DNA of 64,000 nucleotides from the NCBI GenBank assembly GCA_903884455.1, contig CAISEW010000031.1, forward strand, positions 1 to 64,000, in the 5' to 3' direction. The DNA comes from an uncultured Chloroflexota bacterium. GTDB lineage: Bacteria > Chloroflexota > Dehalococcoidia > GIF9 > AB-539-J10. Made by a program: the position numbers and the translations under genes. Positions 1 through 64,000 of this stretch are shown here, piece after piece (position 1 is the stretch's first letter; each line of letters starts with the position of its first letter). A model generated the notes under the pieces. It was not told the DNA's origin, ran no database searches, and worked only from the letters and a program-made list of their open reading frames with translations.

Positions 1-17
1 AGTAAAGGCAACTTTTT

Positions 18-1430
18 ATGCATGAAAGTTGCGGCGTTTTTGGAGTTTATGCCCCAGGCATAAATGTAGCTCAGACGACTTTTTTTGCCCTCTTTGCCTT
101 ACAACATCGTGGTCAAGAAAGTGCCGGCATCGCTGTCACCGATGGCAACGAAATAAAAATACATACCCGTATGGGATTAGTTTCCCAGGCATTCACGGAA
201 ACTGACCTCGCTTTGCTCCAAGGACATATTAGCATCGGGCATAATCGCTACTCCACTACAGGCTCAAGCAGACCCATGAATGCCCAGCCCATTATAGCGA
301 AATCAGAGGGGTTGACCATTGCCCTGGCACATAATGGCAATATCATCAACTCCAAACTGCTCCGCGATGAACTCCAGGAGCGTGGCTATCATTTTCACAC
401 TAGCAGTGATTCTGAAGTCATTGCCAACCTGATTTTGGCCTCCCCGGGCCAGAACTGGCAGGAAAAAATAGAATACGCCATGCACCGCCTCCAAGGAGCT
501 TATTCCTTGGTAATCTTAACTGAAAATAAACTGATCGGAGTTCGTGACCCCTTCGGTGTTCGTCCTCTTTGTCTCGGAACTATTGACGGCGGATGGTGCA
601 TCGCCTCGGAAAGTTGCGCCTTAGACCATATAGGTGCCCAATTCATAAGGGAAATCGAACCCGGGGAAATTGTAACCATTGATAGCCAGGGAATACAGAG
701 TTTTAAGAAGGAAAGTGATAGAAAGGCTTTGTGCATCTTTGAATACATTTATTTTGCCCGTCCCGACAGCATCATCCAAGGCAAACTACTCTACCCGACC
801 AGGGAAGCTATGGGTAGAATATTGGCTGAAGAATATCCTGTCGATGCTGATTTCGTCATGGGTGTTCCTGATTCAGCCACTGCTGCCGGCATTGGCTATT
901 CTCATGCCTCGGGTATCCCATATTGCGAAGGCTTGTTAAAAAACCGGTATGTAGGACGTACCTTCATTGAGCCTGACCAAAGGATACGGGAGCTTGGCGT
1001 CCAATTAAAATTCAACCCCCTTTCCCGCATAATTGCTGGGAAAAGGCTAGTAGTCGTCGACGACAGCATTGTTCGTGGCACCACCACTCCCCGTGTGGTT
1101 AGCCTGCTCAGAAAAGCCGGTGCCGCAGAGGTTCATCTCCGCATCTGCGCCCCACCCATTCGCTACCCTTGCTTCTTTGGAGTAGATATGGCTACTAAAT
1201 GGGAACTCATCGCCGCAAGGAAAACTGTCCCGGAAATCAAGGAGCACCTCGGTGCCGATTCGCTGGGATACCTTAGCCTTAATGGCTTAATTCGGGCTGT
1301 GGACCTCCCCAGAGATATTTTCTGCCTTGCTTGTTTTACCGGAGCATACCCCATTCCAGTTCAAATAGAAATGGATAAACTAGCTTTGGAAGCTCTTCCC
1401 CAGGAGGACCTCATTGGAGCCGATCACTAA
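18..1430 (+). CDS. purF: Amidophosphoribosyltransferase
   Basis: ORF starts MHESCGVFGVYA (N-terminal Cys after a short leader, Ntn-type glutaminase); PRPP motif VVVDDSIVRGTT; followed by purM and purH. Confidence 0.96.
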   Translation: MHESCGVFGVYAPGINVAQTTFFALFALQHRGQESAGIAVTDGNEIKIHTRMGLVSQAFTETDLALLQGHISIGHNRYSTTGSSRPMNAQPIIAKSEGLTIALAHNGNIINSKLLRDELQERGYHFHTSSDSEVIANLILASPGQNWQEKIEYAMHRLQGAYSLVILTENKLIGVRDPFGVRPLCLGTIDGGWCIASESCALDHIGAQFIREIEPGEIVTIDSQGIQSFKKESDRKALCIFEYIYFARPDSIIQGKLLYPTREAMGRILAEEYPVDADFVMGVPDSATAAGIGYSHASGIPYCEGLLKNRYVGRTFIEPDQRIRELGVQLKFNPLSRIIAGKRLVVVDDSIVRGTTTPRVVSLLRKAGAAEVHLRICAPPIRYPCFFGVDMATKWELIAARKTVPEIKEHLGADSLGYLSLNGLIRAVDLPRDIFCLACFTGAYPIPVQIEMDKLALEALPQEDLIGADH

Positions 1431-2436
1431 AAAGGCTTATGCTCTCGCTGGTGTAGACATTCATATTGCTGACAAAGTAAAAAAAATTATTGCCCAACAA
1501 GCTCGAACTACCTTTCGCCCCGAAGTCATTGGCTCGGAATTTTTCGGCAGCATGTTTCAGCTCAAAGGATACCATCAGCCAGTTTTAGTCTCCAGCACCG
1601 ACGGAGTAGGCACCAAGCTCAAAATAGCCTCGCTCCTTGGGAAAAACGATACCGTAGGCATGGACATCGTCAACCACTGCGTAAATGATATCCTTTGTTG
1701 TGGCGCCGAGCCCCTTTTCTTCCTCGACTATATTGCCATGGGCAAACTTGTGCCCGAGCAAATAGAAGCCATTATTTCGGGCATAGTCCGTGCCTGCCGA
1801 GAAGTTGGCTGTGCGCTAATCGGCGGTGAAACCGCCGAGATGCCCGGCATATACTCTCAAGGAAATTATGACTTAGTAGGTTTCATTGTCGGAGTGGTGG
1901 AGAAAAAGAATATCATCGATAGCAGTTCCATTGTCCCAGATGACGTAATCCTTGGCCTGCCTTCATCAGGCTTACATACCAATGGCTATTCATTAGTGCG
2001 AAAAGTCTTTGGTATAGATGCCAACCCTTCGTGCCTAAACAAATTTTATCCTGAACTAGGGAAAAGCCTCGGTGAAGAATTGCTCCAGGTTCATCGTTGC
2101 TACTATCCGCAACTCAAGCCAGCCTTGTCATTGATTAAAGGTATAGCTCATATTACCGGTGGTGGCTTTGTGGGCAATATACCTCGCATCCTGCCTGAAG
2201 GGGTTGCTGCCCACCTTAAAAAGCGTTCCTGGGACATTCTGCCAATTTTCAAACTCATTCAAAAAGAAGGCGATATAAAAGAAGTGGAAATGTATCAAGT
2301 GTTCAACATGGGGATAGGCATAACCATTGTTTGTTCCCCCCGGCAGGTAGCCAAGATTGTCAGTATCCTGCCCCAGTCTAAAGTTATCGGCGAGATAATT
2401 AAGAGAGAAGCCGAGGAAAGAGTACTATTAGATTAA
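1414..2436 (+). CDS. purM: Phosphoribosylformylglycinamidine cyclo-ligase
   Basis: VSSTDGVGTKLKIA, GGETAEMPGIY and HITGGGF motifs; TTG start overlapping the purF 3' end. Confidence 0.95.
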   Translation: MEPITKKAYALAGVDIHIADKVKKIIAQQARTTFRPEVIGSEFFGSMFQLKGYHQPVLVSSTDGVGTKLKIASLLGKNDTVGMDIVNHCVNDILCCGAEPLFFLDYIAMGKLVPEQIEAIISGIVRACREVGCALIGGETAEMPGIYSQGNYDLVGFIVGVVEKKNIIDSSSIVPDDVILGLPSSGLHTNGYSLVRKVFGIDANPSCLNKFYPELGKSLGEELLQVHRCYYPQLKPALSLIKGIAHITGGGFVGNIPRILPEGVAAHLKKRSWDILPIFKLIQKEGDIKEVEMYQVFNMGIGITIVCSPRQVAKIVSILPQSKVIGEIIKREAEERVLLD

Positions 2437-2445
2437 GGAGGTCCC

Positions 2446-3975
2446 GTGCGTGCCATAATTAGTGTTTCGGATAAATCAGGCGTGGTGGATTTTGCCCGAG
2501 GTCTAAAAGAGCTGGGCATTGAGATATTTAGCACCGGTGGGACCAAGAAGTCTTTAGAAGCTGCTGGAGTAAAAATACATAGTATTTCGGAGCTTACTGG
2601 CTTTCCTGAGATCCTCGATGGCCGGGTCAAGACTTTACATCCCGCAGTGCATGGAGGCATCTTAGCCCGACGCGACCTTCCCCAGCATCTATCCCAGCTA
2701 GCTCATAATCGCATCGAGCTTATTGACATGGTGGTGGTCAATCTCTATCCCTTTGTGGAAACAGTGACCAGGGCTGAAGTTTCCTTAGACGAGGCGCTGG
2801 AGAACATCGATATTGGCGGACCGAGCATGATTCGCTCCGCAGCCAAGAATTTCCCTTCCGTCTTGGTAGTAGTCGACCCCAGGGATTACGATGCAATCTT
2901 ACAAAAGCTGCACCAGGGCGATATAGATTTAGGATATAGGAAGCGGTTAGCCCACAAAGCCTTCCAGCATGTGGCCCTCTATGATACGGCCATCGCTCAA
3001 TACTTTAACGAAGAAACTTTTCCCGAAGAGATGACCATAGCCTTAAAAAAGGCTCGTAGCTTTCGCTATGGCGAGAATCCTCATCAGCAAGCTGCCTTTT
3101 ACATTGAACAAAATGTCAGACAAAAGCAAGACGGTCTGGCATCCCTGGAACAGCTTGGCGGATCCGAAATTTCCTTCAACAACCTTCTCGATTTAGATGC
3201 TGCTTTGAATCTGCTGGCCGACTTTAGCGCTCCCACCATTGCCATAATAAAGCATAATAATTCCTGCGGACTCGCCTCCCATAATGACTTAGCCGAGGCT
3301 TATCGACGAGCTTTAGCTGGCGACCCTGTAGCTGCCTTTGGCGGCATAGTTGCCAGCAACCGAATTATTAATCTAGCTACTGCCCAAGAGATAGATACGA
3401 CCCACTACGATGCCGTTGTTGCTCCGGGATATCGGAAGGAGGCTCTGGAATTACTAAGACGAAAAGAAAGCCTGCGTCTTGCTAAAATTGCCCCTTATCG
3501 TTCTTCATCCTCCGAATCCCACCTCGATTTTCGCCGTGTCAGGGGCGGCTTTCTGGCTCAGATGCCAGACACTTTAACCAAACCCGAACTTAAGCCTCGC
3601 GTGGTAACCAAGCGTCAACCCAACAAGACAGAGTTATCAGACCTGCTCTTTGCCTGGAAGGCGGTTAAAGGCATAAAATCTAACGCCATAGTTATCGCCA
3701 AAAATAAAACATTGTTAGGCATGGGAGCTGGACAGCCCAGCCGGGTGGTAAGCGTTGAGCTAGCTTTGAAAAGAGCTTGTGACCGAGCTAAAGGCAGCGT
3801 CCTTGCCTCAGATGCCTTCTTCCCCTTTACCGATGGCCCGGAATTGGCAATCAAGCACGGAGTTACCGCCATTATCCAACCCGGTGGCTCGGTAAGAGAT
3901 AAAGAGGTAGTTGCACTGGCAAACAAGTATAATGTAGCCATGGTATTTACCGGTGTTCGCCACTTTAGACACTGA
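2446..3975 (+). CDS. purH: Bifunctional AICAR formyltransferase/IMP cyclohydrolase
   Basis: SVSDKSGVVDFARGL, STGGTKKSLEAAGV, DGRVKTLHPAVHGGIL, RYGENPHQQA motifs; GTG start. Confidence 0.96.
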   Translation: MRAIISVSDKSGVVDFARGLKELGIEIFSTGGTKKSLEAAGVKIHSISELTGFPEILDGRVKTLHPAVHGGILARRDLPQHLSQLAHNRIELIDMVVVNLYPFVETVTRAEVSLDEALENIDIGGPSMIRSAAKNFPSVLVVVDPRDYDAILQKLHQGDIDLGYRKRLAHKAFQHVALYDTAIAQYFNEETFPEEMTIALKKARSFRYGENPHQQAAFYIEQNVRQKQDGLASLEQLGGSEISFNNLLDLDAALNLLADFSAPTIAIIKHNNSCGLASHNDLAEAYRRALAGDPVAAFGGIVASNRIINLATAQEIDTTHYDAVVAPGYRKEALELLRRKESLRLAKIAPYRSSSSESHLDFRRVRGGFLAQMPDTLTKPELKPRVVTKRQPNKTELSDLLFAWKAVKGIKSNAIVIAKNKTLLGMGAGQPSRVVSVELALKRACDRAKGSVLASDAFFPFTDGPELAIKHGVTAIIQPGGSVRDKEVVALANKYNVAMVFTGVRHFRH

Positions 3976-4087
3976 AACGAGAAATACGAAGCACTACGCT
4001 CTAACCCCTAAACTTCAGGAACTTGAATGTGGAATTTGTTTAGAATTTAGATATTAGGATTTATGGTTTCTATATAGGAGGTGAGAA

Positions 4088-4408
4088 ATGTTTATGATTA
4101 GTAAAGAAGCCATGAACAGCGTTATGTCACTTAGAGATAAGATGGCTGACCCCAAAAAAAAGGCGGAGTGCATTGCCGATGTGGAAAATATGATAAAGAT
4201 GAAGGAATCCCATCTGGCAAGAGCAGAGTGGGGTGCTTGCTGTGGCAATATCCGCAGTTTGGCATCACAGATAGATAGCGAACTACAGATGCTCCAGAAC
4301 ACTTTAGGGGTTTTAAGGAAGGGGGACAGCACGAAGGCAAGTTCTTTATTAGAGGATTACATTGCTTTACTGCAGAAAAACTATACACCTGAACCTGAGC
4401 ATTGGTGA
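4088..4408 (+). CDS. Hypothetical protein (106 aa, helical)
   Basis: ORF with upstream AGGAGGTGAGAA RBS, directly upstream of the NAD-salvage fusion gene. Confidence 0.7.
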   Translation: MFMISKEAMNSVMSLRDKMADPKKKAECIADVENMIKMKESHLARAEWGACCGNIRSLASQIDSELQMLQNTLGVLRKGDSTKASSLLEDYIALLQKNYTPEPEHW

Positions 4409-4411
4409 TGC

Positions 4412-5938
4412 ATGGCCAGAGTAGTAATTGTATCGGATATGTTACGTGGCTTTCTCGAGGAAGACTATCCACTTTATTGCGGCATCGAAGCCCGTAGCAT
4501 CATACCCAATATCCAGAAATTACTGGAGCGAGAATTAAAGCAAGGCTCGAAGATCTTCTATCTATGTGACCACCATGTACCTGACGACCCCGAATTCAGA
4601 ATGTTCCCACCCCATTGCATTCAAGGTACTGAGGAAGCTGAACTCATCCCCGAGCTTTTGCAATATCCCGGTGAAATAATACCCAAAAGAACTTTTAGCA
4701 GTTTCTACAACACTCCTTTAGACAAGAGACTGAAGGCAATCAAGCCCGAAACCATAGTCGTCTGTGGCGTAACCACTCATATTTGTGTTCTGAACGCAGT
4801 AATTGATGCCAGAAACAGAGGCTATGAAGTTGAAGTCCCCATTGATTGTGTTGCTTCCTTCGACAAAAAGGCTCACTCCTTCGCTCTGGACTATATGGAA
4901 AGGGTACTGGGAGCCAAGCTTATCAAGCCCTCGGTTAAGGTTTCTCCGCCTCGTTTCGAAATCCCGGACTCATGGTTGAACGGAGAAACTGCCGACATCT
5001 ACTTTCCCCGCACCGTGGAAATACTTAAGAAAGAGGGCATTAATCCCGTAGCAACTATGGAGGTATTTCCTCGCCGAGCTGGCATCTTGTGCGGCATAGA
5101 GGAAGTTAAAGCTTTGCTCGCTGAAGTTCTTCCCGAGGATAATTGCGAAGTCTGGGCGTTATCTCAAGGCGAGCCTTTCGACAGAAAAGAGGTAGTTCTG
5201 CGCATAAAAGCCCCTTATCAAAGCTACGGAACTTATGAAACAGCTTATTTAGGCATACTTTCTCATTGCAGCGGCTGGGCTACCGCTGCCCGAGAATGCG
5301 TTGATGCTGCCCAGGGTATTCCTGTCATCAGCTTCGGGGCCCGCCATGTCCACCCCTCAATAGTAGGCATTATGGAATACTCCGCTGTAGTCGGAGGCTG
5401 CACTGGCTGCGCCAGCACTGCTGGAGCAAAACTTGCTGGCATAAAACCTACTGGCACTATACCCCATGCTCTTATCATCATCATGGGCAGCACTGCTAAG
5501 GCTAGTATTGCATTTAATAAACATATGCCTCCCGAAGTGCCGCGCATTGCCTTGGTGGATACTTTTGAGGACGAGGTTAGAGAAAGTGTCACTGTGGCCA
5601 AAGCCATGCGAGGAAAGTTACAAGGCGTAAGATTAGATACACCCTCAGAAAGAGGTCGAGTTACTGCCGACTTGGTCAAGGAAGTTAGAGCTTGGCTGGA
5701 CCTCGAGGGATTTAAAGACGTGCAAATAGTTGCCAGCGGTGGACTTGACCCGGAACGAATCAGATATTTCATCGATGAAGGGGCACCTGTGGATATCTTC
5801 GCTGTGGGCAGCTACATCAGCGATGCCAGGCCCATTGACTTCACCGCCGACCTTCATGAAGTAAAAGGTAAACCCATCGCTAAAAGAGGCAGAATGCCCG
5901 GCATCACCCCCAACCCCAGGCTAAAGAGAGTGATGTAA
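4412..5938 (+). CDS. Fusion protein: N-terminal nicotinamidase/isochorismatase-like domain plus C-terminal nicotinate phosphoribosyltransferase
   Basis: N-terminus VIVSDMLRGFL and VVCGVTTHICVLNAVIDA (isochorismatase fold with catalytic Cys); C-terminus FPRRAGILCGIEEVKALL, SFGARHVHPS, VASGGLDPERI, FAVGSYISDARPIDFTADL (NAPRTase); one continuous 508-aa ORF. Confidence 0.9.
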   Translation: MARVVIVSDMLRGFLEEDYPLYCGIEARSIIPNIQKLLERELKQGSKIFYLCDHHVPDDPEFRMFPPHCIQGTEEAELIPELLQYPGEIIPKRTFSSFYNTPLDKRLKAIKPETIVVCGVTTHICVLNAVIDARNRGYEVEVPIDCVASFDKKAHSFALDYMERVLGAKLIKPSVKVSPPRFEIPDSWLNGETADIYFPRTVEILKKEGINPVATMEVFPRRAGILCGIEEVKALLAEVLPEDNCEVWALSQGEPFDRKEVVLRIKAPYQSYGTYETAYLGILSHCSGWATAARECVDAAQGIPVISFGARHVHPSIVGIMEYSAVVGGCTGCASTAGAKLAGIKPTGTIPHALIIIMGSTAKASIAFNKHMPPEVPRIALVDTFEDEVRESVTVAKAMRGKLQGVRLDTPSERGRVTADLVKEVRAWLDLEGFKDVQIVASGGLDPERIRYFIDEGAPVDIFAVGSYISDARPIDFTADLHEVKGKPIAKRGRMPGITPNPRLKRVM

Positions 5939-5942
5939 AAAC

Positions 5943-6776
5943 TCAGCTTCGATGCTTCTGTGCTTTCCTTAATTCTTCTACTATCCTGGGCAATATCTCA
6001 CCTGTCTTCCCTTGAACTAAATAGTCTGATACGCCCTCCTGAGTGAGTGGTGTAGGGTCTGCATTTACCTCTATTATCTTCACATTAGTCTTATACCCCA
6101 CTACATCCAAACCTGCCATGAATCTGCGCGAATGAAATCTTGCCATCCTGGGCAGATTGGCAAAAGGATAAACCACTGCTGATGTGCCGCAAATAAGCAT
6201 CAGGTCACATCTCAAAGCTTCTTTTTCCGACTCCTCCATGACATCGGAAGGTATTGGCTCCTTGAAGTGAACTACATCATCCTTCAGGACAGCACCGCAC
6301 TTGCAGCGAGGCGGAAGCTCATCCAGGGAGACTTCTTCCCAGGCAAACCTTGAGCCGCAAGAAATACACCTCACCGCATTGACACTGCCGTGATATTCCA
6401 AAACTCTCTTATTCCCCGCCTTTTTATGCAACCCATCAATGTTCTGCGTGATCACACACTTTAGTATCCCCAGAGCTTCGAGCTCAGCTAGAGCATAGTG
6501 ACCTGGATTTGGCTGAGCCCCTCTAGTTTGACCATGAAACACTCCATATGTCCCCCGCAACCCCACTATTTCCTCCCAATATGCCTTGGGGTTGTTCAGG
6601 AAAAGCTCGTATCTTTCGTAAGCCTTAGCCTCGGCCTCCTTATTCAAGGTCCAGATGCCCTTTGGTCCCCGGAAATCAGGTATGCCTGATTCGGTTGATA
6701 TGCCTGCCCCGGTTAAGGCAATGGCATATTTGCTTGCTGCCAAATCCTTGGCTGCCCGCTTGATTAGGTCCTCCAT
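5943..6776 (-). CDS. NAD-dependent protein deacylase, Sir2 family
   Basis: ALTGAGISTESGIPDFRG, TQNIDGLHKKAG, CISCGSRF...CKCGAVL Zn site. Confidence 0.95.
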   Translation of the reverse strand: MEDLIKRAAKDLAASKYAIALTGAGISTESGIPDFRGPKGIWTLNKEAEAKAYERYELFLNNPKAYWEEIVGLRGTYGVFHGQTRGAQPNPGHYALAELEALGILKCVITQNIDGLHKKAGNKRVLEYHGSVNAVRCISCGSRFAWEEVSLDELPPRCKCGAVLKDDVVHFKEPIPSDVMEESEKEALRCDLMLICGTSAVVYPFANLPRMARFHSRRFMAGLDVVGYKTNVKIIEVNADPTPLTQEGVSDYLVQGKTGEILPRIVEELRKAQKHRS

Positions 6777-6879
6777 TACTTACCCAAAATCACTGTTCTT
6801 GTGGCAAAATCCAGCTTGTTTGCCAAACTCATTCTAAACATTCTTACACAGGGAAGTTGTTTTTGTGCTGGCTAATTTA

Positions 6880-8148
6880 TTACCGCCGAAATCCCCACGC
6901 CAGTTTTCCCAGAGCCACCCTTCTTCGAACGCTGCCGGTCAGCAACCTATCCGAATTGAAAATGCGCACCGCTATCCATATCATTATCACCGTGAAAACT
7001 GCTGTATAAGCAATACCGCCGATTACCAGCCAATAATTATCGAGCATAAGAGCCCGCATAGCCATCATAGGGTGGGAAAAAGGTATGGCAAACAAAAGAA
7101 TTCTTAGTGCTAGAGGAATGGTATCGAAATCTTTAAACATGATTGTGAACATGGAGATCATCGCCAGAGCGGTTATCGGGAAGATGAGTGTCTGGCCACT
7201 TCTATAATTCTTAGCAAATGTTCCCAGAACTATACATAGTGAAAGCCCGGCTAAAAGAGCTACGAATAACGAAATCCCTACCAGTAAATAATCTGGCATG
7301 CCCAGGGACAGCCCGAAATTGGCCAGATTTATATCCGAACTCTGGAACGAACTCATGTAGCGTGAAAATCCAAGCATGTAGATGGCTGCCATTATCATCC
7401 CGACCAGAGCGCTACCAACCATTTTGCCAATTACTATGTGACTTCTTCTTACAGGCAGGGTTAACAATGTCTCCAGAGTTTTGTTTTCCTTCTCCAATCC
7501 CATCGAAGATATTACGGAAGAGCCGGCCATGATTATGAGCATCATTATGACAATCGGAATAACTATCGATTGTGAATTTAGCATATTACTCAGTTGACTT
7601 GGCGATAGCCCCTCAATCTCCTTTCCCTTGAAAAATGTGGTATCAATTCTTTTCGTCGGGTTCAGGACGAGGGCTGGGTCTAATGGGCTATCTTGTTGTA
7701 TCAGATTCTTCGATATCTCCTGGTTCACTGATTGGATAAGCCCTTCACCCACGCTTGAGGATATGGAATCCATCATCCCCGCCCCTTTCATTATCCAGTA
7801 AATTTCTATTTCCCCGGGATGATTGGCATAAATGTTTTGGCTGAAGTTTTCCGGTATTACCAGAAGCGCAACGCCATTTTCTTTCCTTACTTCTTCCAAG
7901 CCACCTTCAGCGTCACTGCCATTATAGACAACCTTTGCATTCTGGGTAAGAACGGACATGGCTATATCAGAAAAATTTCCATCGTCCATATCCACGATTC
8001 CTATGACTGGCTTCTCCTTCAGGGTTTCCCCGACGTTGCCAATCACATTCCCCACCGACCCAAACACTATGGCAATAACCACTATGGGGAGCAGGGTTGA
8101 GATGAGAAACAATTCCTTGAATTCTTTCTTTATTATGTTGCCAATCAT
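6880..8148 (-). CDS. ABC-2 type transporter permease (NatB-like)
   Basis: MIGNIIKKEFKELF N-terminus, large extracytoplasmic loop, six-helix C-terminal half with LEKENKTLETLLTLPVRRSHIVIGKM; start overlaps the upstream ATPase end. Confidence 0.88.
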   Translation of the reverse strand: MIGNIIKKEFKELFLISTLLPIVVIAIVFGSVGNVIGNVGETLKEKPVIGIVDMDDGNFSDIAMSVLTQNAKVVYNGSDAEGGLEEVRKENGVALLVIPENFSQNIYANHPGEIEIYWIMKGAGMMDSISSSVGEGLIQSVNQEISKNLIQQDSPLDPALVLNPTKRIDTTFFKGKEIEGLSPSQLSNMLNSQSIVIPIVIMMLIIMAGSSVISSMGLEKENKTLETLLTLPVRRSHIVIGKMVGSALVGMIMAAIYMLGFSRYMSSFQSSDINLANFGLSLGMPDYLLVGISLFVALLAGLSLCIVLGTFAKNYRSGQTLIFPITALAMISMFTIMFKDFDTIPLALRILLFAIPFSHPMMAMRALMLDNYWLVIGGIAYTAVFTVIMIWIAVRIFNSDRLLTGSVRRRVALGKLAWGFRR

Positions 8149-8861
8149 TTTATCGCCTTAACGAAAGCCTCTTCTATATTTCTCGCGTCATATTCCTTTT
8201 TGAGTTCCTCAGCGGTCCCGCTGGCAATTATTCTCCCATCGTTTATCAAAGCGATGCGGTGACATAAGAACTCCACCTCAAGCATATTATGCGAAGACAA
8301 TAAAACCGCCACTCCTGCCTCAACTGCGCTATTTATTATCCTCCTTACCTCCTGAGCATTTATCACGTCCAGGCCAGTGGTAGGCTCATCTAATATTGCC
8401 AATTTCGGGTTTACCATTAAAGCTCTGCCCACGAGCAAACGCCGTGTCATTCCCTTGCTGTATGTATCAACTTTGTCGTTTATTCTCTCTCCTAAATTGG
8501 CTATTTCCAGTCCTTTCTGGACTATATTCTGGAATTTCTCCCCGTCGCCAAAGAATTTGGCGATAAAATTCAAGTAATCTTTACCCGTGAGATTTTTATA
8601 GGCGCCAGCCTCCTCGGGCAAATAGCTTATTATCTTTCTCACTTCTCCTGCCTCTTTAGGAAGTTCATAGCCAAAGACTGTTATCGAGCCCGAGGTTATT
8701 TGAAGCAGCGTGGCAATAGTTCTCAATGCGGTTGTCTTTCCCGCACCATTAGGACCTATCAGACCAAATACCTCCCCTTCCTTTACTTCGAAAGAGATTC
8801 CGTTTATCGCCCTGAAGTTCCCATAGTCCTTGACCAGTTCTCTAACTTCTACTGCCTTCAT
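8145..8861 (-). CDS. ABC transporter ATP-binding protein (NatA-like)
   Basis: Walker A GPNGAGKTT, signature-like YSKGMTRRLLVGRAL, Walker B LAILDEPTTGLD. Confidence 0.95.
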   Translation of the reverse strand: MKAVEVRELVKDYGNFRAINGISFEVKEGEVFGLIGPNGAGKTTALRTIATLLQITSGSITVFGYELPKEAGEVRKIISYLPEEAGAYKNLTGKDYLNFIAKFFGDGEKFQNIVQKGLEIANLGERINDKVDTYSKGMTRRLLVGRALMVNPKLAILDEPTTGLDVINAQEVRRIINSAVEAGVAVLLSSHNMLEVEFLCHRIALINDGRIIASGTAEELKKEYDARNIEEAFVKAIK

Positions 8862-9106
8862 TTATCTACTATATCGTACCAGTTATAGGCTAGCCAGCGC
8901 CACAGAATAGCGCACTATCGCTCCACCATCTATGATTATCATACATTTCTACATTTATTTACTTTATTTATTATCCTAAGCGCAAGCAATCAAAGCGTAA
9001 CTAGTAGTTTAAATGCTTACTGGATGCTCTGAGAAAGACATCTTAGCAAAGCGCATCTGTGTAGTAAACACACTCTTAGACAGTATTTTGTGGGCATACT
9101 ACACCT

Positions 9107-10225
9107 TCAAGATTTCTTTTGCTTTTTCAAATAACACAGCAATGTTTCCTGCAAAAATTTCTCTGAATCTTCGATGTTTTCCCAATTTTCATTTTCCAAA
9201 AGCTGATGGCCATGCTTTCCACGTAGTTCTGAAGCTGTACGCACTTTACGATATACATCATCTACACTCCTACTCATAATAGGGGCAATAGCTTTGGCCA
9301 TGCGTTCATTTCGGGTGACGAGAGGCAGTCGATCGGGACTAGAAAGCGCTTCTTTAAGCCTCTTGAGACGGTCAAGATCATTCTCAAGGCTTTCAATGCG
9401 CTTGGCCTCGCCAATGAGATACTTAACTTCCTCCTCGTTAAGTAATGGTCTTGCCCCACCACCAAACACCTCCTCCGCAGCCGCCCAAAGCATTGAAAGG
9501 CGGCTAGGCATAGAGGTCTCACAATAAGCTTGGGACAAACCTCGAGCTGCAACCGAAGCTTCGCGGGACGACAGAGTAGCTTCGATATTACCAATTTCCT
9601 CGGGATTGACTGGGGAGAGCATCATTTCCTCCGGGCCGCTAGAAACAGATGGGGCAAGGCGGGGAATTGGCGCAACACTGCGGTGCTGGATATGAAAGCC
9701 GACTTGCTGGGAGATCGCTAGACAGTCCAATAGGCGTTGCAACTTATCAATGGTTTCCTCAATAGCTCCCGTATCCGTTGATTTTAGGCGTATGACGACT
9801 TCGAAAGTTCCAACAGTATCTCCCAATATAAACTTCCAACCCCAAAGGCCATCCAAGCTGGCAACCAGACGATTTAGATGGAAAATCCGCTGGCGGGAGG
9901 TACGTCCACCAAGAGCGGCACAACGTGCGCGTATAAGAGTCCCAATCGGCTCTTGTTGGTAGCGCAGTTGTTCGTTGGCTCGGCTAATAGTGCGTTCGTT
10001 TGAGGTGACTATCTCAACCTGCTGACCAGTAGACGGATGTCTAAGCATTACTAGAGACTTAGTCTTGTTGGATGGATCGAGCAAGATTTCCGGAGCCAGT
10101 TGGATAGAAAAGACAGAAACAAAGTTCGCGATCGATTCTGGAGCAAGCTTCGAGAGGTGAAACACACGTCCAATTACAAAATAGTCCTCTGCCAACAGTC
10201 GCTCTAATTTTGCGTAATCATCCAT
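9107..10225 (-). CDS. Hypothetical protein with C-terminal HEPN-like (RxxxxH) region
   Basis: ORF 9107..10303; the better start is ATG at 10225 (MDDYAKLERLL), preceded by AGGAGAATC. C-terminal half contains RLSMLWAAAEEVFGG and ASELRGKHGHQLL, which fits R-x4-H. Confidence 0.65.
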   Translation of the reverse strand: MDDYAKLERLLAEDYFVIGRVFHLSKLAPESIANFVSVFSIQLAPEILLDPSNKTKSLVMLRHPSTGQQVEIVTSNERTISRANEQLRYQQEPIGTLIRARCAALGGRTSRQRIFHLNRLVASLDGLWGWKFILGDTVGTFEVVIRLKSTDTGAIEETIDKLQRLLDCLAISQQVGFHIQHRSVAPIPRLAPSVSSGPEEMMLSPVNPEEIGNIEATLSSREASVAARGLSQAYCETSMPSRLSMLWAAAEEVFGGGARPLLNEEEVKYLIGEAKRIESLENDLDRLKRLKEALSSPDRLPLVTRNERMAKAIAPIMSRSVDDVYRKVRTASELRGKHGHQLLENENWENIEDSEKFLQETLLCYLKKQKKS

Positions 10226-10382
10226 ATTGATTCTCCTGAACAAAATTTCGTCTGACTTCAGTATACACAAAATTTGTTTTATGTACAGTAGTCTATGTAA
10301 CAAGTGATGAGCACACCCTTCCGTGTCAAAACCACGATGCTATTAGGGTAAACGCTGTTGTATAATATCCCTACGAGGAGAG

Positions 10383-11468
10383 ATGGCTAGCTCGGGACAG
10401 AGGACGGGGATTGCCAATTTGCCACTGCATTATGGCAAGGTGCCGCCGTGGCTGTTCGGGCGGATGTGCCAGCTTGCCCGGGAGATTACCATTGTTACGG
10501 TAACGGAGTTTGGCACCGGGGAGATGCTGCGCCGCCTTTCCGACCCTTTCTGGTTCCAAGCTTTCGGCTGTGTCCTAGGCTATGACTGGCATTCCAGCGG
10601 CGTTACCACCACCGTCTGCGGCGCATTAAAGGAAGGAATGCGCGGGCTGGAAAGAGAGCTGGGCTTATTTGTGGCCGGGGGCAAGGGCCGGACTTCCCGA
10701 AAAACCCCTGCCGAGATAGAAAACACCGGGCACCTGCTGAAGGTCAATCCCTCGTCTCTGGTGTACGCCAGCCGGATGTCAGCAAAGGTGGATAACTCCG
10801 CCCTTCAGGATGGCTATCAGCTCTATCACCACAGCTTCTTCTTTACCCAAGACGGCTCCTGGGCAGTGGTTCAACAGGGTATGAATGAAGTCAATCGCTA
10901 CGCGCGCCGCTATCACTGGCTGGGGGAGAAAGTCGTTGACTTCGTCTGCGAGCCCGAGTCGGCTATCTGTTCTCAGGCCAGAGGCGAGGCATTGAATCTG
11001 GTGGCTCTGGAGAGTGCAAAGGTGAGGGAGGTCATTGCCCATGTTGCTGCCGAAGAGAAGCCAGATAAAATTGTCGGCCAGTTAAATAAGCTCAAGACCT
11101 TAACTCTGCCTCAGCGACCTTATATCAGCCTGGAGGATATTCACCCCGACAGGCTAAGCAAGATTTTCCTCACAGCTTATGAACATAAGCCACAGAACTT
11201 TGAATCGCTGCTAGCCCTGGAGGGCGTAGGACCCAAAACCCTCCGCGCCTTGAGTCTTATTTCAGAGCTGGTTTATGACACCCCCGTTAGCCTGCGCGAC
11301 CCGGCGAGCTACAGCTTTGCCCATGGTGGCAAGGATGGCTACCCCTATCCCGTGGACAGGAAGACCTACGATAGCAGCATTCAGTTCCTAGCTCGGGCTC
11401 TGGAAAAAGCCAAAATTGGAGATAAGGACAAGCTCGAAGCCTTCAGGCGCCTCAGGGCCTGGCAGTGA
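10383..11468 (+). CDS. DUF763 family protein with helix-hairpin-helix-like segment
   Basis: RTGIANLPLHYGKVPPWLF, GYDWHSSGVTTTVCGALKEG, HhH-like LLALEGVGPKTLRALSLI, DRKTYDSSIQFL typical of DUF763. Confidence 0.88.
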   Translation: MASSGQRTGIANLPLHYGKVPPWLFGRMCQLAREITIVTVTEFGTGEMLRRLSDPFWFQAFGCVLGYDWHSSGVTTTVCGALKEGMRGLERELGLFVAGGKGRTSRKTPAEIENTGHLLKVNPSSLVYASRMSAKVDNSALQDGYQLYHHSFFFTQDGSWAVVQQGMNEVNRYARRYHWLGEKVVDFVCEPESAICSQARGEALNLVALESAKVREVIAHVAAEEKPDKIVGQLNKLKTLTLPQRPYISLEDIHPDRLSKIFLTAYEHKPQNFESLLALEGVGPKTLRALSLISELVYDTPVSLRDPASYSFAHGGKDGYPYPVDRKTYDSSIQFLARALEKAKIGDKDKLEAFRRLRAWQ

Positions 11469-11481
11469 ACTGAGATTGCTT

Positions 11482-11625
11482 CACCTGTCACCCTCATCCT
11501 TCGATAAGCTCAGGACAGGCTCTTAATCCTCTCCCGTCAAAGGAGAAGAGATTGCTTCGGCCCGATAAATCGGGCCTCGCAATGACATGTGAGTTCGAGG
11601 GAGAGGGAATTTGGCTCGCAATGGC
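11482..11625. repeat. Composite dispersed-repeat region
   Basis: Contains CCTTCGATAAGCTCAGGACAGG-type and GAGATTGCTTCGGCCCGATAAATCGGGCCTCGCAATGAC-type elements. Confidence 0.7.
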
Positions 11626-11671
11626 ATAATGAAGTTATTCTCCTGACAAGATACAATAATAAGGTACGGCA

Positions 11672-12997
11672 ATGAGCGACTTTGACATCGCATCTTACGT
11701 TTCCCGCATTGAAGCGAACCGTTCGGTCAAGGATGCTTTAATGCAAAGCTTAAAGACGCGCCGACCTCCATATCGCATCTCCGTAACCGACCTGCTTAAC
11801 CTCAAACAGGCTTATTTCAGGAGAAAGTATCCGGAAATTGCTCCGCCTCTGGAGAAACAGCAGCTTATGTGGGCCGGCACTGGCTTTCACAAGACCTTCG
11901 GCTCAGCCGTATCCAGTGAAGAATACCTGGAGCAATTCGTAGAAGCTGAGGGCATAGTGGGCAAGATTGACATCTACGAAAAAATTCCCGTGGAGGTCAA
12001 GACAACTTCTACACCCATAGACACGAAGGATTTATTGAAATACAGGCCAACTTATATTGAGCAATTGGGCATGTACTGTGCTATGGTCAATGCCCACGAG
12101 GGAGAAATCATCATTTATCACCGCCCCGCGGAGGAATCGCCCTCGACTCCTCCTCTGGTTGTCTATCACGTTACATTCCCTAACCTGGAAGCAATTCGAG
12201 AGGAAATGCGGCGGAGACGAGACCTCCTGGTGCAAGCGCTCATTGCCAACGACCCTAGCAATCTTCCCGTTTGCCCCTGGTTCAACAGGCAGTGCGATTA
12301 CTCGCAGGTATGCGACTGCGCAACCACACCGATGCCGGCATCGTATAAGATAGCCGAGTTAGCCGGGGAAATTTACGTCGATAGCACAACTTGCGAGCAA
12401 CTTCTCAGCAAGATGGCTGGGGCTCAATCATCCCAACTGTTTGGTATTAACGATATTGTCTTCCCCCGCAAAGCATATTTTGAGCGCCTTAAGTTGAGTG
12501 AAGGAGTCCGGGAAGAGAAGGAAGAGTATCTTCGTTCCATGGATGAGCTTGGCTTCCTCGATGCACTCCGCGATTCATTACGCTACGGTGCCCCAGGCGA
12601 AGCGCAGAGGATTCCCGTGAAGCATGCGCCACTAGCCGACCTGGTCCAAATCTGGCAGAAGTTGCCCACCATCCTGCGCGGCCCAAAATTTTCCTCGCTG
12701 GTGGAAAGGGAACGCTTGCCCCGGATGTTCCCTCATTACTTCCTCCGGCTGGGATTTGACTGTGCTTTAACAGAGCACACAAAAGGCAGGCTGCTGCTCT
12801 ACTATGTTAAGGTTCCTAAAGAAGATGCCAAGCTGATGGTCTATGATGTAAACTTCAGGAATTTGAATACTATTAAAGCTGAAGCATTACGCCGGCTTGA
12901 GCTTTTGGAAAAGGCGACATCACCACTGCAACTTCCCAAATGCCCCTCCTGGATGTGCCCTTACTGCGACTACAGGCTTGAATGTGGCGAAGCGTGA
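11672..12997 (+). CDS. Cas4/RecB-like PD-(D/E)XK nuclease with internal duplication (second half degenerate)
   Basis: First half: GTGFHKTFG, GKIDIYEKIPVEVKTT, YIEQLGMYCAMV and CPWFNRQCDYSQVCDC; second half repeats LLLYYVKV...VNFRNLNTIKAEALRRLELL...CPSWMCPYCDYRLEC. Confidence 0.82.
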   Translation: MSDFDIASYVSRIEANRSVKDALMQSLKTRRPPYRISVTDLLNLKQAYFRRKYPEIAPPLEKQQLMWAGTGFHKTFGSAVSSEEYLEQFVEAEGIVGKIDIYEKIPVEVKTTSTPIDTKDLLKYRPTYIEQLGMYCAMVNAHEGEIIIYHRPAEESPSTPPLVVYHVTFPNLEAIREEMRRRRDLLVQALIANDPSNLPVCPWFNRQCDYSQVCDCATTPMPASYKIAELAGEIYVDSTTCEQLLSKMAGAQSSQLFGINDIVFPRKAYFERLKLSEGVREEKEEYLRSMDELGFLDALRDSLRYGAPGEAQRIPVKHAPLADLVQIWQKLPTILRGPKFSSLVERERLPRMFPHYFLRLGFDCALTEHTKGRLLLYYVKVPKEDAKLMVYDVNFRNLNTIKAEALRRLELLEKATSPLQLPKCPSWMCPYCDYRLECGEA

Positions 12998-13145
12998 CAT
13001 AGGTATGAATCTAAGAGAAATCTGGTCTACCGAGCGCAATTGAGTTTGTAGGAGTAGTGGAAATGCTAACAGGAATACATTTTCTCTTGAGCTATAAATG
13101 CGATTCAGAATGCGACCAGCGAAGTGTCGAAAGGAAGGAGGCAAC

Positions 13146-13580
13146 ATGAATCTATCTGATGAACAGAAAATTGTGTCCATAATGAAGAACAATTCTCTCC
13201 ATGCGTATCTCGCTACCTGCGATGGTGACCAACCAAGAGTGCGTCCAGTATCACCGATAGTCGAAGACGATATGTCTATCTGGGTAACAACCGGCGGCAC
13301 CTCCCGAAAGGTAAAACAAATACGGCAGAATCCCAAGATTTGTCTCGCTTTTGTGGAACTGCCTGACGGAGATAGGGCTGCCATCGTCATCGGTGAAGCC
13401 CAGATAATTCCGGATATCGAAAAGAAAAAAAGAGTGTGGAAGCTGGCCAGTTTTGATTTATGGAAACATTTCCCCAATGGTCCAGACTCCGATGATTTTT
13501 GCCTGCTGAAAATCATCGTTAAGAGTATCGAATGGAGAGAAAGCTGGACAGCCGGAGCGAAAATCTACGAACCAGCTTGA
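13146..13580 (+). CDS. Pyridoxamine 5'-phosphate oxidase-like FMN-binding protein
   Basis: HAYLATCDGDQPRVRPVSPIVEDDMSIWVTTGGTSRKVKQIRQNPKICLAF; start at MNLSDEQ preceded by GGAAGGAGGC. Confidence 0.85.
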   Translation: MNLSDEQKIVSIMKNNSLHAYLATCDGDQPRVRPVSPIVEDDMSIWVTTGGTSRKVKQIRQNPKICLAFVELPDGDRAAIVIGEAQIIPDIEKKKRVWKLASFDLWKHFPNGPDSDDFCLLKIIVKSIEWRESWTAGAKIYEPA

Positions 13581-13824
13581 CAATAAACAAGGACATGAGC
13601 TATGGGATAGGATTACATCTCTTCGTCTAACAGAGCGTACCTCGCTTCGTGCCTTCGGCACTGTGATCAATTGCACATCCATGGTGAACAAATGATTTCA
13701 TAGGAACAAATTCATGAAATAAAGAGTAAAATTATTTCTATACTTAAGCATTATGAGGTCGAAAAGGACATTGATCTAACGTGTAGTTATCTTATGATAA
13801 AATAAAGGATTGGAGAGGTGAGCA

Positions 13825-14268
13825 ATGAATTGGTTGGACATAGTCATAATAGTTGTTATAGTTTTACTGGGTATTGCGGGCTTGCGGCAAGGAATGATCA
13901 GGACAGTATTTGGTATCGCTGGGTTAATAGGTGGCATAGTTTTAGCCGGGCGTTATTACGACGAGCTTGCGGCACGGCTTTTTCCGTCCGGTGCTATCTG
14001 GGGCAACATAGCTGCTTACGCCATCATCCTATTAGCCACTTTACTTGTAGCCGGTGTGATTGGCTGGCTTATAGCCAAGCTGGTTAACTTCGCCGCACTT
14101 GGTTGGCTGGATAGGGTTATGGGCTTTATCCTTGGCATCGTTATAGGAGGCCTGCTATGTGCTGCCATCCTCGCTATCGCCGTCAAGTTTTACCCGGGCA
14201 TGGAGGCAACTATCAGTCAATCGGTAATAGCCAAATTCTTAACGGGGGGATTCCCCTTGTTATATTAG
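13825..14268 (+). CDS. CvpA-like membrane protein
   Basis: MNWLDIVIIVVIVLLGIAGLRQGMIRTVFGIAGLIGG...; four predicted TM helices; GGAGAGGTGAGCA RBS. Confidence 0.8.
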   Translation: MNWLDIVIIVVIVLLGIAGLRQGMIRTVFGIAGLIGGIVLAGRYYDELAARLFPSGAIWGNIAAYAIILLATLLVAGVIGWLIAKLVNFAALGWLDRVMGFILGIVIGGLLCAAILAIAVKFYPGMEATISQSVIAKFLTGGFPLLY

Positions 14269-14329
14269 CACTTCTGCCTGAGGAATTTGATTCCATCCGC
14301 AACTTCTTTATTACGAGCTAACGGATAAT

Positions 14330-14656
14330 TTACTCCTCAAGAACTCCGTCCAATACCTTTTTGAGTTCCTTCTTAGGCTTGTAACCGATAACTTGCTGAA
14401 CAGGCTGTCCACCTTTAAATACAATCATAGTGGGAATAGAGGCTATCCCGTACCTGGCAGCCAAAGGACCATTCGCATCCACATCTACCTTAGCAAAGTC
14501 TATTTTACCAACATACTCTTTCGCTAACTCCTCGAGAACAGGAGCGGTAGCCAAGCAGGGACCACACCATTGTGCCCAGAAATCTACCATAACTGGCGAC
14601 TTCGATTGCAAAACTGTTTTTTGAAAGTTATTCTCACCTACTATCGGTTGTATCAT
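14330..14656 (-). CDS. trxA: Thioredoxin
   Basis: VMVDFWAQWCGPCLATAPVLEELA (WCGPC active site), IPTMIVFKGGQ. Confidence 0.96.
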   Translation of the reverse strand: MIQPIVGENNFQKTVLQSKSPVMVDFWAQWCGPCLATAPVLEELAKEYVGKIDFAKVDVDANGPLAARYGIASIPTMIVFKGGQPVQQVIGYKPKKELKKVLDGVLEE

Positions 14657-14673
14657 TAATTTGACCTCCTTAC

Positions 14674-15450
14674 TTAAAATTCTATATCCAAAGCAAAGAA
14701 GTTAATGGCATTCCTCGTTGTCTGTTCAGCAATTGTAGCTTCATCAATTTCTTTAAGGTGGGACACGGCCTCCAGACCTCTTAAAATATCAGCGGGCTGG
14801 GACTCATACCGTGCTGCCCTTCCATAAGTGACGGGGCAATCTGTCTCCAGAAGCAATCTCGGCAAAGGTGCTTCCTTGACTGCCCTTCTATGCTCTTCAT
14901 GGTACTCAGCAGCTGGCGTGGCCGAAACAAAATAGCCACCAGCAATTATATCCTTAAGGACACTGGAAAAGCCAGTGAACCAATGAAAAACGGCTTTATC
15001 TATGCCGACATCCTGAATTAGATGCAGTGCATCCTTCCAAGCATATCTACTGTGAATTATTGCGGGCTTAGCATATTTCCTGGCTATATTCAGAAGCCGA
15101 CCCAGAACCTCTTGCTGCAATTCCTTGGACGCTACCTTCAACACCCTCTTGTCATAGTCCAGACCTATTTCACCAACAGCAACTGCTGAAGAAATATTCT
15201 GCTCAATAAACCGCAAATTACCATCTATCTCAAAAGTCCCAAGATTAGCTAGCTCCCAGGGATGTAAGCCTAAAGCAGGATAGACAAAACGGCGATGTTC
15301 TCGCGATATTTCCAGTGTTTTTATGTTCGATTGGTGGTTCGACCCCACAGCTATTATGGCAATAACGCCGGCTTTTTTAGCTTCCTCGAGCATCAAATCG
15401 AGGCTTTTCAGTTCGTCAAGATGGGCATGAGTATCGATGAGTTTATACAC
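14674..15450 (-). CDS. TatD family metal-dependent hydrolase
   Basis: LIDTHAHLDE, VAVGEIGLDYDKR, PAIIHSRYAW, LLLETDCP motifs. Confidence 0.92.
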   Translation of the reverse strand: MYKLIDTHAHLDELKSLDLMLEEAKKAGVIAIIAVGSNHQSNIKTLEISREHRRFVYPALGLHPWELANLGTFEIDGNLRFIEQNISSAVAVGEIGLDYDKRVLKVASKELQQEVLGRLLNIARKYAKPAIIHSRYAWKDALHLIQDVGIDKAVFHWFTGFSSVLKDIIAGGYFVSATPAAEYHEEHRRAVKEAPLPRLLLETDCPVTYGRAARYESQPADILRGLEAVSHLKEIDEATIAEQTTRNAINFFALDIEF

Positions 15451-15767
15451 TAGATTTTCTTTTCGTTAAGCATGGCCCTGTAATACTTAAGCCCCGCCTC
15501 AGTCGGCTTGTAGCCATAGAGAGCAAACCTATCTTCTCGTTCCTTGGTGATTAAATTTGCCGATACCAATGCCCGTAAAATTGCCTCGCCAAAGTACCCA
15601 CCCAAATTAAGGTGATGGTCGGGAACAGCTTTGTTAGTCGCCTCATACTCTCGGCAAATAACGGCTAAGAGCTTCGCCGGCTCCCTCTCCAGACTTTGGA
15701 AGAGAGCTTGCATAGTCTCTGTCTGCTTTACTACGTCAACAAAATCTTCGAAACCACCCATGTCCAC
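15450..15767 (-). CDS. Hypothetical protein (105 aa, winged-helix-like)
   Basis: ORF abutting tatD and probably co-transcribed; LVSANLITKEREDRFALYGYKPTEAGLKYYRAM looks like a C-terminal wHTH. Confidence 0.65.
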   Translation of the reverse strand: MDMGGFEDFVDVVKQTETMQALFQSLEREPAKLLAVICREYEATNKAVPDHHLNLGGYFGEAILRALVSANLITKEREDRFALYGYKPTEAGLKYYRAMLNEKKI

Positions 15768-15950
15768 TAACTCCTAATCTTAACAGAGTAATAATCCTTC
15801 GTACTATAACACATTTGCCTGAAAAGCTATTTTAGCGATTATGGCTCACCACGGCAACTACCACAAGACCACTATTGCCACTAGTATTGACACTCTGGGT
15901 AAGCAATGCTATAGTGAAAAAGAAGCTAACACATTGAATGAGGTGCAAGG

Positions 15951-16286
15951 ATGAATTACGGGCGTGAGTTATTGAAGGGAAATACTGATTCTCTACTGCT
16001 GTGCTTAATTAGTCGTGAGCCTACCTATGGCTATCAGATAGTAAAGGAACTGCAGAAAAGGAGTAATGGGTATTTTCAGTTTAAAGAGGGTACTCTTTAT
16101 CCCGCTCTCCACCGCTTAGAGCGAGACAACCTTATTACAGGTAAATGGCAGATACTGCCTAATGGACTGCAGAGACGTTATTACTACATAACTGAAAGGG
16201 GACAGCAGGTCCTAGCTAAAAGGTTAGCTACATGGCAGGATTTTTCTACAGCAGTTAAAGCAGTTATACAACCGGAAACAACCTAG
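15951..16286 (+). CDS. PadR family transcriptional regulator
   Basis: LLLCLISREPTYGYQIVKELQKRSNGYFQFKEGTLYPALHRLERDNLI; RYYYITERGQQVL. Confidence 0.95.
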   Translation: MNYGRELLKGNTDSLLLCLISREPTYGYQIVKELQKRSNGYFQFKEGTLYPALHRLERDNLITGKWQILPNGLQRRYYYITERGQQVLAKRLATWQDFSTAVKAVIQPETT

Positions 16287-16293
16287 AGCTAAA

Positions 16294-17187
16294 ATGGTAA
16301 GTAGCATAAGCCATTATTTACACAGGTTTAAGGCTAGCCTCAAAATTGATCATACTATCAGGGACGGCGTGGCTGCGGAGCTTTACGCACATCTCGAAGA
16401 TAAAAGTCGGGAGCTAGAAGAGAATGGGCTAAGCAAAGAGGAAGCAAGCAAAATCGCGGTACAATCTCTGGGCTCCCCAGAATTAATTGCCGAGCAAATC
16501 TATGAAACACATGCTCAAGGTAGCTGGAAGGATGCAATTTTCAGCGCCTTGCCTCATCTTTTGGTTGCCTTGCTCTTCACTTCATATTACTGGCAAAATG
16601 TCATCTACGCGTCAATTATATTAGCACTAACCGTGGGCATAGCAATTTATGGTTGGCATCAGGGTAAACCAATATGGCTTTTCCCCTGGCTAGGATACTA
16701 TTTTATGCCAGTAGTAGTTAGCGGTATATTGCTGCTTTCACTCCCCGAAGGTTGGGGCTGGATAGCAGCGCTCATCTATATCCCCTTGGTTCTTTTTGTC
16801 TTTATTCATATAATGAGACAAACCGCCAGGCGGGATTGGCTATATGCATCACTGATGCTAGCTCCTATGCTTGTGACATTCGCCTGGTTTTCATCCTTGG
16901 GCAAAGGAAACGAGCTTCTGGCAAGTGACTGGGCAGCAAGGTTGCAGACAAATGCACTGTGGATAGTTATTAGTTTTGTTGCTTTGGCAGCAGCAACTAT
17001 CGCCTTCATCCGCCTCAAGCCACGCAGGTATAAAATAATTAGTTTACTAATTCCGCCGCTGGTGGTCTTATTCGCGGTAATCACAGCAAGCGGAGGGAAC
17101 ATTTGTTCCTGGAGTTGGCTGCTGTTGCTCTTTTCTTTATCCGCCTTTGCCATCCCACTATGGATGCAAGCCAGAGCCTACGAATAG
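16294..17187 (+). CDS. Membrane protein with N-terminal HAAS-like domain
   Basis: N-terminus VAAELYAHLEDKSRELEENGLSKEEASKIAVQSLGSPELIAEQI followed by multiple TM helices; paired with padR. Confidence 0.8.
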   Translation: MVSSISHYLHRFKASLKIDHTIRDGVAAELYAHLEDKSRELEENGLSKEEASKIAVQSLGSPELIAEQIYETHAQGSWKDAIFSALPHLLVALLFTSYYWQNVIYASIILALTVGIAIYGWHQGKPIWLFPWLGYYFMPVVVSGILLLSLPEGWGWIAALIYIPLVLFVFIHIMRQTARRDWLYASLMLAPMLVTFAWFSSLGKGNELLASDWAARLQTNALWIVISFVALAAATIAFIRLKPRRYKIISLLIPPLVVLFAVITASGGNICSWSWLLLLFSLSAFAIPLWMQARAYE

Positions 17188-17351
17188 TCATCGCTGGAAG
17201 ATTCCGTTCTTAAGTGCTCCCACGGATTTACCCGTTGGCATTTTAGGGATTACATAAAATCAACCCGCAGAATTAAAGATTTTGCGGGGTAAAGGAGCAA
17301 AGCGGATTTTTGTGGGATACTAAAGGAAAAAGGAAGAAAAGCAGGTTGAAA

Positions 17352-18392
17352 TCATGAACTCTGTTTCTGACTCCACAAGCCGGGTTGGGACTGAATATCC
17401 CTTTTGTAAGGCAGCCCCAGATGTTCATAAGCAAGTCTGGCGGCTACTCTGCCACGAGGTGTCCGTTCCAGAAAACCTAACTGAAGAAGGTACGGCTCGT
17501 AAACATCCATAATAGTATCAGCATCCTCGTTAATGGAAGCAGCAATGGTATCTAGGCCTACAGGACCACCATCAAATTTGTCAATTATTGTATGCAACAC
17601 TCTATGGTCTATGTCATCCAAACCCACAGAATCTATCTCCAGCTTTGAAAGTCCTTCCAGAGCTACTTCCTTGGTGACCACTCCATCTGCCATCACCTGA
17701 GCATAATCTCTTATTCTCTTCAAGAGACGATTGGCTACTCGGGGAGTACCCCTAGCACGCTGGGCAATCGGGACAAGCCCCTCCTTCTCTGCTTTCACCT
17801 TAAGGATAGTTGCTGACCTCTTCAAAATCGCCTGTATCGCTGCCTCGTCGTAGAAATCAAGATGGTATGGCACCCCAAATCTATCGCGGAGGGGAGGACT
17901 CAGTAGAGCAAAGCGCGTAGTAGCCCCAATTAAGGTAAAGTGCGGCAAATTCAACCGTAAATTTCTAGCAGCTGGACCTTTCCCTAAAAAGATGTCAAAA
18001 ACAAAATCCTCCATTGCCGGATAGAGTTTTTCCTCTATTATATGGCTAAGCCTGTGTATCTCGTCAATAAAAAGGATATCCCCTTCATGCAGATTAGTAA
18101 TAATAGCTGCTAAGTCTCCAGTGCGTTCTATCGCCGGCCCGGAACTAACTTTAATATCAACTCCCATCTCAGCAGCGATGATGTAGGCAAGGGTAGTCTT
18201 TCCCAAACCGGGGGAACCATAAAGCATGATATGGTCTAGTGGCTCGCCTCTTTTTTGAGCAGCGAGAATAGCTATTTTTAGATTATCTTTAATTTTTTCT
18301 TGACCTATGAATTCACTAAGGCGTCTAGGACGAAGGTCAAAATCAATAAAGCTATCCTCGGTTGCTATTTTACCTGAAATAAGCCGCATCAC
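17352..18392 (-). CDS. ruvB: Holliday junction branch migration helicase RuvB
   Basis: [60 protein letters not shown]. Confidence 0.97.
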
Positions 18393-21300
18393 TAACCTTT
18401 GGAAGTTAAAATTTTACTGGCTCTCTCTAATTCTAAATTCGCAGTCTCCTTTTCATCCAGACTTCCCCCCTTCAACTTTTTCTCATCATCAGGACTCAAA
18501 TAGAGGACCCGCGCTGGGATAAGCTTACCGAGAATAACATTCTCCTTGAGGCCACGAAGCCCATCCACCTTGCCTTTGATCGCGGCATCAACAAGAACAC
18601 GGCCGGTTTCTTGGAAAGAAGCAGCTGATAGCCAACTGTCCTTGCTTAAGCTAGCTCTGGTTATCCCGAGAAACGCAGCTTGAGCCGTTGCCGGCTCACC
18701 TCCCTCAGCCAACACCTTGGCATTTATATCTTCATAGTCAAATCGACCAACTAACTCACCAGGCAGAAGCTTCGTATCTCCTGAGGAAACAATCCTCACG
18801 TTGCTTAACATCTGCCGAACAATGACAGCAATATGTTTATCATGTATAGTCACCCCTTGTGTGCGATATACTTTTTGTACTTCATCAATCAGATACTGCT
18901 GGACTGCATCCTTTCCCATAATACGCAAGATATCATGAGAGTCAACGGGACCTCTAGTAAGCCTATCGCCCGCTTTGACCTTGTCCCCTGACTGAACAAG
19001 CAAATATGTACCACGAGGGACATTATATTCCCTCTCTTCCCTCTCCTCATACCTAACAGAAACATGGTCACCCTCAATGACGACTTGACCAGCTACTCTA
19101 GCTACTAAAGATGGAGATTGCGCTGCTTCACCATGGCTAACAGCTGGTAATTTCTTGCTAGTCTTCTTTGGCAGAGAAAATAGGATGCTACCGGCATCCA
19201 CCGATTGTCCATCAGTTACAGCTAGCTTCGCTCTTGGCAGCATTGGGTATTCATCCAAATAGAATTCAGAGCTAATGACCTTGACTATGCTTGCTCCATC
19301 AGTATGGGTTACTTCAACAGTACCATCAATCTCAGAAATGATGGCAGTGCCATCTGGTGTTCTAGCCTCGAAAAGCTCTTCTACACGAGGCAGTCCGGTG
19401 GTAATATCAACACCTACTACGCCCCCTGTATGAAAAGTGCGCAGAGTAAGCTGAGTTCCAGGCTCACCGATGCTCTGGGCAGCAATAACTCCTACAGCGG
19501 TGCGAATCTTTACTAATTGCTTCTTCCCCAAGTCCCTTCCATAGCAGTTTTGACAAACGCCAAATCGAGACCGGCAAGTAAGAGGCGACCTCACGTGTAC
19601 CCGGGTAATGCCAGCTCCGATAATTTGTTGCACTTTATCTTCGTCAATTTCTTCATTACGCTCAACAATGACTTCACTTGTACCTGGATCAACAATCTTG
19701 CTGGCCGCTAAGTAGCCAGTAATCCGGTTTTCAAACGGGGGAAGGGACACATCTGCAGTTTCCCGGGATATCCAAACCCCTTCGGTGGTACCACAATCTG
19801 TTTCAGTTACAATGACATCTTGAGCTATATCGACAAGGCGCCTGGTAAGATAACCACTATCTGATGTCCTCAAGGCAGTATCAGCTAACCCTTTACGAGC
19901 ACCATGGGTAGAAATGAAATACTCCATGGGTGTCAGCCCATCACGGAGACTCGATTTAATGGGAAAATCTATTATCCTTCCTGAGGGGTCGGTCATCAAC
20001 CCGCGCATCCCTGCCATTTGTCTAATCTGAGAAATATTCCCCTTGGCACCCGACGTAGCCATCATGTAAACACTACCATAAGGATCTAGCGCCCGGGACA
20101 TATCCTCAGCAACTTTATCTGTAGCCTCCATCCACACTTGAACTGTGCTTTCATACTTTTCACCCTCAGTAATCAAGCCACGGTTAAATTGATCCTCAAT
20201 AAGGCTAACTTTTTCATCGGATTCTTTAAGAAGCTTGACCCTATTTGGAGGCTCTTCAATATCATCCATAGCGATGGAAATGCCCGACTTTGTAGCATAG
20301 TCAAACCCCAATCCCTTAAGTCTATCGAGGACTCCAGCAGCACCTTCATTACCCAATAGACGAATGCAATCAGAGACTAATGCCCTTAAGGAAGCCTTAT
20401 CTACTATTTTATTGTAAAAGCGAAGTTGCGGAGGCAAGGCATCACTAAATATAATTCTGCCCGCTGTAGTATTTACCCTCCCCCCATCTGAACGAAGCGA
20501 AGGATCTCGCACAACAATTTCGGCACCAAGTTCGATAATGCCAAGTTCGTAAGCTAACTTAGCCTCGTCAAAACTGCTGAAAAATTTCCCTTCTCCTTTG
20601 GCTCCGGGCTTCAAAATGGTAAGATAATAGCAGCCCAGAACCATATCTAGGGTGGGTGTTGTAGCAGGCTCACCAGAACTTGGCAGCAACATATTATAAG
20701 GACTAAGCATGTGCTCCCTGGCTTCCTTCACTGCAGCCTTGGACAATGGCACATGAACTGCCATCTGGTCGCCGTCAAAATCGGCATTAAAGGCGGTACA
20801 AACTAAGGGGTGGAGCTGAAAGGCATCGCCGTCGATTAACACGGGTTCAAAGGCTTGAATGCTAAGCCGATGTAATGTGGGAGCACGATTAAGCAATACA
20901 GGACGCTCCTTAACTACTTCATACAGTGCATCCCAAACCTCAGGGCTACCTTTTTCCACCAGGCGCCGGGCACTCTTCAGGTTATTGGCATACCCATTTA
21001 TTATGAGTTTGTGCATAACCGAAGGCTTAAATAACTCCAAAGCAACGTAGCGTGGCAAACCACACTGATGAAGTTTGAGCTTAGGACCAACAACAATGAC
21101 CGAGCGACCGCTGTAGTCTACTCGCTTACCGAGAAGATTTTGCCGAAACCGTCCTTGCTTGCCCTTCAGAATGTCAGCAAGAGATTTCAAGGCATGCTTA
21201 TTACCAGTGACAACTGCGCGCCCTCTTCGCCCATTGTCAATAAGAGCATCAACAGCTTCCTGCAACATGCGTTTCTCATTTCGGATAATTATTTCCGGCG

Positions 21301-22339
21301 CACCTAACTTCATAAGACGGCGGAGACGGTTGTTACGATTAATAACCCTCCGATAGAGGTCGTTAAGATCGCTAATAACAAAGCGACCACCATCTAACTG
21401 AACTATAGGACGAAGCGCCGGAGGTAATACAGGAAGCACAGTTACAACCATCCACTCAGGCTTATTGCCACTGAGCTTAAAAGCTTCAACTAATTGTAGC
21501 CGTTGACTGACCCTTTTACGGTATCCTCCCGAGGTGCTACGGATTTGGTCACGAAGCTCCTGGTGCAAAGCATCCACATCGATTTGCTTCAACACCTGTA
21601 GAATAGCCTCAGCTCCCATGCCAGCTTCAAAAATATCACCATACTTATCTTTAAGTCTCCTGTATCCTTCTTCGTTAAGCAATTTTAGCGGCTGAAGACC
21701 TTCTATCTCTGCAATGCTTGCCTTTAGTTCTTCTTCAAGTTTTTCCTTCTTTTCTACAAATTTAGCACGAAGCTCGTTTACCTCTTGTATCTTAAGCTCT
21801 TCTTCCAGGTCTTTGGCTTCCGATTCTTCGGTTTTTTTGTTCAGGAGTTCCTCCTGCTCAGCAATTTTTCGAACCCCTTCTTCCTCAACTCGGTGAAGCT
21901 TCTTCTGTTTGGCCTCCTTGTCAACAGAGATAACTATATACCGAGCAAAATAGATGACGCTCTCCAACTCTCGTGGAGAAAGATCAAGGAGCAGCCCGAG
22001 CCGGCTAGGTACTAACTTAACAAACCAGATATGGGTAACTGGCGCAGCTAATTCTATATGCCCTGTGCGTTCCCGGCGTACACTGGAATGAGCCACCTCA
22101 ACACCACATTTATCACAAATAACTCCCTTATACCTCGCCTTTTTATATTTGCCACAGTGACATTCAAAATCTTTAACAGGGCCGAAAATCTTCTCACAAA
22201 ATAGACCATCTCTCTCTGGCTTCAAAGTGCGGTAATTTATCGTCTCCGCCTTAGTTATCTCACCATGAGACCAGCTCCTGATTTGTTCCGGTGAGGCAAG
22301 ACTGATTCGAATACCATTAATGCCATCAAATTGAGACAT
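18392..22339 (-). CDS. rpoC: DNA-directed RNA polymerase subunit beta'
   Basis: [42 protein letters not shown] extends to 22369 but [23 protein letters not shown] at 22339 is the conserved start. Confidence 0.97.
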
Positions 22340-25300
22340 TTTCCCCCTCGCTAAGTAGTTCGACAGCAAAACCTAAACTACGTAGCTCCATAAACAAAAC
22401 CTTGGTCGATTCTGGAATACCGAGTTGTTGAATATCCTCGCCTTTAACAAGAGACTCATAAGCTTTAGCCCGTCCCATCACATCATCTGACTTTATTGTG
22501 AGCATCTCTTGAAGTGTATGAGCGGCGCCGTGCCCTTCCAATGCCCATACCTCCATCTCACCAAACCTTTGACCACCAAATTGAGCTTTCCCTCCCAATG
22601 GTTGCTGAGTGATGAGCGAGTATGGACCGGTGGAACGAGCATGTACCTTATCACCAACAAGATGAATCAGTTTCATAATATATATATTGCCCACAGTTAC
22701 CGGCTTGTCGAACAGCTCGCCAGTTCTCCCGTCTCGAAGTTCCATTTTGCCAAAAATAGGAGGATAGAGCTTTCGCTCTTTATAAACTTTTTGTGCTAGC
22801 TGCTCTAAATCTTTATCACTGAGAGCTCTAAGCTGATGATTGTCACCTAAGCCCAGTTCCTCAAGCCACAGACAGAGAGAGGCTTTTCTTGCCGCACCTT
22901 CATGTCCCTCGTCCATTATTTCTGCGGCATCAAAACCATGACGAGCAAGCCATTCTCCGACCTTTTCCAGATCGGTCCTGGCATTTCCGGGGTCTTCAGG
23001 GCTAAAGTTAACAGCGCCAGCTTTCCAAGCTATCCAGGTCTTGGCTAAGGCATCCTCGATAGTCAGGGCATCAGCTCCGTCAAAAATAGGATTAAGAGCC
23101 TTAAAACCCAGTGTTTGCGCTGCCCAACCTAAATGGGCCTCCATAACCTGCCCAATGTTCATACGGGAGGGAACACCGAGAGGATTAAGGATAATATCTA
23201 CAGGCGTGCCATCTGGCAAAAATGGCATGTCATCTTCAGGCAATACGATAGAGATGACCCCTTTATTGCCGTGCCTCCCTGATATTTTATCTCCCACTGC
23301 TATTTTGCGCTTTTGAGCAACCCACACCTGTATAAGTTTGTTCACCCCAGCAGATAATTCATCATGGTTGTCACGAGAAAAGATTGTAGTCTTGATCACC
23401 CTTCCCCACTCTCCTGAGGGCATTCTGAGAGAGCTATCCTTCACCTCCCGTGTTTTTTCACCAAAAATAGCTCGTAACAATTTTTCTTCCGCTGAAGGTT
23501 CAGTTTCACCCTTAGGAGTAATCTTCCCAACCAGAATGTCGTTGGGCTTCACCTCAGCTCCGATACGTACAATACCTATTTCATCAAGGTTTGAGAGGCT
23601 CTCTTCGCTTACATTAGGTATATCTCTGGTGATTTCTTCAGGACCGAGCTTGGTATCACGCTCCTCTATCTCATACTTTTCAATGTGAACGGAAGTATAG
23701 GCATCATCCTTAACCAGCCTTTTGCTGATAATAATGGCATCTTCAAAGTTATATCCTCCCCAGATCATAAAAGCACAAATGACATTTTGTCCCAAAGCGA
23801 GGGTTCCATCATCTAGAGAAAAACTATCTACCAACACCTGCCCTTTCTTAACCTTGTCACCTTTGTTTACAATAGGATGCTGATTGGTGCACGTCCCTTG
23901 ATTAGTCCTGACAAACTTCATTAAATTGAATACTTTCTCTTCACCCTTTTCATTTTTGATTACAACTTGTGAGCTTGTCGCCGAAGTAACTACTGCATCA
24001 TCAGGAGCAAATATCACCTGCCCACTATATTTAGCCACCTCTCTTTCCATACCCGTGGCCACCAAAGGACACTCGGGACGTAATAATGGCACCGCTTGTC
24101 GTTGCATATTGCAGCCCATTAAAGCCCGATTAGCATCATCATGCTCAAGAAAGGGGATAAGACAGGCAGCTATGCCAAATAGCTGTTTTGGTGAAACATC
24201 GATAAAGCTTACTCTGTCTATCGATTCTTTGAAATATTTGTCTCCCCTCTTAACTTCAACCTTGTCATAAACAAACTCATTTCTTTTATTAAGAGGAGCA
24301 TTAGCTTGGGCAATGGCATATTGACCTTCTTCGTCGGCTGCCAGGTAAACCATTTGGCTGGAAACAAAAGGAACTACCTTAATATTCCGAGCCCGAAGAG
24401 AAGCTAACCTTTGTGCAATCTTCTTCGTGATTAATGTTCCACCCTTGGCCACAAGTTTGCCCTTACTTTTTATATCCTCCCCGATTGTCCTTCCCATCAA
24501 TTCTTCCACAGTATTGGGAACCTCGTGGATAACTCTGAGATAGGGTGTCTCTATAAAACCATATGCATTAACCGAAGCGTAAGTAGCTAGAGAGCCAATA
24601 AGACCAATGTTTGGCCCCTCAGGTGTTTCTATAGGACAAATCCTACCATAATGGGAATGATGTACATCACGAACCTCAAATCCAGCCTGTTTTCTTGAGA
24701 GGCCTCCGGGACCCATGGCAGAAAGACGACGCTTGTGAGTTAGCTCAGCTAGCGGATTAGTTTGATCCATGAATTGAGATAGCTGTGACCGGCCAAAGAA
24801 CTCCCTTACAGCGACTGCTACAGGGCGAATGTTAATCAAAGCAGCAGGAGTTGCCGCCTCGGGGCCAAGAATGCTCATTCGCTCTTTAATAGCTCTCTCC
24901 AACCTTAATAAGCCGATACGAAATTGCTTTTGTATTAGAAAACCTACTGCCTGGGCCCTTCGATTGCCTAAATGATCAATGTCATCAGGAGCTTCCTTGC
25001 CAAGGTTAACTAAAATAACACGGCGGACTATTTGCACCAAATCTTCAGGGGTTAAGCCAGTACAATTTCCAGGGATATTAAGACCTAACTTTTTATTAAG
25101 CTTGTAACGACCAACTTTGCCCAAGCTATAGCGGCGAGGATTAAATAGGAAATTATTCAGCAAGGCCTGAGCACTACTAAGACTAGGAGCTTCACCAGAA
25201 GATAGTTTCCTATAAATATCGAAAAGGGCATCAGCCTTGCTTTTGATCAAGGGATCTCGCTCTATTGTAGAGCGAATGAAATCGTGCTCAGGCGAGTTAT

Positions 25301-25928
25301 CTACATCTTGAAAAAGAGAAAGCAACGTCCCATCGCTCTCAAAGCCTATGGTACGCAACAAAGTAGTAATCGGCATCTTCCGTTTGCCACTCACCTTGAC
25401 CGAAATTACGTCTCGATTAGAAGTGTCAAAATCAAGCCATGCCCCATGTTCAGCAACAAGCTTAGCAACACACAATTCCCGCCCACTTGAAGGATCCCTA
25501 TCTAACGTGAAATAAACGCCAGGAAAACGAGTTAACTGATTGACTACTACCCGCTCTACTCCAGAAATAATAAAAGTGCCGACATCCGTCATTAAAGGGA
25601 AATCACTAAAGTATAATTCCTGCTGCTTGATCTCCCCCGTCTCCTTGACCACTAGTTGTGCAGTGACATGAATAGGAGAGGAATAAGTCAGGCCCCGCTC
25701 AAGACACTCGGGAATAGAATGCTGAGGCTCTCGGAATTCATAATCAACGAAGTGTAATTCTAGCCTCGTGTTAGTATAATCTTGAATTGGTGAGATTTCC
25801 TCAAACAGCTCCCTCAAACCTTCTTCTTGAAACCAGCGGAAGGAATCAAGTTGAACATGAATAAGGTCGGGTATTTCTAAAGTCTCGGGCAATTTAGCAA
25901 AAGACTTCACTAACTTGTGTTTAAGCAT
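22326..25928 (-). CDS. rpoB: DNA-directed RNA polymerase subunit beta
   Basis: [53 protein letters not shown]. Confidence 0.98.
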
Positions 25929-26033
25929 AAAAGAAACGATCCTGATTCTTCAAAACAATTTCTGGAAGACACTAACTAGGAAAATTTAAGGTGACAAGAC
26001 TAAAAGAGAATGGAAACATAATACAAACTAATA

Positions 26034-26062
26034 AGTTTAACATCATCATTTAATTTTGTCAA
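26034..26062 (-). promoter_or_regulatory. Candidate sigma-70 promoter for rpoB-rpoC-ruvB
   Basis: Minus strand TTGACA (26062-26057), 17-nt spacer, TAAACT (26039-26034), about 110 nt upstream of the rpoB start. Confidence 0.45.
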
Positions 26063-26083
26063 GCCCCATAGCTAACCCACATA

Positions 26084-26266
26084 CTAACACTGAGCAGCAT
26101 ATTTTACAAGTTCCTTTTCAATATACTCTACAAAGGTAAGGTAACCAAGAAACTAGTGTGGGCGGTTGAAATTATACTCAATAGCTAAAATATTTAGTTC
26201 ATCAACCAGATCTTGCACAAGTGTCGTCAGAGAGAAGGGATTTGGATTCACCAGGTCAAGGAGCCT
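26084..26266 (-). pseudogene. Transposase/integrase C-terminal remnant (rve/IS3- or IS481-like)
   Basis: Minus-strand translation IERLLDLVNPNPFSLTTLVQDLVDELNILAIEYNFNRPH*FLGYLTFVEYIEKELVKYAAQC*; resembles the NxxRPHxxLGYLTPxEY transposase tail but carries an in-frame stop. Confidence 0.55.
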
Positions 26267-26281
26267 CTCTATCTGGCAAAA

Positions 26282-27415
26282 CTAAAGCCCCAGCCCAATG
26301 GCTATCACTTCCCTGTGCAAGTCAGTATCGCCGGCAACAAACTGTGCCGCTTTGACACGACGGTAATAGAGACCAATATCATGATCCATGGTATATCCGA
26401 TGGCCCCATGAGCAGCAATGGCTTCAATGCAAATTCGCTGGTAAGCTTCATTGGCTTTAGCTTTGGCTGCGGAAATCTGCCAAGGCGATGGTGAACCAAC
26501 GCTTATTCCCCACGCTGCCTGATAAAGTAAATACTGAACCGCCTCCACATCAATCAACATGTCAGCCAGTTTGTGCTGTATCGCCTGAAAAGAGCCAATC
26601 GGCCGGTCAAACTGAATTCGTTCCCTGGCATAGCTACTGGTCATGTCCAAAACAGCCTGACACGCTCCGGACATCTCGGCACACTTCAGCACAGCAGCCC
26701 GCTGTAATATGAAGTCCAATACATCCCAGCCATTGCCTACCTTGCCCAAGATATTATCTTTGGGCACCGCCACCCTATCAAAGCTGACTTTGAACTGCCT
26801 GTCACCGCCTATAGTCGGGATCACCTCCATCTTCACATTCGGTCCCCTGGCATCCACCATAAACAGCGTGATTCCGTCCTCGGGTCTCTTACCCTCTCCA
26901 GTCCTGCCCACTACCAGGATATAATCAGCGACATGAGCATCAGTAACAAAGAGCTTGTACCCCTGGAGAACATAATTTGCCCCTTTCAATACAGCACGAA
27001 GTTTTACCTCAGAAGCTTTATATCTGCCTGACGACTCAGCTAAAGCGAAAGTCCAGATAGCCTCGCCTTCAGCTATTTGCGGCAGAAACTTGGTTTTTTG
27101 CTCACTGCTGCCATATTCCAGTAGAGGCAGAGCACAAAGGGCGATAGTGGAGAAGAAGGGACCGGGCAGGATATTTTTTCCCATCTCCTCCATCAAGATA
27201 ACCAGGTCCATAAAGCTGGCACCCATGCCGCCATATTCTTCCGGAAAGATGAGCCCCATCCAGCCCAGTTCTGCCATACTGTGCCACATCTGCGGGTCAT
27301 AGCCTCTCTCATCTTTAGCCATCTCCCGGACTTTAGCTTTGGGACATTCCTTTGCCAGAAAATCTCTGGCTGAAATCCGCAGCATATCCTGCTCTTCTGT
27401 AAAACTGAAGTCCAT
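26282..27415 (-). CDS. Acyl-CoA dehydrogenase
   Basis: MDFSFTEEQDMLRISARDFL, LGWMGLIFPEEYGGMGASF, AHGAIGYTMDHDIGLYYRRVKAAQF. Confidence 0.93.
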   Translation of the reverse strand: MDFSFTEEQDMLRISARDFLAKECPKAKVREMAKDERGYDPQMWHSMAELGWMGLIFPEEYGGMGASFMDLVILMEEMGKNILPGPFFSTIALCALPLLEYGSSEQKTKFLPQIAEGEAIWTFALAESSGRYKASEVKLRAVLKGANYVLQGYKLFVTDAHVADYILVVGRTGEGKRPEDGITLFMVDARGPNVKMEVIPTIGGDRQFKVSFDRVAVPKDNILGKVGNGWDVLDFILQRAAVLKCAEMSGACQAVLDMTSSYARERIQFDRPIGSFQAIQHKLADMLIDVEAVQYLLYQAAWGISVGSPSPWQISAAKAKANEAYQRICIEAIAAHGAIGYTMDHDIGLYYRRVKAAQFVAGDTDLHREVIAIGLGL

Positions 27416-27529
27416 GATAACCCCTTTAAAAGTCTACCTTTCTATCACCCTGCACATAGTGGAGAGTTTAGATTCTTCGCTCTACTCACAATGACAGGGG
27501 CATGTTATTAATTAAACTCTAAAAAAACT

Positions 27530-28732
27530 TCAATACGATTTGGGTAATCCCAGTCTAAATTGCGCAATGATGCTTTTTTCGATTTCGGCAGTGCCCGCCG
27601 CAATTGCCTGACCGGGAAATCCCAGATATGCGCCCTGTATGGCGCCATTGAGTTTAGCCCATTCGGAATCCGGGTCAACCTGAGAATATATTCCTAAAAT
27701 CTCCGCCCCAGTGATAGCCCCCTGTCTCATCAAATCATCACCCATTATCTTGTTCCTTGAGGACTCATAGACAGGAATTTGACCTTGACTTATCCGCCAG
27801 GCAAGCTGGAAGGCGAACATCTTCAGCACTTCCAGGTCGATAGCCAGATCAGCTAGCTTAGCACGAATCACAGGATTTTGAGACAACGGCTGGCCTTCAT
27901 ACTCGGTTTGACCAGCATACTTGGCTAGCTCTTCTAAAATCCACTTTAAACTACCATAGGTGGTAGGCGCTATGCTGCGCCGTTCAAAAGCCAGTGACTG
28001 CATAAGATAATACCAGCCCTTATTTTCCTCTCCCACCAAGTTGGAAGCTGGCACTCTCACATTATCGAAAAACATTTCATTAAAGTGATGCCGCCCATAA
28101 TAGTTCAAAATAGGATTAACTGTAACACCTGGACTCTTCATGTCTACAATAAAGATACTGATTCCCTGATGTTTCTTAGCGGCATTGAGGTTTGTTCTGG
28201 TAGCCAGCCAGCACCACCTTGCCCGGTGAGCAGCACTCGTCCACACCTTTTGCCCATTTATAATGTAGTCATCTCCATCTCTCACCGCCCGTGTCTTAAT
28301 ATTAGCAAAGTCTGAGCCAGCATTTGGTTCACTGTAACCCGTGCACCAGACACCATCTTTTTCGCCTGAGGCAATTAACGGCAAATATTTTTCTCTTTGC
28401 TCTTCAGTACCGAACATCATCAAGCAGGGCCCTACCCATTGTATTCCGCTTATGCCCATCCAAGCCCCCGGTATTCCCCAGTAGGCTATCTCCATTTCGT
28501 ATATTGTTTGCTCCAAGAGAGAGGCACCACATCCACCATATTTCTCTGGCCAGCTCATAACGAGCCAGCCCCTTTGTGCCAGTTTCCTGGACATGGATAT
28601 TTCGAACTCAAAATCTCTGAACTCCCCATCAATTACGGTGTTGCGCACCAAATCCGGAGGTAACTCGGCTTCGGCAAACTTGCGAATTTCTTCCTTCAAG
28701 GCCAGTTCTTTTTTGCCCAGTCTAAAGTCCAT
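27530..28732 (-). CDS. Acyl-CoA dehydrogenase
   Basis: GWLVMSWPEKYGGCGASLLEQTIYEME, GYSEPNAGSDFANIKTRAVRDGDDYIINGQKVWTS, GTAEIEKSIIAQFRLGLP. Confidence 0.94.
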   Translation of the reverse strand: MDFRLGKKELALKEEIRKFAEAELPPDLVRNTVIDGEFRDFEFEISMSRKLAQRGWLVMSWPEKYGGCGASLLEQTIYEMEIAYWGIPGAWMGISGIQWVGPCLMMFGTEEQREKYLPLIASGEKDGVWCTGYSEPNAGSDFANIKTRAVRDGDDYIINGQKVWTSAAHRARWCWLATRTNLNAAKKHQGISIFIVDMKSPGVTVNPILNYYGRHHFNEMFFDNVRVPASNLVGEENKGWYYLMQSLAFERRSIAPTTYGSLKWILEELAKYAGQTEYEGQPLSQNPVIRAKLADLAIDLEVLKMFAFQLAWRISQGQIPVYESSRNKIMGDDLMRQGAITGAEILGIYSQVDPDSEWAKLNGAIQGAYLGFPGQAIAAGTAEIEKSIIAQFRLGLPKSY

Positions 28733-28943
28733 TTTTACCTTCCCTGAAATTAATTGTCCAAGGTATAGCGCCTCTGCCCTTATTGCACTGCAAGCGATGA
28801 TTCAAACAACAAAGCACATTGCCCAGCCAGACCAAATTGTAGTGATAATTGTTAATGCCCGGACTTTCACACAACCAGCTAAAGCACCGATTTCCAAATA
28901 CGTGACTACAAATTAAGCCCCGCTGATAGCACACAGCGAGCCA

Positions 28944-29846
28944 TTACTTTGGTTGGGGCGGGTCTGGATTTACCAATTCTTTGGTCATTGTTCCTGGCAT
29001 GAACCTGAATAGTTCATCAATCGTCCATGCGCCAGTTTTAACCAGTTGCTTCTCCAATACCGGCTCTGAATAGAGCCCAATTCGGCCTGTTTCTACATAA
29101 AATGCCCGCCCATTGACATTAGCAGCGTCATCAGAAGCGAGCCATACCACCAGAGGAGCAATATCTTCAGGCTTCATTTGCTCAAACCTGGCCATAACTT
29201 CTGGCCGAGCTTTCTTCATTTCGTCGCTGAGGGTAAGCCGGGTCCCGGCGTTAGGCCGAATACAATTACACGTCACACCGTACCGGCCCATATCCCGAGC
29301 TACCTTTCTTGTTAAGCCGACGATTCCCTCCTTAGCTGCACCATAATTAGCCTGCCCATAAGTAGTAGCATTGAGACCTGCTACAGACGAGGTATTTATT
29401 ATTCGTCCATACCTCTGCTGGCGGAAGAAGGAGCTCACTGCCCTGATGGTATAGAAATGACCATAGAGGTGCACTTTGAGCACTAAATTCCAGTCTTCCT
29501 CGCTCATGTTGAACAGCATTCTGTCACGTAGAATCCCAGCATTATTGACCAGTATATCAACCTTACCAAAGCTGTCTATGGCAGTCTTTACAATGTTCTC
29601 GCCGCCCTGCATAGTGGCCACTGAGTCATAGTTGGCAACTGCTTCTCCGCCCAGTTTTTTAATCTCTGCCACTACCTCTTTCGCTGGTGAACTTGCTGCC
29701 CCAGAACCGTCAACAGCACCTCCCAGATCGTTTACTACTACTTTAGCCCCTTCCGATGCTAAAGCCAGGGCTTCTCCTCGGCCAATGCCCCGTCCGGCAC
29801 CAGTAACTATAGCTACTTTACCCGCGAGTCTCTTTGCCATCGTCAA
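28944..29846 (-). CDS. Short-chain dehydrogenase (17-beta-HSD4/MFE-like SDR)
   Basis: VAIVTGAGRGIGRGEALALASEGAKVVVNDLGG, NNAGILRDR, YGAAKEGIVGLTR. Confidence 0.92.
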   Translation of the reverse strand: MTMAKRLAGKVAIVTGAGRGIGRGEALALASEGAKVVVNDLGGAVDGSGAASSPAKEVVAEIKKLGGEAVANYDSVATMQGGENIVKTAIDSFGKVDILVNNAGILRDRMLFNMSEEDWNLVLKVHLYGHFYTIRAVSSFFRQQRYGRIINTSSVAGLNATTYGQANYGAAKEGIVGLTRKVARDMGRYGVTCNCIRPNAGTRLTLSDEMKKARPEVMARFEQMKPEDIAPLVVWLASDDAANVNGRAFYVETGRIGLYSEPVLEKQLVKTGAWTIDELFRFMPGTMTKELVNPDPPQPK

Positions 29847-29934
29847 ACTCCTTATATGTTATTTCCAAATCCCCAAATGGCTGACAGCTTGTATCCAATA
29901 GATCTCTGGCTATAATGGAGTTAAACGCTTAGAC

Positions 29935-30714
29935 CTACATATACATTCCGGAAGAAACGTTCAGCACCTGTCCCGTAATAAAAGCAGCGTCATCTGAAGC
30001 CAGGAATAGAACGGGCTTAGCAGCATCTTCAGGCGTCATCGGTTTAACTTGAAAAAGAATCACATCCCTTACTTTCTTTGGTATACCCACTGCTTCTCCA
30101 GCTACCTCTTCCTGTTGCGTCTCTTTTTCTCTGGTTAACCGTGTATCTACAAAGCCATAGGCAATGACATTGCAGGTAATACCATATCGTCCCCATTCCC
30201 TGGCTACAGTTTTGGTCAGCCCGATAAGACCTGACTTAGCAGCAGAGTAGTTAATCTGGCCGATGTTTCCCATCAGTCCAGCTACAGAGGCCACATTAAT
30301 TATTTTGCCATTGTGTCCTGCCTTCATCATATATTTTGAAGCTGCTCTAATACAGTTAAAGGTCCCCTTGAGACTAATATCAACACATATGTCCCACTGG
30401 GCATCTGTCATTTTATGTATTAAAGCATCCCTGGTAAGCCCGGCATTATTGACCAAAATATCTATTTTGCCGAATTTCTCCACTGCTTTGTCCATGACTT
30501 TCTGACAACCTTCGAGCTTCGTCACATCGCTAGTACAACCATCAGCTTTTCCTCCAGCAGCTTTTATATCCTTGACTACCTCCATAAGCGGCGCCTCATC
30601 AATATCACTCACAAAAACAGCAGCACCTTCTTTGGCAAACAACAGGGCATCAGCTCTGCCTATGCCCCGTGCCGCCCCCGTGATAACCGCTACTTTCCCA
30701 TCTAGTTTTCCCAT
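29935..30714 (-). CDS. Short-chain dehydrogenase/3-oxoacyl-ACP reductase-like
   Basis: VAVITGAARGIGRADALLFAKEGAAVFVSDI, NNAGLTRDALIHKM, YSAAKSGLIGLTK. Confidence 0.93.
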   Translation of the reverse strand: MGKLDGKVAVITGAARGIGRADALLFAKEGAAVFVSDIDEAPLMEVVKDIKAAGGKADGCTSDVTKLEGCQKVMDKAVEKFGKIDILVNNAGLTRDALIHKMTDAQWDICVDISLKGTFNCIRAASKYMMKAGHNGKIINVASVAGLMGNIGQINYSAAKSGLIGLTKTVAREWGRYGITCNVIAYGFVDTRLTREKETQQEEVAGEAVGIPKKVRDVILFQVKPMTPEDAAKPVLFLASDDAAFITGQVLNVSSGMYM

Positions 30715-30811
30715 TTTTACCTCCTTGAACTTTGTTCTCCTGAAAACACGGGCTCGATTCAGTATTTCCAGAAAACTGCCTCTAAATAGCTATCAAAACC
30801 AATACTCTCGC

Positions 30812-31282
30812 TTATTTCCTTTTTCGTGTGGGTAAGGCAACCAGGGCTGAGCCAGGCGTTGTCTTCTCTCCCTTTCCATTCTCCACCCAAATCTCGCACT
30901 CAACAAGGTGCTCACCACCCTGTTCATATTTCTTGGTCACTTTGCCTTTACACCACCAGGTTTCGCCATCATGAGGCTCTTCTCGCGTCTTCATTTTCCG
31001 GGGATAATCCATACCGCGGTATTGGCAGGATAATTTCTTGAGTTTTCCCTGCTCTCCAATCCAATCAGTCATCAAGTGTCCCAACCAGGCACGCTTAAGC
31101 GCACCATGTACAATGGGAGCACCTACGCCCATAGCTTTAGCGAAATCATCATCATAATGCAAAGGGTTAAAATCCCCCGATGCCCCCGCCCATTGGACTA
31201 ACATGCGAGTTGTAGCAACCTTAGCCAATGGTGTTATCTCGGTGCCTACTTCAACGTCATCATAACAAACTTGTTTAGACAT
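30812..31282 (-). CDS. MaoC-like enoyl-CoA hydratase
   Basis: DVEVGTEITPLAKVATTRMLVQWAGASGDFNPLHYDDDFAKAMGVGAPIVHGAL (hydratase motif D-x4-H). Confidence 0.88.
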   Translation of the reverse strand: MSKQVCYDDVEVGTEITPLAKVATTRMLVQWAGASGDFNPLHYDDDFAKAMGVGAPIVHGALKRAWLGHLMTDWIGEQGKLKKLSCQYRGMDYPRKMKTREEPHDGETWWCKGKVTKKYEQGGEHLVECEIWVENGKGEKTTPGSALVALPTRKRK

Positions 31283-31316
31283 CTCTCCTCCAAAAGAATA
31301 ATGTAGTCAAAACAGG

Positions 31317-31820
31317 CTAAAACAGGATAAATGCCGACCGACCTTTGAGTGCCACATTGCCCTTTTTGTTCACAAAAGTAGTCTCCAGTGTGGTAAACAT
31401 GGTCTTGCCCAGTCTGGTTTCGCGCTCGGTCATGTTGGCAATTTTAGTGGTGGCAGTTAATACATCGCCAGCGCCAACAGGTTCAATAAATTCAAATTCA
31501 ACACCCCCATCGAGAAGCCTTGAAGGCGCTCCAGCTTTTAGCAGAGACTCAAGCAGTCTGTCCGAAAGGCGTCCAGCCTTGACTGGCCAACCAGTGAAAC
31601 CGGGAGGAGTCAATAACCGTCCATACTTGGTTTTACTGGCAAAATCCGGGTCATTGTACAGGGGGTTGGGGTCACCTATGGCCTGTGCATACCTCTGGAT
31701 TGCTCCTTCCTCGACCTTGAAAACGATAGTCTCTAAAGTCACACCTATCAATTTCCGCAGTTCATCGGTAATCAGACTACCATTAGCCATAGCTATCCTC
31801 CCAGATTTAGTTTCTCTCAC
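31317..31820 (-). CDS. MaoC N-terminal/FAS1-like dehydratase domain protein
   Basis: LIGVTLETIVFKVEEGAIQRYAQAIGDPNPLYNDPDFASKTKYGRLLTPPGF; start overlaps the thiolase stop. Confidence 0.87.
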   Translation of the reverse strand: MRETKSGRIAMANGSLITDELRKLIGVTLETIVFKVEEGAIQRYAQAIGDPNPLYNDPDFASKTKYGRLLTPPGFTGWPVKAGRLSDRLLESLLKAGAPSRLLDGGVEFEFIEPVGAGDVLTATTKIANMTERETRLGKTMFTTLETTFVNKKGNVALKGRSAFILF

Positions 31821-33019
31821 AATCCTATAATAGCAATACTGACGATGTTCATGGGTGGAAAACCGCCCAAATTGTGGGTGAGCCCTAGCTTAGGATTCTT
31901 GATCTGCCGTTCTGGCAACTGGACTTTGCCCTGCAATTGTTTGTACATCTCGTATATCATCCTGAGACCAGAGGCCCCAATAGGATGCCCGAAGCACTTC
32001 AATCCACCATCGGGCTGAATAGGCTGCGGGCCATCATGATTAAAACGGCCAGCCTCGATGTCCTCCTTGACTTTCCCCCTGGGGCTGAATTGCAAATCTT
32101 CCATGGTCACTGCCTCAGTTATGGAGAAGCAATCGTGTACCTCAGCCATACTTATCTCTTCACGCGGATTCTTTACCCCCGCCTCTTTGTAAGCTAGCTT
32201 GCCAGCACGGTAAGTGGTCTCAACATGAGCCCCATCCCATTTAGTATACATTAATTCCTCGCCCGAACTTAAAGCGACTTGCAGTGCCTTAACATGTATG
32301 GGGTCTGGCCGAAACTTTTTGGCCATGTCAGCTCTGGTTACGATTGCAGCCGCTGAACCATCACTGACCCCGCAGCAATCAAAAAGCCCCAATGGCCAGG
32401 CGATGATAGGCGCATTTATTATCTGTTCCTCAGTCACTTCGCGGCGCAAATGTGCCTTCGGGTTCCGGGCTCCGTTATAATGGCTTTTGACTGACACTTT
32501 AGCCAGCATTCTCTTGCCTTCCTCCGGCTTGAGACCATATACAGCAAAGTATCTGGTCGCCATCATGGCAAAAGCTCCAGGAGCGGTCAATTTGGGCATA
32601 ATCATTGCATTTTTTGTCCCCATAAGACCAGGGCCACCGGGAAGCCCACCATATCCCGTATCTTTGAGCTTTTCTACACCCAAAGCCAGAGCGATATCAT
32701 AAGCTCCTGAAGCTACACCGTAACAGGCCCCTCTGAAAGCTTCTGTGGCAGTGGCGCAAAAATTTTCCACCCTGGTGACCGGAATAAAGGGCAACTTCAA
32801 TGCTAGAGCCAAAGATGTAGCCCCTTTTCCTACACTCTGTTCCTCAAAATGCACGCCAAACCAGGCTGCATTGATGTCTTTTTTTTCTATACCCGCGTCC
32901 TCGATACATTCTTTATAAGCATCTACCATAAGGTCTTCTGCACTCTTATCCCATAGCTCTCCAAACTTAGTGCAACCCATCCCTATAATAGCAACTTTGT
33001 TTTTAATACCTTCTGCCAT
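31817..33019 (-). CDS. Thiolase-family protein (SCPx/Ltp2-like acetyl-CoA acetyltransferase)
   Basis: VAIIGMGCTKFGELWDKSAEDLMVDAYKECIEDAG, ENFCATATEAFRGACYGVASGAYDIALALGVEKL, GGLKCFGHPIGASGLRMIYE. Confidence 0.93.
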   Translation of the reverse strand: MAEGIKNKVAIIGMGCTKFGELWDKSAEDLMVDAYKECIEDAGIEKKDINAAWFGVHFEEQSVGKGATSLALALKLPFIPVTRVENFCATATEAFRGACYGVASGAYDIALALGVEKLKDTGYGGLPGGPGLMGTKNAMIMPKLTAPGAFAMMATRYFAVYGLKPEEGKRMLAKVSVKSHYNGARNPKAHLRREVTEEQIINAPIIAWPLGLFDCCGVSDGSAAAIVTRADMAKKFRPDPIHVKALQVALSSGEELMYTKWDGAHVETTYRAGKLAYKEAGVKNPREEISMAEVHDCFSITEAVTMEDLQFSPRGKVKEDIEAGRFNHDGPQPIQPDGGLKCFGHPIGASGLRMIYEMYKQLQGKVQLPERQIKNPKLGLTHNLGGFPPMNIVSIAIIGL

Positions 33020-33058
33020 TTTTGTTCCCTCCGTAAAGTTTATTATCGTTTACCGTAG

Positions 33059-34501
33059 TCAGGCACGTATAGGCGCTGCCTTCCACGAATAACCGTGAAC
33101 ACCACTTGACTCATCAACATATCGTCTGCGGAAGGTCATCTCTACCGGCATGTCTACTTTAACGGAATCCAGGTCACAATCAGCGAAATCAAACCAGAAC
33201 CTACCGCCACCATCAAAATCCACCAGGCCATATATTGAAGGCGGGTCAATACTGGCAGCTAGATTATCACCGGTATAAGTAAAGACGACGCCTTTCTTAT
33301 CCGAAAAGCGATAATCTTCCATCTGGTCAATGGCTCCGCAGTCAGGATTTACACATACTCTCTGATAGGGGTATTGTGGCGTACCGCATTTTTTGCACTT
33401 CGAGCCACAAAGAGACAAAATTACTTTCCTCTCCCTAAACAACGCCGACATCGGTGTGCGAATGCTTATCTCGCCACGCATACCCAAGTCCATCGGTGCT
33501 AAATTTCTGAAGGCAAGGTATTTTTCATAGCTGGTAAGCTCCTTTTTCGAGCTCAGGTGTTTCTTCACCGCCCTCCTGCCCGTTATATTCCCTATTTTTT
33601 CAGTAACCTGGAAAAACAGTGCGTCGCTACCGTTCCCAAAGCTGGCGATCAATATTTTGTCGCCTGGCTTGGCATCTTCCAATGCCGCTACCAACATCAT
33701 TAGAGGTGAAGCTGACCCAGTATCACCGACTGTGCTAAGCAACGTATCCTGAAGCTGACCGGGATCGGCACCTAATCGCTTGGCTATAGCTCCGTGCTCT
33801 CGTGCATACAGACCTGGATAAACTATCTTGGCAAAGTCTTTGATGTTCAGCTTATACTTCTTCAATAGTCCAGAAATTACTTCCGTAACAAATTGATTAT
33901 AGCCAGAATCGCGAATGAATCTATCTTCCCAGGCATGCTCAAATTTTTCTCCACTTGCTCTCCAGCGGTCCGGGAAATCGTAGGAAACAGAATATGAACC
34001 TTCAAAAGTAGCAATCACATCACCACTGCCAACAAGAAGTGACGCAGCGCCATCACCATAGAGAGACTCTTGAGGACTGCCCGGTTTGCTCAAACGACAA
34101 TCAGAAGCACAGACGAGAATATTGCTTGACATCTCTCCCTTTACAGTATCAAGGGCAGAAAGCAGTGCACTAGTCCCTGACTTCGTAGAGCCTATGAAAT
34201 CAGCAGTCCTCATATTTGACTGCAAATCAAGAGCAGTAGCTACCAGAGTTGAATTTTGCCTTACCATATAAGGCTGACTGGTGGTGGCAAGATACAGACC
34301 ATCAACTATCGCCCGTTTCATACCACCTAAACAATCGATTCCTGCGGCTACTGCCATGCTGAGTGCATCTTCATCATGATTAGCGACTGCATTTTCACCG
34401 GGCGGTGGGAACGTCCCCAGGAATCCAACAGACATGAATATTGTGCCGTGATCCATTCGATACCGTGGGATATAAGCTCCGTAAGACTTTATGCCGACCA
34501 T
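33059..34501 (-). CDS. HMG-CoA synthase-like protein fused to C-terminal DUF35 OB-fold/zinc ribbon
   Basis: N-terminus VGIKSYGAYIPRYRMDHGTI and thiolase-fold features; C-terminus CGSKCKKCGTPQYPYQRVCVNPDC zinc ribbon followed by an OB-like segment. Confidence 0.88.
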   Translation of the reverse strand: MVGIKSYGAYIPRYRMDHGTIFMSVGFLGTFPPPGENAVANHDEDALSMAVAAGIDCLGGMKRAIVDGLYLATTSQPYMVRQNSTLVATALDLQSNMRTADFIGSTKSGTSALLSALDTVKGEMSSNILVCASDCRLSKPGSPQESLYGDGAASLLVGSGDVIATFEGSYSVSYDFPDRWRASGEKFEHAWEDRFIRDSGYNQFVTEVISGLLKKYKLNIKDFAKIVYPGLYAREHGAIAKRLGADPGQLQDTLLSTVGDTGSASPLMMLVAALEDAKPGDKILIASFGNGSDALFFQVTEKIGNITGRRAVKKHLSSKKELTSYEKYLAFRNLAPMDLGMRGEISIRTPMSALFRERKVILSLCGSKCKKCGTPQYPYQRVCVNPDCGAIDQMEDYRFSDKKGVVFTYTGDNLAASIDPPSIYGLVDFDGGGRFWFDFADCDLDSVKVDMPVEMTFRRRYVDESSGVHGYSWKAAPIRA

Positions 34502-34813
34502 TTATTGACCTCCTGACGTAAGCTTTTTGGAACAAGAGACTATGGCATAAAAACTATATGATGTCAAACCCTGATAACCTTGAAAATGACTCGATAATGA
34601 GGATTTTTTCATAAATAGCGGCCTCCCCATTCAGCAAATTTCATCGCTTGAATATGGTCCTCACAAATACTGGGAAAACAAAGTCCCTTTTGGAACTTGA
34701 CGATTCATTGACAGAGTTGTACCATCAACTCAAGAGCAATTTGGGCTAAAGCTCACTCACCACCAAATACTCCACCAAATAATAGTGAAATACTGAATTG
34801 AGAGGGATGTATT

Positions 34814-36412
34814 ATGAACATTGGCAGAGGAATAGAGGATAACATCAAAAGGTTCGGCGAATATGAAGCCCTTTATTTCGAAGGGAGATGGTACACAAAT
34901 GTTGAGATAAATCACAACGCCAACCTATTAGGGAATGCGCTCAAAGAACTTGGTATAAACAAAGGAGACCGGGTGGCGGTACAAATGCCTAGCAATCCGG
35001 TGGTGCTTTCTGCTTTTCCCGCTATATACAAGATAGGCGCTGTTGTCGTCCCCTTGAATCCCCTGCTGCGACCCGACCAGGCCGCCTATATATATCGTGA
35101 CTGCGGAGCCAAAGCTATCCTCACCAGCTCGGATTTTGTGGGCCGGGTACTAGAGGCACAAAAGCAAACTCCAAACTTGCAACATGTAATCCTCATAGAC
35201 CACGATGACGTTCCTGGAACCATCTCATATCATAATATTATGTCAACTAGTTCCGGCGAACTGACGATTGAACAGACCGATAATGACGATATTGCCGCTC
35301 TAATATACACTGCCGGCACCACAGGACCACCCAAAGGTGTGATGCACACACATTACTCACTTTACATCAATGCCCTATTTTTCTACGAATACATTCTGGT
35401 TCATCGCTCCGTGACTTTGCAACTAAACAGCCGCGCGCTTAATCCCAAAACACTCCAACTCAATGAGTTCACTCAGCAAGTTTCCGGTGTAAATCGAGCG
35501 ATGGTCAGCCTAGGAGTGCTCCCTCTATCACACTCCTTTGGCATTGCCTTCGGTAACACCAGCAACTTCGTAGGTGGAAAAACAATTTTGCTACGGTGGT
35601 GGAATGTCGAAGAGTCACTGAAAGCCATTCAGACATTCCGGGTTACTCAAATGGCAGCAGTCCCTACCATGTACATCCAGATGCTAGAATTCCCTGAGCT
35701 GGATAAATACGATTTGAGTTCGCTTGATGACTGCCAATGTGGGGCGGCACCACTGCCCGTGGAAATAGCCTTAAGGTGGAAGGAAAAGGTGGGAGTGGAT
35801 ATTCGAGAGGGGTGGGGCCTAACCGAATCAGGAGCCACTACTACAGGGCAACCAGGTGACCTTCCCCCCAAGTATGGCTCCATTGGTAAGTGCCTGCTGA
35901 AATGCAACACCATAAAAATTTTCAACGAGAAAGGTCAAGAGCTTCCACCGGGCCAGCAAGGCGAGATAGTAGTCAAGGGGCCTACGGTGATGAAAGGTTA
36001 CTGGAACCTGCCTGAAGAAACAGCCAAAACTATCAAAGACGGCTGGCTTTATACCGGCGATATAGGTTATGTGGACGAGGATGGCTATTTCTACATCACC
36101 GCCCGCAAGAAGGATATCATTATCAGAGGTGGAGAAAACGTATCACCCGTTGAGGTTGAGGAGGTTCTTTTACAACATCCAGCAGTCGCAGAAGCAGGAG
36201 TGGTGGGCATCCCTGACGCTGTATACGGGGAAGAAATAAAGGCTTTCGTCGTCATAAAGCCAGATAAGCGTGTAAACGAAGAGGAACTAATTGCCTTCTG
36301 CAAAGACCGCTTGCCTACCTTTAAGTTACCAAAAAAGGTGCAATTTACGAAATTCTTGCCCAAAAACCTCTTAGGCAAGGTACTAAGAGCCGAATTACGC
36401 AAGCTCGGTTAA
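34814..36412 (+). CDS. Acyl-CoA synthetase (AMP-forming)
   Basis: LIYTAGTTGPPKGVMHTH, GWGLTESGATTTGQP, GWLYTGDIGYVDEDGYFYITARKKDIIIRGGENVSPVEVEEVL. Confidence 0.95.
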   Translation: MNIGRGIEDNIKRFGEYEALYFEGRWYTNVEINHNANLLGNALKELGINKGDRVAVQMPSNPVVLSAFPAIYKIGAVVVPLNPLLRPDQAAYIYRDCGAKAILTSSDFVGRVLEAQKQTPNLQHVILIDHDDVPGTISYHNIMSTSSGELTIEQTDNDDIAALIYTAGTTGPPKGVMHTHYSLYINALFFYEYILVHRSVTLQLNSRALNPKTLQLNEFTQQVSGVNRAMVSLGVLPLSHSFGIAFGNTSNFVGGKTILLRWWNVEESLKAIQTFRVTQMAAVPTMYIQMLEFPELDKYDLSSLDDCQCGAAPLPVEIALRWKEKVGVDIREGWGLTESGATTTGQPGDLPPKYGSIGKCLLKCNTIKIFNEKGQELPPGQQGEIVVKGPTVMKGYWNLPEETAKTIKDGWLYTGDIGYVDEDGYFYITARKKDIIIRGGENVSPVEVEEVLLQHPAVAEAGVVGIPDAVYGEEIKAFVVIKPDKRVNEEELIAFCKDRLPTFKLPKKVQFTKFLPKNLLGKVLRAELRKLG

Positions 36413-36569
36413 TTTTGAGCAGCGTGACAAAGAATCGACATTTTTCCCAAGATTTTCCCTGACAGGAAATCACCTGCAGGAAAAGTGTGTCAATGTTTCC
36501 ATGAGGTGTGCTGCTAAAGAAACTGTCAAAATCTTCTTGGGCTTCTACAAAATGGAAAGGGGGTTATTA

Positions 36570-36645
36570 TGGTCGGGGTGAGTGGATTTGAACCACCGAC
36601 CTCATGGTCCCAAACCATGCGCGCTAGCCGCTGCGCCACACCCCG
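36570..36645 (-). tRNA. tRNA-Pro (TGG), CCA encoded
   Basis: Minus-strand cloverleaf with 7-bp acceptor CGGGGTG/CACCCCG, anticodon loop TTTGGGA, T-arm GGTTCAAATCC, 3' ACCA. Confidence 0.95.
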
Positions 36646-36708
36646 TATAGCTAAGTATTATAGTAGGTAAGGAGAATTGAAGCAATCAACCTTGCTTATT
36701 AGAAGAAA

Positions 36709-37644
36709 TCAAGCTGCAAAACAGGCTACCTTTGCCTTGAGTTTGGCATATTCTTCATTTACGTGCTCTTGAATTTTTTCAATATCCCCCTCCAGCAAAT
36801 GACGGAAACGGCCCTGTGGCTTTAAGTATTCCTCAACCGGTTTAAGCTTAGGCCGGTCAACATTTAATTTATACCGTCCATTCTCTACTTCATAGAGAGG
36901 GAAAATGCCTGTCTCTACGGCAAGCCGACCTATCTCAATAGCTAAATCGGTAGCATACCTCCAGCCTGTCGGGCAAGGAGAGAATATATGGACATAAGCT
37001 GGCCCCTTGACTTCTCCACCCTTTTTAACCTTATTCATTAAATCAAAAGGATAGCTGGGACAGGCTGTGGCCACATAAGGTATGTTATGGGCGACAGCAA
37101 TCTCAGGCATGTTTTTTTTCCAGGTAGTCTGGCCAATGCTAAACTTGCCCGCAGGTGCCGTGGTAGTTGAAGCTCCATAAGGAGTGGCACTTGACCTCTG
37201 GATCCCTGTATTCATATATGCTTCGTTATCAAAACAGAGATATAAAAAGTCATGGTTCCTTTCGAACGCTCCAGACAAAGCTTGAATTCCTATGTCGCTT
37301 GTCCCTCCATCCCCAGCCACAGCCACACATTTAATGTCCCTCTCAGGCATCTTGCCTTTCTTCATCAAAATCTTTAACCCTGCTTCTATGCCCGAAACTG
37401 TAGCGGCGGTGTTTTCAAACAATGTATGTATCCAGGGAACCCTCCACGAGGTGACAGGAAGCGGCGAAGTGCAAATCTCTATGCACCCGGTAGCATTGGC
37501 AATTATTACATCCTTTCCTAAGGCTTTGCAGGCGAGCCTTAATGCCAAAGCTTCGCCACAGCCAACACAAAAACTATGTCCCTCAGCGACAAACTCATCT
37601 GTTGTCACAAGATTTTTGCCAAATTTTATAAATTGCCCCTCCAT
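36709..37644 (-). CDS. porB: Pyruvate/2-oxoacid:ferredoxin oxidoreductase, beta subunit
   Basis: CVGCGEALALRLACKAL, ANATGCIEICTSPLP, VAVAGDGGTSDIGIQALSGAFERNHDFLYLCFDNEAYMNTGIQRS. Confidence 0.94.
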   Translation of the reverse strand: MEGQFIKFGKNLVTTDEFVAEGHSFCVGCGEALALRLACKALGKDVIIANATGCIEICTSPLPVTSWRVPWIHTLFENTAATVSGIEAGLKILMKKGKMPERDIKCVAVAGDGGTSDIGIQALSGAFERNHDFLYLCFDNEAYMNTGIQRSSATPYGASTTTAPAGKFSIGQTTWKKNMPEIAVAHNIPYVATACPSYPFDLMNKVKKGGEVKGPAYVHIFSPCPTGWRYATDLAIEIGRLAVETGIFPLYEVENGRYKLNVDRPKLKPVEEYLKPQGRFRHLLEGDIEKIQEHVNEEYAKLKAKVACFAA

Positions 37645-37646
37645 TT

Positions 37647-38843
37647 TTACCCCCTTATACCTGTTACCTTACCTCTTACACCCACTATCTCAAATAACTC
37701 CTTCGACCCCTTTTCCGCGATTTCCCGACCCCGGTCAATAACATACTCAAAATCTTTTACCGCCATGTCCCTTCCACCCAAACCACCTATAAAACTCACA
37801 ACTTTTGGCCTCTCCTTCTCATTATATAAGGCTGACCTAATTTCGGAGGAAACTGGCCCCCCCGGCCCTCCGAAGGAGATACATCGGTCAAAAACGATAA
37901 GAGTTTCGGCATTCTTTACCGCCTGGCGAAGTTCTTCGAATGGGAAAGGCCTCCAAAGACGCAAGCTGATAAGCCCTATAGATTCTCCTTTGTTCTTCTT
38001 TGTATCTATGGCAATCTTTGCTGTCTCACTAAAACTTCCCATAGTCAGAAGCAACATTTTAGCTCCTTCCGTTCTATAGGACTCGACGAGGTGATAATAA
38101 CGGCCAAAGATGTCTCCAAATTCTTTGAACTCTTGAATTATCACATCTTTGGATTTCCTGAACGCCACCTCTTGAGCTATCTTTGCTTCTGAATATATTT
38201 CGGGGGGACCGAAAGCTCCGTGGGTCATTGGTTTATCGGGGTCTAAGGCAAAAGGGTACTGGAATCTTGGGAGAAATCTATCCACTTCTTTTTGTTCTGG
38301 CAAAATAACTGGCTCTGTTACGTGAGACAGGTGAAATCCGTCGAAATGAACCATTACGGGCAAAAGGACTCTGGAATCTTCACCAACACGAAAAGCCCAA
38401 AGGGTCATATCAAATGCCTCCTGGTTGTTCTGGCAAAATACCTGGATCCAGCCGGTATCTCGAACAGCCATAGCATCGGAGTGGTCTCCCCAAACGCTTA
38501 AGGGTGCAGAAAGAGCTCTGTTGCAGACTGTCATAACTATGGGATATCTCATAGATGAAGCAATATAAACAACTTCATGCATAAGTTCCAAGCCTTGACC
38601 TGCAGTAGCAGTAAAAGTCCTTGCTCCTACCGCAGCAGCTCCAAGGCAAGCGCTCAGGGCCGAGTGCTCCGACTCCACAGGTATATAAGCTGCGTTCAGT
38701 TCACCATCAGCCACCATCTCGGCAAGCCTCTCGGGGATATGTGTCTGGGGTGTTATGGGATAGGCAGCAATGACATCAACGTCAGCCATTCTGGCTGCTT
38801 CGGCAGCAGCAAATGAGGCCTCTAACCCTACTCTTTTGCTCAT
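37647..38843 (-). CDS. porA: Pyruvate/2-oxoacid:ferredoxin oxidoreductase, alpha subunit
   Basis: DVIAAYPITPQTHIPERLAEMVADGELNAAYIPVESEHSALSACLGAAAVGARTFTATAGQGLELM; ORF to 38897, likely start MSKRVGLEASFAAAEAARM. Confidence 0.94.
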   Translation of the reverse strand: MSKRVGLEASFAAAEAARMADVDVIAAYPITPQTHIPERLAEMVADGELNAAYIPVESEHSALSACLGAAAVGARTFTATAGQGLELMHEVVYIASSMRYPIVMTVCNRALSAPLSVWGDHSDAMAVRDTGWIQVFCQNNQEAFDMTLWAFRVGEDSRVLLPVMVHFDGFHLSHVTEPVILPEQKEVDRFLPRFQYPFALDPDKPMTHGAFGPPEIYSEAKIAQEVAFRKSKDVIIQEFKEFGDIFGRYYHLVESYRTEGAKMLLLTMGSFSETAKIAIDTKKNKGESIGLISLRLWRPFPFEELRQAVKNAETLIVFDRCISFGGPGGPVSSEIRSALYNEKERPKVVSFIGGLGGRDMAVKDFEYVIDRGREIAEKGSKELFEIVGVRGKVTGIRG

Positions 38844-39148
38844 TTTTCCTCCTCCTCTATCATAGTTATAGCCTCTTTGGCACACACTGTGGCACAAATG
38901 CCACAGCCTTTACAGTAGAAGGGGTCAATTTCATAATATCCATCCTCAAGAAGCTTTATGGCTGCATCAGGGCAACAAAGCCAACATAAGCCACATTTGT
39001 TACACTTTTCTTTATCCATTATCGGCCTTTGGGATCTCCAATCACCTGTCCTGCGCAAGGCAGCACTGCCCGCTTCTGTAACTATATTGCCAACTTCCAT
39101 GTCTCTCCAGGTAAAATCAGACCCCGTTTTAAGCCTTCTCCTCGTCAT
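38840..39148 (-). CDS. porD: Pyruvate/2-oxoacid:ferredoxin oxidoreductase, delta (2[4Fe-4S] ferredoxin) subunit
   Basis: CNKCGLCWLCCPDAAI and CKGCGICATVCAKEAI cluster motifs. Confidence 0.94.
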   Translation of the reverse strand: MTRRRLKTGSDFTWRDMEVGNIVTEAGSAALRRTGDWRSQRPIMDKEKCNKCGLCWLCCPDAAIKLLEDGYYEIDPFYCKGCGICATVCAKEAITMIEEEEK

Positions 39149-39151
39149 TTC

Positions 39152-39730
39152 TTACTCCTTTATTACAGTCTCCATGTAAGCTCTTTTCATAGCCTCGATA
39201 TTCCCCTTAGCCCGCGTTCCAAACCTTTCATGTAGCTGCTCAACCACAGAATCAAGTTTCACCGCCTCAGTAACTTTTAGCAGTGCGCCTATCATAGCGG
39301 TGTTAGTGATAGGCACCCCGATAGTTTCTCTGGCGATCCTCGTAGCGTTAACTGCAGCTACAGGCCACTTATACCCAAATTCAGACTTCAGTTCAGCAGG
39401 TGATTTCCTGGAATTAATTATGATTTTACCATTCTCCTTAAGCCCTGCGGTCACATCAACTGCGTGCAACAACCCGGGATCGAGCACAGCCACTACATCA
39501 GGCTCATAGATAGCTGTCCTGGTCCTGATAAATTCATCGCTTACCCTGAGAAAAGCAAGGACTGGCGCACCTCTTCTTTCCGGTCCAAAGCTAGGAAATG
39601 ATTGAGCATATTTTCCTTCGCTTATAGCGGCACGGGCAACTAGCTCCGCCGAAGTCACCGCTCCCAGCCCTCCTCTGCCATGCCACCTTACTTCAAGAAG
39701 CTCAGCCATAACACAACACCTCCTTATCAT
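39152..39730 (-). CDS. porG: Pyruvate/2-oxoacid:ferredoxin oxidoreductase, gamma subunit
   Basis: EVRWHGRGGLGAVTSAELVARAAISEGKYAQSFPSFGPERRGAPVLAFLRVS. Confidence 0.95.
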   Translation of the reverse strand: MIRRCCVMAELLEVRWHGRGGLGAVTSAELVARAAISEGKYAQSFPSFGPERRGAPVLAFLRVSDEFIRTRTAIYEPDVVAVLDPGLLHAVDVTAGLKENGKIIINSRKSPAELKSEFGYKWPVAAVNATRIARETIGVPITNTAMIGALLKVTEAVKLDSVVEQLHERFGTRAKGNIEAMKRAYMETVIKE

Positions 39731-39834
39731 ACAAAGAGGCTGTTTAATTTTGATTTCCCGTTCAATTTTGGGTATTTTTGTAGCTGCCTGATTTATCCAT
39801 CCCTTCTCTTTTTGCCATTACGAGCACCTTAAGG

Positions 39835-39903
39835 GTGCGAAGCAATCTCATACCCCTCACGAGATTGCTTCGGCTGGCTTCGCCAGCCTCGCAATGACAA
39901 AGG
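39835..39903. repeat. Dispersed palindromic (REP/MITE-like) repeat
   Basis: GAGATTGCTTCGGCTGGCTTCGCCAGCCTCGCAATGAC; same flanks as 11545-11586 with a different palindromic core. Confidence 0.75.
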
Positions 39904-39954
39904 GGAAGCCAAATAAATTGGGCACCTACACTTTTAAACAGCCCAATTACAAAG

Positions 39955-40026
39955 CGCCCCTGAAGGGACTCGAACCCTTGCACCTGGCTCCGGAGGCCAG
40001 TGCTCTATCCTCTGAGCTACAGGGGC
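39955..40026 (-). tRNA. tRNA-Arg (CCG)
   Basis: Minus-strand cloverleaf, acceptor GCCCCTG/CAGGGGC, anticodon loop CTCCGGA, T-arm GGTTCGAGTCC. Confidence 0.93.
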
Positions 40027-40294
40027 CAATAGTACAAGAAAACAACCTAAAATGTAACACAGGACGGCACTTTATTCAATGCCAATTGCTAAGGGAGATT
40101 GTGTTGAGCAATCTATCTCCATATGTCCCCCTTCCTTAGATAAGAGAAGGGGGAGTCTAGCTGGGAGAGGGGCAAAAACCCTCTTTAAAGTTTCTTTCCC
40201 CATCTCCTGCTTGTGTTTAATAGGGTCGGTGATTAGCTTCCTACCGATAGAGTTTATGGACCGCCCATTGTGGCACCAAGGGGTTGAATAGGTG

Positions 40295-41449
40295 CTATGG
40301 GAGTGGCTTGATGCCCATACCTGACATAATTGCCAGCATGACTGCGGCGGCCATAACCGAACCTATCTGACCACCGGCATTAGCACCTACAGCATGGAAC
40401 AACAAAAAACTTCTCGGATTTGCCTTCTGTCCTTCTTTTTGCACTACTCTTGCTGACATTGGAAAAGCCGAGGTACCGGCGGCACCGATAAGGGGGTTTA
40501 TTTTTCCCTTTGTTATCACCCGCATGAGCTTACCAAGCAAAACCCCTGTTACAGTATCAAGTGCAATCGCTACTAACCCGAGAATAAACACCAGTATGGT
40601 CTGCCAGCGTAGGAAATTGCCGCCCAACATAGAGGCGCCGATGCAAAGCCCCAAGAAGAGGGTTACTATGTTGGTCAAAGTTGATTCGGAAACGTTTACC
40701 AGCCTTTCGAGTACACCAGACTCCCTCATGAAATTCCCCAGCATAAGCATTCCCATTAACGGTGCCCCCATCGGAGCTATAAGTATGGTAACTATTCCAG
40801 TCACCAGGGGGAAAAGGATTTTAACTCTCTGGGAAACCTTTTTCTCACCAGGCTCCATAAGTATGGCGCGTTCTTTTTTGGTGGTTAAGGCTCTCATAAT
40901 AGGAGGCTGAATAATCGGCACCAGAGACATATAGGAATAGGCAGCGATTGATACCGCCGGCAATAGTTCACGTGCATATTTAGTGGTGACATATATGGCG
41001 GTAGGACCATCACAGGCACCTATTATGGCTATGGAAACAGCCTCCTGGCGGACGAATCCAAGTTGCAGAGCCAAAAGGAGGGTCAGAAATATGCCAAATT
41101 GACCGGCAGCGCCAAAGATAAGCACACGCGGGTTGCCCAGCATGGGGCCAAAATCTATCATGGCGCCAAGTCCGAGAAAGAGAAGGCAGGGAAATAGCTC
41201 GGTAAGGATACCCCTGGTATAGAGCAAATTTATAATGCCACCTTCATCGTATGCCGATAAACCAGCCAGGGGAAGATTTCCTAAGATTATGCCAAAACCG
41301 ATAGGTACCAATAGAAGAGGCTCAAATTTTCTGGCAATACCCAGATAAAGGAGAAGACAGCCCAGAAAAACCATAATGGCGCTTTGCCAAGTAAGGCTGG
41401 CAAACCCTTGTACCAAGCTAGAAAGAGCTGAAATAAGGACATCCATCAA
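40295..41449 (-). CDS. Sodium ion-translocating decarboxylase beta subunit (OadB/GcdB/MmdB family)
   Basis: GFGIILGNLPLAGLSAYDEGGIINLLYTRGILTELFPCLLFLGLGAMIDFGP, SIAIIGACDGPTAIYV, GAAGTSAFPMSARVVQ. Confidence 0.94.
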   Translation of the reverse strand: MMDVLISALSSLVQGFASLTWQSAIMVFLGCLLLYLGIARKFEPLLLVPIGFGIILGNLPLAGLSAYDEGGIINLLYTRGILTELFPCLLFLGLGAMIDFGPMLGNPRVLIFGAAGQFGIFLTLLLALQLGFVRQEAVSIAIIGACDGPTAIYVTTKYARELLPAVSIAAYSYMSLVPIIQPPIMRALTTKKERAILMEPGEKKVSQRVKILFPLVTGIVTILIAPMGAPLMGMLMLGNFMRESGVLERLVNVSESTLTNIVTLFLGLCIGASMLGGNFLRWQTILVFILGLVAIALDTVTGVLLGKLMRVITKGKINPLIGAAGTSAFPMSARVVQKEGQKANPRSFLLFHAVGANAGGQIGSVMAAAVMLAIMSGMGIKPLP

Positions 41450-41487
41450 AAGCCTCCTTACTTTATATATTGAGTATCATTCCCAAT

Positions 41488-41628
41488 CTAGCCCTCGCTC
41501 TCTTCGTCTTCCTTCCTAGGGAATAGCTTGATTAGAAGACGAATTAACAGGGTTAATAAGTAAAGTGTGATAAATGTGACACCCATCCCCAAAACTGTCA
41601 TGGTTAAACCAAAAGCCCAATCTTTCAT
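41488..41628 (-). CDS. Small single-TM protein, OadG/decarboxylase gamma-like (46 aa)
   Basis: Not in ORF track. Minus-strand translation MKDWAFGLTMTVLGMGVTFITLYLLTLLIRLLIKLFPRKEDEESEG*; ATG overlaps the ATPase TGA (ATGA); sits directly upstream of the beta subunit. Confidence 0.8.
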   Translation of the reverse strand: MKDWAFGLTMTVLGMGVTFITLYLLTLLIRLLIKLFPRKEDEESEG

Positions 41629-44441
41629 ATTTCACCCCCAATTGTACTCAGTATTTTTTCGGGTCTAGCCGTTTTATTAATCCTCCGGTAGATAAATTTG
41701 ATGATTTCAACGATTAAAAAGCCCGAGATAGATATTGGTACTATCCACATCCAGTCTTCTGGACCCATGTGCACTACATGGAACGGACCAGTTAAAGCGG
41801 GTATATACAGCACACCCATTAGCAGAGCCAACGAACTAAGATTGGCATATATCAGCCACTTGTTACTGAGGGGTCCCAATTTGAAGAAACTGTGTATTTC
41901 AGAACGACAGGCGAGCGCGGTGAACAGCTCAAATAAGACCATGGTACACAGCACCATGGTTTGCGCCTCCGGTATGAGCGGATTACTAAAGTCTCGCCAC
42001 GAACCTCCTTCGGAGGTCAGCTTCCATATAAACATAGGTACCATCGTAGCCGCCATGGCAACGCCAATAGCCCCAATTGTAATCAGCATATTTCTAGAAA
42101 AGATACTTGATTGAGGGTCACGAGGTGGTTGTTCCATAATATCCGGGTCACTGGGGTCAACAGCTAGAGCCAGCGCTGGCAGCCCATCGGTGGTCAGGTT
42201 TACCCAAAGCAAATGAATAGCCAGTAGCGGCAGGGCCATCCCCATGAGACCGGCGACGAACATTATAAGTACCTCACCGACATTACAAGAAAGCAAGTAA
42301 ATCAAATACTTCTTTATGTTCTGGAAAATACCCCTGCCTTCTTCAACGGCAGCAACAATAGAGGCAAAGTTGTCATCGGTCAGTACCATTGCCGCTGCTT
42401 CCTTGCTTACATCAGTGCCGGTAATACCCATAGCAACGCCGATGTCAGCTTTCTTCAGAGCTGGGGCATCGTTTACACCATCCCCTGTCATAGCTACGAT
42501 CTCGCCTCTCTTGTCAAAGGCTTCTATTACCCTCAGCTTATGGGCTGGCGATACACGGGCATAAACCTCAATATCCTCTACACTGTTCTCGAACTCTTCA
42601 TCTGTTAACTTATCAAGTTCGGCCCCAGTTAGAGCAATGCCCTTCTTAAGAAGACCTAGTTCCCTGGCTACTGCCATGGCAGTAAGTTTATGGTCGCCAG
42701 TAATCATTACTGACTTTATTCCCGCCTTATCACATAACCTAATAGCTTCTTTTACCTCTTCGCGAGGCGGGTCAATCATACCTGCCAGACCGACAAATAC
42801 CATACCTGCTTCGGAATCCTCTCTGTAAGTTGGTATTTCAGGGAATCGCTTATAGGCCATACCGAGCACACGCAATGCCTCACCCGCCATTTGCCTGGCA
42901 GTATCCAGTACTTGAGCTTTATCGTTTTCAGTTAGCGGCCTTTCCTTGCTATCTATCAGAATATAGGAACAGGAATCCAGGATTACTTCTGGAGCACCTT
43001 TAGAATATGCTACCCTACCCTCCTGGGTATTATGTATTGTGGTCATTCTCTTCCTTTCTGAGGAGAAAGGAATTTCATCTATACGTGAGAATTTGTCATT
43101 AGCCTCTTCCTGCAATAGCCCGGCTTTGGCGCTGACAACTACCAGGGCTCCCTCGGTGGGATCGCCCTTTATACCCCAGACTCCATCAACGGAAACCAAC
43201 CTGGTGTCATTGCACAAGGTATTTACTTGCATTAAGGTTTGTACTGCCGTGTCTTGAGATACGTCCATAGCCTTGCCATTGAGCTGAAATTGGCCCTTGG
43301 GCTCGTAACCCACTCCACTGACGTTTATCAATCTGCCGCCTGTATAAATCTGGCGCACTGTCATCTGGTCTTGAGTTAGGGTGCCGGTCTTATCCGAGCA
43401 AATAACCGTGGTACAGCCCAGCGTTTCCACAGCAGACAAGCGCCGAACCAGGGCATGGCGTTTTACCATTTTCTGTACGCCTATAGATAGGGAGATAACC
43501 ACTACTGCCGGCAGAGCCTCAGGCACAGCTGCCACCGCCAAGCTCACACCCCAGATAAACATCTGTAAAATTACGCCGCCGGTGATAGCCCCGGAGCTTA
43601 TCAAGGTTCGTACTAACACAAGGCCAACGACGATGGCAACCACACCCAGACAAGCATAGCCAAGCCACTTACCCACCTTGTCCAGGTTCTTTTCCAGAGG
43701 CGTTTTCTCTTCCTCCACCTCCTGAAGCATAGCGGCAATCTTGCCAAATTCTGTTTGCATTCCGGTGGCTATGGCGATGCCTTTACCCCGCCCATAAGTC
43801 ACAGCGGTGCCGCTATAAACCATATTCTTCCTATCACCAATAGCTATATCAGTGTCCTCAATCACCTGGGTAACCTTCTCCACCGGGGTTGACTCCCCAG
43901 TAAGGGAAGCCTCATCGGTCCTCAGGTTAAAAGCTTCAATCAGACGCAAATCAGCCGGAATCTTGTCTCCGGTGCTCAACACAACTATATCGCCTGGCAC
44001 TATGTCCCTGGCTGGTACTTCTACGTCTGCGCCTTCTCTGATTACAGTGGCAGTGAGAGCCGCCATCTTTTTGAGAGCTTCCATCGCTTTCTCTGAACGA
44101 TATTCCTCAATCACACCAAGGGCAACGCAGGCTATCACGATGGCAAATATCACAATAGCATCAGTAATTTCCTCAGGTAGCCCGGTTCCCGGCTTGTAAC
44201 TGACTATGCCCAGACCAACTGAAATAACCACTGCCGCCATAAGGATAATGATTAAGGTACTCTTGAACTGCTCTGCAACCAATGACCAGACGGAGATCTT
44301 CTTCTTTTCTTCCCTGAGTTCGTTCGGTCCGTATTGAGCCAGGCGTTTTTCGGCTTCTTCAGGAGTCAAACCTTCGGCGTTTGAGCCCAAAGAACTGACA
44401 ACCCCGGCTACATCCAGGTTATACCATGCCTTTCCTTCCAT
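41625..44441 (-). CDS. P-type cation (Ca2+)-transporting ATPase, P2 type
   Basis: CSDKTGTLTQDQMTV, LTGESTPVEKV, MITGDHKLTAMAVA, MTGDGVNDAPALKKADIGVAMG, AAVPEALPAVV. Confidence 0.95.
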   Translation of the reverse strand: MEGKAWYNLDVAGVVSSLGSNAEGLTPEEAEKRLAQYGPNELREEKKKISVWSLVAEQFKSTLIIILMAAVVISVGLGIVSYKPGTGLPEEITDAIVIFAIVIACVALGVIEEYRSEKAMEALKKMAALTATVIREGADVEVPARDIVPGDIVVLSTGDKIPADLRLIEAFNLRTDEASLTGESTPVEKVTQVIEDTDIAIGDRKNMVYSGTAVTYGRGKGIAIATGMQTEFGKIAAMLQEVEEEKTPLEKNLDKVGKWLGYACLGVVAIVVGLVLVRTLISSGAITGGVILQMFIWGVSLAVAAVPEALPAVVVISLSIGVQKMVKRHALVRRLSAVETLGCTTVICSDKTGTLTQDQMTVRQIYTGGRLINVSGVGYEPKGQFQLNGKAMDVSQDTAVQTLMQVNTLCNDTRLVSVDGVWGIKGDPTEGALVVVSAKAGLLQEEANDKFSRIDEIPFSSERKRMTTIHNTQEGRVAYSKGAPEVILDSCSYILIDSKERPLTENDKAQVLDTARQMAGEALRVLGMAYKRFPEIPTYREDSEAGMVFVGLAGMIDPPREEVKEAIRLCDKAGIKSVMITGDHKLTAMAVARELGLLKKGIALTGAELDKLTDEEFENSVEDIEVYARVSPAHKLRVIEAFDKRGEIVAMTGDGVNDAPALKKADIGVAMGITGTDVSKEAAAMVLTDDNFASIVAAVEEGRGIFQNIKKYLIYLLSCNVGEVLIMFVAGLMGMALPLLAIHLLWVNLTTDGLPALALAVDPSDPDIMEQPPRDPQSSIFSRNMLITIGAIGVAMAATMVPMFIWKLTSEGGSWRDFSNPLIPEAQTMVLCTMVLFELFTALACRSEIHSFFKLGPLSNKWLIYANLSSLALLMGVLYIPALTGPFHVVHMGPEDWMWIVPISISGFLIVEIIKFIYRRINKTARPEKILSTIGGEI

Positions 44442-44939
44442 GCGTGCAACGCTCCTTAGTGATTTCTCAGAACCCAGTTATCTGTGTTCTGGCGCATGAC
44501 TACTCGCTTTTGACAAACGAACAGAAAGAAAGCGAGAATCTGTAATACCATAAAACGCATAATAGTTTAATTTTTCTAAAAGGGAAGGTTATCACACCCC
44601 TGAAATTTTGCCTAGGGGTTCTTGTTTTTTGCAAAAACTTACCTATCACGAAGGAACTAGCTTGAAGGTATAAGGCACTCTCAAGTTTCATCTCCGAGTT
44701 TGGCAGTAAAGTTCTCACGGCTATAGCATAAGCAATCCCCAAAAATAGTCGAGCCTTTACCCTGATTGCAAGCGAAGCAGCACTGTCTTAGTGGTTACAT
44801 AGTTTGTTCCGAACGGAGGCGGATAATATCATCCGAGTTCGCTTTGGGGCCATGCCTGGCAACCAAAATGCCGTGCCATAGCAGGAAGAGAACAACAAGG
44901 CCAAGCTATTTTAACGGCAGATGGTATAATGAACCAGTA

Positions 44940-45027
44940 GGAGAGGTGACCGAGTGGTTGATGGTGCCGCTCTCGAAAAGCGGTCTCCGATTATATCGGA
45001 GCGTGGGTTCGAATCCCACCCTCTCCG
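44940..45027 (+). tRNA. tRNA-Ser (CGA)
   Basis: GGAGAGG/CCTCTCC acceptor, anticodon loop CTCGAAA, long variable arm (TCTCCGATTATATCGGAG), T-arm GGGTTCGAATCCC. Confidence 0.95.
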
Positions 45028-45028
45028 C

Positions 45029-45120
<92 letters not shown>

Positions 45121-45157
45121 CCTGCGCCAAGGCTACGGCTGGCAAGCCAGATTTACT

Positions 45158-45397
45158 ATGTGGTACGTATATATACTGAAAAGCGCGATCGACAACAAGC
45201 TCTATGTAGGTTCAACGAATGATATTGCCCGCCGATTGACTGAACATAACTCTGGGAAGGTTGATTCTACGAAAAATAGGACGCCATTAAGGCTAGAAAC
45301 ATATTTTGCAGTTAAAGATAAATCCAGAGCAATTGCACTTGAACAATATTTTAAAACCGGGTCGGGTAGGGCTTTTTTACAAAAACGAATCCTTTAG
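45158..45397 (+). CDS. GIY-YIG domain nuclease (79 aa)
   Basis: MWYVYILKSAIDNKLYVGSTNDIARRLTEHNSGKVDSTKNRTPLRLETYFAVKDKSRAIALEQYFKTGSGRAFLQKRIL; YVYIL and YVG core, R and E/K motifs. Confidence 0.9.
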   Translation: MWYVYILKSAIDNKLYVGSTNDIARRLTEHNSGKVDSTKNRTPLRLETYFAVKDKSRAIALEQYFKTGSGRAFLQKRIL

Positions 45398-45571
45398 CCG
45401 TCGAAGCTCTATCAGAGCGTAGTCGGCCACCCTCTCCGTCAATAACAAGCAATAGACGATGCTTTAAAATGATGCGGTTGCCCAATCCATGTAACCACAC
45501 AAAATCTTCGATTTTGTAGGGCACGGGAAAACGAAGTTTTTCAGAGGTAAATAGATAAGAATAAAAAGAAA

Positions 45572-45645
45572 TCGGGGTGAGAGGATTTGAACCTCCGACC
45601 ACCTGAACCCCATTCAGGTGCGCTACCAGGCTGCGCTACACCCCG
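45572..45645 (-). tRNA. tRNA-Pro (GGG)
   Basis: Minus-strand cloverleaf, acceptor CGGGGTG/CACCCCG, anticodon loop ATGGGGT, T-arm GGTTCAAATCC. Confidence 0.94.
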
Positions 45646-45718
45646 TCGCCATGACTTCCCTTGATATGTTATCATAGTGACCGAAACAAAGAAAATTATA
45701 GATTGGCAGGTGTGATTC

Positions 45719-46975
45719 ATGGCTAAGAAACAGAAGAAAGCTACATCTGAGCGAGCCCCCACTAAGCACCAACTCTCCAAATGGCAGCGCCAGATGAAAA
45801 TACGCCGAATTGTGATAATCGCTGCCGTTGTTTTCCTGGCTGGCATTTCGAGCTGGGTGGGCTATGGGTACTATAAGGACTATAAGGCCAGAGTTGGGCC
45901 CTTGCGTGAGGTTATGATTGAGGTAAACGGCGTCAACTTTACTATGGAATACTACGTAAAGATGCTCAATGCTGTTGTCGATACAGCTGTTGCTGGAGGC
46001 CTGAATTCCACGTTCATCTCTTCTTATGCCCATTATATTGCTAATGTGGTTGCCGATAATATTATCAATGCTGAATTGGTAAGACAAGAAGCTACGGGTC
46101 TGGGCATTACAGTTACTACTGCGGAGGTAGATGCGAGGTTAAAAGAATCTGGGTATGATGAGGCATATCGAGATTGGATCAGGGCTGTTTTGTTGCATGA
46201 AAAGCTTAATGAGGAATACTTTGGTCCCCAGCTGCCTGTCACAATGAATCAGAGTCATGTGCAAGTAATGCTTGTAGAGAGTCAAGAGGTAGCTACTGAG
46301 CTAATAGCCGAAATCGAGGCTGGGGGCAACTTCACCGCTTTAGCTGAGAAGTTTTCCTGTAACTCCTCGGTTGAAGGCGATTTGGGTTGGCTGCCCGAGG
46401 AGCTAATGCCCAATACCTTGATTGCCAATCCCGCTTTTAACCTTACCATCGGAGAGCTAAGCCAGCCTATTTATGATGAAACCGCGATTAAGAATATCGG
46501 CTATTGGCTTATAGAGGTTACTGATAAGCAAGATGAAAAGATAAAAGCCAGAGCCATGCTGCTGGGCAGCGAGGCGGAGGCAGAGTGGGTTAAAGCCAAA
46601 TTGGTTAGTGGAAACTTCAGCTCCTTAGCTATGAATTATTCCCAGCATAAAAGCAAAACTGGAGGTGGTGAGCTTGGTTGGCTAAAAGTAGGGAATATGA
46701 GCAGCACGGCTTTCGACACAGTTGCCTTCAACCTTACTGTCAACAAGGTAAGCGAGCCAGTTAAAGATACATCGGTCCAAACCACCGGTGGCTATTGGCT
46801 AGTTAAGGTTATAGATAGGGGTGACCACGAGCTTGAAGAGAAAGTCAAGGGAGAGCTGATAGACAATTACTATAACGCCTGGCTTGCAGAATGGACAAAG
46901 GAAAGCACAATTGCAACTCACCTAGAGGCAGACAAGATATCATGGGCTGTAAACAAGGTTTTGGAGGGAAGGTAA
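45719..46975 (+). CDS. Membrane-anchored peptidylprolyl isomerase (PrsA/SurA-like, two parvulin-type domains)
   Basis: N-terminal TM, SurA-N-like segment, repeated FTALAEKFSCNSSVEGDLGWLPEELM and FSSLAMNYSQHKSKTGGGELGWLKVGNM. Confidence 0.9.
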   Translation: MAKKQKKATSERAPTKHQLSKWQRQMKIRRIVIIAAVVFLAGISSWVGYGYYKDYKARVGPLREVMIEVNGVNFTMEYYVKMLNAVVDTAVAGGLNSTFISSYAHYIANVVADNIINAELVRQEATGLGITVTTAEVDARLKESGYDEAYRDWIRAVLLHEKLNEEYFGPQLPVTMNQSHVQVMLVESQEVATELIAEIEAGGNFTALAEKFSCNSSVEGDLGWLPEELMPNTLIANPAFNLTIGELSQPIYDETAIKNIGYWLIEVTDKQDEKIKARAMLLGSEAEAEWVKAKLVSGNFSSLAMNYSQHKSKTGGGELGWLKVGNMSSTAFDTVAFNLTVNKVSEPVKDTSVQTTGGYWLVKVIDRGDHELEEKVKGELIDNYYNAWLAEWTKESTIATHLEADKISWAVNKVLEGR

Positions 46976-46982
46976 CACCATA

Positions 46983-48275
46983 ATGAAGAAGGCTATTGGC
47001 ATCGGCTTACTGGGCTTAGGGGTTGTCGGCAGTGGTGTGGCTGAAGTTCTAGTCACCAAGGCAGACAACCTGGCTGAGCAAGCAGGACTTTCCTTAATTC
47101 TGAAAAAAGTGCTGGTGCGCGATGTGCATAAACGACGCTCGGTCAAAGTTAGTCCCAACCTGTTAACCAGCCACCCTGAAGAAGTCTTCTCTCATCCTGA
47201 GGTAGATATAGTAATCGAACTCATGGGAGGCGAACATCCTGCCAAAGAATATATAGAACAAGCCATCACCAGCGGAAAGCACGTAGTTACGGCCAACAAG
47301 GAGGTAATGGCTAAACATGGATACGAGCTATTCTCTCTGGCCGGGAAACATAATGCTGACCTCCGCTATGAGGCAAGCGTAGGTAGCGGCATACCACTCA
47401 TCTCTTCTTTCCAACAAGACCTAGCCGCCAATAAAATCTCGGCCATCCATGCCATCCTTAACGGCACTACTAATTATATTCTGACCCGAATGGGACAAGA
47501 GGGACTGGATTTTGCTTCGACCCTAAAACAAGCCCAAAAATTAGGTTATGCTGAAGCCGATCCCGCTAATGACATAGAGGGAATAGATGCTGCTTATAAA
47601 CTGGTCATCTTATCCAACCTGGCCTTTCGGACTAGATTTGTCCCGCAAGATGTATACCGCGAAGGAATATCAAATATTGCCGCTCGAGATTTTCTGTATG
47701 CCAAAGAATTCGGCTATGCTATAAAACTTCTAGCCATTGCCAAGAGAGATGATGACAAAGTGGAGATGAGGGTTCATCCCGTTTTTATTCCCCAGGATTC
47801 CCAGTTAGCTAAAGTAGATGGGGTTTATAATGCCGTCGAGGTGGAAACTGACTTAGCTGGCAAACTAGTCTTTTATGGGGAAGGGGCTGGAGCTCTCAGA
47901 GCTTCTAGCGCTGTTATGGCTGATGTATTGGCGATAGCCAGGAATATCTATCGCGGCGTAAATAATGTTCCTGAACTAAGATTAAACCAGCGAGTGACTG
48001 TTAAACCCATGTCCGAGTTAAAGACACGGTATTACCTCAGGTTGAATGCGCCTGACCGCCCCGGTGTTTTATCCCAAATCTCCAAAGTTCTGGGCGACAA
48101 TTCTATAAGCATTTCGTCCGTGATCCAGAAGGAAAGCGACCTGGCAGCACAAACCGCCATAATCGTCATTATGACCTATCCGGCGAAGGAGAAAGGGGTG
48201 CAAAAAGCTCTTAAGCAATTAAGGCAGCTACCAGAGGTTAACGAGGTTAGCAACTTCATCAGAGTCGAGGAATGA
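46983..48275 (+). CDS. hom: Homoserine dehydrogenase with C-terminal ACT domain
   Basis: IGLLGLGVVGSGVAEVL, GKHVVTANKEVMAKHG, AILNGTTNYILTRM, YAEADPANDIEGIDAAYKL; C-terminal YYLRLNAPDRPGVLSQIS. Confidence 0.96.
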   Translation: MKKAIGIGLLGLGVVGSGVAEVLVTKADNLAEQAGLSLILKKVLVRDVHKRRSVKVSPNLLTSHPEEVFSHPEVDIVIELMGGEHPAKEYIEQAITSGKHVVTANKEVMAKHGYELFSLAGKHNADLRYEASVGSGIPLISSFQQDLAANKISAIHAILNGTTNYILTRMGQEGLDFASTLKQAQKLGYAEADPANDIEGIDAAYKLVILSNLAFRTRFVPQDVYREGISNIAARDFLYAKEFGYAIKLLAIAKRDDDKVEMRVHPVFIPQDSQLAKVDGVYNAVEVETDLAGKLVFYGEGAGALRASSAVMADVLAIARNIYRGVNNVPELRLNQRVTVKPMSELKTRYYLRLNAPDRPGVLSQISKVLGDNSISISSVIQKESDLAAQTAIIVIMTYPAKEKGVQKALKQLRQLPEVNEVSNFIRVEE

Positions 48276-49351
48276 AGCAAGGCGTCCTAAAAAGATATCG
48301 TGATTTCTTGCCAGTTACCCCGACTACGCCTCTGATTACGCTCGGGGAAGGCGATACCCCTTTAGTGAGGTCACGGATTTTAGAGAAAGAGCTTGGCTGT
48401 GGTGAGCTTTATTTTAAGCTTGAAGGCTGTAACCCCACCGGCTCTTTCAAAGACCGGGGCATGGTGGTGGCGGTGGCTAAGGCGGTGGAAAGCGGTAGCC
48501 AGAGCATTATTTGCGCCTCCACAGGTAACACCAGCGCTTCGGCAGCCGCTTATGGCGCTAGATTCGGATTAAAAACTATTGTCATTATCCCCAAAGGGAA
48601 GATAGCCACGGGAAAGCTGGCCCAAGCCCTTGTTTACGACGCCCAGATTATAGGCATAAAAGGTAATTTCGACCAGGCACTTCACATAGTGCGTGCCTTA
48701 ACCCAAAAATACCCCGTTACCCTGGTAAATTCACTAAATCCTAATCGCATCGAAGGTCAGAAAACGGCAGCTTTTGAGATTATAGACGACCTGGGGGATG
48801 CTCCCGATTATCTCTTCATCCCTGTGGGCAATGCCGGCAACATTACCGCTTACTGGAAGGGATTCGTAGAATATAATCGCGCAGGCAAGGCCAGCCACAC
48901 TCCCAAAATGATGGGCTTTCAGGCTGCCGGCGCTGCCCCCATAGTGCTGGACAAGGTTATCAAACGACCCAAGACCATTGCCACAGCTATTCGCATTGGC
49001 AACCCTGCTAGCTGGCAGAAGGCAGTAGCCGCCCGGGATGAGTCGGGAGGCATCATTGACTGTGTTACCGATGACGACATTATGAATGCCTATAGATTGA
49101 TGGCCATCAAAGAAGGTATCTTCGGCGAGCCAGCTTCAGCAGCTTCCCTAGCCGGGCTTATTAAGTTAGCTAAAAAGAAAGACTTCTCGGACAAGCGTGT
49201 AGTTTGCATCGTCACCGGCACCGGCCTAAAGGACCCCGGTGTGCCAGCAAGATATGCCCGGGCACCCATGGAGCTCCCTGCTGACCTGGCGGCCGTTGAG
49301 GAAGTTTTGAAATTCCCGACCTCGGCAATTCCTGGCTACGCCCGGAGATGA
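48272..49351 (+). CDS. thrC: Threonine synthase
   Basis: KLEGCNPTGSFKDRGM (PLP Lys), ASTGNTSASAAAYGARFGL; start overlaps the hom stop. Confidence 0.95.
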   Translation: MKQGVLKRYRDFLPVTPTTPLITLGEGDTPLVRSRILEKELGCGELYFKLEGCNPTGSFKDRGMVVAVAKAVESGSQSIICASTGNTSASAAAYGARFGLKTIVIIPKGKIATGKLAQALVYDAQIIGIKGNFDQALHIVRALTQKYPVTLVNSLNPNRIEGQKTAAFEIIDDLGDAPDYLFIPVGNAGNITAYWKGFVEYNRAGKASHTPKMMGFQAAGAAPIVLDKVIKRPKTIATAIRIGNPASWQKAVAARDESGGIIDCVTDDDIMNAYRLMAIKEGIFGEPASAASLAGLIKLAKKKDFSDKRVVCIVTGTGLKDPGVPARYARAPMELPADLAAVEEVLKFPTSAIPGYARR

Positions 49352-49406
49352 CAAGAGGCAGAGAGCCAGAGTGGTATTGTACAGAGAATAACACTGGGTT
49401 AAGGAA

Positions 49407-49982
49407 GTGAAAACTATGCCAAAAATTGTTACCGAAGCTATAGGGAAATTCAGCCAGCACTATCCCAAGGTGGCAGTTATAGTTACCGCTAGTGCCCGGG
49501 GCAGGGATGATGCCATGACCGCCGCCTGGCATAGTTCAATTTCTTTTAAGCCACCCCTCTATGGCATCGCCATTACATCTAAAAGATTTACTTACCAGCT
49601 TATCACGGAAAGCCGGGAGTTTGGCATTAATTTCATTCCTTCAGAAAAAGCCTCCCTGGCCGCTGCCATTGGCGGCACTTCCGGACAGCAGATGGACAAA
49701 TTTGAGAGATTGAATATCCAGAAAGAGAAGCCTTTGAAGACCACGGCACCTATCATGAAAGATGCTTATGCTGCCTATGAATGCAAGCTGGTAGATAGTA
49801 AGCCCTATGGTGACCACATCTGGATAGTCGGTGAGATTGTAGCTGTGCACTTCCTCGAGGAGGCATTTACCGCGACGGAGGTTCTCGACCTGAATAAGAT
49901 AAAGCCGCTCCTTTACCTCGGTTCGGATTTCTATGCCAGCACGGATAAAAACAGCGTAAGCTTTGTAAAGAGGGGGATTTAG
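49407..49982 (+). CDS. Flavin reductase-like FMN-binding protein
   Basis: VAVIVTASARGRDDAMTAAWHSSISFKPPLYGIAITSKRFTYQLITESREFGINF. Confidence 0.9.
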   Translation: MKTMPKIVTEAIGKFSQHYPKVAVIVTASARGRDDAMTAAWHSSISFKPPLYGIAITSKRFTYQLITESREFGINFIPSEKASLAAAIGGTSGQQMDKFERLNIQKEKPLKTTAPIMKDAYAAYECKLVDSKPYGDHIWIVGEIVAVHFLEEAFTATEVLDLNKIKPLLYLGSDFYASTDKNSVSFVKRGI

Positions 49983-50549
49983 ATGGTTAATCAAGATAGA
50001 ATCAAACTGGCAATTGCCTCCATAATAAAGGCTATTGGTGAGGATCCCCTCAGAGAGAGCATAAAGGATACGCCACAGAGGGTGGCTGAAATGTATGCCG
50101 AGCTCTTTTCCGGTTTGGATGTCGACCCTAAAGCTGAACTGGCGGTGGACTTTGAGGAAGGATATGAAGAGATGGTGATTCTAAAGGACATCCCCTTCTA
50201 TTCCATGTGTGAACACCATCTCCTGCCCTTCTATGGCGTAGCTCATGTCGGTTATATCCCTAGCCCCGGTGGTAGAGTGGTAGGGGTAAGCAAGCTGGCC
50301 AGGGTGGTAGAAATTTGCGCCAGGCGCCCTCAGCTTCAGGAAAGGATGACCCAGCAAATTGCTGACGCTATCTTTGAAGCACTACAACCTGCTGGCGTGG
50401 CTGTGGTTATCCAGGCCGAGCACTTATGCATGGTTATGCGCGGGATAAAAAAGCCCGGGACAACTGTGATAACCTCGTCGGTGAGAGGGAATTTCCGAAG
50501 CAAGGTAGCAACTCGCAGTGAATTTTTGTCCCTGATTCAAAAGAAGTAG
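49983..50549 (+). CDS. folE: GTP cyclohydrolase I
   Basis: [58 protein letters not shown]. Confidence 0.97.
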
Positions 50550-50550
50550 T

Positions 50551-51786
50551 TTATTCGTGACGCAGGGACTCGATAGGGTCGAGTCGTGCCGCCCGGAGGG
50601 CCGGGTATAAGCCAGTAATAAGTCCGATACCAATTGCTACACTTACCGCCAGGGCAACAGCATTGCCGGGAACCACAGCACTAAAGGCAAAACCAGCCCT
50701 TGTCGCTACGACGGACATGATTTTAACTATAATCCACCCCACGCCCACCCCCAAAGCACCGCCACAGAGACCCAGTGTGGCAGCTTCTATGAGAAATTGA
50801 ATCAGAATATCTCGACGCTTGGCTCCTACCGCCTTGCGCAAACCGATTTCCCTGATGCGCTCGGTCACCGAAACCAGCATGATATTCATAATCCCTATAC
50901 CGCCGACAAGCAAGGATATACCAGCTATGCCGACAAGGACGAGCCGGATTATCCCCAGCACCTGGGTGAGCTGGTTTGCTACGGACGCCACGCTGATAAC
51001 TCTGAAATCATCGCCCTCTCCCAGCCTGATGCCATGTTGTTGCCGCAGGATAGTGGTAATCTCCTGCTCGGCAGCTTGCAAGTCGCTGCTGGTCTTCGCC
51101 TGGACGCTGATCATATTCACGCTGCTTCCACGGCTGCCCACCTGCGAGGACGCCAAAGTGGCATAGAAGGTGGATAAGGGAACATAGACGCTCAGGTCTT
51201 CAGCTCCAAATCCCGTCCCCCGGCTTTCCAGTACACCGATGACCTGGAATTGACGCCCACCAATCCTTATGCTCTGGCCAACAGGATCCATCGCGCCAAA
51301 AAGGGTTGTGGCTACCTCACTCCCCAAGACAGCTACCCTTGACATTCCTCCATAATCGAAGTCGCTTATGAAGCTGCCCTGTGCCACAGCATAGTTGTCG
51401 ACTATTTCGGCTTCGTGAGTCACCCCAGCAATAATTGTGTTGCTGAGACTCTCTCCTCCAGCTACAACCTGAGCATAAGTCTGCGCCATCGGTGCCACCG
51501 CCTTTACAGAAGGGGCATACTTGGCAATTGCCTGCGCATCTTTGAAAGTCAACGTTGACTGAGCTCCCACTCCGCCTATGCCGAGTTGCGGAGGCGTAAC
51601 GTATATCAGGTTAGACCCCAGGGTGGCAAAAGACTGCTCCACTAAAGCCTGTTGTGCCGTTCCCAGAGATAGCACAGCGACGACGGCGGCCACGCCAATC
51701 AAGATGCCCAGCATGGTCAAAATTGACCTTAGCTTGTTACTAAGCAAAGCCCGCAGCGCGGTAGAGAAACAATCCCACAGTTTCAT
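50551..51786 (-). CDS. MacB-like ABC transporter permease
   Basis: ALRALLSNKLRSILTMLGILIGVAAVVAVLSLG; MNIMLVSVTERIREIGLRKAVGAKRRDILIQFLIEA. Confidence 0.95.
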   Translation of the reverse strand: MKLWDCFSTALRALLSNKLRSILTMLGILIGVAAVVAVLSLGTAQQALVEQSFATLGSNLIYVTPPQLGIGGVGAQSTLTFKDAQAIAKYAPSVKAVAPMAQTYAQVVAGGESLSNTIIAGVTHEAEIVDNYAVAQGSFISDFDYGGMSRVAVLGSEVATTLFGAMDPVGQSIRIGGRQFQVIGVLESRGTGFGAEDLSVYVPLSTFYATLASSQVGSRGSSVNMISVQAKTSSDLQAAEQEITTILRQQHGIRLGEGDDFRVISVASVANQLTQVLGIIRLVLVGIAGISLLVGGIGIMNIMLVSVTERIREIGLRKAVGAKRRDILIQFLIEAATLGLCGGALGVGVGWIIVKIMSVVATRAGFAFSAVVPGNAVALAVSVAIGIGLITGLYPALRAARLDPIESLRHE

Positions 51787-51825
51787 TCCATTATCTCTAT
51801 TTCAAATTCAAGCATTGCGCCGCCC

Positions 51826-52491
51826 TCAACAAACGCCTCCTTCAATCTGGCCGTCGCGAACTCTAATGGTGCGCTGGGTATAAGCGGCAATATCTGGCTC
51901 ATGAGTAACCAGGACGATGGTCATCCCTTGCTCATTCAGTTTCTTAAAAATTAGCATGATTTCCTGGCTGGTGCGGGTGTCAAGATTGCCTGTAGGTTCA
52001 TCAGCTAAAATAAGAGAGGGATTATTTACTAAGGCTCGAGCGATAGCCACCCTCTGTTGCTCCCCTCCGGCTAGCTCGCTTGGTCTGTGATTGACCCGAT
52101 GAGCTAGTCCCACGGACTCCAGAATCTGTAACGCTCTTTGCCGTCGGTTGCTGGCACCAGCGTAAATAAGTGGCAGTTCCACATTGGCTAGAGCCGTGAC
52201 CCGGGGCAATAAGTTGAAGCTCTGGAAGACGAAGCCTATCTTTTTACTTCTTATCTCGGCTAATTGATTATCGTTAAGCTTGTCCACTTCAATGCCCTCT
52301 AAACGATATTTCCCGGAAGTAGGCCGGTCCAGGCAGCCGATGATATTCATCAGGGTGGACTTCCCCGAGCCCGAAGGCCCTACAATAGAGACCATCTCCC
52401 CGGACTTGATGCGGCAGCTGATCCCCCGCAGGGCAGGGACTTCGGTCTGTCCCGCTTTATACACTTTGGTTATGTTTTCGAGTTCCAGCAT
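51826..52491 (-). CDS. ABC transporter ATP-binding protein (LolD/MacB type)
   Basis: Walker [40 protein letters not shown]. Confidence 0.96.
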
Positions 52492-52494
52492 TGT

Positions 52495-53622
52495 TTACCT
52501 ACCGAAGAAGCTACTCGATTGCTGCGTAGAAGTTGGTGCTGGTACTACTACTTCCTCCCCCTCCTCCAGTCCCGATAAGACTTCGGTGTTGAACCCATCG
52601 CTCAGCCCCAGGGTAATTTGCCGTTCTTCCTGCTGCCCGTCTACGAGCACTACAACGGTCGGGTTTTGTAGGGTACCCTGAATAACTGTGTTCGGTACCA
52701 ACAATACGTTATCACGACGCTCCACGACGACTTCAGCAGTGGCACTCATGCCGTCCTTGAGCTCCGCGGAGGGATTTTCCAGAGTTATGGTGGTGGCGTA
52801 AGATATTATCCCGGCTCGAATTGTGCTTATTGGGGAGATAAAAGTCACGCTGCCCGTTACTTGCTCGTTGGGCAGGGCATCTAACGTGATATTTGCTGCC
52901 TGGCCCAGTTTGACCGAGGCAACATCCAATTCATCGATATAGCCCTGCATCTCTATCTCACTGGTGTCAACCAGAGATATTGCCGGAGTGGCCAATGCCG
53001 CTGTCGAGATTTCTTCTCCTTCAGTTATGGTGATACCAGCTACCACGCCATCGAAGGGAGCCACTATCACCGCCTTGTCCAGGTTAAGCTTTGCCGATTC
53101 CAGGCTGAGTTCTGCTATTTTCAAATTCAGCTTTGCTGTTTCCAAACTCGCTTCGGCTATATTGACTTGTTCCCGGTACACCTTCTCCAACGTTGTGTTG
53201 GCGGCAGCCCCCTTCAAGTTAATCAGAGCGATTTCATATTGTGCTTGGGCTGCCTCTATCTGGTCCTGTGCTATTTGGACTTGCAACTCAGCCGTCTTTA
53301 CACTTGAGTTCAAAGACTGGGCATCGAGCCTGGCTAATACCTGGTCTTTTGTCACGTTATCCCCTTCGGAAACCAGCACCTCTGTCACTGTACCCGTGGC
53401 GCCAAATGATAAATACGCTTTATTAGGCATTTCTAAACTGCCATCCACTAAAATGGTTTTCACTATATCGCCCCGGGTAACGTTAACAGTCGTCGGCGTA
53501 GATTGGGGGCTGGTGCCTCTAGTAAGTACGACACCAAGCACTATACCAATAACAACCAGGCAGATTGTTATTATTATTACTAACCTTTTTTTCATTTTCC
53601 TTCGCCCCTTTTCATTTTTCAA
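52495..53622 (-). CDS. HlyD/MacA-like efflux adaptor
   Basis: N-terminal TM, biotinyl-lipoyl-like VTEVLVSEGDNVTKDQVLARLD, long coiled coil, VIVAPFDGVVAGITITEGEEI. Confidence 0.93.
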   Translation of the reverse strand: MKNEKGRRKMKKRLVIIITICLVVIGIVLGVVLTRGTSPQSTPTTVNVTRGDIVKTILVDGSLEMPNKAYLSFGATGTVTEVLVSEGDNVTKDQVLARLDAQSLNSSVKTAELQVQIAQDQIEAAQAQYEIALINLKGAAANTTLEKVYREQVNIAEASLETAKLNLKIAELSLESAKLNLDKAVIVAPFDGVVAGITITEGEEISTAALATPAISLVDTSEIEMQGYIDELDVASVKLGQAANITLDALPNEQVTGSVTFISPISTIRAGIISYATTITLENPSAELKDGMSATAEVVVERRDNVLLVPNTVIQGTLQNPTVVVLVDGQQEERQITLGLSDGFNTEVLSGLEEGEEVVVPAPTSTQQSSSFFGR

Positions 53623-53699
53623 AAATTTACTTGTTGTAACACAGCAACTATTTGCTTCAACGCAGAACCAGGATGCCTAAAAGTTTAGCAGCAGGATTG

Positions 53700-53984
53700 T
53701 TAATCTCGATTGGCCTCATTTTCTAAATTTTCAGTTCTAAATTTCCTTACTAACTTAGTAAACTCATTCACATGTTGAGTCATAATATTGACGAACTCTT
53801 CAACTGCCTCCACTTTAACAAAGACCAGACCCCCTGCCGGAAATAGCTTAAAAGTTAGCAGCCTGGTACCAACATCCATACCCAATTCCTTTCTGGCTTC
53901 CACGGGTATAACTATCTGCCCTCGTGGGCCAACAACCGTTGAGCCAAAACACTTACCGACTACCTGCATGTCCTTGTCTTCCAT
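53700..53984 (-). CDS. AbrB/MazE-family (SpoVT-AbrB) DNA-binding protein
   Basis: STVVGPRGQIVIPVEARKELGMDVGTRLLTFKLF. Confidence 0.9.
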   Translation of the reverse strand: MEDKDMQVVGKCFGSTVVGPRGQIVIPVEARKELGMDVGTRLLTFKLFPAGGLVFVKVEAVEEFVNIMTQHVNEFTKLVRKFRTENLENEANRD

Positions 53985-54099
53985 TTTCCCTCCTAGGATA
54001 AACTTGATGCCTCACTCAGTATAGTATGATATAGCTTACTTTTCTACATTATATGATTTTTCTTACTATTTTGTCAAACAGTATGTTGGAGATTGTTTA

Positions 54100-54183
54100 T
54101 TAACCACTCGTGGTGAGCGTGTCGAACCATGAGCGGCAGTCATGATAAAATTAGGTTGCCTTCGACAGGCTCAGGGCGAACGA
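54100..54183. repeat. Dispersed repeat, CTTCGACAGGCTCAGG type
   Basis: ACTCGTGGTGAGCGTGTCGAACCATGAGCGG ... CCTTCGACAGGCTCAGGGCGAACGAG; imperfect inverted units. Confidence 0.65.
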
Positions 54184-54221
54184 GTTGCTAAACAGCCTCC
54201 GAATTTTAAGAGTGTCTCAAG

Positions 54222-54965
54222 ATGAAAGAACTTATTGAAGGAGCAGGTAAGCTGGGGATAAAGCTCAATTCCAGGCAGGTACAGCAATTTGAGCTTTACT
54301 ACCAGGAGCTAATTGAATGGAATAAAAAAATCAACCTCACAGCCATAACAGATTACTCCTCGGTACAGGTAAAGCATTTCCTTGATTCCCTGACCATCAC
54401 TCTGGCTTTGCCTGAAGAAGTGGCGGAAAGACCAGATTTCAATATTGTAGACATAGGCACAGGCGCCGGCTTCCCCGGAGTGCCGCTCAAAATTCTTCTC
54501 CCGCAGCCCAGGCTGGTACTAATTGAGCCCACAACAAAAAAGACAGCTTTCCTCCACCACATTATCCGTAAACTGGAGCTGGAAAATGTCGAAGTGCTGA
54601 ATAGTAGAGCTGAGGAAGCAGCTAATTTACCACTCTATCGTGAGCAATTTGCCCTGGTCCTCTCCCGTGCTGTAGCCTTGTTGCCGACCTTAGTGGAACT
54701 AACTCTGCCTTTTTGCCAGATTGGGGGAAGATTTATCGCTCAAAAGAAAGGGGAGATCGGCCAGGAGATAAATAGGGCGGGAAAAGCCATTGCTGCCCTG
54801 GGAGGCAAATTAGACCAAATAAAGAAAATAGAATTGGACGAATTTAACGATGCGCGTTATTTGGTAATTATTGATAAACTATCCCCTACACCGAGTAAAT
54901 ATCCCCGTCGTCCTGGATTGCCCAGGCGACGGCCAATTCAGGAGGTGAATAGAGATGTGGAGTAG
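54222..54965 (+). CDS. rsmG: 16S rRNA (guanine-N7) methyltransferase RsmG
   Basis: WNKKINLTAITD, VDIGTGAGFPGVPLKILLP, LVLSRAVALLPTLVEL. Confidence 0.95.
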   Translation: MKELIEGAGKLGIKLNSRQVQQFELYYQELIEWNKKINLTAITDYSSVQVKHFLDSLTITLALPEEVAERPDFNIVDIGTGAGFPGVPLKILLPQPRLVLIEPTTKKTAFLHHIIRKLELENVEVLNSRAEEAANLPLYREQFALVLSRAVALLPTLVELTLPFCQIGGRFIAQKKGEIGQEINRAGKAIAALGGKLDQIKKIELDEFNDARYLVIIDKLSPTPSKYPRRPGLPRRRPIQEVNRDVE

Positions 54966-55140
54966 GAGATCCCGGAGGTTCTACTTTGGCCTCCCTCCCT
55001 TCGGTTTCTACTTCCAGGGATTCAAGCCCTTTCCCAGCAGAAAGGAGTATCTGGACATGCTCGAGGAGTATAAGAAAGACATGGAAGAGGAACTAAAGGA
55101 GGTAGAAAGGGAGATTGAGGAAACAAAAAAGAGCCTCTAG
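54955..55140 (+). CDS. Small protein with C-terminal coiled coil (61 aa), copy 1
   Basis: MWSRRSRRFYFGLPPFGFYFQGFKPFPSRKEYLDMLEEYKKDMEEELKEVEREIEETKKSL; CAGGAGGTGAAT RBS; near-identical copy at 63634. Confidence 0.85.
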   Translation: MWSRRSRRFYFGLPPFGFYFQGFKPFPSRKEYLDMLEEYKKDMEEELKEVEREIEETKKSL

Positions 55141-55260
55141 CTATTTTCAAACTTTACTGAAATGCTGATGGGTGTGGTACAATAAATAGTAGAGGCGTCT
55201 ATGAATTTTTGGGCGCCATTCGGGTGGAAAAGGAGCAGCTCATTTAGGAGGTTAATTTAG

Positions 55261-55716
55261 ATGAGTGTAGTAGGAAGAGATGCTATAGACATTCGCCGTA
55301 TGACGGATAGCGATTTAGATAGGGTTATAGACCTCATCAAAAAAATCACCAAGGGAAAAAGTCGTATTACCTATAGAGACTTGGTTGCCAATAATCCTGG
55401 TGGGCCTCTTGACATGAGTCTTGTGGCTGAGGCTAGGGGTCAGATGGTTGGCTTTATTATGGCTCGTGTGGAATTTGTATATGTACCACTTTTGGAAGTT
55501 TGTCTTATTCAGACTATCGGCGTCGACCCCGAATATCAAGGCCGCCGCATTGGCTCTACCTTGATCCAGAAGTTAATAGAACTTTGCCATCTTGAGGACG
55601 TTGCCACGATACGCGCACTTGTTGCTCAGGATGATGAGCCATTGCGGAGGTTCGTCGAGCACCTAGGGTTTCACTCCAGCAGTATAGTCAACTGGGATAA
55701 GACTTTTGAAGCATGA
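55261..55716 (+). CDS. GNAT family N-acetyltransferase
   Basis: IRRMTDSDLDRVIDLI; IQTIGVDPEYQGRRIGSTLIQKLIELC; RRFVEHLGFHSSSI. Confidence 0.92.
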   Translation: MSVVGRDAIDIRRMTDSDLDRVIDLIKKITKGKSRITYRDLVANNPGGPLDMSLVAEARGQMVGFIMARVEFVYVPLLEVCLIQTIGVDPEYQGRRIGSTLIQKLIELCHLEDVATIRALVAQDDEPLRRFVEHLGFHSSSIVNWDKTFEA

Positions 55717-55813
55717 CCCAAAGATGGCTAACTTTTTGGCTACCTCCGTAGTTGTTTGACGGGCTATATAGTTTATGCGCCTCGACACCATCATAACGGC
55801 TTAACAGTTACAA

Positions 55814-56205
55814 CTAGTCATTAGTAATCGTCCAATAAAGCCTCAAGCTATCTTCAAACTTCATTGCCCTTGTATACCTGAGCACGATGTCCAGGCTTTC
55901 CCAGCCACCAAGTCTCATAGTGTGCTCGATATCTAAGCCAGCGCAGTGAAGATTAGAGGCAAAACTTCTACGAAATGCATGAGTAAGTCTCCACTTTTAG
56001 CTATAAATGGTGCCCTCCGTTGCTTACTGCCTTCACCCCAGATGGCTATTGGCATGCTTTCCCAATCAATATCGGAAACCTTTATATTGCCAATCTCCTT
56101 TAACCTCATGCCAGAATCACTCAGTAAGGCAATGATGGTTTTATCTCGAAGGTTGTCAGCTTGGGCAACGAGATATTCCACTTGCTCTCGTGTTAGCGAT
56201 GGCAC
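55814..56205 (-). pseudogene. Frameshifted tyrosine recombinase/integrase C-terminal fragment
   Basis: Frame 1 PSLTREQVEYLVAQADNLRDKTIIALLSDSGMRLKEIGNIKVSDID (catalytic Arg region). Another frame continues THAFRRSFASNLHCAGLDIEHTMRLGGWESLDIVLRYTRAMKFEDSLRLYWTITND* (HxxR, H/W, Tyr). Confidence 0.8.
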
Positions 56206-56290
56206 TATAGCTTTGGGATTAGCTTCGGTTTGGCGACTTCAAGTAAAAGCAGCTAAGGACGATACTAAAGGCAGACTGAAAATATTGTAG

Positions 56291-56713
56291 TTAAGCCGTC
56301 CCCCTAGGTTTGCGCCTTCTTCTTTCTGCTACTTTTAACCTGGCTAGGGAGCGACGTAAAGCTGCCTCAGCAGCAGCATCTACCCCAGGTGGTCGTTCTT
56401 TCAAAGTTGCCTCAGCACGACGCTTGGCAGCTTCAGCACGAGCGACATCAATCTCTTCAGCACGTTCAGAGGCATCAGCCAAGATGATTACCTTGTCCGG
56501 ACGCACCTCAAGAAAACCGCCACTGATCGCTAGGTATTCCTCTTCATTATCTTTTTTTATAAGCAGGTCTCCAGGCTGTAGCATGGTCATCAAAGGAGCA
56601 TGATGAGGGAGAATGCCTAATTGCCCCTCCATTCCCCAGGCAACAACCTCGTTAACATCATCGGCAAAAACCATCCTCTCAGCCGTAACAACTTCCAATC
56701 TGAATGTAGCCAT
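56291..56713 (-). CDS. atpC: F1 ATP synthase subunit epsilon
   Basis: [42 protein letters not shown]. Confidence 0.95.
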
Positions 56714-56735
56714 TATTTGACCCTCATTATCACCC

Positions 56736-58142
<1,407 letters not shown>

Positions 58143-58205
58143 CTACCTCGTTAGATAAAGTGATGAATGGCGAGGGTTTCTTTATTAAACCATATAGACC
58201 GTAAC

Positions 58206-59063
58206 TCAAACTAAAGCCTCAGCTCCTCCGCTAATATCACAGATCTCCTTGGTAATCATCTCCTGTCGGACTTTATGCAATGCCAACGTCAGGTCCTCAA
58301 TAAGCTCCTTAGCATTATCGCTGGCATTACGCATAGCCACCATGCGCGCCGATTGCTCACTGGCAACAAGCTCAAGTATAGCATGGTATACCTTCATCTC
58401 CACATACCTTGGCAGTAGCTCGCCCAAAACAGCACTGGGGTCAGGTTCATAAATGTATTCTGCCACTTGGACTCGAGGCAGCACGGCTGGCTCAATGGGA
58501 AGCAATACCTCCATTGCAGGTCGTTGAATCATAGTGGTGATGAAACGGGGATAGGCAAGATACACCAAGTCAACCCCACCATTGCTGTAGTCATCGATAA
58601 CCACCCGTGAAATAGGCAGGGTTTCTAGTAAACTAGGTCGGTCGCTGATTCCCGTGAACTCAGCACGGAGATTACGCTGGGCACTGCGTGCGAAAGTTCG
58701 CCCCTTACGACCCATGGTAACGAGGGTAACAGGCACAGTTTGCCCCAGAATAAAGCCTGCAACAAGGCGATTCTGATTAGCATTTAACCCGCCACATAGC
58801 CCACGATCGGTAGTCATGTGGATTATAGCGATCTTCTGGACCTCACGCTTCTGTAGCAAGGGGTGAACTTTACCACCGGCTTGAGCTTCAACAGCAAGGT
58901 CAGACACAACTTTGCTTATTTCCTCAGCATAGGGCCGCCCGGCTATCGCCTGCTCTTGAGCTCGCCTCATCTTGGCAGTGGCAATCATCTCCATAGCCTT
59001 GCAAATCTTGGCGGTGCCCTGAACACTGCGTATCCGCCGACGAAGAATTTGGGTACTGACCAT
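58206..59063 (-). CDS. atpG: F1 ATP synthase subunit gamma
   Basis: LRRRIRSVQGTAKICKAMEMIATAKMRRAQ; ITTDRGLCGG-like MTTDRGLCGGLNANQ; C-terminal RQEMITKEICDISGGAEAL. Confidence 0.96.
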   Translation of the reverse strand: MVSTQILRRRIRSVQGTAKICKAMEMIATAKMRRAQEQAIAGRPYAEEISKVVSDLAVEAQAGGKVHPLLQKREVQKIAIIHMTTDRGLCGGLNANQNRLVAGFILGQTVPVTLVTMGRKGRTFARSAQRNLRAEFTGISDRPSLLETLPISRVVIDDYSNGGVDLVYLAYPRFITTMIQRPAMEVLLPIEPAVLPRVQVAEYIYEPDPSAVLGELLPRYVEMKVYHAILELVASEQSARMVAMRNASDNAKELIEDLTLALHKVRQEMITKEICDISGGAEALV

Positions 59064-59088
59064 TAGCCGAAAGCCTTCAGCTGACAGC

Positions 59089-60594
59089 TCACAGCTGCTC
59101 CTTGAACTCTTTAATTGCTGCTTTCAGAGCTTCCTCAGTCTCAGGCTTCGTCTCCTTATCATCGTTAATCTTTTGTTCTAATTCGGGATGATTAGTCTCC
59201 ATAAATCTATGAAAGTTTCCCTCCCAGGCAATGACTTTATCTACAGGCACATCGTCAAGATAGCCATTGGTCGCAGCATAAAGAATCATTACTTCCTTCC
59301 CCAAAGACATAGGAGAATATTGTGGTTGCTTCAGCACTTCAGTGATACGCCTGCCCCGCTCTAACTGGTCCCTGGTCGCCTTATCCAGGTCAGTAGCACC
59401 AAACTGGGCAAAAGCTTGAAGCTCACGGAATTGAGCTAGTTCTAGCCGTAATCTGCCAGCCACCTGCCTCATGGCCTTGCGCTGAGCAGCAGCGCCAACC
59501 CGGGATACTGACAACCCCACATTTATCGCAGGACGAATCCCGGCATTAAATAAGTCCGTCTCCAGATAAATTTGTCCATCGGTAATGGAAATCACATTTG
59601 TAGGGATATAGGCTGACATATCTCCAGCTTGAGTCTCAATAATAGGCAAGGCGGTAAGCGAGCCACCACCATACTCAGGGGCTAACTTAGCCGCCCTTTC
59701 CAGAAGCCGACTATGCAAATAGAAAACATCTCCCGGATAGGCTTCCCTGCCTGGTGGACGGCGGAGTAGCAGGGAGAGCTGGCGATAAGCCCAGGCATGC
59801 TTATAAAGGTCATCATAAACAATCAGGGCATCCTTTCCCTGTTCCATGAACTCTTCACCCATAGCACAACCAGCATAAGGGGCGAGATATTGCAAGGGAG
59901 CAGGGTCGGAAGCGTCGGCAGCTACTACGATAGTATGCTCCATAGCTCCATACTTCTCCAGAATAGCTACCACCTGAGCTACCTTGGATGTTTTTTGCCC
60001 AATGGCAACATAGATGCAAATAAGGTCACCACCTTTTTGGGCGATTATGGTATCGATAGGAATAGCCGATTTGCCCGTAAAGCGGTCACCAATGATAAGC
60101 TCACGCTGTCCTCGCCCAATAGGAATTATGCTATCTATAGCCTTAATGCCTGTCATCACCGGTGTATCTACCGGCCTTCTTTTTGTTACGTCTGGCGCCA
60201 CTATTTCTACGGGACGGTTTTTCTCTGCTTTAATTGGCCCCTTGCCATCCCGGGGACGTCCCAGAGGATCAACTACCCTGCCAATAAGGCTATCGCCTAC
60301 TGGAACCTCAACCACCGTCCCTGTTGCCTTCACCTCATCCCCTTCCTTAATCTGGCTGCAATCACCAAGGATAACAGCACCAACATTATCCTCTTCCAGG
60401 TTCAGCGCCAGACCCATGATATCGTGGGGGAATTGCAGCAATTCGTTGTAAGCTGCGTTTCCCAGCCCATGGATGCGGGCGATGCCATCGCCTACCTCTA
60501 CTACCGTGCCCACATTGGCCACAGCTACAGCAGCGCCAAAATGCTCGATTTGCTCTTTAATTACGGAAACAATATCTCGATCTCGAGCTGCCAT
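59089..60594 (-). CDS. atpA: F1 ATP synthase subunit alpha
   Basis: [68 protein letters not shown]. Confidence 0.97.
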
Positions 60595-60612
60595 TTAGCC
60601 TCCTGAAATGCC

Positions 60613-61152
60613 TTACCTGCTAATTTCCACCAAGCTCTTCCTTAAAGCCCCCAGCTTGTTTTTCACGCTCCCGTCAATAAGTGTATCACCAATTCTGGCT
60701 TTAATCCCGCCAACTATGGAGGGATCGACCTGAGCATCAATTACAACCTTATGCCCGGTTATCGCCTCAAACCGACTGGAAATCCTCTTCCTACCCTCAT
60801 CATCCAATGGCAAAGCAGTAATTACTTCAACATGTTCAATGCCATAGTGAGTATCCAGCAACCTGTCATACTGCTGTGAAATATCACCAGCAATGCCTAA
60901 TCTATCTTTGTGCACCAATAAATAAGCCAGATTTAGGGCCAAAGGGTTTATTTTTCCTAACAATTCCGCCAAAAGGGTTTTCTTGGTCTCGAAAGACAAT
61001 TTAGGATGTTCCAATAAAGCTACCAGCTTTTCATCTGTAGTTATGTCAGCTATTTTCCTCAAGCTTGCTTGCCAGCTGTCTAACTCTCCCTTCTCCAGAG
61101 CTAGCCTGAACGCAGCTTGAGCATAGCGTTTACCAGAAGTCACTCTTGCCAT
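60613..61152 (-). CDS. atpH: F1 ATP synthase subunit delta
   Basis: RYAQAAFRLALEKGELDSW; C-terminal VDPSIVGGIKARIGDTLIDGSVKNKLGALRKSL. Confidence 0.95.
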   Translation of the reverse strand: MARVTSGKRYAQAAFRLALEKGELDSWQASLRKIADITTDEKLVALLEHPKLSFETKKTLLAELLGKINPLALNLAYLLVHKDRLGIAGDISQQYDRLLDTHYGIEHVEVITALPLDDEGRKRISSRFEAITGHKVVIDAQVDPSIVGGIKARIGDTLIDGSVKNKLGALRKSLVEISR

Positions 61153-61175
61153 TTTACGGACATGTTACCGCGAGG

Positions 61176-61685
61176 CTAATTCTCTCTGAAAGTGGCACTT
61201 TCTTCTAGAGCTTCCTCGATAAGCTTGCGATGTCTTTCTTTATCTAAGGTCTCCATAATTACTTTCTCAGCAGCCGAAATGGAAATATCCACAAATTCTC
61301 GGCGCAGGTCATCAATAATCCTATCGCGCTCCCCTTCTAATTCAGCCCGGGTTCGGTCAACGATAACTTGCGCTTCTTTTCTTGCTCCCTCCCTTGCTTC
61401 CTCCCTAAGCCTTTCTCCTGTTTGGGTAGCTTGATTAACTAAAGCTTGTCCATCATCGCGTGCCTTGCTAATCAGCTTCTTAACCTCTTCCTCGGCATGG
61501 GCATACTCCTCCTTTGTGGCTTCAGCCTGCTCCATACCCTCTTTTATCCTTTTGGACCTCTCGTCAAGCATTTTCATCACCGGTTTATATAGAAACAAAC
61601 CCAGCAGGGCAAACAGGATGACAAAACTTATAATAAAAGATATCAGCAAGGGTAAATTAATACCTAGCTTAGCAAAACCTCCCAT
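61176..61685 (-). CDS. atpF: Fo ATP synthase subunit b
   Basis: N-terminal TM, KPVMKMLDERSKRIKEGMEQAEATKEEYAHAEEE, long coiled coil. Confidence 0.95.
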   Translation of the reverse strand: MGGFAKLGINLPLLISFIISFVILFALLGLFLYKPVMKMLDERSKRIKEGMEQAEATKEEYAHAEEEVKKLISKARDDGQALVNQATQTGERLREEAREGARKEAQVIVDRTRAELEGERDRIIDDLRREFVDISISAAEKVIMETLDKERHRKLIEEALEESATFREN

Positions 61686-61722
61686 TTTGCCCTCCTAACT
61701 ACATATCATTTTTAGTGGCAGA

Positions 61723-61836
61723 CTAACCTGCCGACAGTAAGAATAAACCAATTGTGACTGCCGCTACAAGAAATACCCCCAACACCGCCGCACCAATGAT
61801 TATTGCTAATCCAATAGGAAAATCACCGTCTTTCAT
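61723..61836 (-). CDS. Unannotated 37-aa single-TM protein between atpE and atpF
   Basis: Not in ORF track. Minus strand ATG at 61836, AAGGAGTGTGAATT RBS; MKDGDFPIGLAIIIGAAVLGVFLVAAVTIGLFLLSAG*. Confidence 0.6.
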   Translation of the reverse strand: MKDGDFPIGLAIIIGAAVLGVFLVAAVTIGLFLLSAG

Positions 61837-61860
61837 AATTCACACTCCTTCTAAACGATA

Positions 61861-62094
61861 CTACCCCACCACCATAGCCAGGATGATAGCCACTATCAAA
61901 GCATATATCCCGATAGCTTCGCATAAGGCGCCAATCAAAATCATATTGGTCAAGATAGGACCTCGCGCCTCAGGGTTACGCCCCAGGGATTGCATGGCCG
62001 AATAGCCGATAAGCCCCAGAGCTAGTGCAGGTCCCAAGAAGCCCAGGCCTGCAACCAATCCTACTGCTAGCATTTTCATTACTTCTGGCGTCAT
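61861..62094 (-). CDS. atpE: Fo ATP synthase subunit c
   Basis: LGFLGPALALGLIGYSAMQSLGRNPEARGPILTNMILIGALCEAIGIYALIVAIIL; hairpin with RNPEA loop and ion-binding Glu. Confidence 0.97.
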   Translation of the reverse strand: MTPEVMKMLAVGLVAGLGFLGPALALGLIGYSAMQSLGRNPEARGPILTNMILIGALCEAIGIYALIVAIILAMVVG

Positions 62095-62119
62095 TTATTT
62101 CCTCCTTTCAACTTTATTC

Positions 62120-63064
62120 TCACTCCTCATGCATAGGAGCTACAGCAATGGTGCCAAACACCAAAGTTAAACCGGCAAAGATAAGAGCCTGGATAAAGCC
62201 GATAAGTAATTCTAACCCATAGAAGGGGATAGTGAAAATGAGAGGAATAAGGAAAGCAGAAACCAACAGCAACATCTCACCGGCAGTCATGTTGCCGAAA
62301 AGACGGAAGGTAAAGCTGATGATGCGTATTAGATGACTGAATATCTCTAACATGCCGACAAACAGGTTAATAAATCCAAAAGCAATGTTGGTGATAGCCG
62401 GGCGTATCTTCCCCATGAACAGTTCTTTGACACCTCGCCCTATCTGACCAAAATTAAAGAACTCCCCGAGGTAACGAAAGGTACCCAGGGATTTCATACC
62501 CCAAAACTCAACGAAGATAAAGGACATTACAGCGATGGACAGAGGCACATTAATATCAGTATTGGCTGACCGAAACAGAGGCACAGCGGTACCTTCCTGC
62601 CCGGTGACTACTATGGTGCCAAAGAAGGGCAACAGGGCCAGGTAGGCATTGGTTATCACATAGATAAAAATGGTGGCTACTACTGGAAAAAGCAGCCTCG
62701 CATGTTTTTCGCCAGCAACACTCTTAACGAAGCTTAGCAACGCCTCTACTGCCATTTCGGCTAAATTTTGCAGCTTCCCCGGAATAAGTTTCATTTTGCG
62801 GGTACAGACATAGAATAGGACCGCCAGCACGATAATACTAAGCCACGCGGCAATGAGAGTGTTGGTGATGGGAAAGCCAGCGACCTCAAACAGTCTTTCC
62901 GAGGGAAGCGCAATATGGGGTTTGGGGACAGCCAGGAAACTGGGAACTTTGATGCCAAAAAAACCAGCACCCAGAGGGCCAAAAACGAAGCCAACAGCGA
63001 ACAAAGCTAAAATAATGACAAGAGAGAAAACTATGATTTTTGTGGCACAACCCAGCTTTGGCAC
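62120..63064 (-). CDS. atpB: Fo ATP synthase subunit a
   Basis: IISFTFRLFGNMTAGEMLL; ELLIGFIQALIFAGLTLVF. Confidence 0.96.
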   Translation of the reverse strand: MPKLGCATKIIVFSLVIILALFAVGFVFGPLGAGFFGIKVPSFLAVPKPHIALPSERLFEVAGFPITNTLIAAWLSIIVLAVLFYVCTRKMKLIPGKLQNLAEMAVEALLSFVKSVAGEKHARLLFPVVATIFIYVITNAYLALLPFFGTIVVTGQEGTAVPLFRSANTDINVPLSIAVMSFIFVEFWGMKSLGTFRYLGEFFNFGQIGRGVKELFMGKIRPAITNIAFGFINLFVGMLEIFSHLIRIISFTFRLFGNMTAGEMLLLVSAFLIPLIFTIPFYGLELLIGFIQALIFAGLTLVFGTIAVAPMHEE

Positions 63065-63068
63065 TGTT

Positions 63069-63305
63069 TTATCTCTTGTCTTTGTTTAATTCGTTCTGCT
63101 CAGCCTTATACCGGCGAAGCATACGAACTAGACCATAAAATGCAATAACCGTCCCTATGCCCAGACCGATAAGGGTGAACAAAGGGGCTTTATCAAACTT
63201 AGGATCAAGCCAAAAATGGCCAAGCAAAGTTGGGACGAGCAGACTCACAACCATATACCAACCTATAGTAAGTAAGAATCGAAGCGGTCCTGCCCACTCT
63301 TTCAC
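63069..63305 (-). CDS. atpI: AtpI/ATPase gene 1-like protein (78 aa, two TM)
   Basis: TIGWYMVVSLLVPTLLGHFWLDPKFDKAPLFTLIGLGIGTVIAFYGLVRMLRRY; directly upstream of atpB. Confidence 0.8.
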   Translation of the reverse strand: MKEWAGPLRFLLTIGWYMVVSLLVPTLLGHFWLDPKFDKAPLFTLIGLGIGTVIAFYGLVRMLRRYKAEQNELNKDKR

Positions 63306-63395
63306 TACTGACCTTCTCAGGATTGGCGTTTCTTAAAATCTTCTAGCTCGACCGTATTTATGAAATCCTTTATAGTATTTATTCTATACTTAATA

Positions 63396-63424
63396 ATCCT
63401 AATTAATCAATGAGTTCAAGTCAA
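63396..63424 (-). promoter_or_regulatory. Candidate sigma-70 promoter for the atp operon
   Basis: Minus strand TTGACT (63424-63419), 17-nt spacer, TAGGAT (63401-63396), ~90 nt upstream of atpI. Confidence 0.4.
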
Positions 63425-63531
63425 CTATCCTACTCAAGAAATTAAATTCCTTCCTGAGTTGCCACAAATCATCGAAGGTATATAGAGGTAGAACAGATGT
63501 GAATCTAGACGAAGTAGGCATTAAACAGGCA

Positions 63532-63819
63532 GCGTTATTTGGTCATTATTGATAAAATATACCCGACACCGAGTAAATATCTCCGTCGTCCTAGACTACC
63601 AGGGCGACGGCCAATCTAGGAGGTGAAATAGAGATGTGGAGTAGGAGATCCCGGAGGTTCTACTTTGGCCTCCCTCCCTTCGGTTTCTACTTCCAGGGAT
63701 TCAAGCCCTTTCCCAGCAGAAAGGAGTATCTGGACATGCTCGAGGAGTATAAGAAAGACCTGGAAGAGGAGCTAAAGGAGGTAGAAAGGGAGATCGAGGA
63801 AACAAAAAAGAGCCCCTAG
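63532..63819 (+). repeat. Second copy of the rsmG-3'-end/61-aa-gene segment (first copy 54854..55140)
   Basis: GCGTTATTTGGT.ATTATTGATAAA..AT.CCC.ACACCGAGTAAATAT... shared by both loci through the 61-aa gene stop codon; similarity ends at both boundaries. Confidence 0.93.
63634..63819 (+). CDS. Small protein with C-terminal coiled coil (61 aa), copy 2
   Basis: Differs from the 54955 copy at two residues (M43L, L61P by alignment of the provided translations). Confidence 0.85.
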   Translation: MWSRRSRRFYFGLPPFGFYFQGFKPFPSRKEYLDMLEEYKKDLEEELKEVEREIEETKKSP

Positions 63820-64000
63820 CAAAGAATAACAAACCCAGCAACACTATGTAAACGATTCGGTAAGCCACTGTTATCTCATTCCAAGAGGCAATAATAACTG
63901 ACAATATTACCCCCTTAGCAAAGCCTGCTACATAAGATGACAGTTCACCTATTTTCATTTTACTTCCTTGTCAATCAGAACTTTGCAGAACCTTTGACAT

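Follow-up and report, generated by a model that had tools for sequence, protein, structure and literature searches.

A small membrane-protein gene between the c- and b-subunit genes of an F-type ATP synthase operon in Dehalococcoidia

The bacterial ATP synthase is widely regarded as a fixed eight-subunit machine. In the DNA analyzed here (a 64,000-nucleotide stretch from an uncultured Dehalococcoidia bacterium, hereafter the window), the operon for an F-type enzyme holds a further reading frame, referred to as SP, in the gap between the genes for subunits c and b. SP is a real gene, as judged from comparison with its relatives, and selection acts on its amino acids; it is likely a translated, selected single-pass microprotein of Fo in an F-type synthase lineage found mainly in Dehalococcoidia. 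The gene itself, its membership of the operon, its movement with the operon, and its co-occurrence with an aromatic residue at position 31 of subunit c (c31) are what sequence comparison establishes, and the best reading of these data is that SP would span the membrane once and be associated with the c-ring, as an Fo accessory or assembly protein. If a ninth Fo gene is conserved and horizontally co-transferred in dozens of Dehalococcoidia, then some parts of the core membrane motor are specific to particular lineages. Should this reading of SP be true, annotation misses such parts because of their small size.

The SP gene and its operon

The operon is complete (window positions 56291-63305) and has the order atpZ-a-c-SP-b-delta-alpha-gamma-beta-epsilon, with SP co-directional. 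The frames listed as atpA, atpG, atpD, and atpC are ones that we take to be these genes from knowledge of the sequences. The features are, in the direction of transcription:

63069 to 63305, minus strand: ATPase_gene1-type (AtpZ/AtpI-like) small membrane protein at the operon head (PF09527, E=2.5e-10)
62120 to 63064, minus strand: atpB, a subunit, start GTG or further upstream (PF00119, E=3.7e-34)
61861 to 62094, minus strand: atpE, c subunit, 77 aa, with ion site Glu59 (PF00137, E=7.5e-14)
62002 to 62004, minus strand: codon of c-subunit Tyr31, the aromatic residue accompanying SP (c-subunit comparison)
61845 to 61850, minus strand: Shine-Dalgarno sequence AAGGAG of SP, 8 nt 5′ of the ATG (sequence)
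61723 to 61836, minus strand: SP, gene for a 37-aa single-pass membrane microprotein (ORF, conserved family, codon test, predicted helix)
61176 to 61685, minus strand: atpF, b subunit (PF00430, E=1e-26)
60613 to 61152, minus strand: atpH, delta subunit (PF00213, E=1.3e-46)
59089 to 60594, minus strand: atpA, alpha subunit (ORF)
58206 to 59063, minus strand: atpG, gamma subunit (ORF)
56736 to 58142, minus strand: atpD, beta subunit, stop-to-stop frame (ORF)
56291 to 56746, minus strand: atpC, epsilon subunit, stop-to-stop frame (ORF)

The SP frame runs from an ATG through 37 codons to a stop and gives the product MKDGDFPIGLAIIIGAAVLGVFLVAAVTIGLFLLSAG. The original prediction had described a 37-aa ORF with its own AAGGAG and a clean start and stop, lying in a 175-bp gap between the c and b genes. 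Its translation is exactly as quoted there, and the distance from the atpE stop to the atpF start, which SP occupies, measures 175 nt. By itself a 37-codon ORF is weak evidence, while with relatives compared the sequence evidence goes far beyond chance. SP has no matching family in Pfam, NCBIfam, or the PDB, the gap region has no RNA family match in Rfam, and no description of such a c-b gap gene was found in the literature searched. The c subunit of the window is without Na+-type Gln/Ser ligands, and the enzyme is therefore presumably of the proton type. Since the AtpZ/AtpI-like factor is retained at the operon head, SP appears to be an addition to the operon and not a replacement.

Conservation and codon-level selection

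Operons were collected with the c subunit as seed, from relatives, genome contigs, and then class-wide genomes, and removal of duplicates left 180 distinct operons. An SP homologue, recognized by syntenic position, start codon, and resemblance at the N-terminus, is present in the c-b gap of 67 of these. The syntenic homologues share the short signature M-x(2-3)-G-[LI]-P followed by one transmembrane helix; the fuller consensus is M-[EGQ]-[DENQ]-x-G-[LI]-P-x-[SF]-[IL], again followed by a single hydrophobic helix, in proteins of 30-45 aa. Pro7 is kept in 65 of 66 homologues, and a Shine-Dalgarno-like motif precedes the gene in 64 of the 66 that are readable.

Conservation of the frame in relatives had been named in the original prediction as the comparison to make, with conservation of the gap as RNA instead of codons as the refuting alternative. 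The frame is conserved, with a strong synonymous bias: pN/pS is 0.19 in frame against 1.08 and 4.85 in the two shifted frames (nine disjoint ungapped close pairs). The mismatches fall 542, 281, and 1012 times on codon positions 1, 2, and 3, respectively (55 pairs), and in one pair of homologues (L062 and L064) all 18 nucleotide differences are silent, so that the two proteins are identical. The constraint thus lies at the codon level, and the RNA alternative finds no backing in Rfam. The length of the c-b gap varies across operons, and sister lineages without the ORF have a gap of 110-118 nt. The gaps of two further operons (L280 and L017) hold other hydrophobic small ORFs (MLVYLFGILVIAFAFVLTIVIIVLSSGTAETAG and MIEILQLIWLIVGVLIIVAIGASLGLALFFWLTKER, respectively) that do not match the SP profile; these may be cases where SP has been replaced or has strongly diverged.

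Distribution and transfer of the operon

A profile built from 36 members matches 44 of 393 genomes of the class at E ≤ 0.001, of which at least one (in G221) is a chance match within a long ORF. Convincing matches are found in about 42 of the 393, across many families, and only two lie away from the atp operon. In a phylum sample of 400 the profile has no credible match outside Dehalococcoidia. Within Chloroflexota SP is confined to this class. Elsewhere it occurs in one Syntrophaceae-labelled clade, whose MAGs carry the label Syntrophaceae or Deltaproteobacteria; 6 of the 17 genomes of this family have it. Several lineages keep the synthase and are missing SP.

The Syntrophaceae-labelled MAGs (L061-L064, L066, and L314) combine a Dehalococcoidia-like atp operon and SP with an RpoB of about 1,500 aa that is non-Chloroflexota and unlike that of Dehalococcoidia. 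It is probable that the whole atp operon with SP moved across phyla in these cases. In a tree of subunits a, b, and delta, the window operon groups with these operons (support 99). An A/V-type ATPase subunit is present in 17 of the 19 other genomes of the window's genus and the window's c subunit in none, while no match to an A/V-type ATPase was obtained in the window's own genome. A contaminated contig is ruled out as an explanation, because the rpoB on the same contig (G000:C31) is 84-93% identical to those of genus-mates. Most likely, the F-type operon, SP included, was gained by horizontal transfer and took the place of the A/V-type enzyme; SP therefore travels with the synthase. Conservation across many Dehalococcoidia together with this movement suggests in turn that SP is probably an extra part or an assembly helper of the rotary motor.

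The two homologues outside atp operons are located next to genes that are presumably nuoE, nuoF, and formate-dehydrogenase-like genes, as named from knowledge of the sequences. One (L312; G108:C101:9400-9507) has an FMN oxidoreductase-like gene on one side and nuoE on the other, all on the same strand; the other (L313; G317:C291:6-113) is divergent and lies beside nuoE/nuoF/formate-dehydrogenase-like genes. In both genomes c31 is aromatic; the c-b gap of G317 is without SP, and the G108 contig ends at c. These homologues may be relocated copies or a sign of a wider role, and they argue for caution regarding strict exclusivity of SP to the ATP synthase.

An aromatic residue in subunit c accompanies SP

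Position c31 was first picked post hoc from a comparison of c subunits with and without SP; a separate set of 80 operons then served as an independent test. In the first set, all 44 operons with SP have Tyr or Phe at c31, as do 7 of 55 without. The corresponding numbers in the independent set are 22 of 22 readable operons and 14 of 56 (Fisher 3e-9, with one truncated sequence counted as non-aromatic). Taken together, c31 is Tyr or Phe in all 66 SP-bearing operons with a readable site as opposed to about a fifth of those lacking SP. Because relatives are not independent, the association was also assessed on independent pairs on a 175-row tree: of 10 phylogenetically independent contrasts, 6.1 on average go in the expected direction and none in the opposite one (median p about 0.03). 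A clear frequency difference is seen at 76 columns of a, b, and c, and the top-ranking one is c31, with a269, a81, and a267 next. Columns a72, a81, a267-270, and c73 also associate with SP on independent pairs; those of subunit a would fit a site for SP outside the ring near a.

The association is one-sided, as 22 operons have an aromatic c31 and no SP in the gap, and an aromatic c31 seems to be necessary but not sufficient for SP. That SP is hidden elsewhere in such genomes was ruled out as a general explanation, with only G317 and G108 of 19 having one. The pore of the spinach c-ring is lined by c residues 7, 11, 15, and 19 (PMC6897951). Position c31 is equivalent to spinach 33; on a helical wheel its direction deviates by 20 degrees from that of the pore-lining residues, and it is located close to the cytoplasmic end of the inner helix. 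This helical-wheel mapping, as distinct from a structure, would assign c31 to the inner ring wall.

Predicted topology and possible roles of SP

AlphaFold2 (29 homologues) predicts SP to be one helix spanning residues 8-36 (pLDDT 92.6). Of 66 homologues, 59 are net acidic over residues 2-6 and 65 have a helix free of charged residues; the C-terminal end is neutral or slightly basic. According to the positive-inside rule, which is established knowledge, the acidic N-terminus implies that this end should face outward. Small residues along the helix recur every 5.0 residues and not every 3.6 (permutation p 0.0005; 66-sequence alignment), a spacing that does not correspond to a simple helix face.

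Three roles had been proposed at the outset, i.e., accessory Fo subunit, assembly factor, and c-ring-associated protein. The frame, synteny, co-transfer, and c31 uphold a genuine small protein linked to the synthase, while none of the three is singled out. In the mechanism that we consider most likely, the N-terminus, acidic and with the residues E/D/Q/N, G, L/I, and P, would be outside and the C-terminus, which is short and neutral, inside, with Pro7 capping the single helix of about 29 residues. The helix would pack against the c-ring, probably from the lumen side, where c31 points, and SP in the lumen might then permanently plug or stabilize the rotor ring, or serve as a scaffold while the c-ring assembles. 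In its specific form, a dedicated lumen plug or scaffold whose helix packs on the ring of Tyr/Phe31 and either co-rotates or templates assembly, this is a tentative proposal. To our knowledge, a protein within the pore of a bacterial F-type rotor has not been described before.

It is quite possible, without being probable, that SP acts transiently, for example in c-ring formation, as an assembly or insertion factor that is absent from the finished enzyme. This is in keeping with the loss of SP from lineages that retain their synthase, although SP operons already have an AtpZ/AtpI-like gene. Moreover, an assembly role has been ascribed to small hydrophobic atp-operon genes (Atp1/UncI) in PMC9806626. 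We find it rather unlikely that SP is a stator-side peptide that, like mitochondrial subunit 8, lies outside the ring against subunit a and the helices of b and stabilizes the a/c interface. Adjacency of the SP and b genes, the associated columns in a and c73, and the single-pass topology shared with b and subunit 8 all point that way, but the strongest covarying site, c31, maps to the inner ring wall, out of subunit a's reach, and SP is without profile similarity to b, a, or c.

That SP is a general membrane microprotein occupying a convenient gap, with no specific tie to the ATP synthase, is improbable. The homologues in G108 and G317 speak for it, but all other convincing matches in the class sit in the c-b gap, SP moved with the operon into other lineages, and the c31 association includes G108 and G317 themselves. 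It is hardly credible that the ORF is a non-functional spacer, a leader peptide, or an RNA element setting b translation relative to c: the c-b gap is where expression is tuned and sister lineages manage with an ORF-less gap, but the amino-acid constraint (including the pair with silent changes only), the Rfam result, and the highly variable gap length weigh against it.

Comparison with known proteins

With respect to position, SP has a counterpart in the b′ gene (atpG/atpX of phototrophs), which likewise sits between c and b and encodes a single transmembrane helix with the N-terminus outside; SP is without the cytoplasmic stalk, its predicted helix ending at residue 36 of 37. The possibility that SP is a b′ remnant (an NLP.LI motif occurs in both) was ruled out, as profile comparison with b, c, and a was negative; against the N-terminal transmembrane segment of b, hhalign gave a probability of 1.1% over 9 columns. 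SP as a subunit c was rejected on the basis of the single predicted helix, the lack of internal charge in 65 of 66 homologues, and a negative hhalign result with both c helices. Mitochondrial subunit 8 can be likened to SP by its single-pass topology; SP is without any Pfam match. The rotor rings of V-ATPases contain transmembrane helices of Voa1 and ATP6AP1/ATP6AP2. These represent a foreign helix within a rotor ring, as tentatively proposed for SP, but by analogy only, being much larger proteins in another ATPase class.

AtpI/UncI and AtpZ (ATPase_gene1) resemble SP in being short, hydrophobic, encoded in the atp operon, and outside the eight core subunits, and AtpI/UncI acts in c-ring assembly. 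However, they are located at the operon head and belong to another family (PF09527), whereas SP is single-pass, half as long, and encoded between c and b; it does not match the AtpZ/AtpI model PF09527 in Pfam/NCBIfam. The N-type ATPase operon also carries extra genes, AtpQ and AtpR, with AtpQ a putative membrane protein (PMC5376962). In that operon atpD and atpC precede atpB, while the SP operon keeps the F-type order; the sequences were compared via Pfam/NCBIfam only. A parallel from a different complex is the 36-aa CcoM, described in PMC10433244 as a small single-transmembrane subunit of a respiratory complex that annotation had overlooked. Compared by description, it is like SP in size and in having escaped annotation.

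A lipoprotein-type b subunit was considered as a substitute for SP and ruled out, as both coexist in two operons (L075 and L103). In the Dehalococcoidia clade concerned (L075, L103, L088, L130, L202, L221, L242, and L273), the b subunit has an N-terminal signal peptide and a lipobox, e.g., MRYRIGLAALLIMLTVLLSSC, which suggests that b is lipid-anchored in these bacteria.
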